Below the pieces are notes generated by a model that saw nothing but the letters and a program-made list of their open reading frames with translations, made no database searches and was not told where the DNA came from. Of a stretch of 64,000 nt of DNA, positions 1-64,000 are shown piece by piece; position 1 is the first letter of the stretch, and each line of letters opens with the position of its first letter. A program made the position numbers and the translations under genes. This stretch comes from Microbacterium sp. LWO12-1.2 (GTDB lineage Bacteria; Actinomycetota; Actinomycetes; Actinomycetales; Microbacteriaceae): NCBI RefSeq assembly GCF_040675875.1, contig NZ_JBEGII010000001.1:3844001-3908000 (forward strand), in the 5' to 3' direction.

Positions 1-108
1 ACCGGGATCATCGATGGCTGGGAGCAGTGGGACACCGAGACCGCGAACGGCTTCGAGAACCCGACGAGTACGGCAGACGTCTCCGTTGGAAAGGCCACGC
101 GACGATGA
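1..108 (+). CDS. C-terminal end of an unidentified protein (cut by window start)
   Basis: Frame 1 is open from the first base and ends in TGA at 106-108, giving a 35-residue tail that ends in VSVGKATRR. The tail is hydrophilic and carries no recognisable motif. The stop overlaps the next ATG as ATGA (105-108), the tight junction seen through the following gene run, so this is probably the previous member of the same operon. Too little of the protein is visible to assign a function. Confidence 0.55.
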   Translation, partial: TGIIDGWEQWDTETANGFENPTSTADVSVGKATRR

Positions 109-1352
109 GGTCTCCGTTCACCCAGCACGAACTGCGACCGCTCGAAGGAAACCCGTCCGTGATCTGGGCTGACGGCGACGGGTTCGTGAAGCTCGCCGTC
201 ACGATGTCCGAGACGGCGGTGCTGCTCACCGAGATCGGCGACTCCGGCGTCCACAAGAGCAAAGGTACGGACAAGCTCGGTGACATGGCGCGGGAGTCGT
301 CGAGCGACCTGTCCGATGCGGCGGTGCGCTACGAGGGCACGGGCAAGGCGCTGCGTACCTATGCGGAGGCGTTGCAGACCGCGCAGAACTGGCTCGACCT
401 TCACCTCCACGAGGTCGAGCGCGCGGAGAGGGACTATCAGACCGCGCTCGAGGAGAAGGAGACGGCTGACCGGAATCAGGCCTCGGTCGATCATCAGTGG
501 CCGTGGGAAGACGAGCCTACGCAGGCGGACAAGGAAGCGGCATCCGGTGCCGTCGATGCGGCGAACACCTCGCTCACCGGAGCGAAGACCGATCGCGACG
601 CCCAATGGCACAGCTTCGATCACGTCTTCGACGCATGGTCCGATGCGTATGACGATGCCGTGGAGGGCGTGCAGAAGGCCATGGACACGGCCGACAACGG
701 CGATGGATTCTGGGGATTCGTCGACGACCTCCTCACGGTCATCGCCGTCGTTCTGATCGTTCTCACGATCGTCGCGCTGATCATCGGGGCCCCGTTCACG
801 GGTCTCTTGGCGGGGGTGCTCCTCGGACTCACCCTCCTCAGCCTCGGTCTCACGGCGCTCAAGTATGTCGATGGTCGTGCGACGCTGGGGGATGTCGGGC
901 TCGCCGCTCTCGGTCTGCTGCCGTTCGGGATCGGGCGGGTGCTCTCGAAGGGCGTCCCCGCGCTCGGCGCCGTCCTCAGCGGCGGAAGGGGCGTCGTCAC
1001 CTCGGTGATCCGCGCGGGTCTTCCGCGCGTGCGGCTCTTTCATCCGTCCACCTGGGCGACACCGTTCCAGTGGCTCACAGCACCGATCCGTTCGATGTCC
1101 AACCTGCCCAGGCCGGGTCTGTTCGTCAACCCGCTGAGGACGATCGTCAACGGCGGTCCCGAGGTGCAGCAGATGCAGCGATTCCTCACGACGATGCACA
1201 ACTCGCCGTGGGGGACGAATCCGGCCGTGCAGCAGTTCATCGCGCAGACCGCGACGAGCCTCCCCGGGACCTTCCGACAGTTCCTCAACGCGGTCACCTG
1301 GACCGGTTCCGCGGGGCTGACCGGCTACGGTGCCGCCACGGCGCCGTGGTGA
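105..1352 (+). CDS. T7SS-associated helical and membrane protein
   Basis: A 415-residue protein. The start is the ATG at 105, preceded by a GGAAAGG ribosome-binding site at 88-94 and overlapping the upstream stop. Residues 30-200 are charged and alpha-helical with long coiled-coil-like stretches, including one from about 100 to 125, as in the N-terminal targeting domains of WXG/LXG-type secreted proteins. Residues 208-255 form two adjacent hydrophobic segments, followed by an alanine/glycine/leucine-rich stretch and a basic, proline-containing C-terminal third without a known enzymatic motif. The neighbourhood (a WXG100-size protein and a DUF1023-like hydrolase about 2 kb on) supports a type VII secretion link. 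Whether it is a substrate, a toxin carrier or a membrane component cannot be told. Confidence 0.7.
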   Translation: MRSPFTQHELRPLEGNPSVIWADGDGFVKLAVTMSETAVLLTEIGDSGVHKSKGTDKLGDMARESSSDLSDAAVRYEGTGKALRTYAEALQTAQNWLDLHLHEVERAERDYQTALEEKETADRNQASVDHQWPWEDEPTQADKEAASGAVDAANTSLTGAKTDRDAQWHSFDHVFDAWSDAYDDAVEGVQKAMDTADNGDGFWGFVDDLLTVIAVVLIVLTIVALIIGAPFTGLLAGVLLGLTLLSLGLTALKYVDGRATLGDVGLAALGLLPFGIGRVLSKGVPALGAVLSGGRGVVTSVIRAGLPRVRLFHPSTWATPFQWLTAPIRSMSNLPRPGLFVNPLRTIVNGGPEVQQMQRFLTTMHNSPWGTNPAVQQFIAQTATSLPGTFRQFLNAVTWTGSAGLTGYGAATAPW

Positions 1353-1371
1353 CCGGCATAGGCTGTCATTC

Positions 1372-1875
1372 ATGTCATCCCGTCGTTCCCGGTTGCAGAA
1401 GCGCTTCACGACGATCTATCTGCTGCTGAGGATGCTGCAGGCCGCCGTGCTGATCGTGTTCCTGCTCGGGTCCTTGGCGCTCTCCGGGGGTCAGGTCGCC
1501 GCGAGCGGTGCGCCGATGTGGGGTGCTGTCGTGGACTTCCCGTTGTTCCGGTTGCCCGGTTGGCTCTTGCTGGCCGTGTCCGTGGTCGGTGTTCTTCTCG
1601 TGATCCCGGTCGTGGCTCTGGCGAGACTGGCGGACGCCGGACGCGTGGTCGGGGCCTTCTCGGCGACGGCGGCGGCGACGGCGGCATCGTTCTTCTTCGC
1701 ATGGTCTCAGCCGCAGACCACACCAGATGACTCCACGTTGCGCTGGGCGGCCGCCATCACCGACGGCGCGGTCCTTCTGATCCTCCTTGTGATCGCTGGA
1801 ACCGTCGCCGCGCTCGCGGATCGCGAGCGGTCTCGGACCGGCGTCCCGGTGTGGACCCCTGGTCAGGACAGCTGA
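1372..1875 (+). CDS. four-helix membrane protein, unknown function
   Basis: A 167-residue protein with four predicted membrane helices at about 18-38, 62-84, 90-110 and 126-147, a basic N-terminus and a short polar tail. I start it at ATG 1372; an in-frame GTG or ATG further upstream would add a few basic residues. It lies 19 nt after the previous gene and its stop overlaps the next ATG (TGATG), so it is co-transcribed with the T7SS-associated run. I recognise no family. A membrane partner or an immunity-type protein for a neighbour is possible but unproven. Confidence 0.6.
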   Translation: MSSRRSRLQKRFTTIYLLLRMLQAAVLIVFLLGSLALSGGQVAASGAPMWGAVVDFPLFRLPGWLLLAVSVVGVLLVIPVVALARLADAGRVVGAFSATAAATAASFFFAWSQPQTTPDDSTLRWAAAITDGAVLLILLVIAGTVAALADRERSRTGVPVWTPGQDS

Positions 1876-2453
1876 TGACCGACGACGAGCCCGGCGGATT
1901 CAGCATCCTCTTCCCTCCGGGATGGACACGGTACTTCATCGATGATGAGGGGCGAAAAGCCCTGGCCACGCGGATGTCGTCGCAGATCCGTGCTCTCGGT
2001 CGCCCCGATATCGACGTCGAGGCACGGATGCTGATCAGCCGGCAATGGAAGCAGATGCGGGCGCGGAACGTCGGAGCGGTCTACCTTCCCGATGCGGCGG
2101 GGATCGACTCGACACCCCTGCCGATGTCGTTCGCGTTGATTCAACATGTCGCTCGTCCTGGGGCCGATTTCGAGTCGGCGTTCCGTGACATGGCGAGTGG
2201 GAGCGTCGAAGCGTTCGACACGACGATCGGTCGGATCTTGCGGGCCGAGAGCGAGCGCCGCGGCACAGACGAGCTCGCGGAGGTGATCGGGCGGCAGATC
2301 GACTACGGCATCGCGCTTCCGAACCCGCGAGACCGTCGCGGCATGATCATCTCGACCTCCATCACCACCCTCGAAGACACAGGGCCCGATCTGGTGAAAG
2401 GCCTGATCGAGCTCAGCGACACGATCGTCGAGACGTTCCGGTGGCGTGCGTGA
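1875..2453 (+). CDS. hypothetical protein in T7SS-associated run
   Basis: A 192-residue soluble protein starting at ATG 1875, which overlaps the preceding TGA by one base. The N-terminus carries an FPPGW segment near residue 13, then a mixed alpha/beta protein with no signal peptide or membrane helix. The end overlaps the next gene as GTGA. The pattern of a small cytosolic protein coupled to secreted-protein genes resembles chaperone or immunity proteins of T7SS loci, but no conserved motif supports a choice. Confidence 0.6.
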   Translation: MTDDEPGGFSILFPPGWTRYFIDDEGRKALATRMSSQIRALGRPDIDVEARMLISRQWKQMRARNVGAVYLPDAAGIDSTPLPMSFALIQHVARPGADFESAFRDMASGSVEAFDTTIGRILRAESERRGTDELAEVIGRQIDYGIALPNPRDRRGMIISTSITTLEDTGPDLVKGLIELSDTIVETFRWRA

Positions 2454-3010
2454 GCGGCTACCGGGTGCGGCCTGACCAGACAGCCTGGCTGACGCTTCCG
2501 CTCGCGTTCCCGTGGAACGATTTCGTCGATGACGTGTCCTGGGCCGCCGAGGTGGCCGACGACCGCGCCAGTGCGGACGCTCCCGCGGCCGTCCGCACGG
2601 CGATCGCGGAGAGTGCGCTCGCTCTCGTGCGCGCCGAGCCGCCACTCCCCGGAGTGCGGGAGCGATTCTGGTGGCTGCCTTCGATCGGTGGAGCGGTCGT
2701 CGTCGCTCATCTGACGGCTGTCGAACTCGACGAGTCGTTGTACGAGCAGCCCCTCGAATCCTTCGTCTTCCTCGGTGCGGGAGGGATGGTCCAGAACATC
2801 ACCGAGGTCGAGGGAACCTCGTTCGACACGGCTGTCGACAGCGTGCTGCTCGTCGCAGTCGACGATTCGACCATCGCGCTGAGGCGGCTGCTCGGACGGA
2901 GTGCGCGGATGCTGCTCATGCTCGATGTGTTCGTCGATGACGGCGGCGCGCTCCATGAGGCGCAGCACGACATCTCAGCGCTCTTCGCTGCGATCGAAGT
3001 GGTGGACTGA
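2450..3010 (+). CDS. hypothetical protein in T7SS-associated run
   Basis: A 186-residue protein. The GTG at 2450 overlaps the previous TGA (GTGA), and a second GTG at 2441 would add three residues. It looks cytosolic and alpha/beta, with WWLPS around residue 70 and an acidic C-terminus rich in hydrophobic helices. It is the last gene of the first coupled block, and a strong hairpin terminator starts at its stop codon. I do not recognise the family. The pairing with the preceding unknown gene suggests that the two products act together. Confidence 0.6.
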   Translation: MSGYRVRPDQTAWLTLPLAFPWNDFVDDVSWAAEVADDRASADAPAAVRTAIAESALALVRAEPPLPGVRERFWWLPSIGGAVVVAHLTAVELDESLYEQPLESFVFLGAGGMVQNITEVEGTSFDTAVDSVLLVAVDDSTIALRRLLGRSARMLLMLDVFVDDGGALHEAQHDISALFAAIEVVD

Positions 3011-3057
3011 CCGCGGCCGGGATGGGGACTTGTCCCCATCGACGAGCGCGGTCTTTT
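3009..3057 (+). terminator. Rho-independent terminator
   Basis: GACCGCG at 3009-3015 pairs with CGCGGTC at 3047-3053, followed by TTTT at 3054-3057. An inner arm ATGGGGAC / GTCCCCAT makes the hairpin long. It closes the first four-gene block and separates it from the WXG100-like gene. Confidence 0.8.
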
Positions 3058-3122
3058 GTCCGTAGGGTGGAGTTATCCGGGCCGGAGTGGTCTGGTTCAA
3101 ACGATTTCCGGGGGTGTGGACG

Positions 3123-3410
3123 ATGGCCGATTTCGGTGCGTCTTATGCAGAGATGGAGCAGGTGGCGTCGTCGCTGTCGCAGGCTCGTGATGACATTCAG
3201 GGTCAGCTGGACACGCTGAAGGGTCAGGTCGACACCCTTCTGGGTGATGACTTCAAGACGCAGCACGCGTCGGGCAAGTTCGGTGAGGGATACACGGAGC
3301 TGACCACGGGTCTGAAGACCGCGGTCGACGGTATCAACGACATGTCCGAGTCGCTGCTGGGCATGATGCGCGCGATCCAGGACCTGGACCAGCAGCTCGC
3401 CGGCAGCTGA
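3123..3410 (+). CDS. WXG100-family-size T7SS substrate without a WxG motif
   Basis: A 95-residue, entirely helical protein of the standard ESAT-6/WXG100 length. Two helices (about 5-38 and 52-88) flank a turn GDDFKTQ at 41-47, where the family normally has W-x-G; here tryptophan is absent from the whole protein. The start is ATG 3123 with GGGGG about ten bases upstream; an upstream in-frame GTG would add twelve unlikely residues. It stands alone between two terminators, so it is probably expressed much more strongly than its neighbours, as expected for a secreted EsxA-like protein. Assignment rests on size, helical pattern and context. Confidence 0.75.
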   Translation: MADFGASYAEMEQVASSLSQARDDIQGQLDTLKGQVDTLLGDDFKTQHASGKFGEGYTELTTGLKTAVDGINDMSESLLGMMRAIQDLDQQLAGS

Positions 3411-3427
3411 GTCACGGCACTGCAGGC

Positions 3428-3460
3428 AAGGGGCTGACAGGAGACTGTCGGCCCCTTTCC
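3428..3460 (+). terminator. Rho-independent terminator after WXG100-like gene
   Basis: A 13-bp stem, 3428-3440 (AAGGGGCTGACAG) with 3445-3457 (CTGTCGGCCCCTT, one G-T pair), a 4-nt loop and TTT within and after the right arm. It makes the WXG100-like gene a single-gene unit. Confidence 0.85.
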
Positions 3461-3494
3461 ATCCACAAGTCCAGCATTCGTCGGGGGGCGAGCA

Positions 3495-3788
3495 ATGAGC
3501 GATGTCGAGATCTTCTACGCTGAGCTGAATGACGCGTCCAGCGCGCTCACCACAGCGACCTACGAGGTCCTGATGGAGGCGGCGAACCTCATCGGCGAGG
3601 ACACCGGGGTCGAGAATCCCGCGCAGCGTGCTGCGCTCCGTCTCGAGATGCACCGACGCCTCACCGCGCTGCACGATGCGGCGTACGACCGCAATGAAGC
3701 GGGCGATGCTCTGGCGGCCGCGATCTCCGCCATCGCGAACAAGTACACCGAGCTCGACACCGAGCTCACCGGCGGGGACCACTCATGA
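3495..3788 (+). CDS. small helical protein, probable T7SS partner
   Basis: A 97-residue acidic helical protein without tryptophan, starting at ATG 3495 behind a GGGGGGCGAG stretch. It has the size and two-helix look of WXG100 relatives but no motif. Its stop overlaps the start of the hydrolase gene by ATGA, so the two are translated together. Small helical proteins in this position often pair with the N-terminal helical domain of the large downstream substrate. That is an analogy, not shown by the sequence. Confidence 0.6.
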   Translation: MSDVEIFYAELNDASSALTTATYEVLMEAANLIGEDTGVENPAQRAALRLEMHRRLTALHDAAYDRNEAGDALAAAISAIANKYTELDTELTGGDHS

Positions 3789-5449
3789 CACTCACCTCGC
3801 CGAACCGCGGCTATCCGCTCGAACGCCTCGAGGGCAACAGCGGATCGATGGCGTACTGGAGCAGCCTGTTCACCCGGGTCGCGGATCGTCTCGGTGATCT
3901 GCGCACCGCCGTGCAGTCCGCCCACGACCTGCCCGGCCTCGGCAGGGCCGTCACCGCCGTGCGCACCGACGCGAGCGATCTCTCCGCGCTGCTTCCTGCG
4001 GACATCGCCGAGGCGCAGCTGCTCGCCGGAGTCATGCAGCGATACGCCGATGCCTTCGATGCCCACGCGAAGCCGGCGAACGATCTGATCGATGACATCG
4101 AGACCGCGCATGCGGAGTGGTCACGCCTGAACCTCGCCGCCGATCACGCCGGTCGTGCGGCGATGTCGGCCGCCTACGGCGATGACCAGGACAAGATCGA
4201 CGACACGAACGACGCGGTGACCGAGGCGATCGGCGACCGGGATGCCGCCAAAGACGCGCTGGACGAGCTCTGGACACAGTACGAGGGCTATTACGGCGAC
4301 TGGGACACCGCGTATGCTGCCGCGCTCTCGGAACTCGCCGGCGGCAGCGGGGCCGTGCTGACGAATGAGGCGCGCGATCTCCTCGACGCGCTGCTCGCGG
4401 CCACGAGTCCGGAAGACATCTACCGGCTCTGGCTGGAGAACCCCGAGCTGCAGGACGAGATCATCAAGAGTCATCCTGAGATCATCGGCAACCTCGACGG
4501 CATCCCCTGGGATGTGCGGGCGACGGTCAACAAGGCACGGCTGGATGAACTGCTCGAGACGGAGCCCGAGGGGCCGCATCGCGACGAACTCGAAGCGATC
4601 GTGCGAGCGCTGAACGCGGGTGGGACCCCGCCGCCGAATCTCATCAGCTTCGATCCGGACGGCTCGGAGCAGGTGACCGCCGCGATCGCGTACGGCGATC
4701 TGTCGACGGCATCCGAGATCAACACGCTCATCCCCGGCATGAAGGGGAACGTCGGCGATCTCCTCTCCTGGGGGGAGTCGGCGAGGGCGCTCAACGACTC
4801 GGTCGGTCCGGGGTCTGCCACCGTCGTGTGGTTCGGATACGACACGCCGGAGCTGCTGGAAGAGCCTGCGATGGACCGCGCGCAGGATGGTGCGGCATCG
4901 CTGCGTTCCTATCTGCTCGCGGTGCGCGCGCTTTCGCCCGACGCCGACGTCAACGTGATAGCGCATTCGTATGGCTCCACGACGGCCGCCCTCGCGATCG
5001 GTTCGCAGCCCGACGGGCTCGGTGTCACCTCGTTCATCGCGGTCGGCTCGGCCGGCTTCCCGAACGATCCGACCGTGGTCGAGAACCTCACCAACGGCAA
5101 GCCGCCGCAGATCTACGCGACGATCTCGGAAGACGACGCCGTCGCCAGGGTCGGTCGCGCCACTGCTCCCGGGCATCCTGTCAGCCCCGAGCGCCTACCG
5201 GGGACTACGGTGTTCGACAGCGATGGTGGTGTGAGCGCATCCGGGGAGAGTCTTCCCTCTGCGACCGGGCATGACGCTCTCGGTCCCGGCGCGTACCTCG
5301 AGCCGGGGTCCGAATCGTTCTACAACGTCTCGGAGATCATCCAGACCGGGCAGCCCGGTACTGAGCGCGGGGGCGAAGGAAGCACGCAGGGATTCTGGGA
5401 TGCGAACAACTGGTGGATCAGCGATGAGTATGCGCTCATCGACTTCTAA
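3785..5449 (+). CDS. DUF1023-like alpha/beta hydrolase with N-terminal helical domain
   Basis: A 554-residue protein starting at ATG 3785, coupled to the previous gene by ATGA. Residues 1-200 are helical and charged, like targeting domains of type VII-secreted proteins. Residues about 270-500 are an alpha/beta hydrolase with the nucleophile elbow AHSYGS (Ser395). SEDD (about residue 450) and GHD (about 498) are candidates for the acid and histidine of the triad. The layout fits actinobacterial DUF1023 (PF06259-type) hydrolases found in WXG100 clusters. There is no Sec signal peptide, consistent with export by another route or with a cytosolic location. The substrate is unknown; a lipid or ester hydrolase role is an inference. 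Confidence 0.75.
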   Translation: MTLTSPNRGYPLERLEGNSGSMAYWSSLFTRVADRLGDLRTAVQSAHDLPGLGRAVTAVRTDASDLSALLPADIAEAQLLAGVMQRYADAFDAHAKPANDLIDDIETAHAEWSRLNLAADHAGRAAMSAAYGDDQDKIDDTNDAVTEAIGDRDAAKDALDELWTQYEGYYGDWDTAYAAALSELAGGSGAVLTNEARDLLDALLAATSPEDIYRLWLENPELQDEIIKSHPEIIGNLDGIPWDVRATVNKARLDELLETEPEGPHRDELEAIVRALNAGGTPPPNLISFDPDGSEQVTAAIAYGDLSTASEINTLIPGMKGNVGDLLSWGESARALNDSVGPGSATVVWFGYDTPELLEEPAMDRAQDGAASLRSYLLAVRALSPDADVNVIAHSYGSTTAALAIGSQPDGLGVTSFIAVGSAGFPNDPTVVENLTNGKPPQIYATISEDDAVARVGRATAPGHPVSPERLPGTTVFDSDGGVSASGESLPSATGHDALGPGAYLEPGSESFYNVSEIIQTGQPGTERGGEGSTQGFWDANNWWISDEYALIDF

Positions 5450-5453
5450 GCGG

Positions 5454-6167
5454 ATGGGACTGCGGATGCGCGCGAGATGGCAGCGCGGAGTGATGGCGGC
5501 AGTGGCCGTCGGATTGGTGATGACGATGACGAGCTGTGCCCCGGCGCCCGAGGGCGATGCGCTGTATCGCGACGGCGAGAAGAACTACGTCGCCTATGCC
5601 ACGGTGATGCACTCCGTGATCATGGCGGTCCACGAGGGCGATTGGGCTGTGGATCAGGGGTCTTTCGGGGCGTCGCCGATTCCTTGCCGCATCAACGGCG
5701 AGCTGACGGGGTACACGTTCTCCTGGGCGCGGGTGCTCGAGCCTGCGGACGAGATCGATGTGGACGCGGTGGTCGCTGCCGCGACCAAAGCTTTCGAGGA
5801 TGCAGGGGTGGAGGCCAGCACTGCCCGGTTCGGCGAGGGCGATCGGCAGGAGGTGAACGTCATCGGCACGGGCGGCGATGTCGGTCGCGGTGTCGTGACC
5901 ATCCGTCCTGGTCGGAACCAGATTCGGGCTTCCGCGACGCCTGGTTGCATCCCCGGCGATGCGGCTGACCTCTCCGACATGGTCTTCGGCGGAGAGCTCG
6001 CCTATGACGGCGCGTCGTTGCGGTTCCCTGCGTTCGAGGGGCCGGACTGGCAGCCGCGGTTCTACTTCCCTGAGGAGGGGAGCCCCGTCTACTACAACGA
6101 AGACGGCACGCCGATCGAGCCGCAGCCGACGACGACCGAGTTCCCCGTGGCGCCCTACGGCGGCTGA
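5454..6167 (+). CDS. predicted lipoprotein closing the T7SS-associated cluster
   Basis: About 237 residues. I choose ATG 5454, four bases past the previous stop; in-frame ATGs at 5424, 5430 and 5466 are alternatives. A basic N-terminus and hydrophobic core lead to a lipobox-like TMTSC, so it is probably a membrane-anchored lipoprotein. The mature part is acidic with a proline/threonine-rich tail and has no family I recognise. Position directly after the hydrolase suggests a function with it at the cell surface. Confidence 0.65.
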   Translation: MGLRMRARWQRGVMAAVAVGLVMTMTSCAPAPEGDALYRDGEKNYVAYATVMHSVIMAVHEGDWAVDQGSFGASPIPCRINGELTGYTFSWARVLEPADEIDVDAVVAAATKAFEDAGVEASTARFGEGDRQEVNVIGTGGDVGRGVVTIRPGRNQIRASATPGCIPGDAADLSDMVFGGELAYDGASLRFPAFEGPDWQPRFYFPEEGSPVYYNEDGTPIEPQPTTTEFPVAPYGG

Positions 6168-6181
6168 CGGGCCTGCCGGGT

Positions 6182-6658
6182 CTAGTGCGTCGCGGTGGCG
6201 TCGGCCAGGTGCCGCGCGTCGTGGCTGAGCACCTTCACGATGATGCCGTGGCGGCGCAGCTCGGCGGCCGTGCGAGCACCCTCATCGGCGTCGAGGCCGA
6301 GTGCCTTGATGTTCGCCACGACCACGACGTCACCGGTGCGCAGTGTCGAGATGAGGCGGGAGAGGCGGTCGTTCCAGCTCTCCAGGATGTCGGGTGCCGG
6401 GTGACGGAAGCCCTCGATCGGCACCCCGAACCGGGTGAGGTCGTCGCGCTGCTCGACGACCGACGGCATCCCCTCGCGGGCGACGACGAGGCCGACCAGG
6501 CGTGAGCCGTCGGGCCGCGCGATCCAGAAGTTCCGGTTCTGCTGCAGCTCGGTGAAGCACTTGGGGCACTGCGCCGCGTCGTGCGGCAGGTGCAGCGGGC
6601 TCGTCAGGGCGTCATCGACGGATGCCGCCACCTTCGTGGGATCGATCGTCTCGCTCAT
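6182..6658 (-). CDS. degenerate serine-recombinase-like protein with CPKC motif
   Basis: A 158-residue protein starting at the ATG ending at 6658; longer ORF versions add a frame-shadow extension. Residues 31-34 are CPKC, a possible half zinc site. Residues about 53-148 follow the layout of the resolvase N-terminal domain: a hydrophobic strand, a glutamine-containing helix, then GDVVVVANIKALG and ARTAAELRRHGI at the place of the usual dimer-helix and LDRLGR segments. The catalytic serine of the RVST motif is missing (VVAREG instead), so recombinase activity is unlikely. It may be a regulatory or structural descendant of that fold. It lies convergent with the lipoprotein gene. Confidence 0.55.
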   Translation of the reverse strand: MSETIDPTKVAASVDDALTSPLHLPHDAAQCPKCFTELQQNRNFWIARPDGSRLVGLVVAREGMPSVVEQRDDLTRFGVPIEGFRHPAPDILESWNDRLSRLISTLRTGDVVVVANIKALGLDADEGARTAAELRRHGIIVKVLSHDARHLADATATH

Positions 6659-6711
6659 CGCGCACCTCCGCACCCATTCTGCCCTGTTCCGGTGCGGATG
6701 GGCGACCCGTC

Positions 6712-7701
6712 TCAGAGCAGTCCGAGCGCCTTCACCGCGTCGCGCTCCTCGACCAGTTCGGCGACGGAGGCATTGATGCGGGCACGGGCCCATTCGCTGA
6801 CCTCGAGGCCCTCGACGATCTGCCACTCGCCGTCGACGGAGCGGACAGGGAACGACGAGACCAGGCCCTCGGGTACGCCGTACTCGCCGTGCGAGACGAC
6901 CCCGGCCGACGTCCAGTCCTCGGTGCCGTGCACCCAGTCCCGCACGTGCTCGATGGTCGCGTTCGCGGCGGAGGCGACGGACGACGAACCGCGCACCTGG
7001 ATGATCTCGGCGCCGCGCTTCGCGACGCGGGGGATGAACGTCTCGTCCAGCCAGGTCGGGACGTCGTCGACGATGGCCTCGAGTGCATCGGTGACGGACT
7101 GTCCGCCGACGGTGGCGTGCGAGACGTCGGGGAACTGGGTGGCCGAGTGGTTGCCCCAGATGGGCAGACGACGGATCGTCGAGACGGGAACGCCGAGCGT
7201 CTGCGACAGCTGGGCGCGTGCACGGTTCTCGTCGAGGCGGGTGAGGGCGGTGAACCGTTCGGCGGGCACTCCGTCAGCGGATGCCGCGGCGATCAGCGCG
7301 TTCGTGTTCGCCGGGTTGCCGACCACGGTGACGCGCACGCCAGGGGCTGCGTTCGCGGCGATCGCCGCCCCCTGAGGGCCGAAGATGCCGGCGTTGGCGG
7401 CGAGCAGGTCGCCACGCTCCATGCCGGGACCACGGGGACGCGCGCCGACGAGCAGCGCGAGGTCGCAGCCGTCGAAACCGACGGCGACGTCATCGGTCAC
7501 CTCCACGTGCTCAAGCAGCTCGAACGCGCCGTCCTGCAGTTCGAGCGCTGCGCCTTCCGCCGCACCGAGTCCCTGCGGGATCTCGAGCAGCCGCAGCCGC
7601 ACCTTCTCGTCGGGGCCGAGCAGGTCGCCCGCCGCGATCCGGAACAGGAGTGCGTAGCCGATCTGTCCGCCGGCGCCGGTGAGGGTGATCGTGGTCGTCA
7701 T
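6712..7701 (-). CDS. mdh: malate dehydrogenase
   Basis: A 329-residue protein, the normal length of the actinobacterial/cytosolic-type malate dehydrogenase. It shows the NAD-binding GAGGQIG near the N-terminus, VVGNPANTN, the substrate-binding LTRLDENRA and the catalytic-histidine segment IWGNHS. It interconverts malate and oxaloacetate with NAD in the TCA cycle. Its gene is divergent from the metallopeptidase gene, with about 50 bp between the two starts. Confidence 0.95.
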
Positions 7702-7752
7702 GCCCCGAGCCTACGTCCGTTCCGGGTCGGCTGTCGGAGTACCCTCTGTCTC

Positions 7753-8631
7753 ATGACTTTCAACCCCGACGCCGACCTCTCCGGCAACACGACGCGTCGC
7801 CGTGGACGCACCGCTGCCATCGCCGGTGGTGCGAGCGTGGGCGTGCTCGGCCTCATCGCGCTCATCGCCGGTCCGCTGCTCGGCATCGACCTCACGGGGT
7901 TGCTCGGGGGCGTCTCCGAGCCGAGCGGCGACTCGGGTTCAGGCGGCTCCGTGATCGAGAACTGCGACACGGGCCAGGATGCGAACGAGCGCGTCGACTG
8001 CCGGATGGTCGGTGCTCAGGTCGCACTCGACGCGTTCTGGGCCGACAACGTCGACGGCTACCGCAAGCCCACCATGACCGTGGTGGACGGAGCGACCTCG
8101 ACGCAGTGCGGCACGGCCTCGAATGCCGTGGGTCCGTTCTACTGCCCGCCAGAAGAGGGCGTTTACGTCGACCCGACGTTCTTCCAGCTCATGCAAGAGC
8201 AGTTCGGAGCATCCGCAGGCGATCTCGCTCAGCTCTACATCGTGGGCCATGAGTGGGGCCACCACATCCAGAACATCACGGGCGACATGCAGAAGTACCC
8301 GAACAACGGGACGGGCCCCGGCAGCAACGGCGTGCGCATGGAGCTGCAGGCCGACTGCTACGCCGGCGCGTGGATCGGACGCATGACGGAGCAGACCGAT
8401 GCCGACGGTGACCCTTATCTGCTCGCGCCCACCGAGGCGGAGCTGACAGACGCCCTCAACGCGGCCTCCACGGTCGGCGACGACAACATCCAGGAGCAGT
8501 CCGGGGCGGTGAACCCCGAGAGCTGGACGCACGGCTCCAGCGACCAGCGTCAGTACTGGTTCGCGAACGGCTACGAGAACGGGTTGAACGTCTGCGCCGA
8601 GGCGTTCACACGCAGCGAGGGTGACCTGTAA
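7753..8631 (+). CDS. membrane-anchored neutral zinc metallopeptidase (YpfJ-type)
   Basis: A 292-residue protein from ATG 7753. A basic N-terminus (RRRGR) is followed by one membrane helix at about 21-45 and a glycine/serine linker. The catalytic motif HEWGH is at 166-170, and a downstream glutamate in MELQADCYAG is the likely third zinc ligand, as in the putative neutral zinc metallopeptidase family (PF04228). Several cysteines suggest disulfides in an extracellular domain. The substrate is unknown. The ORF could be read from far upstream, but that part is antisense to mdh. Confidence 0.85.
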   Translation: MTFNPDADLSGNTTRRRGRTAAIAGGASVGVLGLIALIAGPLLGIDLTGLLGGVSEPSGDSGSGGSVIENCDTGQDANERVDCRMVGAQVALDAFWADNVDGYRKPTMTVVDGATSTQCGTASNAVGPFYCPPEEGVYVDPTFFQLMQEQFGASAGDLAQLYIVGHEWGHHIQNITGDMQKYPNNGTGPGSNGVRMELQADCYAGAWIGRMTEQTDADGDPYLLAPTEAELTDALNAASTVGDDNIQEQSGAVNPESWTHGSSDQRQYWFANGYENGLNVCAEAFTRSEGDL

Positions 8632-8697
8632 TACCAGCTGGCTGGGCCCTCTCCGGTAGCGTGGCATACGTAGTCTTCTTTCCGGGCTGGGGGCAAA

Positions 8698-9666
8698 ATG
8701 ACGAAGAACCTGGATGCGCTGTATCCGCCGATCGAGCCGTACGAGTCGGGTGAGCTCCTCGTCGGTGACGGTCACCGCCTGTACTGGGAGGTCAGCGGAA
8801 ACCCCGAGGGGCGGCCGGTGGTCTTCCTGCACGGGGGCCCGGGCAGCGGCACATCGCCGTGGCAGCGTCGCTTCTTCGACCCGGAGAAATATCGCATCGT
8901 GCTCTTCGACCAGCGCGGATGCGGAAAGAGCACCCCGCACGCGGGCGAGCCCGGCGCGGATCTGCGTCACATCACCACGGCACATCTGATCGCCGACATC
9001 GAGCTGCTGCGCAAGAACCTCGGCGTCGAGCAGTGGCAGGTCTTCGGCGGCTCCTGGGGAAGCGCCCTCGCGCTCGCCTACGCGCAGGCGCATCCGGATG
9101 CCGTCTCAGCGCTCGTGCTGCGGGGCATCTTCACCCTGCGGCGCATGGAGCTGGAGTGGTTCTACGAGGGCGGAGCGGCCGCGCTGTTCCCCGACCTGTG
9201 GGAGAGTTTCATCGCGCCCATCCCGGTGCTGGAGCGCTCGCACATGATCGACGCGTATCACCGGCAGCTCTTCGACCCCGACCCCGCGGTGCATGTACCG
9301 GCGGCGATCGCGTGGTCGACGTGGGAGGCCTCGACCGTGACGCTGCGGCCCGACGCCGAGCAGATCGCCGCGATGTCCGACCCGCGCACCGCCACCGCGT
9401 TCGCCCGGATCGAGAACCACTTCTTCGTGAACCGCGGGTGGTGGTCCGAGGGGCAGCTGCTCGATGGCATCGATGCGATCCGGCACATCCCCGCCGTCAT
9501 CGTGCAGGGCAGGCACGACGTCTGCACCCCGATGATGACAGCGTGGGATCTGCACCGCGCGTGGCCGGAGGCCGAGTTCGTGGTGGTCGACGACGCCGGT
9601 CATTCTGCGGCAGAGCCCGGCATCCAGCAGGCGCTGCGCGACGCGACCGACCTCTTCTCGTTCTGA
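8698..9666 (+). CDS. pip: proline iminopeptidase (peptidase S33)
   Basis: A 322-residue alpha/beta hydrolase. It contains the HGGPG oxyanion motif, DQRGCGKS, the nucleophile elbow GGSWGS (Ser119), the aspartate in GRHDVCTP and the histidine in DDAGHS, all typical of prolyl aminopeptidases that remove N-terminal proline from peptides. The ATG at 8698 has a GGGGGC ribosome-binding site seven bases upstream. It appears to be a single-gene unit. Confidence 0.93.
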   Translation: MTKNLDALYPPIEPYESGELLVGDGHRLYWEVSGNPEGRPVVFLHGGPGSGTSPWQRRFFDPEKYRIVLFDQRGCGKSTPHAGEPGADLRHITTAHLIADIELLRKNLGVEQWQVFGGSWGSALALAYAQAHPDAVSALVLRGIFTLRRMELEWFYEGGAAALFPDLWESFIAPIPVLERSHMIDAYHRQLFDPDPAVHVPAAIAWSTWEASTVTLRPDAEQIAAMSDPRTATAFARIENHFFVNRGWWSEGQLLDGIDAIRHIPAVIVQGRHDVCTPMMTAWDLHRAWPEAEFVVVDDAGHSAAEPGIQQALRDATDLFSF

Positions 9667-9689
9667 CCCCGGTCTGGTGGGGCCGAAGC

Positions 9690-11456
9690 TCAGGCCCGCA
9701 GTGCCTTCGTCAGCGTCTTCACGAGCCCGAGCACGCCGCCGTGCGCACGGAAGCGGGTGAGGCCCTCGCTGACGGCTGCCCCAGTGCGGGATGACACGAA
9801 CCACGGCGGCTTCGGCAGGATCGTCAGGCGGCCGCCGCCGTTCAGGATCGGCAACGACCGCGGCAGCGGACGGAACGGTCCGCGGATGACGGAGCGCTCG
9901 ACATGGTCGAGCAGGAGTGCGTTGTGCACCACTCCGATCCCGCTGCCAACATCCTCGATCGTGTTGCCGGGGAAAGCTCCCCAGGTCATGGTCGGGGTGA
10001 TGAACCCGAATGCCGTCCAGCCGTTGATCGCGATGGATCCGTAGCGGAGGTTCGCGATCGCCCGTTCGAAGCCGCTGCCGAGCGCGCGCTCGGTGGAGGG
10101 GGCGATGAGCAGGTTCGCGCCGAGCGTGCCCTGGAGCTGATCGTTCGCGTACGAGACGGCGGCGTCGAGGAACTCCTGTCCCGTGCCTGCCACCGTGACG
10201 ACGCCGAGCACCGGCGCGAAGTACTCCGTGTTCTGCAGTGCCGTGGGGTCGTCGTCACCGTCGATCTCCACGAGCACTCGGTCGCCCAGCACGAGAGCGT
10301 CGGGGTAGTCGTCCGCGGCGCGGTGCATGCGCGTGGGGGAGCCGGGGTACCAGATCGGTCGCTCCGGCGCGTTCGCGTAGGCGCGGCGGAGCGCGGCACG
10401 GAAGGCGTCGGCCTGCGCCCAGTCGGACGAGAGGATCACGACCTGTCCGGCGATGCAGTTGTGTCCGCTGTTCTGCAGGCGCATCGTGGCGACGTGCTCG
10501 GCATGATAGGTGAGGTCGGCGTCGCTCCAGTCGCCCGGCACGACGATGATCGGCGAGACGCCACCGAGTTCTGCCGTGATCGGCTTCTTGAGCTGCGGAC
10601 GGTTCTCGCGCCGTCGGCGCTTCGCCGCCGCTCCGGTGCCCCACACGATCGCGTCGAGGGTGGCAGCGGAGCCGGTGATGTGCACGTGGGCCAGCTCCGT
10701 GTGCCCGGTGAGATAGGCGCCGACCTCGGGTCCGCCGCGCACGATGCGCACCAGCCCCGGCTCGATCAGCGGCGCGAAGGCGCGCTTGTACACCGGCACC
10801 AGTGCATCCTGCGTCGGGTTGACCTTGAGCAGCGCGGTGCGATTGTGAGCGAGGAGTTCGTAGAGCACATCGAGCACGGGGATCGAGGTGATGTTGCCCG
10901 CCCCGAGCACCAGGCCGACGCCTCCCGAGACGGTCGGCGTGCGCTGGGCGAGCCCCGCGGCGGCACGGGCGGCGTTCGGGGTGACCCCCGGCTCCAGCCA
11001 CACTTCGCCGGTGTAGCCCGACAGCAGCAACTTGTCGATGCCGGTGAGGGGGAAGGCGTGCACGCGCGTGCGTCCACCCGGCGCCCGATCGATCGTGATC
11101 CCCTCGAGCGGGTTGGTACCGGCGGCCAGGCGCGAGAGCGTCTCGATGTAGGCGTCGAGCGCCCCGAGCACGCTGTACGGACCGCTGAGCCACTCCTCGC
11201 CGCGGAGAGGGTGACGTCCGTCGAGGCCCTTCGAAGCGGCGGCGGTGCTCGCCCAGTCCTCGGCCGTCGCCGCGACGCTCGTGCGCACGGCGCGCAGCAG
11301 GGTCACGCGCTGCGAGAGCGTGAGCGCTGTCCAGGTCCGCGACCCGGTCTGCAGGTCGGCGATCGCGGAGTCGAGTCGCGCGCGCTCGTCGGCGCTGAGC
11401 TCGCTCGTCGGCGCGCTCTTCGCTGCCGGAGTGGCCGTTGTGGTCGCAGAAGTCAT
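9690..11456 (-). CDS. aldehyde dehydrogenase family protein
   Basis: A 588-residue protein from the ATG ending at 11456. The active-site cysteine lies in NSGHNCIAGQ (Cys334), with the general-base region in the ITAELGG segment and the NAD-binding fold in SGGVGLVLGAGN. It is about 90 residues longer than typical aldehyde dehydrogenases: an extended N-terminus and a C-terminal tail after the usual end. This larger type is seen in actinobacteria and mycobacteria; the substrate is not known. It is convergent with pip. Confidence 0.85.
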   Translation of the reverse strand: MTSATTTATPAAKSAPTSELSADERARLDSAIADLQTGSRTWTALTLSQRVTLLRAVRTSVAATAEDWASTAAASKGLDGRHPLRGEEWLSGPYSVLGALDAYIETLSRLAAGTNPLEGITIDRAPGGRTRVHAFPLTGIDKLLLSGYTGEVWLEPGVTPNAARAAAGLAQRTPTVSGGVGLVLGAGNITSIPVLDVLYELLAHNRTALLKVNPTQDALVPVYKRAFAPLIEPGLVRIVRGGPEVGAYLTGHTELAHVHITGSAATLDAIVWGTGAAAKRRRRENRPQLKKPITAELGGVSPIIVVPGDWSDADLTYHAEHVATMRLQNSGHNCIAGQVVILSSDWAQADAFRAALRRAYANAPERPIWYPGSPTRMHRAADDYPDALVLGDRVLVEIDGDDDPTALQNTEYFAPVLGVVTVAGTGQEFLDAAVSYANDQLQGTLGANLLIAPSTERALGSGFERAIANLRYGSIAINGWTAFGFITPTMTWGAFPGNTIEDVGSGIGVVHNALLLDHVERSVIRGPFRPLPRSLPILNGGGRLTILPKPPWFVSSRTGAAVSEGLTRFRAHGGVLGLVKTLTKALRA

Positions 11457-11533
11457 CGCAGTCTCCTTCGGACGGGATCCCAGCTTAGGCCGCGGGCCTG
11501 GGCGAATCCGCGGGGCGGACGCCGCCGAGAACG

Positions 11534-11619
11534 CGCGACGTGCAGGAAGAAGTGCGAGTTGTGGGAGCGTCCGCCCCGGTCTCCTCCTGCACGTCGCGAA
11601 TCCTCCTGCATGTCGCGAG
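11534..11619. repeat. intergenic inverted repeat with tandem copy
   Basis: The 14-bp CGCGACGTGCAGGA at 11534-11547 is exactly inverted at 11585-11598. The right arm is then repeated in tandem: 11582-11600 and 11601-11619 differ at two of 19 bases. The unit occurs nowhere else that I can see in the window. The 247-bp gap (11457-11703) between two minus-strand genes otherwise contains no gene. It may end the transporter transcript or be a dispersed repetitive element. Confidence 0.65.
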
Positions 11620-11703
11620 CCTCCCGGCCGCGGGTGGCGCTCTTTCGGCACCCACACGCGACGGCGACGGCGACGGCGCCCGGAGTCCCCGCGGGTGAGT
11701 GAT

Positions 11704-13083
11704 TCACGCGCCCTCGATGTCGGCACGGCGCAGCCGGTAGCGCCGCAGCGGAAGCAGGCTCGCGAGCATCAGCAGGGCGGGGAGGATGCTGAAGCTCAGC
11801 ACGATGCCCGTGATGGCCTCGGCGGGTTGCCAGACGGCGGCGCCGGCGACCGTGGAGACGTACCCGGTGGCGGCGAGGGTCAGTGAGACCGCGGTGGCGC
11901 CGAGCGCGAAGCCGACGGTCTCTCCTGCGGTCCAGATGCCGGTGAAGGTACCGGCCTGCCCGTGACCGTTCGTGCGCTCGTCGTGCGAGATGACGTCGGG
12001 GAGCATCGCCATCGGCAGTGATTGGAGGCCGGCGTAGGCGACGCCGGCGACCGCGACCGAGCCGTAGATCCAGTCGCCCGGCGCCCAGACCGCGACCGTG
12101 ATGGTTGCTGCCGCCAGCGTGAACAGCACGCTCGCCATCGTGAATGCGCGTTCCTTGCCGACCCGGCGTGCGATCACGGTCCAGCCGGGGGTGGCCAGGA
12201 GCGCAGGCCCGACGAGCGCGATGAAGACGAAGGTCACGGCGTCTTCGGAGCGGAGCACCCAGGTCGCCACGTACTGCGCGCCGGCGAGCATCGTGCCGGT
12301 GGCGAGCGCCTGCAGCAGGAAGGTGCCCAGCAGTGCGCGGAACGGCTGGCTGCGTCGCAGCGCACGGAAGCCGGAGAGATACTGCTCACGGATGCCGTTC
12401 GGCGCCGCGGCCGCCTGCCCGACGGGGGAGGTGCGGGCTGCGGCGACGTCGGCCGTGCGCGCGGCGATGAACATGCCGATGCCGATCACGAGTCCGGCGA
12501 CGATGCCCATCAGCAGGTATCCGATGACCTGGTCCGAGCCGGCTTTGCGCAGCGCCGGTCCACCGGCGCCGAACAGCAGGATCGACGCGGTCAGCACGAC
12601 CACGCGCCAGCCGAGCAGGCGGGTGCGCTCGTCGTAGCTGCCGGTGAGTTCGGCGGGGAGCGCGACGTAGGGCACCTGGAAGAGGCTGAACGCCGTGGCG
12701 GTGGCGAGGAAGGCCAGGAGCACGAAGATCGCGCCGGTCACGGGTCCCCACGACGGCGGCACCGCGAAGGTGAGCGCGAAGAACACGGGCAGCGCGAGCG
12801 CGCCGGTGACCATGAAACCGCGCCGAGAGCCCGTGCGCGCGAGCTGCCGGTCAGAGGCCGCGCCGATCAGCGGGTCGATCACGACGTCCCAGATCTTCGC
12901 TGCCGTCACGATGAGGCCGGCGGCGAGTGCGGCGACGCCGAGGTTGTCGGTGAGGAAGTACGTCAGCACCAGCCCGGGGAGGGTGGCGTATCCGCCGGTG
13001 CCCAGCGAACCGATCGCGTACAGCACGATCGTGCGGGGGGACAGGCGGACGGATGCGTGTTCCGGAGGAGCCTCGGTGCTCAT
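11704..13083 (-). CDS. MFS sugar transporter of the GPH/MelB type
   Basis: A 459-residue protein with about twelve membrane helices. The early segment WDVVIDPLIGAASDR matches the conserved loop of glycoside-pentoside-hexuronide:cation symporters, and SRRGFM follows. Such proteins import sugars or glycosides with a cation; the substrate cannot be read from sequence. It precedes the aldehyde dehydrogenase gene on the same strand, but 247 bp with a repeat separate them, so co-transcription is doubtful. Confidence 0.85.
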   Translation of the reverse strand: MSTEAPPEHASVRLSPRTIVLYAIGSLGTGGYATLPGLVLTYFLTDNLGVAALAAGLIVTAAKIWDVVIDPLIGAASDRQLARTGSRRGFMVTGALALPVFFALTFAVPPSWGPVTGAIFVLLAFLATATAFSLFQVPYVALPAELTGSYDERTRLLGWRVVVLTASILLFGAGGPALRKAGSDQVIGYLLMGIVAGLVIGIGMFIAARTADVAAARTSPVGQAAAAPNGIREQYLSGFRALRRSQPFRALLGTFLLQALATGTMLAGAQYVATWVLRSEDAVTFVFIALVGPALLATPGWTVIARRVGKERAFTMASVLFTLAAATITVAVWAPGDWIYGSVAVAGVAYAGLQSLPMAMLPDVISHDERTNGHGQAGTFTGIWTAGETVGFALGATAVSLTLAATGYVSTVAGAAVWQPAEAITGIVLSFSILPALLMLASLLPLRRYRLRRADIEGA

Positions 13084-13126
13084 CGCGCCAGTGTATCGGC
13101 GCGCGGGCGCGGTGCGACGGAGCGCG

Positions 13127-13390
13127 TCAGATCAGCGACAGCTCACGGAGCTTGGACTCGACATCGGAGTTCGCGGGCTCGACGTGGTGCGTGGAGTCGG
13201 GGTACACGACCACGGGGATGTTGGTGCGGCCCGAGATCTCCTTGGCCACATCCGCCGCAGACGGGTCGGCGACCAGATCGACGTACGTGTACTCGACGCC
13301 GAGCTCATCGAGCTGCTTCTTGGTGCGGATGCAGTCGCGGCACCAGTCGGCGCCGAACAGGGTGATCGTGGATTCGTTCAGAGAAGTCAT
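13127..13390 (-). CDS. glutaredoxin-like / mycoredoxin-type thiol oxidoreductase
   Basis: An 87-residue single-domain thioredoxin fold. The redox motif is WCRDC, and the cis-proline region is NIPVVVYP. The size and CxxC motif fit mycoredoxin-like proteins that reduce mycothiol mixed disulfides in actinobacteria, though the usual CPYC-type sequence is replaced by CRDC. It is cytosolic. It may be co-transcribed with the MFS gene 43 bp downstream. Confidence 0.85.
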   Translation of the reverse strand: MTSLNESTITLFGADWCRDCIRTKKQLDELGVEYTYVDLVADPSAADVAKEISGRTNIPVVVYPDSTHHVEPANSDVESKLRELSLI

Positions 13391-13445
13391 GCATCAAGCG
13401 TATGCCCGCGGGAAGCGGATGGCTTCGCCGCTCCGGCATTGTCGC

Positions 13446-13473
13446 TAAGGGTAGCCTTACCTATACTGGTGGC
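13446..13473 (+). promoter_or_regulatory. DtxR/IdeR-type iron box over a leaderless promoter
   Basis: TAAGGGTAGCCTTACCTAT at 13446-13464 matches the 19-bp DtxR/IdeR consensus TTAGGTTAGSCTAACCTAA at about 15 positions. It overlaps a TATACT -10 box (13462-13467) that lies six bases before the ATG at 13474. This arrangement predicts repression by iron-loaded regulator and a leaderless mRNA. Confidence 0.75.
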
Positions 13474-13866
13474 ATGAATGGTGCGTGCGAACATCTGAGC
13501 GATCCGGACTGGGACAACCTCGAGGGTCCGGTCCTGATCGCCGGCGATGCCGCGGACGCGGCCGTCATCGCCGGCATCGCGGCGCGTCTGCCGTGGGATG
13601 CGCAGGGCGCGATCGTTCTCGAGGCGGCCGCGCGCATCCAGTTCCGCCACATCGACGTTCCCGAGGGCGTCTCGGTACGGTGGCTGCTGCGCGGCGACGG
13701 CATCCGTGCACATGCCAAAGGGGAGCGTCTCGCGAACGCCGTGCATGCCTGGTGCGTCGAGTGGACCTGCACCGAGCCGCCCGCACATTGGACGGTATGG
13801 CTCGGGCCACACACGCCACCCCACGTGGCGCGCATGGCCCGAAGTCTGTTGGGCGTCGCGAACTGA
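13474..13866 (+). CDS. small SIP-like (siderophore-interacting) protein under iron control
   Basis: A 130-residue protein from ATG 13474. The LIAGDAADAAVIAGI stretch followed by a strand-helix pattern and ending with a helix at LLGV resembles the NAD-binding C-terminal half of siderophore-interacting ferric reductases, but the flavin-binding half is missing. The overlapping iron box makes a role in iron acquisition or siderophore handling likely. A stand-alone SIP C-terminal domain would need a partner to reduce ferric siderophores. The 71-nt in-frame upstream extension would run through the promoter and is rejected. Confidence 0.65.
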   Translation: MNGACEHLSDPDWDNLEGPVLIAGDAADAAVIAGIAARLPWDAQGAIVLEAAARIQFRHIDVPEGVSVRWLLRGDGIRAHAKGERLANAVHAWCVEWTCTEPPAHWTVWLGPHTPPHVARMARSLLGVAN

Positions 13867-13883
13867 CCGTTCGCCCGCGCGGA

Positions 13884-14339
13884 TCAGCGCGAGGCGGTGG
13901 CCGTCTGCATGTTCGCGCCCGCGGTGATCGCGTCGAGTGCGCGGCGCAGCGACGAGCTGGACGTGTGCGCGGTGTAGGGGAAGTACACGACTTCTACGCC
14001 CACCTCGGCGAACTCACGCTCGAGGCGCAGCCCCTTCTCGGTGCCACGCCAGTCGTCGCCCTTGAAGAAGTGCGTGAAGCGCACGTCTTCCCACGCGTCC
14101 AGCTTCGACGGGCTCGTCTCGACGTAGACGTCGTCGACGAACGAGATGTGGCTGACGATCTCTGCGCGCTCCGCCGTCGGGATGACGGGCTCGATACCCT
14201 TCACCTGGCGCAGCATCTCGTCACTCACGACGCCGGCGATCAGAATGTCGCACTGCTGCTTGGCGTGACGAAGAAGGTTGAGGTGCCCGACGTGAAAAAG
14301 GTCGAAAGCTCCCGCGGCATAGCCGATACGCGTCCCCAT
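13884..14339 (-). CDS. cytidylyltransferase-like nucleotidyltransferase (TagD/GCT type)
   Basis: A 151-residue protein with the nucleotidyltransferase signature GAFDLFHVGH at residues 10-19 and FFKGDDWRGTEKG in the second substrate loop. Both are characteristic of glycerol-3-phosphate cytidylyltransferases, which make CDP-glycerol or related activated alcohols for wall polymers. The ATG ends at 14339 with GGGGAG upstream. Its transcript begins with the leader element shared with rmlA, which ties it to polysaccharide or teichoic-type polymer synthesis. A CDP-alcohol phosphotransferase gene lies at 22.4 kb and could use its product. Confidence 0.8.
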   Translation of the reverse strand: MGTRIGYAAGAFDLFHVGHLNLLRHAKQQCDILIAGVVSDEMLRQVKGIEPVIPTAERAEIVSHISFVDDVYVETSPSKLDAWEDVRFTHFFKGDDWRGTEKGLRLEREFAEVGVEVVYFPYTAHTSSSSLRRALDAITAGANMQTATASR

Positions 14340-14366
14340 GATCTCCCCAGATCAATAAATCCCCAG

Positions 14367-14416
14367 GGCGGATCCCCATCCGCCAGCGACTCCCACAGCC
14401 GCATCGGATCAGTCTA
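14367..14416 (-). promoter_or_regulatory. promoter and GGGG-loop leader hairpin of the cytidylyltransferase gene
   Basis: Reading the minus strand: -10 box TAGACT (14416-14411), six bases, then a transcript start near 14404 with ATGCGGCTGTGGGAGTCG. Next comes a 7-bp stem GGCGGAT-GGGG-ATCCGCC (14384-14367), which ends 27 bases before the gene's ATG. The whole segment aligns without gaps to the one before rmlA. The ATG at the predicted 5' end opens an out-of-frame ORF that runs into the gene. Confidence 0.6.
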
Positions 14417-14567
14417 GCGGACGCGCTGTCGGGGATGCGACCCCCGATCTCGCGACGGTCGATGCCCCGTCAGCGCGGGTGTCCACCGGCATCCGCGGGT
14501 TTCTCACCCCACAGGAACCCGTGCGACGATGGGTGCCGCAGGCCAGACAGCAGGGGGAGGACGGCAC

Positions 14568-15737
14568 GTGGGGACAGCGGTGACGGTCATCGTGCCGACC
14601 TTCAACGAGCGAGACAACGTCGCTGAACTCGTGGAGCGCACGGCGCAGGCTCTCCGCGGTCGTGATGCCGAGATCCTGTTCATCGATGACAGCACCGATG
14701 ACACGGCAGTCGAGGTCGCCCGTGTGGCCGCCGATGCGCCGGTGCCGGTGCGGGTCATCCACCGCACGGAGAACACCGGTGGGCTGGGCGGTGCCGTTGT
14801 GGTCGGACTCGCCGCCGCTGACTCCGACATCTGCATCGTGATGGACGGCGATCTGCAGCATCCGCCCGAGCTGCTGCCGGCGCTGCTGGACCGGTTCTCC
14901 GAGGGCGACGCCGACGTCGTCGCGGCCTCCCGCTACGTGGGCGGCGGTGACACGAGCGGGCTGGGCACCGCGGTGCGCTTCGGTGTGTCTCGTGCGGCGA
15001 CCTGGCTGACGAGGGCGATGTTCCCCATCCGACTGGCGCGCAGCACCGACCCGATGACCGGATTCTTCCTGGTCGACCGCCGACGGCTCGACGTCCCAGC
15101 CCTGCGGCCGCAGGGATTCAAGATCCTGCTCGAGATCCTCGCGCGGACCGACCTGCGCATCGCCGAGATCCCGATGGAGTTCGCGGAACGTCGACACGGC
15201 ACCTCCAAGGCGAGTCTGCGCCAGGGCGTCACGTTCGTCGCCCACCTCGCGCGCCTCCGCTTCGGCAAGATGTCGCTGTTCGCGCTCATCGGCGTGATCG
15301 GAGCCGTGGCCAACATCGGCATCATGTGGCTCCTGGTCACGCTCGGCGTGCCCTACATCTGGGCCGCGATCATCGGGGCCGAGGTCACGATCATCGGCAA
15401 CTTCCTCCTGCAGGAACGGTTCGTCTTCGCCGACATGCGCACGGATGCCCGCGGACTCGGTCTGCGCTTCGCGACCTCGTTCACGTTCAACAACGTCGAA
15501 GCGGCGGTGCGCATCCCGGTGATGGCGCTGATGGTGGAGAGCTGGCACATCTCCAGCGTGCTGGCCACGGGGCTCACGCTCATCGTGGCGTTCTTCGCTC
15601 GATTCCTCTTCCATTCGCTCGTCGTCTACGCGCCGCGTCGTCGCGCGACAGAGGGGCGAGAGCCGAAAGCCGACACCGCGACGCTCCGCGTCATGCGTGC
15701 CATCGATGCCGAGGCCATGAAGCCCGGCGAGCTCTAG
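14568..15737 (+). CDS. GT2 dolichol-phosphate-mannose-synthase-like transferase fused to GtrA domain
   Basis: A 389-residue protein starting at GTG 14568 with GGGGGAGG eight bases upstream. Residues about 5-230 are a GT2 domain: IVPTFNERDNV, the FIDDSTDDT nucleotide site, MDGDLQHPPE with the metal-binding D-x-D, and DPMTGFF. Residues about 243-370 hold four membrane helices of the GtrA family. Such fusions transfer a sugar from a nucleotide donor to polyprenyl phosphate and help flip or present it for glycosylation outside the membrane. It is divergent from the cytidylyltransferase gene. Confidence 0.9.
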   Translation: MGTAVTVIVPTFNERDNVAELVERTAQALRGRDAEILFIDDSTDDTAVEVARVAADAPVPVRVIHRTENTGGLGGAVVVGLAAADSDICIVMDGDLQHPPELLPALLDRFSEGDADVVAASRYVGGGDTSGLGTAVRFGVSRAATWLTRAMFPIRLARSTDPMTGFFLVDRRRLDVPALRPQGFKILLEILARTDLRIAEIPMEFAERRHGTSKASLRQGVTFVAHLARLRFGKMSLFALIGVIGAVANIGIMWLLVTLGVPYIWAAIIGAEVTIIGNFLLQERFVFADMRTDARGLGLRFATSFTFNNVEAAVRIPVMALMVESWHISSVLATGLTLIVAFFARFLFHSLVVYAPRRRATEGREPKADTATLRVMRAIDAEAMKPGEL

Positions 15738-15808
15738 CGTGTGCGGTCCTCGAACCCTCGAAACGCGACACCTTCCTTCGTGCCCTGCAACGGAGATACG
15801 GTGTCGCC

Positions 15809-15973
15809 ATGACGAAGGAAAAGTTCGCAGTCGGCGATGAGGTCTTCACCACTCGCTCCCGCGGTGTGATCATCGATATCTCTGCGACACCATCAGGGCA
15901 GTTCATCTTCGGGGTCGAGAACACCGACGGTGAAGTGACGTATTTCACCCCGAAGGGCATCCGACACGTCTAA
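15809..15973 (+). CDS. 54-residue hypothetical protein
   Basis: A short ORF from ATG 15809 encoding a beta-rich 54-residue protein: VGDEVFTTRSRGVI near the start, TPKGIRHV at the end. It resembles small SH3-like or KOW-like barrels. Codon use fits the genome (G/C in third positions), and it sits in its own intergenic space of about 270 bp, so I consider it real. No function can be given. Confidence 0.6.
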   Translation: MTKEKFAVGDEVFTTRSRGVIIDISATPSGQFIFGVENTDGEVTYFTPKGIRHV

Positions 15974-16009
15974 CCCCTGTCACATGACGCACCGGCCCGG
16001 CCGGTCGTG

Positions 16010-17433
16010 TCACGCGCCCTGGGCGTCCGCCGCCAGGTACGCCTCGAGTGAGGCCGCCGCATCTCGCGGCGTCCAGCCCGCGTCGGTGATGCGACCGAGG
16101 TCGAGCACGCTGTTGAGCGGTCGCGGGGCGACCGGCCCCGTCTGACCGGCGAAGTACTCGACTGTCGTCACGTCGCTCACCGCGGCGGGGTCGTGGCCCG
16201 TGAGACCGTAGACGGCCCGCGCCACGTCGGCCCAGGATTGCGGCTCACCGGCACCGGTGACGTTGTACACGCCGTACGTCGGGCGCTGCGCGAGCAGGTG
16301 CACGATCGCGGATGCGAGGTCGGTCGTGAAGGTGAGCCGTCCGATCTGATCGCCGACCACGCGGGGCGCGATGCCGCGATCGGCGAGAGAGGCCATGGTG
16401 CGCACGAAGTTCTTGCCCTCGCCGATCACCCACGAGGTGCGCACGATGTAGTGCCGGGGCACCGTGGCGACCACGGCGTCGCCGGCGGCCTTGGTCTGCC
16501 CGTAGACGCCGAGCGGCTGCACGGCGGCGGACTCGGTGTAGGCCTCGGCCTGCGTGCCGTCGAACACGTAGTCGCTGGAGACGTGCACGAGCGTCAGGCC
16601 GTTCTCGGTCGCGATGCGGGCGAGCGCGGCGACGCCGGTCACGTTCGCGGCCCAGGCATCGCGTCGTCCGGCGGGTGTCTCGGCCAGGTCGACCGCGGTG
16701 TACGCGCCGGCGTTGATGATCGTGCCGTAGTCGCGCCAGCGACGCGCGTTCTCGAGGTCGGCGGCCCCCAGGTCGAAGGTCTCGCGCGTCGCGTACTCGA
16801 TGTGCGCCGCATCGCCGAGCTCCGCGCGCAGCGCCAGGCCCAGCTGTCCGGACGCGCCGATCACCAGCGTCTTGCGCTGGCCGATCGGGGTCACCCCCGA
16901 CAGGCGGGGATGCGCGAGGTCTTTCGCTGAGATCTCGACATCGGCGAGCGGGATCGGCCACGCGATCGCCGCGGTCTCATCAGCGAGGTTCAGGAACGAG
17001 TACTCCGCGTCCGGCGACCAGTGGTCGTTGACGAGGTAGGCATAGGCCGTGTCGGGCTCGAGCGTCTGATACGAGTTGCCCACCCCGCGCGGCACGAGGA
17101 TCGCTCGCGACGGGTCGATCTCGGCGGTGAAGACGGTGCCGAATGTGGCTCCCTCGCGCAGGTCGACCCAGGCGCCGAAGATCTTGCCGGTGGCGACCGA
17201 GACCCACTTGTCCCACGGTTCCGCGTGGATGCCCCGGGTCGTGCCGACGGCGTCGTTGAACGAGATGTTGTTCTGCACCGGTCCGAAGTCGGGGAGGCCG
17301 GCGGCGACCATCTTCTCTCGCTGCCAGTTCTCCTTGAACCACCCGCGCGAGTCCCCGTGCACAGGCAGGTCCACCAGCAGCAGACCGGGAATCGAGGTCT
17401 CGGTGACGGTGAGGGCCTTGCCGAACTCGGTCA

Positions 17434-17434
<1 letters not shown>
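16010..17434 (-). CDS. rmlCD: fused dTDP-4-dehydrorhamnose 3,5-epimerase and reductase
   Basis: A 474-residue protein carrying the last two steps of dTDP-L-rhamnose synthesis in one chain. Residues 1-190 are the cupin epimerase RmlC (GTTRGIHAE with catalytic His70; YLVNDHWSP). Residues 190-474 are the reductase RmlD (GASGQLG at 193-199, HVSSDYVFDG, and Y311-x3-K315 of the short-chain dehydrogenase). Usually these are two genes. The ATG overlaps the rmlB stop by one base (TGATG), and the three rml genes form one operon read A, B, CD. Confidence 0.93.
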
Positions 17435-19297
<1,863 letters not shown>

Positions 19298-19301
<4 letters not shown>

Positions 19302-19369
19302 GATCCCCCTTGTGAAAACGTCGATGTCCATGGTGGCGTCGCGTGATCGACGGTTCCCCAACCGTCCAC
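19298..19369 (-). CDS. possible leader peptide of the rml operon
   Basis: A GTG-started ORF of 23 codons (beginning [10 protein letters not shown]) whose TGA overlaps the rmlA ATG as ATGA. GGGGG lies three bases upstream of the GTG, which is close for a ribosome-binding site. Its first codons form part of the GGGG-loop hairpin, so translation of the ORF would open that hairpin. There is no independent evidence that it is translated. It is reported because the wbaP-like gene has the same arrangement. Confidence 0.35.
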
Positions 19370-19398
19370 GACCCCCACAGTCGTTCCGCTCGACTCTA
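19349..19398 (-). promoter_or_regulatory. rml promoter and GGGG-loop leader hairpin
   Basis: On the minus strand: TAGAGT -10 box (19398-19393) whose first three bases are the stop codon of the upstream polymerase gene. A transcript start near 19386 is followed by CTGTGGGGGTCG and a 7-bp stem GACGGTT-GGGG-AACCGTC (19366-19349). It aligns without gaps to the leader at 14416-14367, with two compensatory base-pair changes in the stem. Confidence 0.6.
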
Positions 19399-20652
19399 GC
19401 GGGTCGGACGGGGGGAGTCCGCACCGAGGGGGAGCGATTCCGTCCCTCGAAGGCGCCGCTGCGCAAGATCAGCCAGCGGGATCGCCGTCAGAGCGAACAA
19501 CAGCGCGAGGGTGCGTGAGGAGGTCAGAAGCGGGCTGAAGAACGTGTCCCAGGCGCCGAGCAAGGTGAGCAGGACCGCAAGCCCGGACGCCGCCTTGATC
19601 GATACGCTGCGAGCGACTGCGTAGACCGCGCACCCGACCAGCATCAGGGCGAAGGCCGCGCCGAGCGGTCCGAAGCGCAGCCACATGTCGCCGAGGACGG
19701 AGTGGACCTCGTACTGCCCTCCGAACATGTACCCCTCGACATACCCGTTGTTGGGGTCGTAGTTCAGTCCGCTCATGCCGGTCTTCGCGATCCACACATC
19801 TTGCGAGGTCGGGAGCACACCGCTGCCGAACCCCTGCGGGCGGTGCGAGATGAGCGCCGTCGCCGCTCCCAGCTCTGGTCGCCCACCGGCGATCAATGAA
19901 CCCGATGTGTCGATCTGCGCTTGTGTGCGCTGCTGCGCCGCGTCTCCGAGCGCACCGTCGAGGATGAGCGCCTGCAAGAGGCTGAACGCGGCGACGCTCA
20001 GCAGCCCCAGCAGGATCAGCGTCTGCGCCGGGCGTGGGCGGCGACGTCCCGGGGGCATGAACGACTGCCACAGCACGATCACGCCGGAGAGCAGAAGGAA
20101 AGAGGTCATCGATCGGGAGTCGGACACCAGGCAGACTGCGGCGAGAGCCCCGAGCGCGAGGAGGTCGAGCCAGCGTCGTCCGCTCGTGGACGTGAGCCCC
20201 AGGACGATGATGATCACCGGCACTGCGAGCGAGTACTTCCAGAGGTTCGCGGAGTTGCCGCCCGTGAGAGCAACGTTCGCCAGAGCCCCCACGCCGAACG
20301 CGACCGCCGTGCCGGCGATGCCGAGCTGGGTGCGGACCCACAGCAGCACCCCTATTCCTCCGGCCAGTGAGAGAAGCGTGAAGGTTTGCTCCATCATCAG
20401 CGAGGACGAGGTCGGTCGTACCGTCTCGAAGGTCGTCAGCACCACGCCCCATACCGCTGCCGCCCCGGCGAGGCCCAGCAGCAGGCGGGCGAACCGGTAC
20501 TCCTTCAGCGCCGGCCACCAGACCGGCATCAGCACGACGGCGGTCAGCAGCGACAGGCTGATCCCAGGACCGAACTGGTAACGGATCGCCGATGCGGCCG
20601 CAGCGGCGGCGGCGATGATCGACGTCGTCGTGTATTTCTCCGCGCGGAGCAT
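19396..20652 (-). CDS. O-antigen ligase / polysaccharide polymerase-like membrane protein
   Basis: A 418-residue protein with about eleven membrane helices and one large extracytoplasmic loop (about 245-335, containing [12 protein letters not shown] and [13 protein letters not shown]). This is the layout of Wzy polymerases and WaaL-type ligases (Wzy_C family). It would link repeat units, or transfer finished glycan, on the outer face of the membrane. The start lies 14 bp after the preceding gene (20667-21314), with which it forms an operon. Its stop codon doubles as the start of the rmlA -10 box. Confidence 0.75.
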
Positions 20653-20666
20653 GCTCTCGGTGCCGG

Positions 20667-21314
20667 TCAGCGAAGGTCTCCGCGGAACACGGCGACCTTC
20701 GCGCCGAAGAGATAGTCCACGGTGAGGGTGACGTCCTCGCGGTCGGCTTCGGCGATCGAGAACAGATAGGTGCCGTCGGCGGACTCGCCGGGAGCGAGCG
20801 ATCCTTCGAACGGAGCGCCGCCCGGCTGGGTCAGGATGCCCGCGGGTGCCCGGTCCTTGCCGGAGTAGGCATTCACGGCGATGTACTCCAGGTCGAGCGG
20901 CTCGGTGCCGGTGTTCACGACCCGCACCGTGGCGCGGATCGCAGGGCCAGAGGTCTCTCCTGCGGTGGTCGCCTCTCCCTGTACTGCCTGCACGCTCGAC
21001 AACGAGATCTCGATGCCTCCGTCGGCGACGATCGTCTCATCGGGTGCGACCGGTGACAGCTCGGCGAACGGGGCGTCGCTCTCCACTGGTGCCGGGGTCG
21101 GCGTCTGAGTGGGACGCGGGGCATCGGGGTTGAGGATGTCGCGCGGGGGCACGGTGGGCGTGGAGGAGGGCGACGGCGATGCCGATGTCGTTCCTGACAG
21201 CAGCGGCGGGATGACGAAGGCCGCTGCGATGGCCAGGGCGATCACCGCGAACAGGATCGAGAGCGTGATCCAGGCGCGCCGACGGTTCGGCGTCGACTCC
21301 TCGGTTGATGCCAC
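20667..21314 (-). CDS. membrane-anchored Ig-like (DUF4352-type) protein
   Basis: A 215-residue protein with a GTG start at 21314. One membrane helix (about 14-38) follows a basic N-terminus, then a Ser/Thr/Pro linker (about 45-80), then a beta-sandwich domain whose pattern (VRVVNTGTEPLDLEYIAVNAY, LAPGESADGTYLF) matches surface Ig-like domains such as DUF4352/Telomere-related folds. It is probably displayed outside the cell and may assist the polymerase encoded 14 bp downstream. A TAAACT -10 box (minus strand, about 50 bp upstream) could drive both genes. Confidence 0.7.
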   Translation of the reverse strand: MASTEESTPNRRRAWITLSILFAVIALAIAAAFVIPPLLSGTTSASPSPSSTPTVPPRDILNPDAPRPTQTPTPAPVESDAPFAELSPVAPDETIVADGGIEISLSSVQAVQGEATTAGETSGPAIRATVRVVNTGTEPLDLEYIAVNAYSGKDRAPAGILTQPGGAPFEGSLAPGESADGTYLFSIAEADREDVTLTVDYLFGAKVAVFRGDLR

Positions 21315-21377
21315 CGTTTGACCCCCATGCTGATTCCCCGTGGCGCCTCCCGCGAGAACGGACGGCGTGATCAGAGT

Positions 21378-22310
21378 TTAGACCGATGCGCTCCGCTGCG
21401 AGAGAGTTGTGGCCATCAAGCGGCGCCCGTCGCGGACTCCCCGCCAGGCGGCGCGGAACGGCGCGATCGGATGCAGGAACTGGCGGCGCCCTCCCCGCAG
21501 AAGCACCTGCCAGGCGTTGCGGAGCGCGGTGCGCGACCAGGCGTCAGCATCTGCGCTGTCCAGCAGCAGTGCGGCGAAAAGGAGCCGGTTACGGATGTTG
21601 TAGTAGTAGTACAGCTCGGACTTGGCCTCCGGCCGCTGCGACGTCGATCGGTGGGTCGCGCCCTCGTCATGCACGGCGATCGCCTCGTCGACGACCAGAA
21701 GTCGCGCTCCGGCTCTGCTCGCCCGCACCGAGATGTCGACGTCCTCCCAGTAGAGGAAGTAGTCGTCGTAGAAGCCGCCCAGGCGCTCCCAGAGTGCGCG
21801 GGGCACCCACAGGCAAGCGCCGCTGAGCCAGGGCATCCGTCGGGCGTCCGGCTGCTCCCGCCGCCGCCGAGGCCCTCCCATCGAACCGTCGTCGAGATAG
21901 ACGTCCATGCCGGCGAACCAGGTGCGCCCGTCGGCGTCTTCGACGCGCGGAGATGCGAGGGTCATGCCGTCCGCCGTGGCCGCTGCCAGCGCAGCCGTCG
22001 ACCGCGAGTCGATATGGGCGTCGGGATTGAGCAACAGGATGTCGGTGGCGCCGAGCTCGTCGAACGCGACGGCGGCACCCGCATTCACGCCTCCTCCGAA
22101 GCCGGCGTTGTCGGGCATCGCCACCAGATGCCAGCCGTGCTCCGCGCAGAGGACGGCGACCCTCTCCCGTTCGGTGGGGCTGGACATGTTGTCGACGACG
22201 ATGATCCTGGCGTCCGGCACCGCCGCGGCCGACGCTGCCAGATTGACCTCAAGGAGGTGCGATGACGCGTAGTTGACGACGATGATCCCCAGCACTCGTG
22301 ACGTGCTCAT
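21378..22310 (-). CDS. GT2 rhamnosyltransferase-like glycosyltransferase
   Basis: A 310-residue family 2 glycosyltransferase: IVVNYASS at the start, the VVDNMSS nucleotide site, NAGFGGGVNAG, LLNPDAHID with the metal-binding D, LSGACLWVPR and FLYWEDVDISVR with the catalytic acidic group. These are typical of rhamnosyl- and related transferases of O-antigen and arabinogalactan/EPS loci, fitting the adjacent dTDP-rhamnose genes. It ends 64 bp before the Ig-like gene. It is cytosolic, acting on a lipid-linked acceptor. Confidence 0.88.
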   Translation of the reverse strand: MSTSRVLGIIVVNYASSHLLEVNLAASAAAVPDARIIVVDNMSSPTERERVAVLCAEHGWHLVAMPDNAGFGGGVNAGAAVAFDELGATDILLLNPDAHIDSRSTAALAAATADGMTLASPRVEDADGRTWFAGMDVYLDDGSMGGPRRRREQPDARRMPWLSGACLWVPRALWERLGGFYDDYFLYWEDVDISVRASRAGARLLVVDEAIAVHDEGATHRSTSQRPEAKSELYYYYNIRNRLLFAALLLDSADADAWSRTALRNAWQVLLRGGRRQFLHPIAPFRAAWRGVRDGRRLMATTLSQRSASV

Positions 22311-22365
22311 CGGTGGTGCTCCCCTGGCGTAGCGGATCCGATCTCCGTGGAATGGACCCTGTCGA

Positions 22366-22407
22366 TATAGTGAAGGCTACATTTCGGCGCCGCCTGGGGG
22401 AGTTGTC
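22366..22407 (+). promoter_or_regulatory. promoter of the CDP-alcohol phosphotransferase operon
   Basis: A TATAGT -10 box at 22366-22371 predicts a transcript start near 22378 and a 30-nt leader that ends in CTGGGGGAG (ribosome-binding site) before GTG 22408. The 97-bp gap is shared with the divergent GT2 gene. Confidence 0.55.
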
Positions 22408-23151
22408 GTGTCAGAGATCCGAGCCGCCATGTCGCGGCTGAAGCAGGCGCAGAAGTCATCGAAGGGTGCGGCGGCGTACTCGCGATACGTCAATCGCCCG
22501 CTCGGCCGACCGCTCGCGGCGACCGCCTACGTGATGGGGATGACCCCGACGCAGGTCACGATGGTCAGCGCGCTCTGCACGCTCAGTGGTGTCGCGTTGA
22601 TCGCGCTGCTCACGCCGACCGTGTGGTCGTCGGTGCTCGTGACGGTGCTCCTCGTCCTGGGGTATGCGCTCGACTCGGCCGACGGGCAACTCGCCAGACT
22701 CACCGGCACCGGCTCGCTCGCCGGAGAGTGGCTCGACCATTTCTTCGACTCGCTCAAGCTCGCCACGATCCATCTCGCGGTCCTCGTCTGCTGGTTCCGG
22801 TTCTACGAGATCGACGAGGTCTGGCTGCTCGTGCCGCTCGCTTTCGCGGCGATCGCGAACACTTTCTTCTTCGGCATCATGGCCGCCGACTTCCTGCGTC
22901 GCATCCACCGCCTGCAGGCGCCTGTCGCGACCGCGGAGGCGCCGCGTGAGGCCTGGCGATCGGGCTCGCTGTACTCCCTCGCCGTGATCCCGACGGACTA
23001 CGGATTCCTCAGTCTCTCGTTCGTCCTGCTCTGGTGGCAGCCTGGATTCATGGTGGTCTACACGGGTCTCGCGGCCATCAACGCGCTCATGCTGCTCCTC
23101 GCGGCGATGCGCTGGTATCGCTCCATCCGTGGATTGGATTCCCATGCCTGA
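22408..23151 (+). CDS. CDP-alcohol phosphatidyltransferase family membrane protein
   Basis: A 247-residue membrane protein with about six helices and the complete CDP-alcohol signature: D89-x2-D92-G93-x2-A96-R97, G106, D110, D114. It transfers a phospho-alcohol from a CDP-activated donor to a second alcohol. In a polysaccharide locus it may make a lipid or attach a polyol phosphate; the cytidylyltransferase at 14 kb is a possible donor source. The GTG start has GGGGGAG upstream. Its stop overlaps the next ATG by eight bases, so three genes (22408-25560) form one operon. Confidence 0.88.
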   Translation: MSEIRAAMSRLKQAQKSSKGAAAYSRYVNRPLGRPLAATAYVMGMTPTQVTMVSALCTLSGVALIALLTPTVWSSVLVTVLLVLGYALDSADGQLARLTGTGSLAGEWLDHFFDSLKLATIHLAVLVCWFRFYEIDEVWLLVPLAFAAIANTFFFGIMAADFLRRIHRLQAPVATAEAPREAWRSGSLYSLAVIPTDYGFLSLSFVLLWWQPGFMVVYTGLAAINALMLLLAAMRWYRSIRGLDSHA

Positions 23152-24202
23152 GCCCACCCGTCCGCTGCGCGTGATGCAGTCTTTCGGGACGCCACGGGTG
23201 ACGACGAACCCGTACATCACGATGCTCGACCAGGCGCTCTCCGCATCTGACGAGGTGCAGCACCTGCGTTTCTCCTGGCGAGGGGCGCTGCTCGGCCGTT
23301 ACGACGTCTTCCACTGGCACTGGCCCGAGGTGAAGCTGCACGGGGGCAGCTGGGTGTCGTCGGTCGGAAAGTACGCGCTGGCATCCCTGCTGACGCTGCG
23401 TCACGCGCTCGCACGCAACATCGCGGTCGTACGCACCGTGCACAATCTCGAGCTCCCCGACGACAACGCGGCGAGGCTGTGGCTGCTGCGCAGGATCGAT
23501 CGCCAGGCCGACCACCGTATCGTGCTCAATGAGACGACGCCGCTCCCGGCCGGAACCGCGCAGTCACTCATCCTGCATGGCCACTACCGCGACTGGTATC
23601 GGCCGGATCCGGATGCCGTGGCCGTGCCGGGAAGGCTCGGCACGTTCGGCGGAGTGCGTCGATACAAAGGGGTCTCCGGCTTCGTCGATGCCTACGCAGA
23701 GGCCGTCACGATCGATGACACCATCAGCATGGTGATCGGTGGCAAGGCATCGAGTCAGGAGCTCGCAGACGATCTGCGGGCCCGTGTCGCGGAGCTTCCG
23801 GGAGTGACCCTGCAGCTGGAGTTCCTCAGCGACGAGGAGCTCGTGGAGCTGGTCACCTCGTCGGAGCTCGTCGTGCTCGCGTACCGCTTCATGCACAATT
23901 CGGGGAGCGTGCTGGCCGCGCTCTCGCTCGATCGGCCGGTGCTGGTGCCCCGAAACGACCCGAACGAAGCGCTCGCGCGCGAGGTCGGCGCAGAATGGGT
24001 GCAGATGTACGACGGCGAGCTCGATGGACTCGGGCTGCTGAGCGCGCTGCAGCAGGTACGAGACATCGCAGCGGAGCGCCCCGACCTGTCCAGACGGGAA
24101 TGGGCGGAAGCAGGCGCAGCTCACGCCGCCGCGTATCGTGCGGCGCTGCGCGGACGACGTGCCGGTGGACGGCCGCGAGGACGGACGGGAGCCGCATCAT
24201 GA
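23144..24202 (+). CDS. GT-B glycosyltransferase
   Basis: A 352-residue protein from ATG 23144 (an upstream GTG at 23129 is less likely). It has a GT-B layout: an N-terminal Rossmann-like half with VFHWHWPE and VRTVHNLELPD, and a C-terminal half with GGVRRYKG, a donor-site ELVVLAYRFMHNSGSVLAALSL region and LVPRNDPN. It resembles GumK-like and family 4 transferases of EPS loci. The donor sugar is unknown. It is overlapped at both ends by neighbours of the same operon. Confidence 0.82.
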   Translation: MPEPTRPLRVMQSFGTPRVTTNPYITMLDQALSASDEVQHLRFSWRGALLGRYDVFHWHWPEVKLHGGSWVSSVGKYALASLLTLRHALARNIAVVRTVHNLELPDDNAARLWLLRRIDRQADHRIVLNETTPLPAGTAQSLILHGHYRDWYRPDPDAVAVPGRLGTFGGVRRYKGVSGFVDAYAEAVTIDDTISMVIGGKASSQELADDLRARVAELPGVTLQLEFLSDEELVELVTSSELVVLAYRFMHNSGSVLAALSLDRPVLVPRNDPNEALAREVGAEWVQMYDGELDGLGLLSALQQVRDIAAERPDLSRREWAEAGAAHAAAYRAALRGRRAGGRPRGRTGAAS

Positions 24203-25560
24203 TGCGTGAAGCGGCGTTCCGGATCAAGACAGCCCTGGGGGGCCGCAGCAGCACCGATGCCTATCGCGAGTTCTTGGCGATGGACGCACTCGACCCCGCC
24301 GCGATCGCCGAGGTCTCGGCCCGACGCTCGGCAGAGCACGCGCAGTTCGCGTTCGGTCACAGTCCGTTCTACCGCGAGCTCTACTCGTCGCACGGCTTCT
24401 CGGCCGATGATCTGCGCGATCCCGCCGCGTTCTCGGCGCTGCCGATCGTGGACAAGGCCATGCTGCGCGAGAACTTCGACAGCATCCGCACCGATGAGGC
24501 GGACGACCGCACGAGCGTGGTGTCGAAGACCGGTGGGAGCACCGGACTGCCGTTGCACCTGCTGCGCGACCTGCGCTTCCCTGCGCGGGCCTTGGAGTGG
24601 CGTCTGTTCGAGTGGTGGGGCGTGCGACCGTGGGACGACCGCGGCATCGTCACCCGGCACGTGCTCACCGGCGCCGCACGGATCCGTCATGACCTCGGCT
24701 GGCTGCCGTCGCGGCGGGTGCAGTTGGACGCCTTCCAGATCACCGACGAGGCTGTGGCCGAGTTCGCGCGATCCTGGAACCGGGTGCGTCCACGGTTCCT
24801 GATCGGCTACGGCGGCGGCGTCCTCGACACGGTGCGTCGCCTGCAGCGGCTCGGGCTCACGCTGACGCCGCCGCGTGCGGTCGCGGTGACCGCAGCGCCG
24901 CTGACAGCAGGGACGCGCGCCGAGATCGAGGCGGCGTTCGGCGCCCCCTGCTTCGACCACTACCGATCGGCTGAGATCCCCTGGATGGCAGGGGAGTGCG
25001 CCCACCAGAGCGGCCTGCACGTGTTCGCGGATGCGCGCAGGATCGAGATCGTCGATGAGGCCGACGCGGTCGTCGCAGAGGGTGTCGAAGGGGAGGTCGT
25101 GGTGAGCGACCTCACCAATCGCGTGTTCCCCGTGATCCGGTACCGACTCGGCGATATCAGCCGCTTTCTGCCGGGCGCCTGCCCGTGCGGGCGCGGCCTT
25201 CCTCGACTGGGCGCGATCTCCGGGCGTTCCTCGGATGCCGTTCGGCTGCCGGACGGCACCACGATCGCAGGGGCGCTGGGGCACATCTTCGACGACTTCC
25301 CGCTGTCCATCCGCCAGTTCGAGATCGTGCAGGACTCGGACTACTCGGTGACGCTCCGGTGCATTCCGAGCGAGCGGTCTGACGCGCAGGCGGGCATCGA
25401 TGCCGCCGTCGAGAAACTGCGTTTCGCAACCAGAGGCATCGTGCCGGTCACGGTCGAGAGGGTCGACAGCATTCCACAGGTCGGCGGCAAGATGCGGTTC
25501 ATCCGCAGTGCTGTCCCTGCGTCGCCCGGAACGGAGACCTCGGGAGAGGGCCCCGCGTAA
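24199..25560 (+). CDS. CapK/PaaK-like adenylate-forming enzyme in EPS operon
   Basis: A 453-residue protein of the phenylacetate-CoA ligase/CapK group. It has the SKTGGSTGLP phosphate-binding motif, DHYRSAEIPWMAGEC, VIRYRLGD and a CxCGRGLPRLG zinc-like loop. Family members in capsule clusters probably activate a carboxylic acid for attachment to the glycan; the true substrate is unknown. It starts at ATG 24199 overlapping the previous stop (ATGA) and is the last gene of the three-gene operon. It is not a catabolic phenylacetate gene by context. Confidence 0.8.
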   Translation: MMREAAFRIKTALGGRSSTDAYREFLAMDALDPAAIAEVSARRSAEHAQFAFGHSPFYRELYSSHGFSADDLRDPAAFSALPIVDKAMLRENFDSIRTDEADDRTSVVSKTGGSTGLPLHLLRDLRFPARALEWRLFEWWGVRPWDDRGIVTRHVLTGAARIRHDLGWLPSRRVQLDAFQITDEAVAEFARSWNRVRPRFLIGYGGGVLDTVRRLQRLGLTLTPPRAVAVTAAPLTAGTRAEIEAAFGAPCFDHYRSAEIPWMAGECAHQSGLHVFADARRIEIVDEADAVVAEGVEGEVVVSDLTNRVFPVIRYRLGDISRFLPGACPCGRGLPRLGAISGRSSDAVRLPDGTTIAGALGHIFDDFPLSIRQFEIVQDSDYSVTLRCIPSERSDAQAGIDAAVEKLRFATRGIVPVTVERVDSIPQVGGKMRFIRSAVPASPGTETSGEGPA

Positions 25561-25597
25561 TATCTCGGTTCGGCAACAATCTTCAGGATCATCTGTA

Positions 25598-25724
25598 TAG
25601 ACTGACCCCTGGCCACCGCCCTCCGGGTAGGTGGTGCGTACCGAATCTGCACACCATCTCGCCCGGAGGGGGCTAGCTGGAGGGGCGCGGTGTACGCGGG
25701 CTGAAACCCCAAGGAGAAAAACTG
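25598..25724 (+). promoter_or_regulatory. promoter and long structured leader of the beta-helix gene
   Basis: TAGACT at 25598-25603 is a -10 box, so about 115 nt of leader precede the TTG start. GCCCTCCGGG (25618-25627) pairs with CCCGGAGGG (25662-25670), enclosing a second arm GGTGGTGC / GCACACC. A CGCG...CGCG hairpin follows, and AAGGAG (25711-25716) is the ribosome-binding site. I matched it to no known riboswitch class. Confidence 0.5.
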
Positions 25725-28427
25725 TTGCTTTCGCGACGTCGATCCACCCGTTCCCATCCCTCCCATACCGTCGCCGCGGGCACCACCGCGGCTCTCGTCG
25801 CCGCGACGCTGCTGGTCGGCCTCGTCGGCGCTCCCGCCTATGCGGCGGAGACACCATCGCCCGATCCATCCTCGACCGTTGAACCCACGCCCTCGTCGGA
25901 ACCCGCGCAGACCTCGGCGCCGTCGTCCGATGACGCGGCCGGGCAGCCGGATCCTGCGCCGGCGGAGGAGCCTGCCGCTCCGTCCGCCGCGATCGCACCC
26001 CTCGCGGCAGCAGCGCCGACAGTGCTCCTCGCCGACGACTTCAGTCGTACCGCGTCCGCTGGTTGGGGCAAATCCGACAACGGCCTCGCCTACTCATCGT
26101 GGTCTTCGCGCACCACGGTCGCCAGCATCGACGGCGAAGCCGCGTCGATCACCCTCAATCCGGGTGAATCCGCGTACCTGACCCCGCGTGACGTCCAGGC
26201 AGCGGACATCCGCATCTCATCCGACATCCGGCTGGAGGCGTCCGGCGGGCGCAGCTACTACGCGTACACCACGCGTGTGCAGCGAGACGGATCCGCCTAC
26301 CGCCTGCGCGTCTTCACCGACGTCAAGGGCCAGGTGCAGCTGTCCATCGTGCGGAGCGCGAAGGGCGTTGATACCGAGCTGAAGTCGGTCGCCGTTCCGA
26401 TCACGCTGCTCGGCGAGGAATGGTACACGTTCGACGCCACGGTCACCGGGGCCGACGCGGTCGCCTTCGAGGCGCGGATCACTCCGAAGGGCGAGGCGCC
26501 TGGAGCGCCCCAGCTCGCCGTGACGGATCGCTCGGCCGCACGACTGTCCGCCGCCGGCGGCCTGGCGGTCTGGGGATACGCGTCCAGCAGTGCCAAGGGC
26601 GAGACCGTCCTCGAGCTCGATTCCCTCTCCGCGATCGTCGCGACGACACCGTTGAGTGGCGAGGCCACACCGGTTCCCGAGCCGCAGCCCGAACCTGAGC
26701 CGCAGCCGGAACCTGAGCCGCAGCCCGAGCCGCAGCCCGAGCCGGAGCCGCAGCCCGAGCCGCAGCCCGAGCCGGAGCCGCAGCCGGAACCTGCGCCGAA
26801 CGACTCGTCTCGCGGCGCTGCGACCGTGGGTACCGCGTCGTACGCCGTCCCTCAGGGCGCCGTGTATGTGAACCGGGCCTCGAGCGCGACGACGCAGGAC
26901 GGCAAGGCGGCGACGCCGTTCCGCACGGTGCAGGCCGCTGTGAACGCCTCGCCTGCTGGCTCCACGATCGTCATCCGTGCCGGCGAGTACCACGAGTCCG
27001 TCGAGGTGCCCTTCAACAAGACGCTCACGATCCAGGCGTACCCGGGCGAAGCCGTCTGGTTCGACGGGTCGACACGGGTGTCTTCGTGGAGCAAGTCGGG
27101 TTCGACCTGGGTGAGCGGCGGGTGGACCGCCGAGTTCTCCGACGACATGCTCAACGGCAACGCCAGCTGGTTCGTCGACCCGAACTACCCGATGGCGAAC
27201 CACCCCGACATGCTGTTCATCGACGGCGTCGCGCAGAAACAGGTCGCCTCGGCCGGTCAGGTCGTCGCGGGCACGTTCGCTGTGGACTACGCCGCTGACC
27301 GCGTGATCCTGGGCACGAACCCCGAAGGCCGCCAGGTGCGGGTCAGCGACCTCGGCCAGGCGCTCAACGTTCGCTCGGCGAACTCCGTGCTCCAGGGCTT
27401 CGGCGTGCGTCGGTATGCGACGTCCTACGACGTGCTCGGTACCGTGCGCATGCACAATGTCGGCACGACGCTCCGCGACCTCGTGATCGAGGACAACGCG
27501 ACGATCGGACTCTTCGTCGGCAACGACAAGGCGACGGTGGACAACCTCACGATCCGTCGCAACGGACTGCTCGGGTTCTCGCTCACGACGGCGTACAACT
27601 CGACCGTTACCGACTCGCTCTTCACCGACAACAACGTGGAGCACTTCAACGGTTCCCCGGTCGCCGGCGGAATCAAGGTGACGCGTTCGCGCGGTGTCGT
27701 GATGAGCAACGTCGACACGAGCCGGAACATCGGCAGCGGCACCTGGTTCGACGAATCCTGCTTCGACGTGAAGATCGTCGACGTCACGTCGAACGACAAC
27801 ACCGAGATCGGTATCCACGCGGAGTTGTCGTCTCAAGTGACGATCGCCGGCAGCCAGACGTTCAACAACAAGGAGGGCATCCGCATCTTCGACACCGAGA
27901 ACGTGCTCGTCACCAACAACGATCTCGGCAACAACTCCCGTCATGACATCAACCTCATGCAGGATGAGCGGCGCCAGGCCACGCATCGAGTGGGACGGGA
28001 TCCCCGTGTGAGCGGCGTCGACTCGACGGTCACCTGGATCACGCGCAACATCACGATCCGCAACAACGTGTTCGGAGCGGGTGGCCCGCGCGCCATCTTC
28101 GCCCACGACACGGCGACCGGGCGCGCAGTGGACACCTGGAACCTGGTCATCGACGGGAACCTGTTCAGCAGCAGCGCTGCCGGCGGTCCGTCCATGGTGA
28201 CGTGGGGCGGTTCCGGCAACGTGTACGAGTCCTTCCAGACTCCGCAGGCGCTGGCGGCGGCGAAGAACACGTCGTGGCGCAACGCCATGACGTCGAAGCC
28301 TGAGGCATTCGCCGCGATGGCGGACGACATCGCGGCGAACGCCTCGATCGCCCGACCGCTCACCTCGACCGTCGCGACGCTGCTCGGAGTCGCGAACGGT
28401 GTGGTGCAGCTCGGCAGCGGTCGCTGA
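25725..28427 (+). CDS. secreted right-handed beta-helix protein with N-terminal jelly-roll domain
   Basis: A 900-residue exported protein with a TTG start behind AAGGAG. It has a signal peptide to about residue 40 (AYA-A) and a Ser/Pro linker. A beta-sandwich domain (about 100-300) opens with [13 protein letters not shown] Glu-Pro-Gln-Pro repeat linker (about 317-360) follows, then a parallel beta-helix (about 380-880) with asparagine-rich coils and a DUF1565-like start ([13 protein letters not shown]). Such helices bind or cleave polysaccharides: lyase, epimerase or hydrolase. No catalytic residues can be named. Its place inside the EPS locus suggests it acts on the polymer made here. Confidence 0.85.
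26676..26805 (+). repeat. Glu-Pro-Gln-Pro coding repeat
   Basis: In-frame repeats of CAGCC(C/G)GA(G/A)CC(G/T)GAGCCG-type units encode about 40 residues of alternating EPQP/EPEP, a stiff, negatively charged spacer between two extracellular domains. Nearly identical units make this tract prone to length change by slippage. Confidence 0.9.
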
Positions 28428-28431
28428 CGTT

Positions 28432-28483
28432 CGCACTCCGGCCCCGCCACTGCCGCTCGCGGCATGGGCGGGGCCGGAGTGCG
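28432..28483 (+). terminator. strong hairpin between the beta-helix and glycosyltransferase genes
   Basis: A 17-bp perfect stem, 28432-28448 (CGCACTCCGGCCCCGCC) with 28467-28483, begins five bases after the stop codon. No T tract follows, so it may be a stability element or a U-less actinobacterial terminator. Confidence 0.75.
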
Positions 28484-28521
28484 TAGGGGCGATGCCGCCA
28501 TCCACCCGGCACAATGGAGTC

Positions 28522-29670
28522 GTGACAGATGACACGCGTGCGCCATACCTGCTCGTCCATGCGGGGTGGGAGCTGTTCGGCTCCGACCGGATGCTCTTGG
28601 AGAGCGCGATCGGGCTGAAGGAAGCGGGCGAGCGCGTGGTCGTGGCTCTGCCGGAGAACGGCCCCCTGGTCTCGGCTCTCCACCGTGCCGGCGCCGAGGT
28701 GCTGCTGCCACCGACGTTCGCGTTGCGGAAGTCTGCGCTGCGCCCTCGGAACTGGCTGCGAACCGCACGTGACGCCATCCGGGGCACTGTCGCTGCCGTC
28801 ACCATCGTCCGCCGGCTCCGTCCTCGAGCCATCTACGTCAGCACGATCGTGCTGCCCGTGTGGCCGCTGATCGGCAGGCTCCTGAGGGTGCCGACGGTGA
28901 CCCACGTCCATGAAGCCGAGGGCGGCGCACCACGCCTGGTCAACATCCTCCTGTACGCGCCGCACCTCGCCTCACATCGACTGATCGTGAACAGCGCGTT
29001 CACGCTGCGCACGGTCGGGGAGAGCATTCCCGCGCTCGCCGGCCGCGCCACTGTGATCCCGAACGGCGTCGCCTCGCCCGACGAGACGCCGGCGCCACGT
29101 GCGCAGCTCGACGGGCTCCGGGTGGTCTACGTCGGGCGCATGTCGCACCGCAAGGGCCCCGACGTCGCTGTCGAGGCCGTCGGGCTGCTCAACGCCCGCG
29201 GGATCGATGCGGATCTTCATCTGATCGGTGCCGTCTTCGCAGGGAACGAGGCCTTCGAGGAGAAGCTGACCCAGCGCATCGACGAGCTGTCGCTGACCGA
29301 TCGGGTGACGCATCATGGTTTTCGATCCGACATCTGGCCGGTGCTGTCCGCCGCGGACGTGGTCGTCGTGCCCTCACGCCAGGATGAGTCCTTCGGCAAC
29401 ACCGCGGTCGAGGGGATCCTTGCGGCGCGCCCTGTGGTCGCGAGCGACATCGCCGGCCTGCGCGAGGCAGTCGGTGAATACGACTCGGCCGTCTTCGTCG
29501 CCCCGGGCGATCCGGAGGAGCTGGCCGCGGCCCTCGCACGCATCATCTCGGACTGGCCGTCGTTCGTCGCGAGCGCGCAGACGGATCGATCCGACGCGCT
29601 CGCTCGCTTCGCCCCGGCGGCGTATCGGGGCGCAGTCGCTGCGCTGATGCAGGGGCTCGCGCGGGACTGA
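28522..29670 (+). CDS. family 4 glycosyltransferase
   Basis: A 382-residue GT-B enzyme starting at GTG 28522; CACAAT six bases upstream could be a -10 box of a leaderless transcript. The C-terminal half has VVYVGRMSHRKGPDVAVEA (donor-binding start of GT4), HGFRSDIWPVLSAADVVVVPS and the E-x7-E motif ESFGNTAVEGI. It transfers a sugar from a nucleotide donor, with retention of configuration in this family. Acceptor and donor are unknown. Confidence 0.88.
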   Translation: MTDDTRAPYLLVHAGWELFGSDRMLLESAIGLKEAGERVVVALPENGPLVSALHRAGAEVLLPPTFALRKSALRPRNWLRTARDAIRGTVAAVTIVRRLRPRAIYVSTIVLPVWPLIGRLLRVPTVTHVHEAEGGAPRLVNILLYAPHLASHRLIVNSAFTLRTVGESIPALAGRATVIPNGVASPDETPAPRAQLDGLRVVYVGRMSHRKGPDVAVEAVGLLNARGIDADLHLIGAVFAGNEAFEEKLTQRIDELSLTDRVTHHGFRSDIWPVLSAADVVVVPSRQDESFGNTAVEGILAARPVVASDIAGLREAVGEYDSAVFVAPGDPEELAAALARIISDWPSFVASAQTDRSDALARFAPAAYRGAVAALMQGLARD

Positions 29671-29684
29671 CAGCGGAGCGGCTC

Positions 29685-30413
29685 TCAGATCGCCTTCGTC
29701 TTCTTGGTCTTCTTCGCCGTCTTGTCCTTCGGCGTCTTGTCCTTCGTCGCGGGCCGCGGCGACGGTGTGGTCGGAGCCGTCAGGAACTCGATGGCCCGAC
29801 GGTGGAGCTGCTCGACGTCGGCGACGGTCGACGCCAGCATGGCGTGGTGTCGGCGTGCGGATCCGTGGTGCGCATCCGGGATGTCGTACGGATTGCGCCG
29901 GCGCTTTCCCCACAGTGTCCGCCGTGCCACCGGAGGGGCGATGAAACCGCGTCGCGCATGCAGCACTTCCGCATAGAGCTCGAGGCCGCGCGCTTCGACG
30001 GCCGACGAGGCGAACTCCGCCATCAGCTCGAACTCCTGCGGCTGCACCGGCTCCTTGCCGAGGTAGACCGCCTCGCGAAGCGTGAAGGTGCGCGATCGCA
30101 CTTCGGGGGCCAACGCTGCGACCGCGGAACGCTCGGCTCGACTCGCGGTGAGGATCAGATCGGCGCCTCGCAGGTCATCGGCAGTGATGCTCCGAGGGCG
30201 GTGCATGCTGGTGAGCGCCGTCACGTCGGAGCCGCCCGCCGCCGCAATGAGCGACGCGGATACCGGGCACATCTCGAGCGCGCCGGCACCCACTTTGGTG
30301 CCCGCGCTGGAGATCTCCCAGCCGTCCGAGCCGCTCAAGGCGCGCATCACTCCTTCCATCAGAGGGGAGCGGCAGACATTGGCTTCGCAGACGAAGATCA
30401 GTCTGTGCGTCAC
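29685..30413 (-). CDS. low-molecular-weight protein tyrosine phosphatase with lysine-rich tail
   Basis: A 242-residue protein. The P-loop C9-EANVC-R15-S starts the catalytic domain, and an aspartate in NPYDIPDAHHG is the likely general acid, so it should dephosphorylate the BY-kinase encoded just upstream on the opposite strand. It is longer than the usual 150-190 residues, ending in about 25 residues rich in lysine and threonine (KDKTPKDKTAKKTKKTK). The tail could bind membrane, nucleic acid or the polymer. It is convergent with the GT4 gene. Confidence 0.88.
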   Translation of the reverse strand: MTHRLIFVCEANVCRSPLMEGVMRALSGSDGWEISSAGTKVGAGALEMCPVSASLIAAAGGSDVTALTSMHRPRSITADDLRGADLILTASRAERSAVAALAPEVRSRTFTLREAVYLGKEPVQPQEFELMAEFASSAVEARGLELYAEVLHARRGFIAPPVARRTLWGKRRRNPYDIPDAHHGSARRHHAMLASTVADVEQLHRRAIEFLTAPTTPSPRPATKDKTPKDKTAKKTKKTKAI

Positions 30414-30466
30414 GTGCGTCCCCCATCATGGAACCGTCGACTCCGGCCCGATCTACCAAGATAGGC

Positions 30467-30533
30467 GATAATGAGCCGATGGCGAATCGCGAGACGACGC
30501 GTCGCACATTGTGTCGAGGGGATACGGGGACAC
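30467..30533 (+). promoter_or_regulatory. promoter and leader of the BY-kinase gene
   Basis: A GATAAT -10 box at 30467-30472 lies six bases before ATG 30479. The predicted leaderless transcript would open a 22-codon ORF (30479-30547) that overlaps the BY-kinase start in another frame. TGTGTC (30510-30515) and GACACA (30529-30534) can pair around a loop containing GAGGGG, which is the likely ribosome-binding site. Confidence 0.4.
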
Positions 30534-31919
30534 ATGACTTTGCATGACTACATCCAGTCGCTGAAGAGCCACTGGATCGTGATCGTCCTCCTTGCCATGG
30601 TCGGAGGAGGCTCTGCGTACGCGTACTCGCAGTTCGTCGATCCCGAGTACAGGGCCGCCGCGCAGGTCATGGTCATCGCGACCCGGGGTGACAACACGAG
30701 CGAGCTCCTGCAGGGGTCGAACTACGTGCAGAGCCTGGTGCAGACCTACACGATCCTGGTGACGTCGCCCACCGTCCTGGACCCGGTCATCGACGACCTG
30801 GGGCTCGACGAGACGCCCAACCGCCTCGCGCGACGGGTCGATGTGAACGTTCCCTTGAACACCGTCGTGATCGAGATCGGCGTCACCGACGCCGATGGCG
30901 AGAGCGCGCACAACACGGCCAATGCGATAGCCAAGGAACTCGCCAACGCGGTGCGCAACGTCTCGCCGGTGAGCGCCGAGGGCGAGCCCGCCGTGCGCAT
31001 CGAGACGATCTCTCCCGCTCGTGTTCCGACAGTGCCGGTGTCGCCGAACACACGCAACAACGTCATCGTCGGAGCGGCAGCGGGTCTCTTCGCCGGCGTC
31101 GTCTTCGCCGTGCTCCGCAGGCGCCTCGCCACCCGTCTCACCAGCGCTCGGTCGCTCAGCGAAGTCACCGAGGTCGCACTCCTGGGCGAGATCCCGGAGG
31201 CATCGGACAATCAGACGATCGCCCGAGTGATCCGATCGCAGCCGGATGGCCGAGTCGCTGAGGCGATGCGGCAGGTGGCCGCGAGCCTCAAGTTCGTCGA
31301 CGTCGACAAGAGTCGGCGCGTCATCCTCGTCACCTCGTGCTCCGCTCAGGAAGGCAAGTCCTCGGTCAGTCTCGGGCTCGCGCTCACGCTCGCCGAAGGC
31401 GGCCGGTCCGTACTCTTCATCGAAGCCGATCTCCGTCGGCCGAGCACCGCCAGGTATACCCAGCTCGAAGGCGCTGTCGGCCTGACCACGGTGCTCATCG
31501 GCGATGTCGAACTCGCCGAAGCAGTTCAGGAGTGGGGGCGCCCGGGTCTCGACATCCTGACGGCCGGTGCGCAGCCGCCCAACCCCGGTCAGTTGCTCTC
31601 GAGCGGCGGGCTTCAGCGCGTCGTCGAAGCTGCGCGTGAGTCCTACGACTACGTCATCATCGACACCGCTCCGGTGCTCTCGGTGAGCGACGCCCTGTGG
31701 TTGTCGACGATGGCGGACGGCACGCTGTTCGTCGTACGGGCGAACCGCACCAAGGGTGCCGACCTCAGCCGTGCGCTCAGCTCGTTGGAGTCCACCAGAA
31801 CCCCGGTGCTCGGCATCGTGTTCAACGGGGTCAAGGGCGCCGCGAAGAGCCCGTATTACAGCGACGAGCGCGCCAAGGGCCTTCGCCCGCGGTTCCGCCT
31901 GCGCGGCTCGCGCGGATAG
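30534..31919 (+). CDS. Wzz-type chain-length regulator fused to BY-kinase (tyrosine kinase)
   Basis: A 461-residue protein from ATG 30534. Membrane helices at 14-33 and 175-195 flank an extracytoplasmic Wzz domain. The cytosolic kinase has Walker A SCSAQEGKSS (Lys275), Walker A' VLFIEADLRRPS (293-304) and Walker B YVIIDTAPV (373-381). It controls chain length and export of the polysaccharide by autophosphorylation cycles. The C-terminus has only YY at 441-442, with no cluster of four or more tyrosines usual in this family. An in-frame ATG at 30471 would give an unlikely basic extension. Confidence 0.9.
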   Translation: MTLHDYIQSLKSHWIVIVLLAMVGGGSAYAYSQFVDPEYRAAAQVMVIATRGDNTSELLQGSNYVQSLVQTYTILVTSPTVLDPVIDDLGLDETPNRLARRVDVNVPLNTVVIEIGVTDADGESAHNTANAIAKELANAVRNVSPVSAEGEPAVRIETISPARVPTVPVSPNTRNNVIVGAAAGLFAGVVFAVLRRRLATRLTSARSLSEVTEVALLGEIPEASDNQTIARVIRSQPDGRVAEAMRQVAASLKFVDVDKSRRVILVTSCSAQEGKSSVSLGLALTLAEGGRSVLFIEADLRRPSTARYTQLEGAVGLTTVLIGDVELAEAVQEWGRPGLDILTAGAQPPNPGQLLSSGGLQRVVEAARESYDYVIIDTAPVLSVSDALWLSTMADGTLFVVRANRTKGADLSRALSSLESTRTPVLGIVFNGVKGAAKSPYYSDERAKGLRPRFRLRGSRG

Positions 31920-31924
31920 GTGTC

Positions 31925-33259
31925 ATGAACTCCCTCCTCGCCCTCGGTGCGCGTGCGCTGACGATGGTGATCTCGCTGGTATGCGGCGTGATCACGACGC
32001 GGATGATCCTCGGAGAGACGGACATCCAGCACTATGCGCTCTACTCGTTGCTGATCACGATCCCGTCCCTGCTGACGTTCACGGACCTGGGCAGCGGTGC
32101 GGTCCTCGTGAACGCCGTCGCGACCAGCGACGACATCCGAACAGATCGCAAGCTGCGTCTGCAGATCACTTCGGTGGGTCGGGTCCTGCTGATGTTCGCC
32201 ACAGGGCTCATGGTCATCAACACGGTGCTGCTCGTGACGGGCGGGTGGCGCGCACTCTTCGGCGATGCGGGGGCGATCCCCGGGGCCGCGCTCGCCGCGT
32301 TCCTGTGCATCACCCTGTTCAGCTTGTCGATCACGCTGGGCGTCTGGTTCCGTATTCTCCTCGGCCAGCGACGCAACCATCTCGTGATCCTCGTGCAGGG
32401 CATGATCTCTCCGGTGACACTGGGTGGCGTCTGGCTCATGCTCACGTTCGGTGGACGGAGCTTCGATTCGTATCTGGCCATCGCCTCCTACGGTGCATCG
32501 CTCTTCTCCGCGATCGTCGGCTTCCTCCTGGTCGCGCGTTCCACCGCGCCGCTGATCCCGGACTCGATGAAGATGGTGCTGCGCTGGCGCAGCGTGCGCG
32601 GGGTCCGCGTGATGGATGTCGGGTGGCCCATGCTCGCCCAGATGGTGACGTACCCGATCGCGGTCGGCTCGCAGCGCTACGTGCTCGCGCAGTTCGGCAC
32701 CCCGGTCGATGTCGCCGAGTACGGGGTGGCCGGTCAGGTGTTCTTCGCGCTGAACGGCCTCGTGATGGCGGCCGGCGTCGCGCTGTGGCCGCAGTTCGCG
32801 CGTCTGCGGCACAAAGGTGAGCTGCGACGCGGTCCGTACCTGCTGTCGATGATCTTCGCCGGTGCCATCGCCGCAGCCACCTTCATGGTGTGGTTCGTGG
32901 CGCCGTGGCTGTTCGAGTTCATCACACAGGGTGAGCTCGAGGTGCGCACCCTCACGATCCTCGCCTTCGGCTGCATGATCATGCTCACGGCGGCCGTGTA
33001 CCCGTTGGGCATGTTCATCATGGACAAGCCGGGCATCCGCTTCCAGGTCATCCCGACGCTCGCGATGGCAGCGGTCAGCATCATCCTGTCCGTCGTGCTG
33101 ACACCGCTGATCGGCATCGTCGGGCCGCTGATCGGCGTGTCGTTCGCTTTGATCGTGTGCCAGATCATCCCTTACTCGATCTACATCCACCGGCATCGAG
33201 AGCGTCTGCTCGGCGCCCAGGGCGAGCCGAAGACCGACGAGCCGGCGGAGGTCGGCTAG
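31925..33259 (+). CDS. Wzx-like polysaccharide flippase
   Basis: A 444-residue protein with about twelve to fourteen membrane helices, of the polysaccharide-transport (MOP/PST) type; no enzymatic motif. It starts five bases after the BY-kinase stop and should be co-transcribed. It would move lipid-linked repeat units across the membrane to the polymerase at 19.4-20.7 kb. Its stop codon TAG lies inside the GCTAGC target of the IS481 element, and the coding sequence is intact. Confidence 0.87.
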   Translation: MNSLLALGARALTMVISLVCGVITTRMILGETDIQHYALYSLLITIPSLLTFTDLGSGAVLVNAVATSDDIRTDRKLRLQITSVGRVLLMFATGLMVINTVLLVTGGWRALFGDAGAIPGAALAAFLCITLFSLSITLGVWFRILLGQRRNHLVILVQGMISPVTLGGVWLMLTFGGRSFDSYLAIASYGASLFSAIVGFLLVARSTAPLIPDSMKMVLRWRSVRGVRVMDVGWPMLAQMVTYPIAVGSQRYVLAQFGTPVDVAEYGVAGQVFFALNGLVMAAGVALWPQFARLRHKGELRRGPYLLSMIFAGAIAAATFMVWFVAPWLFEFITQGELEVRTLTILAFGCMIMLTAAVYPLGMFIMDKPGIRFQVIPTLAMAAVSIILSVVLTPLIGIVGPLIGVSFALIVCQIIPYSIYIHRHRERLLGAQGEPKTDEPAEVG

Positions 33260-34251
33260 CTGTGATGTCCAGGCAGGTTGTTGAGCCTGCTGATGGGTGC
33301 GGCTCCGATGGCGGAGTGGCGCCTGTGATGATTGTAGAAGTGCATCCAGGCGGGTAATGCTGCTCGCCGTTCGGTCTCTGATTCGTAGAAGCGTGCGTAT
33401 GCCCAGCCGTCGGCGAGGGTGCGGTGGAACCGCTCGATCTTCCCGTTCGTTTGCGGACGGTAGGGGCGGGTTCGTTTGTGGCGGATGCTGAGCTCTGCGC
33501 AGGCGTCGGCCCAGGCGTGTGAGCGGTAGGCGGAGCCGTTGTCAGAGAGCACGCGCTCGACGGTGACGCCGCGCTCGTCGAACCAAGCGATAGCGCGGCG
33601 TAGGACGTCGATCGCGGTGGCTGCCTTCTCGTCAGAGCAGATCTCTGCGTAGGCGACGCGGGAGTGATCATCGATCACGGTGTTCAGAAACGCGGTGCCG
33701 ATGAGTGGGCGGTATTCACGGCCTCGCTGGCCGGTCTTCTGCGCCTGCGTGCGCGCGTTGATCTTGCTCTGCTTGCGGGTGAGAAACTTGTGCCCGCCGC
33801 CATCGGGGATGTTGCCGAACTTGGTCACGTCGACGTGGATCATCGACCCGGGGTAATCGTGTTCGTAGCGGCGGATCGGCTCCCCGGTGACCCGGTCGAT
33901 GCGGCTGAGCCTGTTGATGCGACACCGCACCAACACGGCATGAACAGTCGAAGCCGGGAGACCGAGCTCGCCGGCGATCTGCGCGGGTCCGAGCCGGCGC
34001 CGCCACCGCAACTGCACGATTCGTTTGACCGTTTCCGGCGCCGTCTTCGTGGGCATTGCGCGTGGACGGCTGGACCGATCACTCATCCCGGCGACGCCTT
34101 CAGCACGATACCGGGCAGCCCATTTGCGGGCCGTGACGGGCGAGACCATGAACATCTTCGCCGCGACCACCGCCGTCCACCGGTCATCGACAATCAGCCG
34201 AGCCAACCGAAGGCGAGCACGAGGAGTGAGAGCAGCGTTAGCGTGGGACAC
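33256..34251 (-). CDS. IS481-family transposase
   Basis: A 331-residue DDE transposase. The start is GTG 34251, with AGGAGG seven bases upstream; an upstream ATG (34314) adds 21 residues. An N-terminal helix-turn-helix region (ARKWAARYRAEGVAGMSDRS) is followed by the DDE core: D in MIHVDVTKF, D in VIDDHSRVAY, and E in RPYRPQTNGKIERFH. The frame runs through the left terminal repeat, and its last codon and TAG stop come partly or wholly from the duplicated GCTAGC target. The gene looks intact and potentially active. Confidence 0.93.
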   Translation of the reverse strand: MSHANAALTPRARLRLARLIVDDRWTAVVAAKMFMVSPVTARKWAARYRAEGVAGMSDRSSRPRAMPTKTAPETVKRIVQLRWRRRLGPAQIAGELGLPASTVHAVLVRCRINRLSRIDRVTGEPIRRYEHDYPGSMIHVDVTKFGNIPDGGGHKFLTRKQSKINARTQAQKTGQRGREYRPLIGTAFLNTVIDDHSRVAYAEICSDEKAATAIDVLRRAIAWFDERGVTVERVLSDNGSAYRSHAWADACAELSIRHKRTRPYRPQTNGKIERFHRTLADGWAYARFYESETERRAALPAWMHFYNHHRRHSAIGAAPISRLNNLPGHHS

Positions 34252-34364
34252 GAAGGCCTCCTGTTGTGAGAAGCGGTTCCTAGACAGCTCCACTCCACAA
34301 CGGGAGGCCTTCACTCATCAACAGATCAACCGCGATTCACGCAACAACGTCCCTGGACATCACA
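33261..34364 (-). mobile_element. IS481-family insertion sequence, 1104 bp
   Basis: The element begins TGTGATGTCCAGG at 33261 and ends with its inverted copy at 34364. The terminal repeats run to 23 bp with two mismatches (33261-33283 and 34342-34364). Flanking copies of GCTAGC (33255-33260 and 34365-34370) form a 6-bp target duplication matching the NCTAGN preference known for IS481. It carries one transposase gene and nothing else, with no decay. Confidence 0.93.
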
Positions 34365-34365
34365 G

Positions 34366-35553
34366 CTAGCCGGGCCAGTCGGTTTCCGCGCGTCGAGCAC
34401 GGCGCGCGGTGGAGTGGATCGATCCGCCGGCGGCGATGCGGATCGCCAGATCCTCATAGGCCGTGGTCACGTCGTCCCAGGAGAACGCCTCGGCCGCACG
34501 CTGACGCACGGATGCCGCGGCGTCCGCCACGGCGCCACCGTCGGATTCCGTCACGTCGAGTGCCCTGGCGACGTCGGCTGGGCCTGTGAAGAACCATCCC
34601 TGCCCGTCGAGGACTTCGCGGTTGAAGACGACGTCGAAGGCGATGACGGCGGTGCCCGCTCCCATCGCGCGCAGCAGCGAGGGGTTCGTCCCGCCCACCG
34701 AATGCCCGTGCAGGTACGTGTAGGCGTGGTGGTAGAGCGCGTCGAGCAGGCCCTGGTCGTAGACACCGCCGAGCAGGCGGATGCGCGGGTCGGCCGCGGC
34801 GATCCGGTCGATCTCCGCGGTGTACTCGGCGGCATAGGGGGCGGAGCCGACGACCACGAGGGGCTTCGTCGCCCCGGAAGCCGCATACCCCTCGACGATC
34901 TCGCGCACATGATTCTCGGGTTCGAAGCGTGCGACGACCAGGTGATAGCCGCCCGGCTCGAGGCCCAAAGCGGTGATGCCGTCCGTCGGCGCCTCGTCGA
35001 GCAGCGGAGCGCCGTAGCGGATGAGCTCGCTGTCGACGCCGTACTGATGGTCGTAGTAGTCGGCGATGCCCGGCGCGTCGGCGATGATCGCATCCGCTGT
35101 GCGCACCCCGAAGGTCTCTGCCCAACGGTAGTAGGCCTTCCCGCGTGATCCCCACTTCGAGCGGCGCCACTCCAGGCCGTCCATGTGCAGTGCCACCGGA
35201 ATACGGCGAGCGCGCAGCAGCGGCAGGAAGGGCGAGTTCGCCGCGTTGAACACGAAGGCGGCATCCGGGCGCCCCTTCGTGACGGAGTGCAAGGTCGACA
35301 GCGCCGTGTGGCTCAACGTCTCGAGCGCCTTCTGCCGCACCGCGGGAAGCGTGACACGGCGCATGCCCAGGTAGCTGTCACCCACCGTTCCCGCGTCGCG
35401 CCCGTAGACGAGAACACGGTGACCGCGCTCGACGAGACGACGGCCGACTTCTTCCACGGCGGTCTCGAACCCGCCGTAGGACGCGGGGATCCCCCGCGTT
35501 CCGATGAGGGCGATTCGCAGCGGTGGCGTCGAGGTTGTCGAATCGGAGCGCAT
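34366..35553 (-). CDS. DUF1972-type rhamnosyl/family 4 glycosyltransferase
   Basis: A 395-residue GT-B enzyme from the ATG ending at 35553. The start segment IALIGTRGIPASYGGFETAVEE is the hallmark of DUF1972-domain transferases (WsaF/RfbF-like rhamnosyl- and galactosyltransferases). The GT4 half contains VVARFEPENHV, YLHGHSVGGTNPSLLRAMGAG. It plausibly uses the dTDP-rhamnose made in this locus. Its stop codon shares GCTAGC with that of the flippase; before IS insertion the two genes ended on the same palindrome. Confidence 0.88.
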   Translation of the reverse strand: MRSDSTTSTPPLRIALIGTRGIPASYGGFETAVEEVGRRLVERGHRVLVYGRDAGTVGDSYLGMRRVTLPAVRQKALETLSHTALSTLHSVTKGRPDAAFVFNAANSPFLPLLRARRIPVALHMDGLEWRRSKWGSRGKAYYRWAETFGVRTADAIIADAPGIADYYDHQYGVDSELIRYGAPLLDEAPTDGITALGLEPGGYHLVVARFEPENHVREIVEGYAASGATKPLVVVGSAPYAAEYTAEIDRIAAADPRIRLLGGVYDQGLLDALYHHAYTYLHGHSVGGTNPSLLRAMGAGTAVIAFDVVFNREVLDGQGWFFTGPADVARALDVTESDGGAVADAAASVRQRAAEAFSWDDVTTAYEDLAIRIAAGGSIHSTARRARRAETDWPG

Positions 35554-35601
35554 CGCATCAGTATGCCCGAGCGACGCGTCGGGGACACGGAGGGCTCCCG
35601 C

Positions 35602-35613
35602 TATCCTGGGGCG
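35602..35613 (+). promoter_or_regulatory. leaderless promoter of the glycosyltransferase at 35614
   Basis: TATCCT at 35602-35607 is followed by six bases and the GTG start, the standard spacing of a leaderless actinobacterial mRNA. The 60-bp divergent gap also holds a possible CATACT -10 box on the other strand, six bases before the ATG at 35553. Confidence 0.6.
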
Positions 35614-36636
35614 GTGTCCACACGCCACGCTGCCGATCGTCCCCTGACATGGGGGTTCCCTGCTGAGCAGTCCGTGAGCGGATGGGAGGAGCGGCACGAT
35701 CGCGGTGAGGTCCCCAGCATCTGGCCATACGGACTCGACGGACTGCGCGCGTTCGCGCCGGTGTCCGTCGTCGATCTCCCGGTGCCCGGGCGTCTGGCCC
35801 GGCTGCGCGCCCGTGCCGGCGTCGGACCTCGGAAGCACACGGGGACCGCGTTCACATGGGACGAGAACGCGGCCTTCCGACTGCAGGTCGCCAGGCCGCA
35901 TGAGCGATTCATCTCGGGGGTGATCTGGCTGACGGACATGGTCGAGCGCGGCACGGTCCCCGCCCGACTGATCGACGTTCTGCGCGAGGCGGAAGCCCTG
36001 TGGGTGCTCAGCGAGGCGCAGGTCGATCCGTTGCGGACGCTGCTCGGCGCCGACGGTCCCCGCGTCGTGGCGGTTCCCTTCGGAGTCGATGCCGAGTTCT
36101 TCTCCCCCCGCCCGTATCCGTCTCGGCCTCGCATCGTGAGCATCGGCAACGACCGTGATCGCGACCCGCAGACGCTGTTCCGGGCGTTCTCGCGTGTGCT
36201 CGCCGCGCGACCCGATACAGAGATCGTCGTGCAGACCTCGGCGGAGGGCGCGCCGGATGGTGTGCAGGTCGCGCAGCGGATGTCGCACGGGGAGCTGCAC
36301 GAGCTCTATGCGACCGCAAGTGTCGTGGCGACCGCGACCAGGCCCAACCTGCATGTGTCGGGGATGACGGTCACTCTGGAGGCGCTCGCCACCGGAAGGC
36401 CCGTCGTGAACACCGGGACGCCGGGGATGTCGCAATACGTCGATGAGGGTCTCACCGGTCATCTGGTGCCCGTCGGGGATGCCGACGCCATGGCCGACCG
36501 GCTGATCGCTCTGCTGGACGACCCCGCAGGTGCCGCCACGATGGGGGAGCAGGGGCGTCGTACCGTCGAAACGAGCTTCACCACGCAGGAGATGTGCGCG
36601 CACCTTGCCACCCTCCTGCTCCCTGCCGTGGAGTGA
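35614..36636 (+). CDS. GT4-like glycosyltransferase
   Basis: A 340-residue protein from GTG 35614, supported by the leaderless promoter spacing; an ATG at 35563 would be upstream of that promoter. The N-terminal half is short. The C-terminal half has IVSIGNDRDRDPQTLFRAF, ATRPNLHVSGMTVTLEALATGRPVV (donor site) and GHLVPVGDADAMADR, as in family 4. Donor and acceptor are unknown. It is divergent from the DUF1972-type gene. Confidence 0.83.
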   Translation: MSTRHAADRPLTWGFPAEQSVSGWEERHDRGEVPSIWPYGLDGLRAFAPVSVVDLPVPGRLARLRARAGVGPRKHTGTAFTWDENAAFRLQVARPHERFISGVIWLTDMVERGTVPARLIDVLREAEALWVLSEAQVDPLRTLLGADGPRVVAVPFGVDAEFFSPRPYPSRPRIVSIGNDRDRDPQTLFRAFSRVLAARPDTEIVVQTSAEGAPDGVQVAQRMSHGELHELYATASVVATATRPNLHVSGMTVTLEALATGRPVVNTGTPGMSQYVDEGLTGHLVPVGDADAMADRLIALLDDPAGAATMGEQGRRTVETSFTTQEMCAHLATLLLPAVE

Positions 36637-36694
36637 CACGCATCACAGGCGAGATCACCCTCAGATAGGAGTGGCGCGCTTCGACCGAGTGCGC

Positions 36695-36781
36695 TATTGT
36701 TGGCGCGGATGCGTCTATGGGGGACGCGGGGGAATCCAATTCTGCTTGCCGTTTCTTCGGCAGTGCCTATGGGGAGGCGCT
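36695..36781 (+). promoter_or_regulatory. promoter and GGGG-loop leader of the large exported protein
   Basis: A TATTGT -10 box (36695-36700) precedes ATGCGTCTATGGGGGACG at 36709, which matches the transcript start of the cytidylyltransferase gene at 14 of 18 bases. GCGTC (36711-36715) pairs with GACGC (36723-36727) around TATGGGG. AGTGCC (36762-36767) pairs with GGCGCT (36776-36781) around TATGGGGA, and this second hairpin holds the ribosome-binding site and ends at the ATG. Confidence 0.55.
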
Positions 36782-39700
36782 ATGCGAGTCCAACGACTCG
36801 ATTCAATCGACCGTGACTTCGATTCACGATCAGGTATGTTCCGTCGTATCGCTCTGGGAGTTGTCGCCGTTCTGGTGATCACGCTTCTGGGTTCTGTGCT
36901 CACCGCACCGACAGCGAACGCTGACACCGCACCGACAGATCCGGCCTTGCCTGCGACGGTGAGCGCTGATCCGCTCCCGACGACGCAGATCAACGGGATC
37001 GTCTGGGCGCAGGCGGTTGCGGGCAACAAGGTGTACGCCGGCGGACAGTTCACCAGCGCGCGCCCCGCCGGGGCCGCCGCCGGTACGAACGAGACGCCGC
37101 GTTCGAACCTGCTCGCGTACGACCTGGCGACCGGTGTGCTCGACGCATCGTTCAACCCGCAGGTCAACGGCCGCATCCTCGCGGCTGCTGTCTCGCCGGA
37201 TGGATCGCGCCTCTACATCGGCGGTGGATTCACGGCCGTCGACGGACAGAACCGTTACCGTCTCGCGGCGTTCAACACCGCCACGGGCCAGCTCATCGCG
37301 AACTGGACACCCGGCACCAACACCGTCGTCCAGGGCATCGTCGCCACGGACACGACGGTGTATGTGACGGGTGAGTTCTCGAACATCAACAACACCACCC
37401 GCACCGGTGTCGCCGCGCTGAGCGCCTCGACCGGAGCGGTCCAGGCCTTCAATCCGGTTCTCGCCGGCGGATACGGCGTCCGTGCCGTGGTCGTCTCGCC
37501 TGACAAGTCGAAGGTCGTCATCGCAGGCTCCTTCACCTCGACCAACGGTTCGACGAACCCCGGGCGCGGCATGGCCGCTCTCGACGCGACCACGGGCACC
37601 AGCCTGCCCTGGGCTGTGAACAGCGTGATCCGCAATGCGGGCACGGGGTCCTCGATCTACTCGCTGGCCTCCGACGGCGACAGCGTGTACGGCAGCGGCT
37701 ACGACTTCGGTGGTTCCAAGACCGAGGACGACTTCGAAGGCGCGTTCCGGGCCAACTGGAGTGACGGATCGATGGTCTGGATGGAGGACTGCCACGGTGA
37801 CACCTATTCGGTGTATCCGACCGGCGGCGTCCTCTACACCGCAGCGCACTCGCACTACTGCGGCAACATCGGCGAGTTCCCGCAGCTCGACCCGTGGAAC
37901 TTCAACTTCTCGCTCGCGTTCGACAAGAACCCGTCGAACCGTACGATCACCCCCGACATCTACGGATACCGCAGCTTCACCGGGAACCCTGCAGCGCGTC
38001 TGCTGCACTGGTACCCGACCTGGCAGCCGGGAACCGTGTCCGGTATGAGCCAGGCCGCATGGTCGGTGACCGGCGGTGGCGACTACCTTGTCTATGGCGG
38101 CGAGTTCACTGCCGTGAGCGGCACTGCTCAGCAGGGTCTGGTGCGCTTCGCGAAGCCGGGCACAGCGCCGAACAAGATCGGTCCCACGATCCAGGGTGGC
38201 GCCTACCAGATCAGCGCGCAGTCCTTCCGCGCCGGTCAGGTGCGTGTGGCGTGGCCCGCGAACTATGACGCGGACAACGCGAACCTCACGTACGAGGTGT
38301 ACCGCCGCGACATCGCGCAGCCCGTCTACACGACGACCGCTGACTCGACGTTCTGGGTGCGCCCGCGCATGATGTACTCCGACACCGCGGTCACAGCCGG
38401 ACAGGTGTACGAGTACCGCGTCAAGGTGTCGGATGCGAATGGCAACTCGACGACCTCCGACTGGACGAGCGTCACGGCAGCCGCGACCGGGACCGCCAAC
38501 ACCTACAACTCCGCGATCCTCGATTCCGCGCCGAAGTACTACTGGCCGCTCAACGAGGCGACAGGCACTTCGGGAATCGACTGGGTGACGGGCAACGACC
38601 TGAACCTGGCCGGCGGCACGACGCGCGGTCTGCCCGGTCAAGTGCAGGGTGAGACCTCGGCATCCACCGGGTTCAACGGCTCGAACGGAACCGCCGCGTC
38701 GACCTCCTCCGAGGTCGCACCGAACGTGTTCTCCGTCGAAGCGTGGTTCCAGACCACCAGCACCAGCGGCGGCAAGATCGTGGGCTTCGGCAACAAGTCG
38801 ACCGGTGTCTCCGGCAGCTATGACCGCCACATCTACCTGAGCAACTCCGGTCAGATCACCTTCGGCGTGTACCCGGGCACAGCACGGACGCTCACCAGCG
38901 GCAGTGGCTACAACGACGGCAAGTGGCATCAGGTGGTGGGCACGATGAGCTCCGCCGGAATGGTGCTGTACGTCGACGGCGTCCGCGTGGGGACGCGCAC
39001 CGACACCACGACCGGTCAGGACTACACCGGCTACTGGCGAGTCGGTGGTGACAGCCAGGGCGGCTGGCCCTCTGCGGGTTCGTCGAACTTCCTGAACGGA
39101 CGCATCGCGGACGTCGCCGTTTACTCCACCGCGCTCTCGCGCAACGATGTCGACGCGCACTGGGTTGCCTCCGGGCGTACTTCGGCGCTGCCGGCGGCTC
39201 CCGCAGACGCATACGGCAAGGCTGTGTACGACCTCGATCCGGCGTTCTACTGGCGCCTGAACGAGAGCACCGGTACGACGGTTGCGGCGGACGCCGGACG
39301 CGACGGGAGCACCGGTGGGTACAAGACCAACGGCACCGCCTCGATCCAGCGCGGGCAGACGGGAGCGATCGCTGGCACGACGAACAAGGCGATCCGATTC
39401 ACCTCGTCCAAGCTCGGCTCGACGTGGAACAACCGTCAGAGCGTGATCAGCGATCGTCAGTACGTCTCTCCGAGCACGTACTCCATCGAGACCTGGTTCA
39501 AGACGACGTCCACAGGCGGCGGAAAGCTGATCGGCTTCGGCAACAGCAACTCCAACAACACCAACGCGAGCTCGAACTACGACCGGCACATCTATATGGA
39601 CTCGGTGGGTCGACTCAAGTTCGGTGTCTACAGCGGGGGAACGCAGATCCTGACGGCCCCGAGCACGTACCGTGACGGTCAGTGGCACCACGTGGTGGCG

Positions 39701-42235
39701 CAGCAGTCGGCGAGTGGCATGCAGCTGTTCGTGGACGGCGTAGAGGTCGCCTCCAACGGCGTCTCGACGGCCGACCAGTACAGCGGCTACTGGCGCCTCG
39801 GCGGCGACACGACCTGGGAAGGCGACCCGTTCTGGGTCGGCACCCTGGACGAGCCCGCGGTGTACTCGGCTCCGCTGACGGCGAGCCAGATCCTGCAGCA
39901 CTACCAGCTCGGTACGACGGGTACGCCCAACGAGCTCCCGGTGGCGCAGTTCACTTCGGCAACGACCGACCTCTCCGTGGCTTTCGATGCCGCGGCCTCG
40001 AGCGACCAGGAAGGGCCGATCGCGGCCTACACCTGGAACTTCGGGGATGGGCAGACCGGTACCGGAGTGGCCCCGACCCACGTCTACGACGCGGCAGGCA
40101 CCTACACGGTGACTCTGACGGTTCGCGACGGCGGATCTCTGACCTCCTCGGTCAGCCACGAGGTCATCGCCCGCAACCCGAATGTGCTGCCGACGGCGGC
40201 GTTCACCGAGACCACGGACTTCCTTGATCTCGCTGTTGACGCCTCCACCAGTGCAGACACGGACGGCTCGATCGCCGCGTACGCCTGGAACTTCGGTGAC
40301 GGCGGCGCCGCCACCGGTGTCACGGCGGCGCACACCTACACCGCCTCCGGCACCTACGAGGTGTCGCTGACAGTGACGGATGACCGTGGCGGCTCTGCGA
40401 CGACCACCAAGTCGATCGTCGTGGAAGCGGCCAACGTCGCACCCGTTGCGATCGCGAATGTGGTCCGCGGCGCTGATGGCATGTCCATCACCGCAGACGG
40501 AACCGGGTCCAGCGACAGCGACGGCACCGTTGCTGCCTACGCGTGGAGCTTCGGCGACGGAGCGACGGCCACGGGCGCTACCGCGACGCACACCTACACG
40601 TCAGCCGGCACGTACACCGTGACGCTCACGGTGACGGATGACGATGGGGCGACCCACCAGGTCACCGCATCTGTCACAGTGGCGCCGGCCGCCACCGAGG
40701 AAGTGATCGCAAGGGATGCGTTCGAGCGCACCGCCGCCTCGTCGTGGGGGACCGCGGACGTCGGTGGCAGCTGGACGACCACCGGCGGGGCTGCAGCCTT
40801 CTCGGTGGGTGACGGGGTGGGCAAGTTCTCCCTGGCGCCGGCCGCCACTCGCGAGGCGCGCCTGGCCGGAGTCTCCGGCACGCAGACGGTCACCTCGCTG
40901 ACGATCGCCTCGAGCAACGTGACTAACGGCGGAGCCTTCAACCTGACGGTCAACGGCCGCCAGGTCGGCAGCGATACCTACTCGGGACGCATCAAGATCG
41001 AAGCCAACGGCGCGATCAGGCTCTACCTGCTCCGCAACGAGACCGCGATCGGAAACAGCGTCGTGCTCTCCGGCAACTACACCGCCGGCGAGAAGCTGTC
41101 GGCCGCGTTGTCGGTCCGTGGCACCTCGCCGACCACCCTCTCGCTGAAGGTGTGGCGCACGGGCACCACTGAGCCGGTGAACCCGCAGCTGCAGGCAACC
41201 GACACCACGGCTGCGCTGCAGGTCGCGGGTTCGGTGGGTCTGAAGATGGCGGTCAGCTCGGTCTCGACGGTCTCGACCGTCATCTCGATCGACGACTACA
41301 AGGTCGTCACCGGGGCTGTCGTGGTTCCGGTGAATCAGGCCCCGACCGCATCGTTCACCTCGTCGGCCAACGGCCTCACCGCCAACGTCGACGGCAGCGG
41401 TTCGACGGATTCCGACGGAACCATCGCGTCCTACGCCTGGACCTTCGGAGATGGCGGCACCGCGACAGGAGCAACGGCTTCGCACGCCTACGCGGCAGCG
41501 GGCACGTACAACGTGACGCTCACGGTGACGGATGACAAGGGCACGACCACCTCGGTCACGAATCCTGTGACGGTGACGGCTCCGGTCGTCGATCCGCCGG
41601 ATCCCACGGGTCCCGTGCCGCTGGCGACTGACGAGTTCGATCGGGCCGTGACGGGAGGTTGGGGAACGTCCGACCTGGGTGGAGCCTGGGCGACAACCGG
41701 GGGCAATCCCGCATTCTCGACCGCAGGAGGACAGGGTCTCATCACCCTGGCTCCCTCCCAGACCCGTGAAGCCCGTCTGGCAGTGTCTGCGACCAGCACG
41801 GTCCTCGATACGACCTTCGCGGCGGATGTCGCCTCGGTCGGCGGCACCACCAGCATCACGCTGCACGGGCGCACGGTCGGCACGTCGGTCTACTCGGCCA
41901 GGATCCGCCTCGAGCCCGCAGGTGTTGTCCGGTTGTACATCCTTCGGGATGAGACGGCCATCGGCAACAGCTTCGTGCTGCCGACCAGCTACGCGGCTGG
42001 CCAGGTGCTGCATGCCCGGCTGTCGGTAACCGGCACCAGCCCGACGACGATCGCCGCAAAGGTGTGGGTCGAGGGGCAGACCGAGCCCGCCACGTGGCAG
42101 CTGCAGGGCACGGATGCCACGGCAGCCCTTCAGGCCGCCGGTGGGGTCGGAATCAAGACGTCGGTCAGCTCGGCGTCCACGAACGCGGCGACGAAGATCT
42201 CCTTCGACCGGTTCGCGGTGGTCGTCCCGCAGTAG
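36782..42235 (+). CDS. giant secreted multidomain protein (propeller, FN3, LamG, PKD, jelly-roll)
   Basis: A 1817-residue protein from ATG 36782 with a signal peptide cut near residue 47 (ANA-D). The domain order is: a beta-propeller-like region (about 55-460) with repeating AVSPDGSRLYIGG-type blades; FN3 (about 467-570); two LamG domains (about 576-800 and 812-1046); three PKD domains (about 1053-1301, each with YxWNFGDG-like motifs); a jelly-roll domain (about 1308-1511); a fourth PKD (about 1518-1600); and a second jelly-roll (about 1611-1817). There is no sortase motif or membrane anchor. It is probably a surface or matrix adhesin that binds carbohydrate. A 1253-codon antisense ORF is a frame shadow. 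Confidence 0.88.
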   Translation: MRVQRLDSIDRDFDSRSGMFRRIALGVVAVLVITLLGSVLTAPTANADTAPTDPALPATVSADPLPTTQINGIVWAQAVAGNKVYAGGQFTSARPAGAAAGTNETPRSNLLAYDLATGVLDASFNPQVNGRILAAAVSPDGSRLYIGGGFTAVDGQNRYRLAAFNTATGQLIANWTPGTNTVVQGIVATDTTVYVTGEFSNINNTTRTGVAALSASTGAVQAFNPVLAGGYGVRAVVVSPDKSKVVIAGSFTSTNGSTNPGRGMAALDATTGTSLPWAVNSVIRNAGTGSSIYSLASDGDSVYGSGYDFGGSKTEDDFEGAFRANWSDGSMVWMEDCHGDTYSVYPTGGVLYTAAHSHYCGNIGEFPQLDPWNFNFSLAFDKNPSNRTITPDIYGYRSFTGNPAARLLHWYPTWQPGTVSGMSQAAWSVTGGGDYLVYGGEFTAVSGTAQQGLVRFAKPGTAPNKIGPTIQGGAYQISAQSFRAGQVRVAWPANYDADNANLTYEVYRRDIAQPVYTTTADSTFWVRPRMMYSDTAVTAGQVYEYRVKVSDANGNSTTSDWTSVTAAATGTANTYNSAILDSAPKYYWPLNEATGTSGIDWVTGNDLNLAGGTTRGLPGQVQGETSASTGFNGSNGTAASTSSEVAPNVFSVEAWFQTTSTSGGKIVGFGNKSTGVSGSYDRHIYLSNSGQITFGVYPGTARTLTSGSGYNDGKWHQVVGTMSSAGMVLYVDGVRVGTRTDTTTGQDYTGYWRVGGDSQGGWPSAGSSNFLNGRIADVAVYSTALSRNDVDAHWVASGRTSALPAAPADAYGKAVYDLDPAFYWRLNESTGTTVAADAGRDGSTGGYKTNGTASIQRGQTGAIAGTTNKAIRFTSSKLGSTWNNRQSVISDRQYVSPSTYSIETWFKTTSTGGGKLIGFGNSNSNNTNASSNYDRHIYMDSVGRLKFGVYSGGTQILTAPSTYRDGQWHHVVAQQSASGMQLFVDGVEVASNGVSTADQYSGYWRLGGDTTWEGDPFWVGTLDEPAVYSAPLTASQILQHYQLGTTGTPNELPVAQFTSATTDLSVAFDAAASSDQEGPIAAYTWNFGDGQTGTGVAPTHVYDAAGTYTVTLTVRDGGSLTSSVSHEVIARNPNVLPTAAFTETTDFLDLAVDASTSADTDGSIAAYAWNFGDGGAATGVTAAHTYTASGTYEVSLTVTDDRGGSATTTKSIVVEAANVAPVAIANVVRGADGMSITADGTGSSDSDGTVAAYAWSFGDGATATGATATHTYTSAGTYTVTLTVTDDDGATHQVTASVTVAPAATEEVIARDAFERTAASSWGTADVGGSWTTTGGAAAFSVGDGVGKFSLAPAATREARLAGVSGTQTVTSLTIASSNVTNGGAFNLTVNGRQVGSDTYSGRIKIEANGAIRLYLLRNETAIGNSVVLSGNYTAGEKLSAALSVRGTSPTTLSLKVWRTGTTEPVNPQLQATDTTAALQVAGSVGLKMAVSSVSTVSTVISIDDYKVVTGAVVVPVNQAPTASFTSSANGLTANVDGSGSTDSDGTIASYAWTFGDGGTATGATASHAYAAAGTYNVTLTVTDDKGTTTSVTNPVTVTAPVVDPPDPTGPVPLATDEFDRAVTGGWGTSDLGGAWATTGGNPAFSTAGGQGLITLAPSQTREARLAVSATSTVLDTTFAADVASVGGTTSITLHGRTVGTSVYSARIRLEPAGVVRLYILRDETAIGNSFVLPTSYAAGQVLHARLSVTGTSPTTIAAKVWVEGQTEPATWQLQGTDATAALQAAGGVGIKTSVSSASTNAATKISFDRFAVVVPQ

Positions 42236-42246
42236 CCAACTCACAC

Positions 42247-42290
42247 AAGCGGATGGGGTACGTGGCTTCGGCCTCGTACCCCATCCGCTT
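42247..42290. terminator. bidirectional hairpin terminator
   Basis: A 16-bp perfect stem, 42247-42262 (AAGCGGATGGGGTACG) with 42275-42290, closes the exported-protein gene. CACAC / GTGTG extends the arms around TT. The 150 bp from there to the convergent gene at 42448 show no further structure or gene. Confidence 0.85.
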
Positions 42291-42447
42291 TCGTGTGTGG
42301 GGGGTCAAGCGCCCGTACACGAGCCGCGCGTCTGTGCCGGCCAGAGAGCACCCCCAGCGCCTACCGCAGAAAGCCCTCTGTAAGCCTTTGCGGAGTGGAG
42401 AACGGTCCGAAGCTTCCGCGGCAAGGTGTGATGACGGCGGTGAGGTC

Positions 42448-43419
42448 TCAGCCTCGTGCGCCGGATGCCGCACCGAGCGCGACATCCGAGGTGCGCGCGT
42501 ACTCGGGGGTGATCCGTCCGACTGCTCCGAGTATCCGACCTTGAGCGAACCACGTCCGGCGACGGAGTACGGCGTGGGCAGGAACGTCGCCGCGCAGACG
42601 CGCGACGACACCGCGGGCGGAGAAGACGACGAGGCGCACCGTGCCACCGACCAGATGCATCGCGCGCAGCGCCAGCGTGCGGGCGGCAGAGGGGCTGCGG
42701 CTGAGCAACTTGGTGCGCATCTGGCCCTGCGAGATGGTGCGTCGCCGGACAAATTCCTTCGTGGTGCGCTCGACAGGCACCTCGTCGCGGACGACAGAGT
42801 CCGCAGAAGCCATGATCTCGCCGCCGGCGGCGAGAAGCGCACGCCCGAACAGCATGTCCTCGCCACCCGCGAGGCCGAGGGAAGCATCGAACCGGACTCC
42901 GAGTTCCCGCACCTGGGCCGAGTCGATGAGGACGTTCCCGGTGGCCATCGCTTCCAGACGCTGACCGTTCACACGGCGGCGCCGGCGCATGAAGCCTCCG
43001 GCGATGATCCACGGATCGGTCCCCTCGGGCCAGACATAGTCGACGTAACCCATGACGACCGCAGGGTGAGAGGTTGTCCAGACGCGCACGAGGGCGTCCA
43101 GCCATCCTGGTTGCGGTACGACATCGTCATCCACCATGGCGACCAGCTCACCGTCGCGAGCGCCATCGAGCGCGGCTTGTCTCGCCGCGGCAATTCCCGG
43201 CGTGGGCTCGTGGATGTACTCGACGCCGAGCTCGTTCGCCGCCGAAGCGGCAGATCGTTCGGGGTCGTTGTCCACCAGTGCGATACGGACGTCCGTTGCC
43301 TCAGGGCCCAGGTTCGTTCGGATCGCGGCTATCAGCGGAGCGAGGAGTTCAGTGCGGCGAAAAGTCGTGACGGCGACGAGGACTGACGGGTTCTCATCGA
43401 GTTGTGACGGAGCACTCAT
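42448..43419 (-). CDS. GT2 glycosyltransferase
   Basis: A 323-residue family 2 enzyme: VAVTTFRRTELL at the start, LVDNDP nucleotide site, AMVDDDVVPQPGWL with the metal-binding aspartates, and GLAGGEDMLFGRAL. A basic, hydrophobic C-terminal region may sit on the membrane. It starts four bases after the phosphoglycosyl transferase gene and is co-transcribed with it, so it may add the second sugar of the repeat unit. Confidence 0.87.
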   Translation of the reverse strand: MSAPSQLDENPSVLVAVTTFRRTELLAPLIAAIRTNLGPEATDVRIALVDNDPERSAASAANELGVEYIHEPTPGIAAARQAALDGARDGELVAMVDDDVVPQPGWLDALVRVWTTSHPAVVMGYVDYVWPEGTDPWIIAGGFMRRRRRVNGQRLEAMATGNVLIDSAQVRELGVRFDASLGLAGGEDMLFGRALLAAGGEIMASADSVVRDEVPVERTTKEFVRRRTISQGQMRTKLLSRSPSAARTLALRAMHLVGGTVRLVVFSARGVVARLRGDVPAHAVLRRRTWFAQGRILGAVGRITPEYARTSDVALGAASGARG

Positions 43420-43423
43420 CCGT

Positions 43424-44956
43424 TCAGTATGCCCCGCTGGGCTGCACCATGACCTTGGCGGTGCGCCACATGATCTGCAGGTCGTTCATCACGGACCAGT
43501 TCTCGACGTAGCGAAGGTCGAGACGCACGCTCTCGTCCCAGGTGAGGTCGCTGCGGCCGGAGACCTGCCACAGACCCGTGATCCCTGGCTTGATGTACAG
43601 GCGGCGGAAGACGGTTCCGTCGTACGCCGTGACCTCGCTGGGGAGTGGCGGACGCGGCCCGACGACGCTCATGTCGCCGATCAGCACGTTCCAGAACTGC
43701 GGCAGCTCGTCGAGCGACAGCTTGCGCAGGATCCGGCCCACGCGGGTGACACGAGGGTCATCCTTCATCTTGAACAGCAGACCGGCGCCTTCGTTCTGCT
43801 CCTTGAGCGCCGCGAGCTGCTGCTCTGCGTCGGTCTTCATGGAACGGAACTTCACCATCTTGAAGCGGCGGCCGTCGCGGCCGACGCGCTCCTGGAAGAA
43901 GAAGACAGGGCCCGGGGAGTCGATCTTGACTAGCAGCGCGAGCGCCGGGGTGATCAGACCGATCGGGATCAGGGCGAGCGTCGCGACGGCGATGTCGAGA
44001 GCGCGCTTGAGCAGGTGCTGGCCCCCCTCGTAGCGAGGGATCTGGACCTGGATGAGGGGAAGCCCTTCGACCGGTGCGAACGAGATGCGGGGACCGGCGA
44101 CGTCGGTGAGTCGGCTCGACAGCACCAGCTCGGCAGCCGTGCCCTCGAGCTGCCAGCTGAGCCTCTTGACGAACTCCGGATCGCCCTCGGGGCGGCTCGC
44201 GACGATGATGGTGTCGGCGCCGAGCTCGGCCGCGACCGTCGACACGGTGTTGACGTTGCCCAGCACCGGGAACAGTGCATCGCGGATCTCGATGTCGCGG
44301 GCGTTCCCGTCGAGCAGAGTCGCACCGACGACCTGGTAGCCCGAGGCGCCGATCGGGTGGAGCGTGCGCACGACGTACTCGACGTCGTCCTTGTTTCCGA
44401 CGACGAGCGTGCGCGATGCGAAGCGTCCGTGGCTCCGCTGGATCTGGAGCCAGTGGCGCCAGATCCAGCGGGTCACGAGGAGAGTCAGCACACCGACCGG
44501 CAGCCCCAGCAGCAGCGTCAGTTGCATCGACTCCCAGCTCAGGAGCACCGCGACGATGGCGATGATCCCGAATGCGAGACCGCTGGCGTGCACGACGCCC
44601 CGGTACTCGGTGGCACTCGCACGGAAGAGCGCGGCGTCCCGCGTGTGGAGTGCGCTGAGCATGAGGTACCAGAGCGCGGCGAGGGGGACGCCGGCACGCA
44701 GGACCTCAGGCACGGCGACGCCGCTGATCAGCTGGACGGTCGCGGTCAGGCCGACGGCGAACAGGATGACAGCTGCATCCGTGACTCGCAGTCTGATCCG
44801 ATAGCGACGCTCCCACTGACGGCGTCGTTCCAACGTTGCGGAGGCGCGCGGCGTGACCACGGTGCGCGTCACCGACTTGGTGGCTCTCGGTGCGGCGACC
44901 GGCACAAAGCCGGATCCCGTGCGAGTGATGCTCAGGGCATCCTCGACGGAGGTCAT
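43424..44956 (-). CDS. WbaP-type polyprenyl phosphoglycosyl transferase
   Basis: A 510-residue protein from the ATG ending at 44956; the much longer ORF upstream is a shadow. Four membrane helices lie at about 55-165, a CoA-binding-like Rossmann domain (TLVVGNKDDVEYV) in the middle, and the bacterial sugar transferase domain at about 330-510 (KRALDIAVA, FKMVKFRSM, LRKLSLDELPQFWNVL, SVVGPRPPLP). It moves sugar-1-phosphate from a nucleotide sugar to undecaprenyl phosphate and so starts repeat-unit assembly. Its ATG overlaps the stop of a 17-residue leader ORF. Confidence 0.92.
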   Translation of the reverse strand: MTSVEDALSITRTGSGFVPVAAPRATKSVTRTVVTPRASATLERRRQWERRYRIRLRVTDAAVILFAVGLTATVQLISGVAVPEVLRAGVPLAALWYLMLSALHTRDAALFRASATEYRGVVHASGLAFGIIAIVAVLLSWESMQLTLLLGLPVGVLTLLVTRWIWRHWLQIQRSHGRFASRTLVVGNKDDVEYVVRTLHPIGASGYQVVGATLLDGNARDIEIRDALFPVLGNVNTVSTVAAELGADTIIVASRPEGDPEFVKRLSWQLEGTAAELVLSSRLTDVAGPRISFAPVEGLPLIQVQIPRYEGGQHLLKRALDIAVATLALIPIGLITPALALLVKIDSPGPVFFFQERVGRDGRRFKMVKFRSMKTDAEQQLAALKEQNEGAGLLFKMKDDPRVTRVGRILRKLSLDELPQFWNVLIGDMSVVGPRPPLPSEVTAYDGTVFRRLYIKPGITGLWQVSGRSDLTWDESVRLDLRYVENWSVMNDLQIMWRTAKVMVQPSGAY

Positions 44957-45006
44957 GCCCCGGCCCCGAAAGCCGTTGATGTACGCAGAATTCCCCAGTG
45001 CGACAT
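44953..45006 (-). CDS. possible 17-residue leader peptide of the wbaP-like gene
   Basis: From the ATG ending at 45006 the ORF reads MSHWGILRTSTAFGAGA and its TGA overlaps the wbaP-like ATG by ATGA. GGGGAAA lies four to ten bases upstream as a possible ribosome-binding site. It would couple leader translation to the main gene. There is no proof of translation; the same ATGA arrangement and a W-G at codons 4-5 occur before rmlA. Confidence 0.4.
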   Translation of the reverse strand: MSHWGILRTSTAFGAGA

Positions 45007-45174
45007 GGTTTCCCCAGTGTTTCCCCAGACCGCGAGCAAAACGCTTGCGGCGTTCGTCCGCATTCCCGACCCCTCGGGTTCCCGCTGCCATCTCCGTGAT
45101 CCCACACCACGGATTGCGATCGCCGTCCCACACGGCGGTGCTTGCAGCGGGCACTGCAGACTCTCGACAGCATA
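45007..45174 (-). promoter_or_regulatory. long 5' leader with G-loop hairpins before the wbaP-like gene
   Basis: A TATGCT -10 box (45174-45169) predicts a start near 45162 and a leader of about 200 nt; this covers the 315-bp gap between the two starts. On the transcribed strand CGCCGT-GTGGG-ACGGCG (45137-45121) and CCGTG-GTGTGGGAT-CACGG (45112-45094) form hairpins with GGG in the loop. CTGGGGAA occurs three times at 45029-44991. Confidence 0.45.
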
Positions 45175-45258
45175 GCGGAACGTTCGCGCGGAGGGAAGAT
45201 ATTTCGTGCGTGTGGATCAATCGGGGGTCAGAGGACTTGTCGCTGTCGACCGCGGGTC

Positions 45259-45271
45259 TATTCTGGCCCCC
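45259..45271 (+). promoter_or_regulatory. leaderless promoter of the LtrA-like gene
   Basis: TATTCT at 45259-45264 is followed by seven bases and GTG 45272, the spacing of a leaderless transcript. This decides the start against the longer reading from 45206. Confidence 0.6.
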
Positions 45272-46459
45272 GTGATCGACAACACCGCACCCGCGCGTTT
45301 CCGGCTCCGACGCATGCTGCCGCGCGATCCTGCACAGCCGCATCGGCCCGCCAGCATGCTCGAGCTGTTCTTCGACCTCGTGTTCGTCGTGGCGGTGAGC
45401 ATCGCCTCGGCGCAACTGCATCACGCCCTCAGCCATGGGGACTTCGTGCATGGCATCGCCTCGTACGCGATGATCTTCTTCGCGATCTGGTGGGCGTGGA
45501 TGAACTTCACCTGGTTCGCGACGTCCTTCGACACCGACGACTGGTTGTACCGGGTGACGACGATCGTGCAGATGGGCGGCGTGCTGGTGATGGCCGCCGG
45601 CATCCCGGATGCGTTCGAGCACGGCAACTTCACGATCCCGGTCCTCGGGTACATCGTGATGAGGGTGGCCATGATCGCGCAGTGGCTGCGGGCTTCGCGC
45701 TCGGCGGGCGCGCTGCGCGCCGCCACGCGCCGCTATGCATTCGGGATCGCGGCGGTGCAGGTGCTCTGGGTTCTGTTCCTCCTTGTTCCCGGCGGGCCGC
45801 TGCAGATCGCCGCGTTCGTCGCGTTCGCACTGATCGAGATCAGCGTCCCGGTCTTCGCGGAGCGCCGGCAGCAGACGCCGTGGCATCCTCATCACATCAC
45901 CGAGCGCTACGGCCTGTTCACCTTGATCGTCCTCGGCGAGAGTCTGCTCGCATCGGCGAACGCGATCGTCGATGCGTTGAAGGACGTCGAGTCCCTCGGG
46001 CCGCTCATCGCGATCTCCGTGCTCACCCTGGTCGTCACCGCGTGTCTGTGGTGGATCTACTTCTGGCCGCCGCACCACCGTGCGATCACCACGTTCCGTC
46101 GATCGCTGCGCTATGGATACACCCACTACTTCGTGTTCGCGGCGGCGGCGGCGTTCTCCGCAGGTATCGAGGTCGAGATCGACGTGCTCACCGGTGAGAG
46201 CGAGCTGTCGAGCGCGGCGGCGTCCTTCTCGGTCACGATCCCGATCGCGATCTTCCTTCTCGGCGTCTGGTGGATCGCCATCCGCGAGAACGCGGATCGT
46301 CTGGTGAACACGGTCGTCCCGATCGGGGCGCTCATCGTGCTGCTCGATCCCGTGCTCCCTCTTCCCGTGGCTCTCACCGCCGTCATCCTCGTCGGGATCG
46401 TGGTGGTGCTCGTCATCCGCCCGCCCGTCGTGAAGGAGAAGCAGGCCTTCGACTCATAG
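45272..46459 (+). CDS. LtrA-like (low temperature requirement A) membrane protein
   Basis: A 395-residue protein with about ten to eleven membrane helices. The segment ASMLELFFDLVFVVAVS near residue 30 and HHITERYGLFTLIVLGES are signatures of the bacterial LtrA family. The family is linked to growth at low temperature in Listeria, but its molecular function is unknown. It stands alone and is divergent from the wbaP-like operon. Confidence 0.88.
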   Translation: MIDNTAPARFRLRRMLPRDPAQPHRPASMLELFFDLVFVVAVSIASAQLHHALSHGDFVHGIASYAMIFFAIWWAWMNFTWFATSFDTDDWLYRVTTIVQMGGVLVMAAGIPDAFEHGNFTIPVLGYIVMRVAMIAQWLRASRSAGALRAATRRYAFGIAAVQVLWVLFLLVPGGPLQIAAFVAFALIEISVPVFAERRQQTPWHPHHITERYGLFTLIVLGESLLASANAIVDALKDVESLGPLIAISVLTLVVTACLWWIYFWPPHHRAITTFRRSLRYGYTHYFVFAAAAAFSAGIEVEIDVLTGESELSSAAASFSVTIPIAIFLLGVWWIAIRENADRLVNTVVPIGALIVLLDPVLPLPVALTAVILVGIVVVLVIRPPVVKEKQAFDS

Positions 46460-46545
46460 GCGACGCACAGAGCTCGCAAAGACTCTTGATCGGCCGCGCG
46501 GTCACCATGGGGAACACCTCGACGGTTCGCGAAAGGAGCCACATC

Positions 46546-47499
46546 ATGAGCCACATCCCCGAACCGGTCCAGACTCCCGACGGGCCGACCTATGAAGGTC
46601 GTCTCCTCGACAGGGCCGGAGAAGAAGTCGTCGACCAGGGCGCGGCATTCGACATCCGCACGCTGATCACCAGGCGCGGGATGCTGAGTCTCGCGGGCAT
46701 CGGACTCGGTGCGGTCGTCCTCGCCGCATGCGCGCCGGCGTCTTCGACCGATACGGGGGCGACGGCGACCCCCACTGCGAAGGCTTCGACGACCCCGTCG
46801 ACCGCGACCGTCGACGGGGAGATCCCCGACGAGACCGCCGGCCCGTATCCCGGGGACGGCTCCAACGGTCCCGACGTGCTCGAGGACTCCGGCATCGTGC
46901 GCGCCGACATTCGCTCCTCGATCGACGGAGCCGCCAGCGCGGATGGCGTGCCGCTGACCTTCGAGCTCCAGATCCTGGACCTGGAGGGCGGAGGCGTCCC
47001 GTTCGAGGGCGTCGCGGTCTACGCCTGGCACTGCACGGCTCAGGGAGAGTACTCGATGTACTCCGAAGGACTCGAGAACGTCACCTACCTTCGTGGCGTG
47101 CAGGTGGCTGATGCGGACGGCAGAGTGGCGTTCACGTCGATATTCCCCGGTTGCTACTCGGGACGCTGGCCGCACATCCACTTCGAGGTGTACCCCGACC
47201 TGGCCTCGATCACCGACTCGTCGACCGCCATCGCCACCTCGCAACTCGCGCTCCCCGAAGCGGCGTGCAGCGAGGTGTACGCGCAGTCCGGCTACGACGG
47301 ATCGACGCGCAACCTCGATGCCATCACACTCGCGAGCGACAACGTGTTCGGAGACGACTCCGCCGCGCTCCAGCTGGCGGCCGTGACAGGCGATGCCGCG
47401 AGCGGATATGCGGCCGTGCTCGTCGTGGGCGTGGACACGTCCACGACACCGACCGCAGGAGCGGCGCCCGGCGGTGGCGGGAAGGGGCCCGCGAACTGA
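46546..47499 (+). CDS. intradiol ring-cleavage dioxygenase-like lipoprotein
   Basis: A 317-residue protein from ATG 46546 with GAAAGGAG upstream. A twin-arginine-like TRRGMLSLAG (42-51) leads to a lipobox LAAC (Cys62), so it is probably exported folded and lipid-anchored. The catalytic domain shows YAWHC, the tyrosine-containing EYSMYSEG and GRWPHIHFEVYP with the two histidine iron ligands, as in the protocatechuate 3,4-dioxygenase beta fold. Surface members of this group have unknown aromatic or quinone substrates. No aromatic-degradation genes are adjacent. Confidence 0.85.
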   Translation: MSHIPEPVQTPDGPTYEGRLLDRAGEEVVDQGAAFDIRTLITRRGMLSLAGIGLGAVVLAACAPASSTDTGATATPTAKASTTPSTATVDGEIPDETAGPYPGDGSNGPDVLEDSGIVRADIRSSIDGAASADGVPLTFELQILDLEGGGVPFEGVAVYAWHCTAQGEYSMYSEGLENVTYLRGVQVADADGRVAFTSIFPGCYSGRWPHIHFEVYPDLASITDSSTAIATSQLALPEAACSEVYAQSGYDGSTRNLDAITLASDNVFGDDSAALQLAAVTGDAASGYAAVLVVGVDTSTTPTAGAAPGGGGKGPAN

Positions 47500-47538
47500 G
47501 GCGAGGGCCGGGACCTGCCCGCCGCCCGCGCGATCTGT

Positions 47539-47689
47539 TAGACTCTCTGATGCAACGTGAGTGATTCGCCCCTCTCGGCCGTCACGTCGCCACTGATCAG
47601 GGCCATTACGGACCGCGCACGTCGATGCGCGCGGGATCCGCCCTCGATCTCACATCAGCGAGGCGCCGACGTGCGCCCGCCCCACAGCA
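47539..47689 (+). promoter_or_regulatory. promoter and 145-nt leader of a small gene
   Basis: TAGACT at 47539-47544 is a clear -10 box. The transcript would begin near 47550 with ATG CAA CGT GAG TGA, a four-codon ORF, then about 130 nt with possible pairing of ACGTGA and TCACGT before the next gene. Confidence 0.45.
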
Positions 47690-47989
47690 ATGAGCATGAC
47701 CATGAGTATTACGACCTTCCCTCCTACCGACCCGTTGACCTGGAAGCAGGCCGACACCGATGTGCACGTCGCGACCCGCAACGGCGAATTCGCCGGCTTC
47801 GTGGAGTTCGACGGCTCCGCCCACCTCGTGCGCGACGAGCGCGGCACCGACCTCGGCTCGTTCGAGACTCTCGACGACGCCCAGGACGCCCTCGAGAACA
47901 CCCAGCAGTCCCGCGCCGCGTGGCGTCGAGGGATGCCGCTGAGCCTGCCCCTGGCATTCCGCCGCGGGCTGCGGCGCGCTCGCGCCTGA
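47690..47989 (+). CDS. 99-residue hypothetical protein
   Basis: A small acidic-to-basic protein: the middle (GEFAGFVEFDGSAHLVRDERG) looks like a two-strand turn, and the last 25 residues are arginine-rich. ATGs at 47690, 47696 and 47702 are all possible starts. Codon use fits. It is possibly a nucleoid- or membrane-associated peptide, but nothing identifies it. The 190 bp after it hold only the desaturase promoter. Confidence 0.6.
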   Translation: MSMTMSITTFPPTDPLTWKQADTDVHVATRNGEFAGFVEFDGSAHLVRDERGTDLGSFETLDDAQDALENTQQSRAAWRRGMPLSLPLAFRRGLRRARA

Positions 47990-48180
47990 CCCCGCTCCGA
48001 CGCCCGTCGTTCCGCCGGACGAGTCTGTCCGCTGTTTCGTGCGGGCAGGCGGAGGGGATGCTGCCGCCCGGGCGTGTCGAGGCATGAGGCGGTCCTGACG
48101 CGGCCATGGTGCAGGACCCCGAAAACACCTCCGTCGTATTCCGTTCGGCGCATGTGGCCGGGGCTACTCTGAGTTAAGCG

Positions 48181-49353
48181 TTGGGCGTCCGCCTTGGGCT
48201 TTCACAGCCGCAGGGCTCCGATCGACGGGAGAACATCATCTCCACTTCACAGGTCGAAAAGACCGCAGCAACGCTGGGACCGGTACGCCAGACGTACGCC
48301 GGCAACGCAGACTTCCCCCCGATGGCGCAGGCCTACAAGCAGGTCTCTCAGGTCGTCCGAGAGATGGGACTGCTCCAGCGCGCGAGCGGGTTCTACATCT
48401 GGGTCTCCATCGCCATCGCGGTGGCTCTCGCCGGCTGCATCGCCGGCTTCATCCTGCTCGGCGACAGCTGGTTCCAGCTGCTCATCGCCGCAGCCCTCGG
48501 CATCGTCTTCACGCAGATCGCCTTCCTGACGCACGAGGCGGCGCACCGCCAGATCCTCAGCTCAGGGCCAGCCAACTTCCGCCTCGCGCGCATCCTCGCC
48601 GCCAGCATCGGCATGAGCTACTCCTGGTGGGACTCCAAGCACACCAAACACCACGGCAACCCGAACCAGGTGGGCAAGGACCCCGACATCGAGGTCGACA
48701 CGATCTCGTTCCTCGAGGAGGATGCGGCGAAGTCCCGCGGCATCATCCGTCTCATCACCCGCAAGCAGGGGTGGCTGTTCTTCCCGCTCCTCACGCTCGA
48801 GGGACTGAACCTCCACTACCTCGGCCTCAAGCACCTGACGACCAAGAAGAACGTCAAGGGACGCTGGATCGAGCTGAGCATCATCGCCGCACGTTTCATC
48901 ATCATCCTCGTGCCGGTGTTCATGATCCTTCCGCTCGGAATGGCTTTCGCCTTCATGGGCGTGCAGATGGCGGTCTTCGGCGTGTACATGGGTGCGTCCT
49001 TCGCTCCGAACCACAAGGGCATGCCGATCATCGATCCGAACGCCCGCCTGGACTTCTTCTCGAAGCAGGTCCGCACCTCGCGCAACGTCAGCGGCGGCTG
49101 GTGGGTGACCTCGTTCATGGGCGGTCTCAACTACCAGGTCGAGCACCACCTGTTCCCGAACATGCCGCGCCCGAACCTGTCGAAGGCGCGCGAGGTCGTG
49201 CGCGACTACTGCATCGCGAACGATGTGCCCTACACCGAGACCAACCTCATCCGGTCGTACGCGATCGTGATCCAGTACCTCAACCGGGTCGGCCTCTCCG
49301 CCGGTGCGGACCCGTTCGACTGCCCGGCCGTCTCGCAGTTCGGTCGCGCGTAG
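48181..49353 (+). CDS. membrane fatty acid desaturase
   Basis: About 390 residues with four membrane helices and the three histidine boxes of acyl desaturases: HEAAH (118-122, counted from 48181), HTKHH (154-158) and QVEHH (ending at 323). It places a double bond in acyl chains and needs an electron donor. The start is unclear: a TACTCT -10 box (48165-48170) puts the mRNA start at about 48177 just before TTG 48181, while GGGAGAA (48228-48233) precedes in-frame ATC codons at 48235 and 48238. The first ATG (48321) would cut conserved-looking sequence. Confidence 0.87.
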   Translation: MGVRLGLSQPQGSDRRENIISTSQVEKTAATLGPVRQTYAGNADFPPMAQAYKQVSQVVREMGLLQRASGFYIWVSIAIAVALAGCIAGFILLGDSWFQLLIAAALGIVFTQIAFLTHEAAHRQILSSGPANFRLARILAASIGMSYSWWDSKHTKHHGNPNQVGKDPDIEVDTISFLEEDAAKSRGIIRLITRKQGWLFFPLLTLEGLNLHYLGLKHLTTKKNVKGRWIELSIIAARFIIILVPVFMILPLGMAFAFMGVQMAVFGVYMGASFAPNHKGMPIIDPNARLDFFSKQVRTSRNVSGGWWVTSFMGGLNYQVEHHLFPNMPRPNLSKAREVVRDYCIANDVPYTETNLIRSYAIVIQYLNRVGLSAGADPFDCPAVSQFGRA

Positions 49354-49450
49354 TCATCACGCTCTTACCCGAATCGCCCGGATCCTCTTCGCGAGGAACC
49401 GGGCGATTCGCTGTTCCGGGGCGGTTCTCCCGGCGACGCGACGCCGCGTC

Positions 49451-50074
49451 CTAGAGCAGCCCCCACTCCATCGCGAGGGTGACGGCGCGGGTGCGGTCCG
49501 ACACTTCGAGCTTCTCGAACGCATGCAGAAGGTGCGTCTTCACGGTCGCCTCCCCGATGAAGAGCTCCTTGGCGATCTGCGGGTTGCTGCGGCCCGCGGC
49601 GACGAGTCGGAGCACGTCGAGTTCACGGGGGCTCAGCTGCGGTCGGGCGGGCCGTTCCCTCCGCATCCGCGTGACCAACGTGGCTGCGATCGAGGGCGCG
49701 AGCACCGTGTGCCCTTCCGCGACCGAGCGGATCCCGGCGACGATCTCCTCCTGGGGCGCCGCCTTCAGCAGGTACCCGCTGGCTCCCGCCTCGATCGCGC
49801 CGAGGATGTCGTCGTCGCTCTCATAGGTGGTGAGCACGAGCACGCGCACGCCGGGAAGCTCCTGGGTGATCCGCGATGTGGCCTCCGCGCCGGTCAACGT
49901 CGGCATCCGCAGGTCCATCAGCACGACGTCGGGGCGCAGCGCCGTGGCGAGTTCGACCGCTTCGAGTCCGTCGGATGCTTCGCCGACGACCTGCAGCTCC
50001 TCGTCGAGCGACAGCAGACCGACGATCCCGGAGCGCACGATCGGGTGGTCGTCCGCGACGAGGACACGGATCAT
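49451..50074 (-). CDS. NarL/LuxR-type response regulator
   Basis: A 207-residue protein: receiver domain with D8-D9 and phospho-acceptor Asp54 (VVLMDLRMP), then a LuxR-type helix-turn-helix (LSPRELDVLRLVAAGRSNPQIAKEL). Its ATG overlaps the stop of the kinase gene by ATGA. It is the last gene of an ABC-transporter/two-component operon and probably controls that transporter. Confidence 0.93.
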   Translation of the reverse strand: MIRVLVADDHPIVRSGIVGLLSLDEELQVVGEASDGLEAVELATALRPDVVLMDLRMPTLTGAEATSRITQELPGVRVLVLTTYESDDDILGAIEAGASGYLLKAAPQEEIVAGIRSVAEGHTVLAPSIAATLVTRMRRERPARPQLSPRELDVLRLVAAGRSNPQIAKELFIGEATVKTHLLHAFEKLEVSDRTRAVTLAMEWGLL

Positions 50075-51249
50075 GACACCTCCTGCAGCATGGGGAGAGG
50101 CACGCGGACCGTGAGTGTGGTGCCGCAGACCTCGCCGTCGGTCACATCCAGGGTGCCGCCGACGAGCCCGACACGGTCACGCATGCCCGCGAGTCCGAAG
50201 CCATCGCCGTGGCCCAGACGCACACCGCCGAGGCCCCGCCCGTCGTCGCTCACGACGAGCACCGCATCTTCGCCCACCAGCAGGGTGACGGAGGCGGAGA
50301 CGGCGGCGGCATGCTTGCGGACGTTCGCCAGTCCCTCCTGGGCGCAGCGCAGCAGCACGACCTGGATGTCGCGCGGTACTGGCTGCACGGACGTCGTCAC
50401 CGCGACCGGCAGCCCGGTCTCCCTGCTGAATCGCTCGCCGAGCCTGCGCAACGCTTCGGAGAGCGAGCCGGACGGGTCGGCGGCCGGTGACTCCACGACG
50501 ACCAGGGCTCTGGCCTCTCGCAGGGCGTCGCGCGCCGCTTCCTCGATCAGGGCGACGGTGTCTGCGGAGCCGTCGAGCCGCCCGCGCTCCGCGAGCATCA
50601 CGATGCTGGTGAGGCTCTGGGCGATCGTGTCGTGCACGTCCCTCGCGAGGCGCGCTCGTTCGGCCGTTGCACCGGCTTCGCGACTCGCCGCCTCGAGCCC
50701 CGCCTGCGCTGCGGTGAGATCGGCGAGCAGGCGCTGGCGCTCCGTGCCCCATTCGGCGATCCGTGTGATCCACAGCCCCAGGGCGAGGCTGAACGCCGCG
50801 GACAGCCCGGCGGTGGTGATACCGGCGAGCACGAGTTCCGGCGCGAAACCACCCCAGAACGAGTAGGCGAAGGCGATGACCGTCGCGTTCACGAGCGTGA
50901 CGATGATCGACTGGGCGGTCGATCGGGACGTCATCCAGATGAGGGGCAGCACCAGCGTCTGCAGCAGGAGCATGTTCGGCTCGATCGACGTGCCGAACGC
51001 CATCAGCGCGATCAGGGCGACCTGGATCACCGCCGAGGCGAGTGGGGAGGGGTCCGGCGCCTCGCGGAAGCTCACGTAGCGGCGGGCGCCGAACGCGTAG
51101 ACCGCGACGAGGCCGCAGGCGGTGGCGACCAGCATCCAGGGCGAGGCGGCGCTGCGCGAGGGCAGGGTGAACGCGAGTACCAGGATCACGACGAAGAGCG
51201 CGGTGGTCGCGAGGTCCCAGCCCAGATGTTCCTTGCGGACGGTGCTCAT
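50071..51249 (-). CDS. sensor histidine kinase (NarL-partner, HisKA_3 type)
   Basis: A 392-residue kinase from the ATG ending at 51249; a GTG three codons upstream is possible. About five membrane helices fill residues 10-165, followed by the phospho-acceptor helix ERARLARDVHDTIAQSL (His206) and an ATPase domain with DDGRGLGG and GFGLAGMRDR. The lack of a large sensor loop suggests that it senses membrane or lipid-borne stress, as in LiaS/DesK-like kinases. It works with the overlapping response regulator. Confidence 0.92.
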   Translation of the reverse strand: MSTVRKEHLGWDLATTALFVVILVLAFTLPSRSAASPWMLVATACGLVAVYAFGARRYVSFREAPDPSPLASAVIQVALIALMAFGTSIEPNMLLLQTLVLPLIWMTSRSTAQSIIVTLVNATVIAFAYSFWGGFAPELVLAGITTAGLSAAFSLALGLWITRIAEWGTERQRLLADLTAAQAGLEAASREAGATAERARLARDVHDTIAQSLTSIVMLAERGRLDGSADTVALIEEAARDALREARALVVVESPAADPSGSLSEALRRLGERFSRETGLPVAVTTSVQPVPRDIQVVLLRCAQEGLANVRKHAAAVSASVTLLVGEDAVLVVSDDGRGLGGVRLGHGDGFGLAGMRDRVGLVGGTLDVTDGEVCGTTLTVRVPLPMLQEVS

Positions 51250-51300
51250 GACGACCACTCTCGCATCATCGTGGCGGTGCTGCTCGTGACGGAGTCGTGC

Positions 51301-52140
51301 TCACCCGTCGCGGCGGATCCAGCGGAACGTGATCCGACTCAGTATCAGCCCCGCCACGAGCCACACCAGCAGCATCACGGCGATGAGCCCGATGTCCCAC
51401 GATCCGCTCGTCTCGGCCGTGCGGAACGAGTCGGGCAGGAAGACGGAGCGCATGCCCTGGGCGATCCACTTCACCGGGAGGACGCCGGCCGCGTTCTGCA
51501 GCCATTCCGGCAGCATCGAGAACGCGATGTAGACACCGGAGACGAACTGGATCAGCAACACGATCGGGATGACGACCGCCGCAGAGGACTTCCCGGACCG
51601 CGGCACCGCGGACAGCGCGATCCCGAGGAGCGTGCAGGCGATCAGGCCGAGTGCGAAGATCCACGCGAATCGCGCCCATGCGGCGGGGTCCGTGGGGAGC
51701 TCCACCCCGTACACGACGACGGCGACGGCGATCAGCAGTGCGATCTGCAGGATGGCAGTGACGAAGACCTCGCCGATCTTCCCGATGAAGTAGGTGACGG
51801 GGGAGATCGGTGTTCCCCCGAGCCGCTTCAGGGTGCCGTCGCTCTTCTCCATCGCGATCTCGAGGGCGGGGCCCTGCACGCCGGAGAGCAGGATGCCACC
51901 CGCGATCAGTCCGGGAAGGTAGTACGTCGCCATGCTGATCTTGTCCGGCCCTTCACCGACGTCACCCGTGAAGATCGTCGCGAACACGACGTACATCAAC
52001 GTGGGGAACAGGAACGTGAAGAAGACCTGGTCGCCGGCGCGGAAGTACTGGCGCAGCTCGAAGCGGATCCGACGCACGCCGAGACGCAGGGTACGGGTGA
52101 CTCCGAAGCGTGGGGGAGCAGGGGCGATCGTGGCGGACAT
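51301..52140 (-). CDS. ABC-2 type transporter permease
   Basis: A 279-residue protein with six membrane helices in ABC-2 layout. The ATG ending at 52140 has GAGGAG eight bases upstream; a GTG at 52146 would overlap the ATPase stop (GTGA) but with poor spacing. The pair with the ATPase is a drug- or lipid-exporter of the DrrAB/NodIJ type. Its ribosome-binding site is inside an inverted repeat with the end of the ATPase gene. Confidence 0.88.
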   Translation of the reverse strand: MSATIAPAPPRFGVTRTLRLGVRRIRFELRQYFRAGDQVFFTFLFPTLMYVVFATIFTGDVGEGPDKISMATYYLPGLIAGGILLSGVQGPALEIAMEKSDGTLKRLGGTPISPVTYFIGKIGEVFVTAILQIALLIAVAVVVYGVELPTDPAAWARFAWIFALGLIACTLLGIALSAVPRSGKSSAAVVIPIVLLIQFVSGVYIAFSMLPEWLQNAAGVLPVKWIAQGMRSVFLPDSFRTAETSGSWDIGLIAVMLLVWLVAGLILSRITFRWIRRDG

Positions 52141-52142
52141 GT

Positions 52143-53081
52143 TCACAACTCCTCAGAAACGGACGCGGTAGCGGATGTGGAGGCGGCGGATGCGGGCGCG
52201 GCCGCGGTGATGCGTCCCGATTCTGAGGAGTTGTGCACGTCGAACTCACGGATCAGGTCGAGGTACACGTCTTCGAGCGTCGGCCGGACGATCTTCAGAT
52301 CCCGCGGCTCGCCGCCGTCACGATGCAGCGCGGAGACGACGGCGCCGGGAGTGGTCGTGCGCTCCTCGCGAGGCGTGCCGTCGGGATCGGTCCATCGCAC
52401 GAGCGGAGTACGGGACTCTGCGCCGCCGAGTTCATCGATCGCGCCGATGGCCGCGATGGTCCCTCCGGCGATCACGGCCGCGCGATCGCCCAGCTGTGCG
52501 GCCTCGTCGAGGTAGTGCGTGGTGAGCAGGATGCTGGTGCCCTCGGCCTTGAGGGAGCGGATCAGGTCCCAGAACTGCCGCCGCGCCTCCGGGTCGAATC
52601 CTGTCGTCGGTTCATCGAGGAACAGCAGCTCCGGTCGACCGATGATGCCGAGTGCGACGTCGAGACGCCGTTGCTGACCGCCGGAGAGTCGCGAGGCGCG
52701 CGTGCGCTGCTTCTGTTCGAGACCCACGGCCGCGATGACCTCGTCGACATCGCGAGGGCGCGGGTAGTATCCGGCGAACTCGCGCAGCAGCTCGCGCACC
52801 GTGAAGGAGCCCGCCTCGCCGGTGGACTGCAACACGATCCCCAGACGCGCCTTCCACTCCAGGTCGCCGTGCTGCGGATCTACCCCGAGCACGCGCACGT
52901 CGCCGGAGGACCGGTGCCGATATCCCTCGAGGATCTCGATCGTGGTCGACTTGCCCGCGCCGTTCGGTCCGAGCAGCGCGAAGGTCTCGCCCGCGTGGAT
53001 GTCGAAGCTGATGCCGTCGACCGCGGCGAAGCCGCCGTACTCCTTGCGGAGGTCGCGCACAGTGATCACGCTGTCTGTCAT
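52143..53081 (-). CDS. ABC transporter ATP-binding protein (DrrA-like)
   Basis: A 312-residue ATPase: Walker A GPNGAGKST (38-46), signature SRLSGGQQRRLDVALG, Walker B LLFLDEPTTGFDP, H-loop TTHYLDEA. The family exports antibiotics or lipids with an ABC-2 permease. The last 25 residues are Ala/Ser/Thr-rich. It is first in the operon ATPase, permease, kinase, regulator, and its own promoter should lie in 53082-53165. Confidence 0.92.
   Translation of the reverse strand: MTDSVITVRDLRKEYGGFAAVDGISFDIHAGETFALLGPNGAGKSTTIEILEGYRHRSSGDVRVLGVDPQHGDLEWKARLGIVLQSTGEAGSFTVRELLREFAGYYPRPRDVDEVIAAVGLEQKQRTRASRLSGGQQRRLDVALGIIGRPELLFLDEPTTGFDPEARRQFWDLIRSLKAEGTSILLTTHYLDEAAQLGDRAAVIAGGTIAAIGAIDELGGAESRTPLVRWTDPDGTPREERTTTPGAVVSALHRDGGEPRDLKIVRPTLEDVYLDLIREFDVHNSSESGRITAAAPASAASTSATASVSEEL
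52145..52234 (-). promoter_or_regulatory. inverted repeat covering the permease ribosome-binding site
   Basis: ACAACTCCTCAGAA at 52145-52158 is exactly inverted at 52221-52234. In the mRNA the right arm holds GAGGAG, the permease ribosome-binding site, and the ATPase stop. Pairing would hide that site unless ribosomes reach the end of the ATPase gene. Confidence 0.6.
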
Positions 53082-53133
53082 GCATCCAGCCTGGCCCGAC
53101 CGCGCGCTCGCCGGTAGTGGCCGCCCGGCGGAT

Positions 53134-53163
53134 CTTCCCCTCCACCGGTCGGTGGAGGGGAAG
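53134..53163. repeat. 13-bp perfect palindrome upstream of the ABC operon
   Basis: CTTCCCCTCCACC (53134-53146) and its exact inverse (53151-53163) are separated by GGTC, 53 bp before the ATPase start. It could be a regulator-binding site of the adjacent two-component system or part of a double terminator. Confidence 0.7.
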
Positions 53164-53165
53164 CG

Positions 53166-53206
53166 AAAGGGGGCGGGGCACGGATGATCCGTGACCCGCC
53201 CCCTTC
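53166..53206 (-). terminator. terminator of the DivIVA-like gene
   Basis: On the minus strand GAAGGGGGCGGG-T-CACGGA pairs with TCCGTG-C-CCCGCCCCCTTT across a 3-base loop, with T residues at the end. It starts about 15 bases after the stop at 53222. Confidence 0.8.
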
Positions 53207-53221
53207 GTGGGAGCCGCTGGC

Positions 53222-54598
53222 TCAGCGCTTGCTGCTCTTCTCCGTCTCGACCACGTCGATCGTGATCTTCTCGAGCGGGCCGTCGTCATCGATGATCTCG
53301 TCGTCCAGCACCTCGTCGCCGAGGAACTCCTCGACGGGGGTGCCGTCTTCCTCGTCGACGGGATCTGCGATGAGGGCGGGCGTCGACGCAGTGGACTGCT
53401 CGTCCGAGAACACGCCGTCAGGGCGGATCAGCTCCCGCACCTCCGCCATGAAGCTCGTGAGCTGCTGCTGCTGCCAGCGCAGCTGACGAGTGCGATCCTC
53501 TGCGTCGCGCAGGACGGCCGAGGTGTGATTCGTGACGGAGTCGACGATCTTCTGCGACTTCACGCGGGCGCGGTCCAGGATCTCGCGGGCGCGCACCTGG
53601 GCGTCCGCCTCGATGGACTGGGACTGCGAGCGCATCAGACGCTCGTAGTCCTCGGCCTTGGCCGAGATGCGCTGCGCATGCTCGAGGGAGGAGGCGACCT
53701 GCTCGTTCGCGTCGTTCGTGATGCGCTCGGCGTGCGCCACAGCCTGATTGTGCAGCACCAGGAACTCCTGCTGGGCGTCGTCCTGGCGACGTGTGAGCGT
53801 CTCCTCGAACTCCAGCACGCGCGCGTTCATCTCGCGCACCTCGCGCTCGGCGTCGGCGCGCAGCTGCGTGGTCTCACGGGTGACGAGCGACCGCAGTGCG
53901 GCCGCGCCCTTCTCGGCCTCGGTGCGGATGGCCGTCGCCTCCTGGGAGGCCTGGTTCACCTTCTCGGCAGCGTGGCTCGCCTCGCGGTCGAGACGCGCCT
54001 CGTGCGCCGTGTACTCGGTGTCCATCTTCAAGCGCACCTGGTCGGCGTCGCGCTGCGCCTGCGAGGTGATCCGCTCGGCGTCGGCGTCGGCTTCGGCGCG
54101 CTGCGCGGCGACCTCCTCGCGGGCGGCGGCCATCAGCCGGTCGGCCTGCACTGCGGCGTTCTGGATCAGGACGTTCGCCTGCTCCTCGGCGACACGGAGG
54201 ATCGCCTCGAACTGCTGACGTGACGGCGCCTCCTGACCTTCGGCCTTGGGGGCGTCGACCAGCTCGGACGTGAGAGTCGCGATCTGCTGCTCGGCTTCGC
54301 TGGCCTGCGCCTTGGCGGCGATGAGCTCGCTCTCGACGGCTTCGCGGGAGGCGCGCTCCTCTTCGCGGACGGATTCGAGGGCCGTGGTGTGGCGCTCATC
54401 GGCGTCGGCGAGGTCTGCGGTGACCTGCTGGAGCTTGGTGCGCAGCGACGCGAGTGCGGCGTCGACCTCGGCCTTGTCGTATCCGCGGAAGCCCACGGTG
54501 AAGGCCGAGGCGTCCTGCGGGTTCGTCTCGATCAGCTGATCGAAGAAGTCAGGCGAGCGCTGACCGTCGCGGTCGGCGGTTCCGGAGGATTCGCTCAT
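53222..54598 (-). CDS. DivIVA-like coiled-coil scaffold protein
   Basis: A 458-residue protein. Residues about 17-53 (FDQLIETNPQDASAFTVGFRGYDKAEVDAAL) resemble the DivIVA N-terminal membrane-binding segment. Residues about 50-390 are one long coiled coil rich in Ala, Glu, Gln and Arg, and the tail is strongly acidic. Relatives (DivIVA/Wag31, Scy, FilP) organise polar growth and cell shape in actinobacteria. It has its own terminator and stands alone. The canonical DivIVA gene normally sits in the division cluster, so this is likely a paralogue. Confidence 0.8.
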   Translation of the reverse strand: MSESSGTADRDGQRSPDFFDQLIETNPQDASAFTVGFRGYDKAEVDAALASLRTKLQQVTADLADADERHTTALESVREEERASREAVESELIAAKAQASEAEQQIATLTSELVDAPKAEGQEAPSRQQFEAILRVAEEQANVLIQNAAVQADRLMAAAREEVAAQRAEADADAERITSQAQRDADQVRLKMDTEYTAHEARLDREASHAAEKVNQASQEATAIRTEAEKGAAALRSLVTRETTQLRADAEREVREMNARVLEFEETLTRRQDDAQQEFLVLHNQAVAHAERITNDANEQVASSLEHAQRISAKAEDYERLMRSQSQSIEADAQVRAREILDRARVKSQKIVDSVTNHTSAVLRDAEDRTRQLRWQQQQLTSFMAEVRELIRPDGVFSDEQSTASTPALIADPVDEEDGTPVEEFLGDEVLDDEIIDDDGPLEKITIDVVETEKSSKR

Positions 54599-54858
54599 GG
54601 CGGTTCATGCCTTTCTGGCGGGGCCACGTCGTGAGGAGGAGGCGCCGATCCGCAGAGCGGAACGGCGGGGAACACGCGGGCCGAAAGAATGTCGTGAAGG
54701 GACTGATGCCACGACAGCGACCTGCCGGAAGCCGGGCCGAGCGGTGGCGCGCTAACAGCATAGTTGCGTCGGCTGAGAGATGCGCCCTCAGTTTTGGCGG
54801 TCTGCGAGGGACGTGCGGGGTGGGAGTCCGAGTACGTGCGGTGAGGAGCTGCCCGCCG

Positions 54859-55164
54859 TCAGGGAGCGTTGATCAGGTGATCGAGCACCAGTTCGCCGGT
54901 GGCGTTGAGCACGCGCATCATCTCGGCGATCAGCTTCGCGTCGATCGGCGGCTGCTCGGGCTCATCGAATCCGAACTGCAGGGGGATCGCCGGGTGGATC
55001 CACACGGTGGCTCTCAGGTCTGGACCGTCGCCCAACGGCCGCCACGTCATCATGAAGCTCTCCTGCCGGCGCAGCTTGGTCGAGATGACGATCTTGAGGT
55101 GTGCCAGGGTCGCGTCCTCGATGAGGATCGGATCCGAGGTGCCGTCATACCGGAGTCTTCCCAT
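54859..55164 (-). CDS. small DUF7882-like protein of Microbacteriaceae
   Basis: A 101-residue protein: MGRLRYDG at the start, HLKIVISTKLRRQESFMMTW and WIHPAIPLQF in the middle. This pattern belongs to a short protein family that I know from Microbacteriaceae genomes, where it is sometimes mislabelled as a DNA ligase. There is no catalytic motif and no assigned function. The 260 bp on the DivIVA side hold no gene that I can support. Confidence 0.7.
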   Translation of the reverse strand: MGRLRYDGTSDPILIEDATLAHLKIVISTKLRRQESFMMTWRPLGDGPDLRATVWIHPAIPLQFGFDEPEQPPIDAKLIAEMMRVLNATGELVLDHLINAP

Positions 55165-55322
55165 ACCCAGAACCGTACAACGAGAACCGCCCGCCCATTC
55201 GCACGTGTCCCATGCATTGGAATCGCTCGCGACGCAATCCCCTTCTGAATCGGGGCGCGGCGGCCTAGCGTCACCACATGGACGACACGGACGAGAAGAA
55301 TGAGACGAAGGAGACGCTGACG

Positions 55323-55586
55323 ATGGTTCGCACCCAGCTCGCGGTCAACGATGTCGGATTCTTCCTGGCGCAAGGCCAGGACGTCCCCGACCTGAAAAGA
55401 CGCATCGAGTTCGCAGCGCAGGCGGGAGGTCGGTTCGTGGACTTCGTCGTGGTGGGCAACCGGTCGGTGAGCGTGCTGATCTCCTCGTCGAGTCAGATCG
55501 TGATCTCCGTGGAGACCGTGGAGTTCGACGCGCGCGACAACGGAGACGACACCGTCCCATTCAGCGGCGCGTTCGACATGCTGTGA
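55323..55586 (+). CDS. 87-residue hypothetical protein, divergent partner of the DUF7882-like gene
   Basis: Starts at ATG 55323 with AAGGAG nine bases upstream; an ATG at 55278 would add 15 charged residues. The protein (FFLAQGQDVPDLKRRIEFAAQAGG, then FVDFVVVGNRSVSVLI) is a compact alpha/beta domain without known motif. Similar small proteins occur near DUF7882-like genes in this family, but that is from memory and is not shown here. Confidence 0.65.
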   Translation: MVRTQLAVNDVGFFLAQGQDVPDLKRRIEFAAQAGGRFVDFVVVGNRSVSVLISSSSQIVISVETVEFDARDNGDDTVPFSGAFDML

Positions 55587-55718
55587 CGAGGAAGCCTCCG
55601 GAGCACTCCCATATCGATGGAGGAGGAGTGCCTTCTCGGCGCTGGCGCAGACGCGCTGGTACGGTGACGGCGGAGGACATTGCGTCCCTGGGGCCAGCCG
55701 AGCAAGAGAGAACTCGAC

Positions 55719-57038
55719 ATGAAGCGAACGTCACGGTCGCGGCTCGTCCGCGTCGCGATGGCGACCGTGTTGGCGGTGGTGCTCGGCACGATCGCCCCTT
55801 CGCTGGTCTCCGCGGTTCCCGCATCAGCGGCAACCGACGGACAGATGGTCTACCCCGCGTCGGGGAACATCCAGTCCAAGGTCGGGGACGGGTGCCGCGG
55901 AAACTACCGGGCGCACGACGGCATCGACATCTCCGGCCAGGGCGGAACGCCGATCCTGGCCGCGTATGACGGTGTGATCAAACTGCGAGCGTCGAACGGC
56001 GGCTACGGCTTCTACACCGATGTCGAGCACCCGGGCGGATACGTGACCCGCTACGGGCACATGGCCGCACAGGGGATGTATGCCCCTGGTACCAGGGTCG
56101 TACGGGGGCAGCAGATCGGTGTGGTCGGCGACACCGGCAGCCCCGGCGCGTACCACCTGCATTTCGAGGTCTGGCGGAACGGCTCGATCTACAGTCAGAT
56201 CAATCAGGGCTTCACCTGCCTCTCGAATATCACCCGTGGGAACACACTCCCGTTGGTTTTCCCAGGGCTCGCGACCCAGCCCGTTCCGGTTCTCCTCACC
56301 GATTTCGATGCCGACGGCCGCGCAGATCTGCTCGGCGTCGCCGCAGACGGTGACCTTCACTTCATCAAGGGGGACGGCAACGGACGCTTCCAGCCGGGAG
56401 CCGTCGTCACCACAGCGTGGGGAATCCACAAGCATCTCTCCTCCGCCGACTTCAACCGCGACGGAAGGGCCGACATGCTCGTGGTGCGGTCGGACGGCGC
56501 GCTCGAGTTCTACGGCGGAAGCGCCACCGGCGGCTTCGACGATTTCCGCGTCATCGGCTCCGGGTGGTACGGGATGCTTCAGGTGACGTCTGGGGCGGAC
56601 TATACGGGAGACGGGAAGCATGACATCGTCGCGGTGACTCCGACGGGTGCGCTGCTTATCTATCCCGGTAACGGGGCGGCTGGATTCGCTGGAGCCGAGA
56701 TCACCGCCGGCAGTGGGTGGCACGGCTTCCGGTTCGTCATCGGCGGCGACTTTAACGGTGACGGCGCGGGCGACCTCATGACCGTCGACAGCAACGGGAT
56801 CCTCCGGCTCTACCCTGGCCAGTACAACGGGTTCGGAGCCCCCCAGGCGATCAGCGGTGGCTGGGGAGCGCTACGTGCGCTCACGGGCGGCAGCGACTAC
56901 ACAGGCGACGGCAAGGCCGACCTCGTGGGCGTCAACGCATCCGGTGAGATGATCGTCTACGTCGGTACCGGTGCGATCGGCTTCAGCGGTTCGATCTTGG
57001 TCGGTGCGGGGTGGGGCGGATACGCCCTGATCGAGTAG
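55719..57038 (+). CDS. secreted M23 metallopeptidase with FG-GAP repeats
   Basis: A 439-residue protein from ATG 55719 with a signal peptide to about residue 37 (ASA-A). The M23 domain has H66-x3-D70, H114 and H146-L-H148, the full zinc and catalytic set, so it should cut peptidoglycan cross-links. Residues 190-439 carry five FG-GAP/VCBS-like calcium loops (DxDxDGxxD type) at about 195, 244, 293, 343 and 392, spaced about 49 residues, as in one propeller. The repeats probably bind wall carbohydrate. It is a single-gene unit. Confidence 0.9.
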   Translation: MKRTSRSRLVRVAMATVLAVVLGTIAPSLVSAVPASAATDGQMVYPASGNIQSKVGDGCRGNYRAHDGIDISGQGGTPILAAYDGVIKLRASNGGYGFYTDVEHPGGYVTRYGHMAAQGMYAPGTRVVRGQQIGVVGDTGSPGAYHLHFEVWRNGSIYSQINQGFTCLSNITRGNTLPLVFPGLATQPVPVLLTDFDADGRADLLGVAADGDLHFIKGDGNGRFQPGAVVTTAWGIHKHLSSADFNRDGRADMLVVRSDGALEFYGGSATGGFDDFRVIGSGWYGMLQVTSGADYTGDGKHDIVAVTPTGALLIYPGNGAAGFAGAEITAGSGWHGFRFVIGGDFNGDGAGDLMTVDSNGILRLYPGQYNGFGAPQAISGGWGALRALTGGSDYTGDGKADLVGVNASGEMIVYVGTGAIGFSGSILVGAGWGGYALIE

Positions 57039-57048
57039 CGGGGAATCT

Positions 57049-57969
57049 TCAGCCCAGCAGCGACATGATCAGTACGAGCACCGGAAGGCAGCCGAGCGTG
57101 GTGACGAAGACGGTGTCGCGGGAGATCGGTTCGCCCACACCGTAGCGTTGGGAATAGTTGAAGACGTTCTGCGCGGTGGGGAGCGCCGCCAGGACGGTCA
57201 CGATCAGCACCTCAGACGATGACAGGCCGAACACCACCTCGGCGACGAACCAGGCGATCGCGGGCATGAACGCGAGCTTCAGTCCGCTCGCGAGGATCAC
57301 GTCTCTGCGGTGCCCGCGTGCGCCGAGGACGCGCTGTCCATGCAACGACATGCCGTAGCTGATCAGCAACACCGGCACGGCGGCGTCCGCGATCAACTGC
57401 GCCGGATCCATCACGATCGCCGGAAGGGCGATTCCGCTGAGCGAGACGATCGTGCCGAGCAGAGCGCCCAGGATGATCGGATTGGTCGCCGTGCGACGCA
57501 GTGTGCGCATGAGGGAGACGTGTTCGCTCGTGACAGCATCCAGGATCGTCAGCGAGATCGGGGTGAAGATCAGCAGCTGCAGGAGGATGACGGGCGCGGG
57601 AAAGGCGGCGCTACCGAGCAGATACAGCGAGAGAGGGAGACCGATGTTGTTGGAGTTGACCTGTCCGGCGGACAGCGCTCCGATCACGGTTTCGGCGATC
57701 GAGCGGTGCCAGACGAACCGGGCGACGAGGACGTAGACGGCGATCACGGCGACGGCCGCGATCGCTGACACCGGGAGGAGCGAGGAGAAGAGCATCTTCG
57801 CATCCGCGTGCGCGAGCACCGAGAACAGCAGGAACGGCGAGAGCACGAAGAAGATGAGTCGTCCCAGCACATGCCGGGCGTGCGGCCCGAGCAGGTCGAC
57901 GCGGGCGATGACGTAGCCGATGACGATCGCGACAGCCACCACGGCGAATCCGGTGAGCGTGTCGAGCAT
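57049..57969 (-). CDS. AEC-family permease (auxin efflux carrier type)
   Basis: A 306-residue protein with ten membrane helices in two halves. It has GQVNSNNIGLPLS in the first half and TATNPIILGALLG and LPTAQNVFNYS in the second, the conserved asparagine/proline sites of the AEC family. Members move malate, malonate or other anions; the substrate here is unknown. It starts at the ATG ending at 57969; the upstream extension is rejected. It is convergent with the M23 gene. Confidence 0.88.
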   Translation of the reverse strand: MLDTLTGFAVVAVAIVIGYVIARVDLLGPHARHVLGRLIFFVLSPFLLFSVLAHADAKMLFSSLLPVSAIAAVAVIAVYVLVARFVWHRSIAETVIGALSAGQVNSNNIGLPLSLYLLGSAAFPAPVILLQLLIFTPISLTILDAVTSEHVSLMRTLRRTATNPIILGALLGTIVSLSGIALPAIVMDPAQLIADAAVPVLLISYGMSLHGQRVLGARGHRRDVILASGLKLAFMPAIAWFVAEVVFGLSSSEVLIVTVLAALPTAQNVFNYSQRYGVGEPISRDTVFVTTLGCLPVLVLIMSLLG

Positions 57970-58083
57970 CCCCTGAGCGTATCGAGCGATCGGTGCGCGC
58001 GGGGCGAGCCTGACGGGGCGGATGGCGGCCGATGCCCGAAGAGGGGACAGCCGCACTCGTTCGTACTTCTCTACGATGAGGTC

Positions 58084-58566
58084 ATGACCTCAGCTCGGAA
58101 GGCCCGCTCCCTCGCCGCCGCCCTCGCCCTGCTCGCCGGGGTGACGCTTGCCGGATGCGCCGCATCGCCGGAGAGCACGGGGGAGGGGGCAGGCCAGACG
58201 CCGGCTCCGGAGCAGACCTCGACGCCGACTCCCGCGCAGACCACGGCGCCCGTCGAGCCGACGGAGAGTCCGGCCGCGTTCACCGAGAGCGAGCTCGCGC
58301 AGATCTGCATCGACGCCACCACGTCGGCGTTCGATCCCGATGTCGAGTTCGACGCATCCGGCGTCCGTGTGGAGCAGCGGACGGTCACCCCCGAGTGGCT
58401 GGTCCTGGTGCCTGCCCTCACTCTGGGCTACAGCGGCGAGGCGCAGTGCACGATCGGCGGCTCGCCGACGGATCCGGAGGTCGACATGGCGGCCGCCTCG
58501 ATCGAGCGTCTCCCGGAGGAGCAGATCCAGCGGCTCATCCGCGGAGAGAACGAGGGCACCGGGTAG
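58084..58566 (+). CDS. predicted lipoprotein
   Basis: A 160-residue protein from ATG 58084 with signal peptide and lipobox LAGC (Cys at about residue 25), a threonine/proline/glutamate linker (35-66) and a small folded domain with two cysteines that may form a disulfide. No family recognised. It is convergent with the TetR gene. Confidence 0.7.
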   Translation: MTSARKARSLAAALALLAGVTLAGCAASPESTGEGAGQTPAPEQTSTPTPAQTTAPVEPTESPAAFTESELAQICIDATTSAFDPDVEFDASGVRVEQRTVTPEWLVLVPALTLGYSGEAQCTIGGSPTDPEVDMAAASIERLPEEQIQRLIRGENEGTG

Positions 58567-58586
58567 GGGGAGCTCCGGCGGCGTGC

Positions 58587-59204
58587 TCAGTCCTGGGCGA
58601 AGATCTCCGGGTGCGCGCCGATGAGATCGGCCTGTTCCGTCCACGAGAGCCCCACGATGCTGAGCACGACGCGGACGACGGTCGAGTCTGCGTCGGTCGT
58701 GGTGAGCCGCAGCTCGCGCAGCGTGGCCCTGGCCGTCTCCTCGATGAGGAAGGCGAGGAGTTCGGCCGGCATGTCTCCCCGGAACGCCCCCGAGTCCACC
58801 CCCGCCCTCGTCAGGTCGCGGATGCGTTGACGCAGCGGAGCCAGAGCGAGCACGGTGTCGGCCAGATGTGCGTCGTCGAGGGCGATGTTGGCCGAGGCGC
58901 GCACGGCGGAGGCCTCCCGCCACAGACGCGTCGCCATCCGCGCCAGGGTCACCCGGGGGTCGGACTCATCGGTCGTCTCGGCGATCGCGTTGAACCGCTG
59001 AGCACCGACCGCGATCACCTCGCGCAGCAGGCTGTCGCGGTCGGCGAAGTGACCGTAGACGGCTCGCCGGGTGAGACCGGCGGCCTGCGCGATCGCGTCG
59101 AGTGACGCGTACGGGTTCGTGGCGAGCATCGACTGCGCGGCGCTCAGCAGCGCTTCCCGGTTGGCCAGGGCATCGCGTCGACGTCGCGGGCTCGGTGCGG
59201 TCAC
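58587..59204 (-). CDS. TetR-family transcriptional regulator
   Basis: A 205-residue protein with the TetR helix-turn-helix at about 25-70 (ASLDAIAQAAGLTRRAVYGHFADRDSLL) and a helical ligand domain. It ends the minus-strand block behind two YhgE/Pip genes; 27 bp separate it from the membrane protein gene. It probably represses this export/membrane operon in response to a small hydrophobic compound. Confidence 0.9.
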   Translation of the reverse strand: MTAPSPRRRRDALANREALLSAAQSMLATNPYASLDAIAQAAGLTRRAVYGHFADRDSLLREVIAVGAQRFNAIAETTDESDPRVTLARMATRLWREASAVRASANIALDDAHLADTVLALAPLRQRIRDLTRAGVDSGAFRGDMPAELLAFLIEETARATLRELRLTTTDADSTVVRVVLSIVGLSWTEQADLIGAHPEIFAQD

Positions 59205-59231
59205 TTCGGGTCCTTTCGCAGGGCGCTGTGG

Positions 59232-61412
59232 TCAGGACATCAGCTTGGTCGATGCGAGCGCCTCGACCAGTTTGCGGTTGTAGGTCATCAGGGGGCGCCG
59301 CAGCACGAGGCCGAGGAGCAGCGTGGGAATGATGAACAGCGCGAGTGCGCCGAGCGCCCACCAGAAGTCGGCCTGGTACACGCCGGCGATCGCGGATCTC
59401 ACCATGTTCACCGCATAGGTCGCGGGAAGGAAGGGGCTGATGCTCTGGAACCAGTCGGGAAGCAGCTGCAACGGGTACGCGCCGCCCGAACCCGAGATCT
59501 GGATCACGAGGAGCAGCACAGAGAGCGCTTTGCCCGCGTTCCCGAACGCGACCACCGCGGTGTAGACGATGAGCGTGAAGACGGTCGAGATCGCCCATCC
59601 GGCAAGGACCAGCAGGAGCGGATGCGCGGGCTCGATCTGGACGAAGAGGATCAGTCCGAGGGTCAGCAGCGTGCTCTGCGCGAGACCGGCCAGACCGAAG
59701 ATGCCGTAGCGGCCGAGGTACTTCTGCGTCGGACTGAGCTCCGGACGATCGGGGAGCGTCTCGGCGTTCACATCGACACGGATCGTCACGGTCATCAGAA
59801 GCGCGCCCACCCAGAGGGCGAGGATCATGTACAGCGGCGCCATGGCCGCACCGAATCCTGCCACGGGGAAGACCGCGGTGCGGTCGAGGCGCACGGGCTC
59901 AGCGAGGGAGGTGGCGAGCACGCCGGGGTCGGCGCCGATCAGCTCGCTGAGATCACCGGTGTCCGCGGCCTTCGCCATCGACTGCTGGACGGCGTCGAAT
60001 CGATCGGCCATCGTGTTCAACGATGCTGACAGCTGCGTCGTGGCCTCCTGCGCGCGGGACAGCGTCGAGAGGACGGAATCGGATGCTCCGGACAGACCTG
60101 ATGTGATGCCGGACAGGTCGGATCGGATCGCCGAGACATCGGATCCGATCTGCGTGAGCGTCGAAGAGAGGGAGTTCAGCTGCGCTTTCAAGCCGTTGTC
60201 GTAGGTGCTCCGGGCGTCGGCGAGCGCCTTCTTGGCTTCAGCGATCGCCGCGGAGATCTCCTGGTGGGTGCTCTGTGCCGCGTCGTTGCCGGCCGTGATG
60301 TCGGTCGCCGCTTTCTGGAGGCGATCCTGCAGCGCCTGTTGCCGGGCGATCGCTTCGTCGATCCGGCTGATCACGGCGTCGAAGTCGGGCTGCGCAGATT
60401 CCGGGAGGTTGGGTCGGACCTCGGTCTCCAGCGTGTTCTTGACCGCGGTGTACTGATCGACCTGCTGCTGCACGCGCTCCGCGAGAGTGGTGATCGCCTG
60501 CACCTGGGTGCCGCTGAGCGTATCGCCCGCGGCGTACAGCTCGTCGATGCTCTCGCCCACGGCGTCGTAGCTGCTCGAGGTCGCCGCGAGGGCATCCGCC
60601 AGTGATTGCGCTGCCGTCTGCAGGGTCGACCTCAGCGTGCTCGCCGCATCCACGCCGCTGCCGAGGGCACCGGAGGTGTCCGTGAACGCGTCACCGGCTG
60701 TGCCGACCAGAGCCGAGGCGCTGTCGAGCAGGGGGCGGCTCGCCTCGAGCAGAGCCGTGAACGTGTCGGCCGTGTGTGCTCCGGAGCGCAGCTGGTCACC
60801 CACGCTTCCCAGGCGCGCCTCGACGCGCGTCAGGGCCGCCTGCGTGTCTTCATCGGTGAGGTAGTCCGACATCGACGAGACGAGGCCGAGCGCGACGTCG
60901 CCGAGCGTCTGGGCGAACGTGTCGCTGATCTCGGAGGACACCCCTTCGGCGCCCTGGCCTGTGATCTTCGGTGCCAGGGCGTTCTTCTTCTCGTTCGTGT
61001 AGAGCGCGATGTGCGTGCGGTCGCCGCCATCGGCGTAGAACGTCAGCATGTCCGCGCTGAAGGTCTCGGGCAGCACGATCGCGGCGTAGTACTCGCCCGA
61101 GCTGGTCCCGTCGATCGCGTCGTGCTCATCGGTGATGACCCAGTCGAGCTGGTCGTTCCCGCGGAGCTGGGAGAGCACCTGTTCTCCCACGTTGATGCGG
61201 ATCGGGACGAGGTCGCTCTCGTACCCGGCATCGGTGCTCGCGACCGCGATCTTCAGGTCCTTCGTGTTCGCGAACGGATCCCAGCTGGCGATCACGTTGA
61301 ACCAGGTGAACAGCGACGGGATGACGACGAGTCCGAAGAGCACGATGCACGCCATCACGTTCTGGGTGGCGTGACGCACGTCGCGGAGCGTCAGGTGCAG
61401 GATGTCCTTCAC
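59232..61412 (-). CDS. YhgE/Pip-domain membrane protein
   Basis: A 726-residue protein. One N-terminal helix (about 20-40) leads into a large extracytoplasmic region (about 45-520) with long coiled-coil helices, and six helices close the C-terminus. This is the layout of YhgE/Pip proteins, a branch related to ABC-2 permeases and phage-infection proteins. The ATG overlaps the stop of the next YhgE/Pip gene by ATGA. The two are paralogues and likely form a complex; the function is unknown, with links to export or envelope stress. Confidence 0.9.
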   Translation of the reverse strand: MKDILHLTLRDVRHATQNVMACIVLFGLVVIPSLFTWFNVIASWDPFANTKDLKIAVASTDAGYESDLVPIRINVGEQVLSQLRGNDQLDWVITDEHDAIDGTSSGEYYAAIVLPETFSADMLTFYADGGDRTHIALYTNEKKNALAPKITGQGAEGVSSEISDTFAQTLGDVALGLVSSMSDYLTDEDTQAALTRVEARLGSVGDQLRSGAHTADTFTALLEASRPLLDSASALVGTAGDAFTDTSGALGSGVDAASTLRSTLQTAAQSLADALAATSSSYDAVGESIDELYAAGDTLSGTQVQAITTLAERVQQQVDQYTAVKNTLETEVRPNLPESAQPDFDAVISRIDEAIARQQALQDRLQKAATDITAGNDAAQSTHQEISAAIAEAKKALADARSTYDNGLKAQLNSLSSTLTQIGSDVSAIRSDLSGITSGLSGASDSVLSTLSRAQEATTQLSASLNTMADRFDAVQQSMAKAADTGDLSELIGADPGVLATSLAEPVRLDRTAVFPVAGFGAAMAPLYMILALWVGALLMTVTIRVDVNAETLPDRPELSPTQKYLGRYGIFGLAGLAQSTLLTLGLILFVQIEPAHPLLLVLAGWAISTVFTLIVYTAVVAFGNAGKALSVLLLVIQISGSGGAYPLQLLPDWFQSISPFLPATYAVNMVRSAIAGVYQADFWWALGALALFIIPTLLLGLVLRRPLMTYNRKLVEALASTKLMS

Positions 61413-64000
61413 GCGCGGTCCTCTCCTTCTGCGGTTCGCTCTTCGTCTGTCCGGTCTTCTTCCGTCCGCTGGTCTTGCGCTGTCCCGTCGTCGTCTTCCG
61501 GGGCTGCCGGCTCATCCGGAGTCGTAGCGATGCCCGCCTCCTCGGTCACCGCGGATTCCGCCGGCTCCGCGTCCATTGCGGCTCCCGATTCCGGGTCGGT
61601 GTCGGGATACGGTTCCGGGCCGAACCAGTCCATGAGCAGGGCGTCGGCATCAGCACCGGAGGCCGGTGCATCCGGTACGTCTGCCGTGATCACGGAGACC
61701 GGAGGGTGCGGGGCCGTGTCGAAGGAGTCCTCCGCCGTGGCGGACACGACCGCGGCACGACCGGCGGGCCCGGCGAGGGCGAGCTGGCGCAGTTCGGCGT
61801 CGTCGAGAGCAGCGACCTCCGCGCCGTTCTCGAAGCTGTGCTTGATGTACTCGATCGTCACGAGGAATCCGATGACCAGCAGGATCCAGAGCGTCCACAG
61901 GCCGAGCAGGAGTGCTTTCGAGCCGGGGAGCGCCCAAGTGAGGACCCCGAGCACGACGAGGCCCGCGACCCCCGTGAGCACCGTCGCCTTCAGCAGTGTC
62001 GGGTAGCGGTGCGTGAACGGCTCTGCCCGCCGAGCGAGGTCCTCGCGGTACTCGGCACGGGTCGACAGGGCCCTGATCATGTCGGTGAGGCGGTATCCGC
62101 TGCCGACGACCTGCACCTTCTCGCCGACCAGGAGGTCGGTCGAGAGTACCTGGCGGTTGAAGAGCTGGCTGAAGTTCGCGAGACGGCGGCGCAGGACGAG
62201 CCCGAGGAGGAACGCGAGAGCGACGAACGCCGCGAGGGCGCCCAGGAAGCGCCAGTAGTGGCCGCCGTAGAAGCCCCCGATCGTCTCCCGCATCGCGTCG
62301 ATGCCGTAGGAGAACGGCAGGAGCGGATAGATCGCGCGGAAGAACCCGGGCATCAGCTCGATCGGGTACAGGCCGGATGCGCCGGGGATCTGCATGATCA
62401 CCAGCAGGATGCACAGGCCGCGGCCGACGTGGCCGAATGCGACGCAGAGGGCGTAGATGATGCTCACGTAGGCGAGGGCGATGAGCACGCCGGTGCCGAC
62501 GAAGGCTGCGGCGCTGACGGTCTGCACGCCGATGATGAGATTCCCGATGCACACGATCAGCGCCTGCCCGATGGCGAGCGTCGCGAAGAGGAAGAAGCGG
62601 CCGAAATAGGCCTGGCGCACGGTGACGTCCTCGACGCCCTCCGTGTCGACCTCGACGCGGAAGATCACCATGAGCACGAAGGCGCCGATCCACAGCGACA
62701 GATTCGTGAAGAGCGCGGCCATCGCCGACCCGTAGGTGTCGACAGGGAACACGAGGTGCTCGTCGACCTCGACGGGGGAGGAGATGAACTGGGCGATCTG
62801 CTCGGGCTCGAGATCGGTCAGGGTGCCGAGCAGGCCCCATTCGGATGCGGCCTTGAGGGCGACGACGTCAGTGCGCGACGTCTGCAGGCCCTGCTCGATG
62901 CCGGCGAGGTCGTTGTCGAAGCTCTCCAGGGCGGACGAAGTGGCGACGAGCTGCGAGTCCAACCCGGCCAGAAGCTGATCGGCCTGCGCAAGGACGCCCT
63001 TCTGCGAGTCCAGCGCCGCCGACAACGATCCGACGCTCGCCGACAGCTGCGACATCGCGCTGTTCAGCGAGGGGACGGTGCGGGTGAGGATGTCGCGCAT
63101 CGCCGACGAGGCATCCCGGGTGTCCTGCATCGCCTGGTTCACAGCGTCGGCGGTCGCCCGAACGGAAGCCACGGTGTCGGAGGCCCCGGCCTTGAGGCCC
63201 TTCAGGTCCGTGAGCAGCTGCTGGTCGGTGGCATTGCGCTGTTCGAGCGAGGCGATGACCTCGGTCAGACGCTGCTTCGTGTCGTCGCTGAGGTCGGTGT
63301 TGTCGAGGAGCGTCTGCAGCCGGGCGACCGCCGCCTCGTTCGCCTTCAGCACGTTCGCGACGTCGTCGATCCCGGCATCGATGCGCACGCCCGCCTGCTC
63401 GAGGCTCTGGGTGAGACGGGTGATCGAGACGTTCGCCTTGGCGGAGGCATCCGCGAGCAGGGTCGTGCCCTTCAGGAACGCGGTGGTGGCGCTGTCGGTG
63501 AACGCGATCACCTCCTTCTGCGTCTCGGCGATGATCGACTGCGTCTGGGAAAGTGACCTCTGCACGTCGCCGAGCGTCTTGTCGACGTCGCCGAGCGTGT
63601 TCCGTGCGGAGGAGAGCGTGCCGCGTGAGGAGGTGAGCCCGTCCTGCGTCTCGGCGAGGTTCGCGCGCGCCGAGGCCAGTGTCTGCGTCGCCTGGTCGAA
63701 GGCGTCGAGGGTGTTGTCCCTGGCGTTCAGCAGCCGCAGCTCTGTGGAGTCGCCGACGTCCTTGAGCGCGTTCGTCGCCGCGAGCGCCACCTGCTCCTTG
63801 AAGGCGGTCGTGACCTGCTTGTCGAGCTCGGAGGCGCCGACGTCGGTGATCTTCGGCGCGATCGCCCCGGCCTTCTCATTGACGTAGTACTGCAGTGCCG
63901 GCTGGGTGAAGTCGCCGCTCGTGATGCTGAGCAGATCTTCGCTGAACTGTGCGGGGATGACGATGGCGGCGTAGACGTCGCCGTTCTTCACCGCCTCCTG
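61409..64000 (-). CDS. YhgE/Pip-domain membrane protein, N-terminus beyond the window
   Basis: 863 codons lie in the window and the frame is open to the last base. The visible part has the extracytoplasmic coiled-coil region (MKNGDVYAAIVIPAQFS pattern shared with the paralogue), a set of C-terminal helices, a cytosolic linker and an acidic tail rich in Glu and Asp. It is larger than the 726-residue paralogue by the long acidic C-terminus. Translation is coupled to it by ATGA, and this gene is transcribed first. Confidence 0.9.
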   Translation of the reverse strand, partial: QEAVKNGDVYAAIVIPAQFSEDLLSITSGDFTQPALQYYVNEKAGAIAPKITDVGASELDKQVTTAFKEQVALAATNALKDVGDSTELRLLNARDNTLDAFDQATQTLASARANLAETQDGLTSSRGTLSSARNTLGDVDKTLGDVQRSLSQTQSIIAETQKEVIAFTDSATTAFLKGTTLLADASAKANVSITRLTQSLEQAGVRIDAGIDDVANVLKANEAAVARLQTLLDNTDLSDDTKQRLTEVIASLEQRNATDQQLLTDLKGLKAGASDTVASVRATADAVNQAMQDTRDASSAMRDILTRTVPSLNSAMSQLSASVGSLSAALDSQKGVLAQADQLLAGLDSQLVATSSALESFDNDLAGIEQGLQTSRTDVVALKAASEWGLLGTLTDLEPEQIAQFISSPVEVDEHLVFPVDTYGSAMAALFTNLSLWIGAFVLMVIFRVEVDTEGVEDVTVRQAYFGRFFLFATLAIGQALIVCIGNLIIGVQTVSAAAFVGTGVLIALAYVSIIYALCVAFGHVGRGLCILLVIMQIPGASGLYPIELMPGFFRAIYPLLPFSYGIDAMRETIGGFYGGHYWRFLGALAAFVALAFLLGLVLRRRLANFSQLFNRQVLSTDLLVGEKVQVVGSGYRLTDMIRALSTRAEYREDLARRAEPFTHRYPTLLKATVLTGVAGLVVLGVLTWALPGSKALLLGLWTLWILLVIGFLVTIEYIKHSFENGAEVAALDDAELRQLALAGPAGRAAVVSATAEDSFDTAPHPPVSVITADVPDAPASGADADALLMDWFGPEPYPDTDPESGAAMDAEPAESAVTEEAGIATTPDEPAAPEDDDGTAQDQRTEEDRTDEERTAEGEDRA

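Follow-up and report, generated by a model that had tools for sequence, protein, structure and literature searches.

Little is understood of how Actinobacteria control their genes after transcription; to our knowledge Hfq is missing from these bacteria, and CsrA is missing from the genome considered here. Three described systems come closest to the arrangement that we report. In the Csr/Rsm system, as outlined in the part of PMC7652899 drawn on here, CsrA/RsmA recognizes GGA in hairpin loops, one site lies over the Shine-Dalgarno sequence in glgC, and psl is a target. For the small RNA 6C/B11, the cited part of PMC10470900 connects B11 with a six-G tract in the 5' UTR of eccB4, and excerpts of PMC10470900, PMC12395582, and PMC4046766 give lipooligosaccharide synthesis as the target process in M. 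marinum. RosA, according to the cited part of PMC8216469, is a G-rich small RNA opposed to C-rich small RNAs, with regions 1 and 2 of its G-rich sequence in single-stranded form. The leaders described below are apparently one visible piece of a larger and undescribed regulon with likely trans-acting RNAs. Among the open-licence papers listed, no title or opening line of an abstract describes these leaders or RNAs, and neither PMC11109978 nor PMC8632094 mentions Microbacterium, Actinobacteria, GGGG, rmlA, or polysaccharide in its main text.

The window, that is, the whole 64-kb stretch of DNA that was analysed, holds two closely matched leaders on the minus strand, one before a tagD-like cytidylyltransferase gene and one before the rml operon. 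The initial annotation had aligned segments 14416-14367 and 19398-19349 without gaps, and both the positions and the alignment were confirmed, as were the stems GGCGGAT-GGGG-ATCCGCC and GACGGTT-GGGG-AACCGTC. Both stems pair perfectly, and two compensatory pair changes set them apart. The spacing from TAGACT or TAGAGT to CTGTGGGRGTCG, however, is 12 bases in both copies and not six as had been given. Moreover, the CTGTGGGRGTCG block is itself a hairpin, CGRCT-GTGGG-RGTCG, that was absent from that annotation, as were the third hairpin of the tagD-like leader, the further leaders of the window, and the apparent trans-acting side (multi-loop RNA loci, palindrome, and C-rich RNA) described below.

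In the tagD-like leader, a putative promoter with the -10-like box TAGACT (14411 to 14416, read from the sequence and aligned with relatives) is followed by hairpin 1 (CGGCT-GTGGG-AGTCG, 14387 to 14401), hairpin 2 (GGCGGAT-GGGG-ATCCGCC, 14367 to 14384), and a CTGGGG run that lies outside simple hairpins and is retained in close relatives (14361 to 14366). A third hairpin, GATCT-GGGG-AGATC or, with one more pair, TGATCT-GGGG-AGATCA (14339 to 14354), covers the ribosome-binding region and reaches the start codon, whose A is its last base. The gene (13884 to 14339, minus strand) encodes 151 aa with a cytidylyltransferase-like domain (PF01467, E 2.1e-14), and NCBIfam equivalogs all fall under their cut-offs. 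The rml leader, likewise on the minus strand, consists of a -10-like box TAGAGT of a putative promoter (19393 to 19398, read from the sequence), hairpin 1 (CGACT-GTGGG-GGTCG, 19369 to 19383), and hairpin 2 (GACGGTT-GGGG-AACCGTC, 19349 to 19366) upstream of rmlA (18429 to 19301; PF00483), with GDP_Man_Dehyd/Epimerase and RmlC/RmlD-type genes downstream. With up to three mismatches, the joint leader pattern has exactly two matches in the 4.1-Mb genome, which are these leaders, and the reversed-pattern control has none. CTGTGGGRGTCG alone matches six times; at the other four matches there is no second hairpin, and the sequence looks, on inspection, like coding sequence. Zero gathering-score matches to Rfam 15 occur within the 64-kb window, in line with the earlier remark that no named RNA family of this form was known to its author.

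The leaders could also be read at the DNA level, as an operator in which TGGGG sites are repeated (an MraZ-type box, for example), and TGGGR motifs do lie 17 bp apart in both leaders. MraZ boxes are TGGGN repeats with a 10-bp period, unlike the 17-bp leader spacing, and the flanking arms change yet stay complementary, as they would in RNA. We consider a DNA operator very improbable.

Protein searches covered 58 relatives, with this genome designated G000. GGGG-loop hairpins lie upstream of the tagD-like gene in all 12 of the 12 orthologs from the same genus with at least 75% identity (one of them partial), and in three tagD-like orthologs (L017-L019) they are still found upstream with unrelated stems, including different stems near the start codon. 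A protein-alignment scan of genome contigs confirmed 471 loci, of which 80 were taken (41 titled Microbacterium and 39 others), and the region counted was 110 nt upstream plus 6. Among these 80 of 471 loci, the 41 Microbacterium leaders, which are not independent events because more than 20 of them are near-identical, have at least two G4 runs upstream in 37/41 cases versus 2/41 for C4 runs, and a GGGG hairpin in 35/41 versus a CCCC hairpin in 0/41. The corresponding values for the other-titled loci in the same sample are 9/39 versus 8/39 for runs and 8/39 versus 1/39 for hairpins. Two G4 runs are lacking at the Microbacterium-titled loci L101, L108, L110, and L132, and L113 and L125 have G4 runs and no hairpin by the rule.

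Close relatives, 32 in number, have an almost unchanged leader sequence, of which 27 versions are distinct. In the distinct set, hairpin 2 is the only hairpin with two-sided changes (3/8 pairs); one pair of hairpin 1 appears as GU, GC, or AU while 4/5 pairs are invariant, and 5/6 pairs of hairpin 3 are invariant. Pairing extends to 97.7% of cells in this alignment, a value reached by 0/500 shuffles; three pairs changed on both sides, which 22/500 shuffles matched, and further pair types were not above shuffles (146/500). In diverged species (L103, L111, L115, L119, L124, L129, and L143), the stems are unrelated and the loop is still GGGG, and the L115 tagD-like leader carries three GGGG hairpins in tandem. 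Upstream of the tagD-like gene, most of the 41 Microbacterium loci (among the 80 of 471) have three to five G4 runs, an observation in favour of an RNA G-quadruplex built from successive G-runs. Most runs, however, have complementary arms of their own on either side and so lie in apical loops, and there is little probability that a quadruplex accounts for the leaders.

The leader is linked to rmlA only narrowly, being found in 4 of the 30 rmlA upstream regions listed (L039-L042) and absent from the other 26; the stems of the L040-L042 leaders differ. Single GGGG hairpins also occur upstream of cytidylyltransferase relatives at L130 (Arachnia) and L136 (Tessaracoccus), hinting that the leader may have spread outside Microbacteriaceae.

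Two further leaders were identified in the window. On the plus strand, a putative -10-like box TATTGT (36695 to 36700, read from the sequence) precedes two hairpins found by a hairpin scan of the window, TGCGTC-TATGGGG-GACGCG (36710 to 36728) and AGTGCCT-ATGGGG-AGGCGCT (36762 to 36781), the second of which abuts the ATG at 36782. The gene that follows (36782 to 42235) encodes a secreted-looking PKD/laminin-G/beta-propeller protein of 1817 aa, referred to here as the adhesin, which shares 49% identity over 1250 aligned columns with its L115 ortholog, whose start also has GGGG hairpins. The fourth leader extends over about 45137-44957 on the minus strand, as read by eye, with two hairpins also recognized by eye (CGCCGT-GTGGG-ACGGCG, 45121 to 45137; CCGTGGT-GTGGG-ATCACGG, 45094 to 45112) and three CTGGGGAA runs outside simple hairpins (44991 to 45028, from a reading of G-run clusters). 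It precedes a priming sugar transferase with a Bac_transf domain (43424 to 44956, minus strand; 510 aa from this start) that is 66% identical to the L094 ortholog, whose leader has three GGGG hairpins.

The same gene set recurs in relatives. The 80 loci (of 471 confirmed) contain 58 GGGG-hairpin clusters, 32 of which are cytidylyltransferase leaders by reading, and 12 of the other 26, chosen by eye, were inspected. Nine of these 12 precede family members or orthologs of envelope genes in the window: adhesin relatives (L100, where the sole match of the fragment is a beta-propeller repeat, L103, and L115), relatives of a DUF4352-like lipoprotein (L079, placed in the family by eye as its protein has no Pfam match, L118, and L129), relatives of a CDP-alcohol phosphatidyltransferase (L094 and L119), and the sugar transferase ortholog (L094). 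The remaining three (L140 and L097 twice) lie in coding-looking or unclear sequence. In the window itself, two G4 runs and no simple GGGG hairpin precede the gene for the DUF4352-like lipoprotein (21300-21365, minus strand), and the CDP-alcohol phosphatidyltransferase gene has a single CTGGGGGA run near its start (22380-22410, plus strand). The initial annotation had proposed that envelope genes are controlled by a cis-acting RNA or nascent-transcript element. In related genomes, copies were found before tagD-like, adhesin, lipoprotein, sugar transferase, and CDP-alcohol phosphatidyltransferase genes, with varying stems and retained loops, and this comparison supports reading the two leaders as such an element.

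Clusters of at least two GGGG hairpins number five in the 64-kb window, three of them just before gene starts, and two in 359.5 kb of flanking sequence from the same genome, neither of which is convincing as a leader by eye. For five other loop cores, the flanks contain 5 to 18 clusters and the window 0 to 2, as expected from the lengths of the two. Clustering alone is common, as G-run clusters precede open frames at 22 places in the 359.5-kb flank that look coding by eye. Over the whole of the 80 loci, GC-rich loop cores form 81 to 125 clusters, more than the 58 of GGGG, and CCCC is not an independent control in this count because it equals the other strand. Whole-locus counts thus give no support for enrichment, and position-specific counts were therefore used.

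The same loop occurs outside genes. R1, a covariance model for one GGGG hairpin with a 7-bp stem, made from 30 hand-chosen hairpins that include both leaders, had eight matches at E <=10 over this genome with a best E of 0.06 (150 of 741 first-look candidates scored), and single R1 matches by themselves are not significant. The top four, with E 0.06 to 0.29, are the two leaders (24.3 bits for the tagD-like hairpin 2 and 23.9 bits for the rml hairpin 2, both in the training set) and two paralogous intergenic loci, L151 (G000:C1 about 2433238-2433367, plus strand) and L154 (G000:C1 about 1941016-1941143, plus strand); the other four look like coding sequence or single hairpins. In L151 and L154, a -10-like box is followed by GTAGCT-GGGG-CTAC, a second GGGG hairpin, and a long hairpin with a GGGG tip, and none of their Rfam 15 matches is near the gathering score. 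L189, on the plus strand, is a third member of this family, with hairpins that were read by eye and fail the hairpin rule of the palindrome survey described below; its relatives are L166, L176, L182, L191, L193, L201, and L202, among which L201 lacks the second GGGG loop, unlike the other RNAs of the family. A second RNA-like type is represented by L190 on the minus strand, with relatives at L160, L163, L167, L174, L177, L181, L184, and L192, and when the L190 RNA is folded at minimum energy, a loop position of its G-runs is not clear. These four loci are apparent multi-loop small non-coding RNA genes, and the motif is what connects such putative decoys with the leaders.

It could be argued that the leader hairpins act alone, with no specific partner, as mRNA stabilisers or as structures that govern ribosome access, and such roles would suit their positions, close to the presumed 5' end of the transcript and across the ribosome-binding region. 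However, the GGGG loop survives replacement of the stem and is common to the RNA-like loci outside genes, which points to recognition of the loop and makes stand-alone hairpins an improbable explanation.

L151 and L154 both lie downstream of an identical perfect palindrome, GTCCCCCATTTGGGGGAC, of the form GTCCCCC-N4-GGGGGAC. With up to two mismatches it is present in 37/58 genomes (34/35 of the genus and 3/23 others), compared with one match in 1/58 genomes (G053) for a reversed-palindrome control. This genome has four palindrome sites, each with an adjoining G-run RNA-like locus (L151, L154, L189 on the plus strand, and L190 on the minus strand). We examined 52 palindromes, a selection from the scan rows made up of those in 30 scan loci, 20 hand-chosen loci, and L151. 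GGGG hairpins lie within 230 nt of the palindrome at 24/52 sites versus 3/52 control windows; the 28/52 sites that have none by the rule include the L189 site of this genome. A further RNA-like type that carries GGGG(G) runs, for example GAGGCCGGGGGCGGC... GCCGACGGGGGCCGAG, adjoins the palindrome at L183, L187, L203, L206, and L207.

Two neighbouring genes may be mentioned in this context. A LuxR-type response regulator and histidine kinase pair is located near the envelope cluster of the window (49451-51258, minus strand) and is a possible candidate for acting at the palindrome. Divergent from the L189 GGGG-loop RNA, across a shared palindrome, lies a gene for a small protein of 127 aa beginning MDRTLVF (G000:C1:1708939-1709319; L189:1537-1920, minus strand), which its neighbourhood makes a candidate loop reader. 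It has no Pfam match over the cut-off and a weak OB_ChsH2_C match in the L166 copy (E 0.065). The protein is present in 13/58 genomes and absent from the leader-bearing genomes G008, G012, and G015; it has 178 relatives, and those named among the 120 listed are nearly all from Microbacterium, one being titled Streptomyces sp. A structural model with mean pLDDT 80.7 predicts a beta-rich fold with a C-terminal helix and has no PDB match at E 0.001.

Across the L190 palindrome from the GGGG RNA, in the direction of a cold-shock gene, we found an RNA-like element with C-rich loops, GACGCACCCTCCGGTCGTC then GGCCCTCATCGC-TCCCCCC-GCGGTGAGGGCC (G000:C1:3361091-3361145), which diverges from the GGGG RNA at the shared palindrome in this genome and in relatives. 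Its structure is conserved: 98.9% of cells are paired across 12 copies (10 distinct), and four pairs changed on both sides (0/500 shuffles). A covariance model of it (R2) matched 16/58 relatives, all of the genus, 15 of them at E <=1.5e-6 and one at 0.025, and 5/248 genomes of the order, again all of the genus. The element resembles 6C RNA, which has two hairpins with about six C in each loop; its own loops are TCCCCCC in hairpin 2 and CTCC in hairpin 1 as drawn. Rfam 6C (RF01066) was rejected as its identity, with no match at E 1 in 12 palindrome loci or at E 0.001 in this genome (150 of 1612 candidates scored, in a search in which the C. glutamicum control genome also stayed under the cut-off). 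Other Rfam matches, all below gathering score, were also set aside: cspA at seven palindrome loci (best E 1.5e-7) represents the neighbouring cold-shock gene, and EAV_LTH over the L175 C-rich hairpin (E 0.0043) and gyrA in L190 (E 0.3) were taken as chance. A loose C-rich pattern in the named loci yields matches that resemble chance and lie in coding sequence. In L168, L175, L204, and L208, from species that have no R2 match, the palindrome adjoins a variant of the C-rich hairpin whose stem is longer (CTGCCCTCATCGCC...GGCGATGAGGGCAG).

This C-rich RNA might itself be the reader, its C loops pairing with the GGGG loops of the leaders and the GGGG RNAs serving as sponges in an all-RNA circuit. 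Its divergence from the GGGG RNA at a shared palindrome and its conserved structure are consistent with this possibility, as are CCCC-loop hairpins near 15/52 palindromes versus 1/52 control windows (20/52 versus 7/52 by a looser C-loop rule) and R2 matches in 9/12 genomes with the tagD-like leader. Precedents are offered by B11 with eccB4 (PMC10470900), 6C/B11 (PMC12395582), and RosA (PMC8216469), in the excerpts cited. However, leader-bearing G008, G012, and G015 have no R2 match, one C-loop hairpin lying near a G012 palindrome. In cofolding, a model that leaves kissing loops outside, the C-rich RNA was clearly no better than mononucleotide-shuffled sequences in 7/8 targets, and for rmlA 5/40 shuffles were equally good. 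Strong stems around a four-base loop would also be expected to hinder pairing. We therefore regard the C-rich RNA as an unlikely reader.

The interpretation that we favour, with slightly better than even confidence, is a post-transcriptional regulon with a Csr/Rsm-like layout, in which multi-site leaders are bound by a trans-acting reader of GGG(G) loops and small RNAs resemble decoys. Comparison of genomes establishes the leaders, the conservation of loops with changing stems, the gene set, the multi-loop RNA-like loci, and the palindrome as its components; from these we infer transcription, binding, the direction of control, the decoy role, and the nature of the reader. Each 5' leader would carry several G-runs, mostly in hairpin loops and one over the ribosome-binding region, and a trans-acting factor that recognizes GGG(G) loops would bind several of these sites at once. 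Because one site covers the ribosome-binding region, the bound factor would keep envelope and matrix genes from being translated or, less likely, promote their translation. Small RNAs encoded apart from the leaders, with up to three GGGG loops each, may soak up the factor as decoys. Their own control may come from a transcription factor that acts at GTCCCCC-N4-GGGGGAC, a palindrome that may parallel the GacA box.

CsrA was rejected as the reader, as PF02599 has zero matches in this genome; the family occurs in 24/58 relatives and, among leader-bearing genomes, is present in 7/12 and absent from 5/12. The reader would most likely be an RNA-binding protein other than CsrA, and two observations favour a protein: the short loop remains enclosed by a stem, and cofolding of the C-rich RNA was no better than shuffles in 7/8 targets. 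The C-rich-loop RNA could then be a competitor, or else the reader itself. More tentatively, and with some doubt, we suggest a CsrA-independent Rsm-like circuit in which an undescribed protein reads the GGGG loops, is titrated by the small RNAs adjoining the palindrome, and is countered by the competing C-rich RNA. Because its loop motif is defined, a circuit of leaders and decoys would provide a direct handle for fishing out an unknown RNA regulator, and its target genes are those of surface polymer and adhesin synthesis.

Compared with 6C/B11 (RF01066), the Microbacterium arrangement also has a C-rich-loop RNA and G-rich targets in 5' UTRs, but here the G-runs lie in conserved hairpins, multi-loop G-rich RNAs appear to exist, and the Rfam 6C model has no match in 12 palindrome loci or among the 150 of 1612 candidates scored in this genome. 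RoxS/FsrA-RosA of B. subtilis and RsaI of S. aureus are similar in setting a stand-alone G-rich small RNA against C-rich ones; unlike RosA, GGGG here is mostly in hairpins, and the C-rich RNA adjoins its possible sponge. The likeness to Csr/Rsm lies in a short purine loop motif that is repeated several times per leader with one copy over the ribosome-binding region, in several multi-loop RNA loci with the same motif (a likeness of sequence and structure), and in exopolysaccharide and matrix targets. In contrast to Csr/Rsm, the loop here is GGG(G) and GGA is not constant: many loops read GGGGA, but rml hairpin 1 (GTGGGGG) and the L115 hairpins (CCGGGGGG) contain no GGA. Because CsrA is absent here and from 5/12 leader-bearing genomes and GGA is inconstant, the proposed circuit would not be Csr itself, and if it is real, the Csr/Rsm layout arose here with a different reader.
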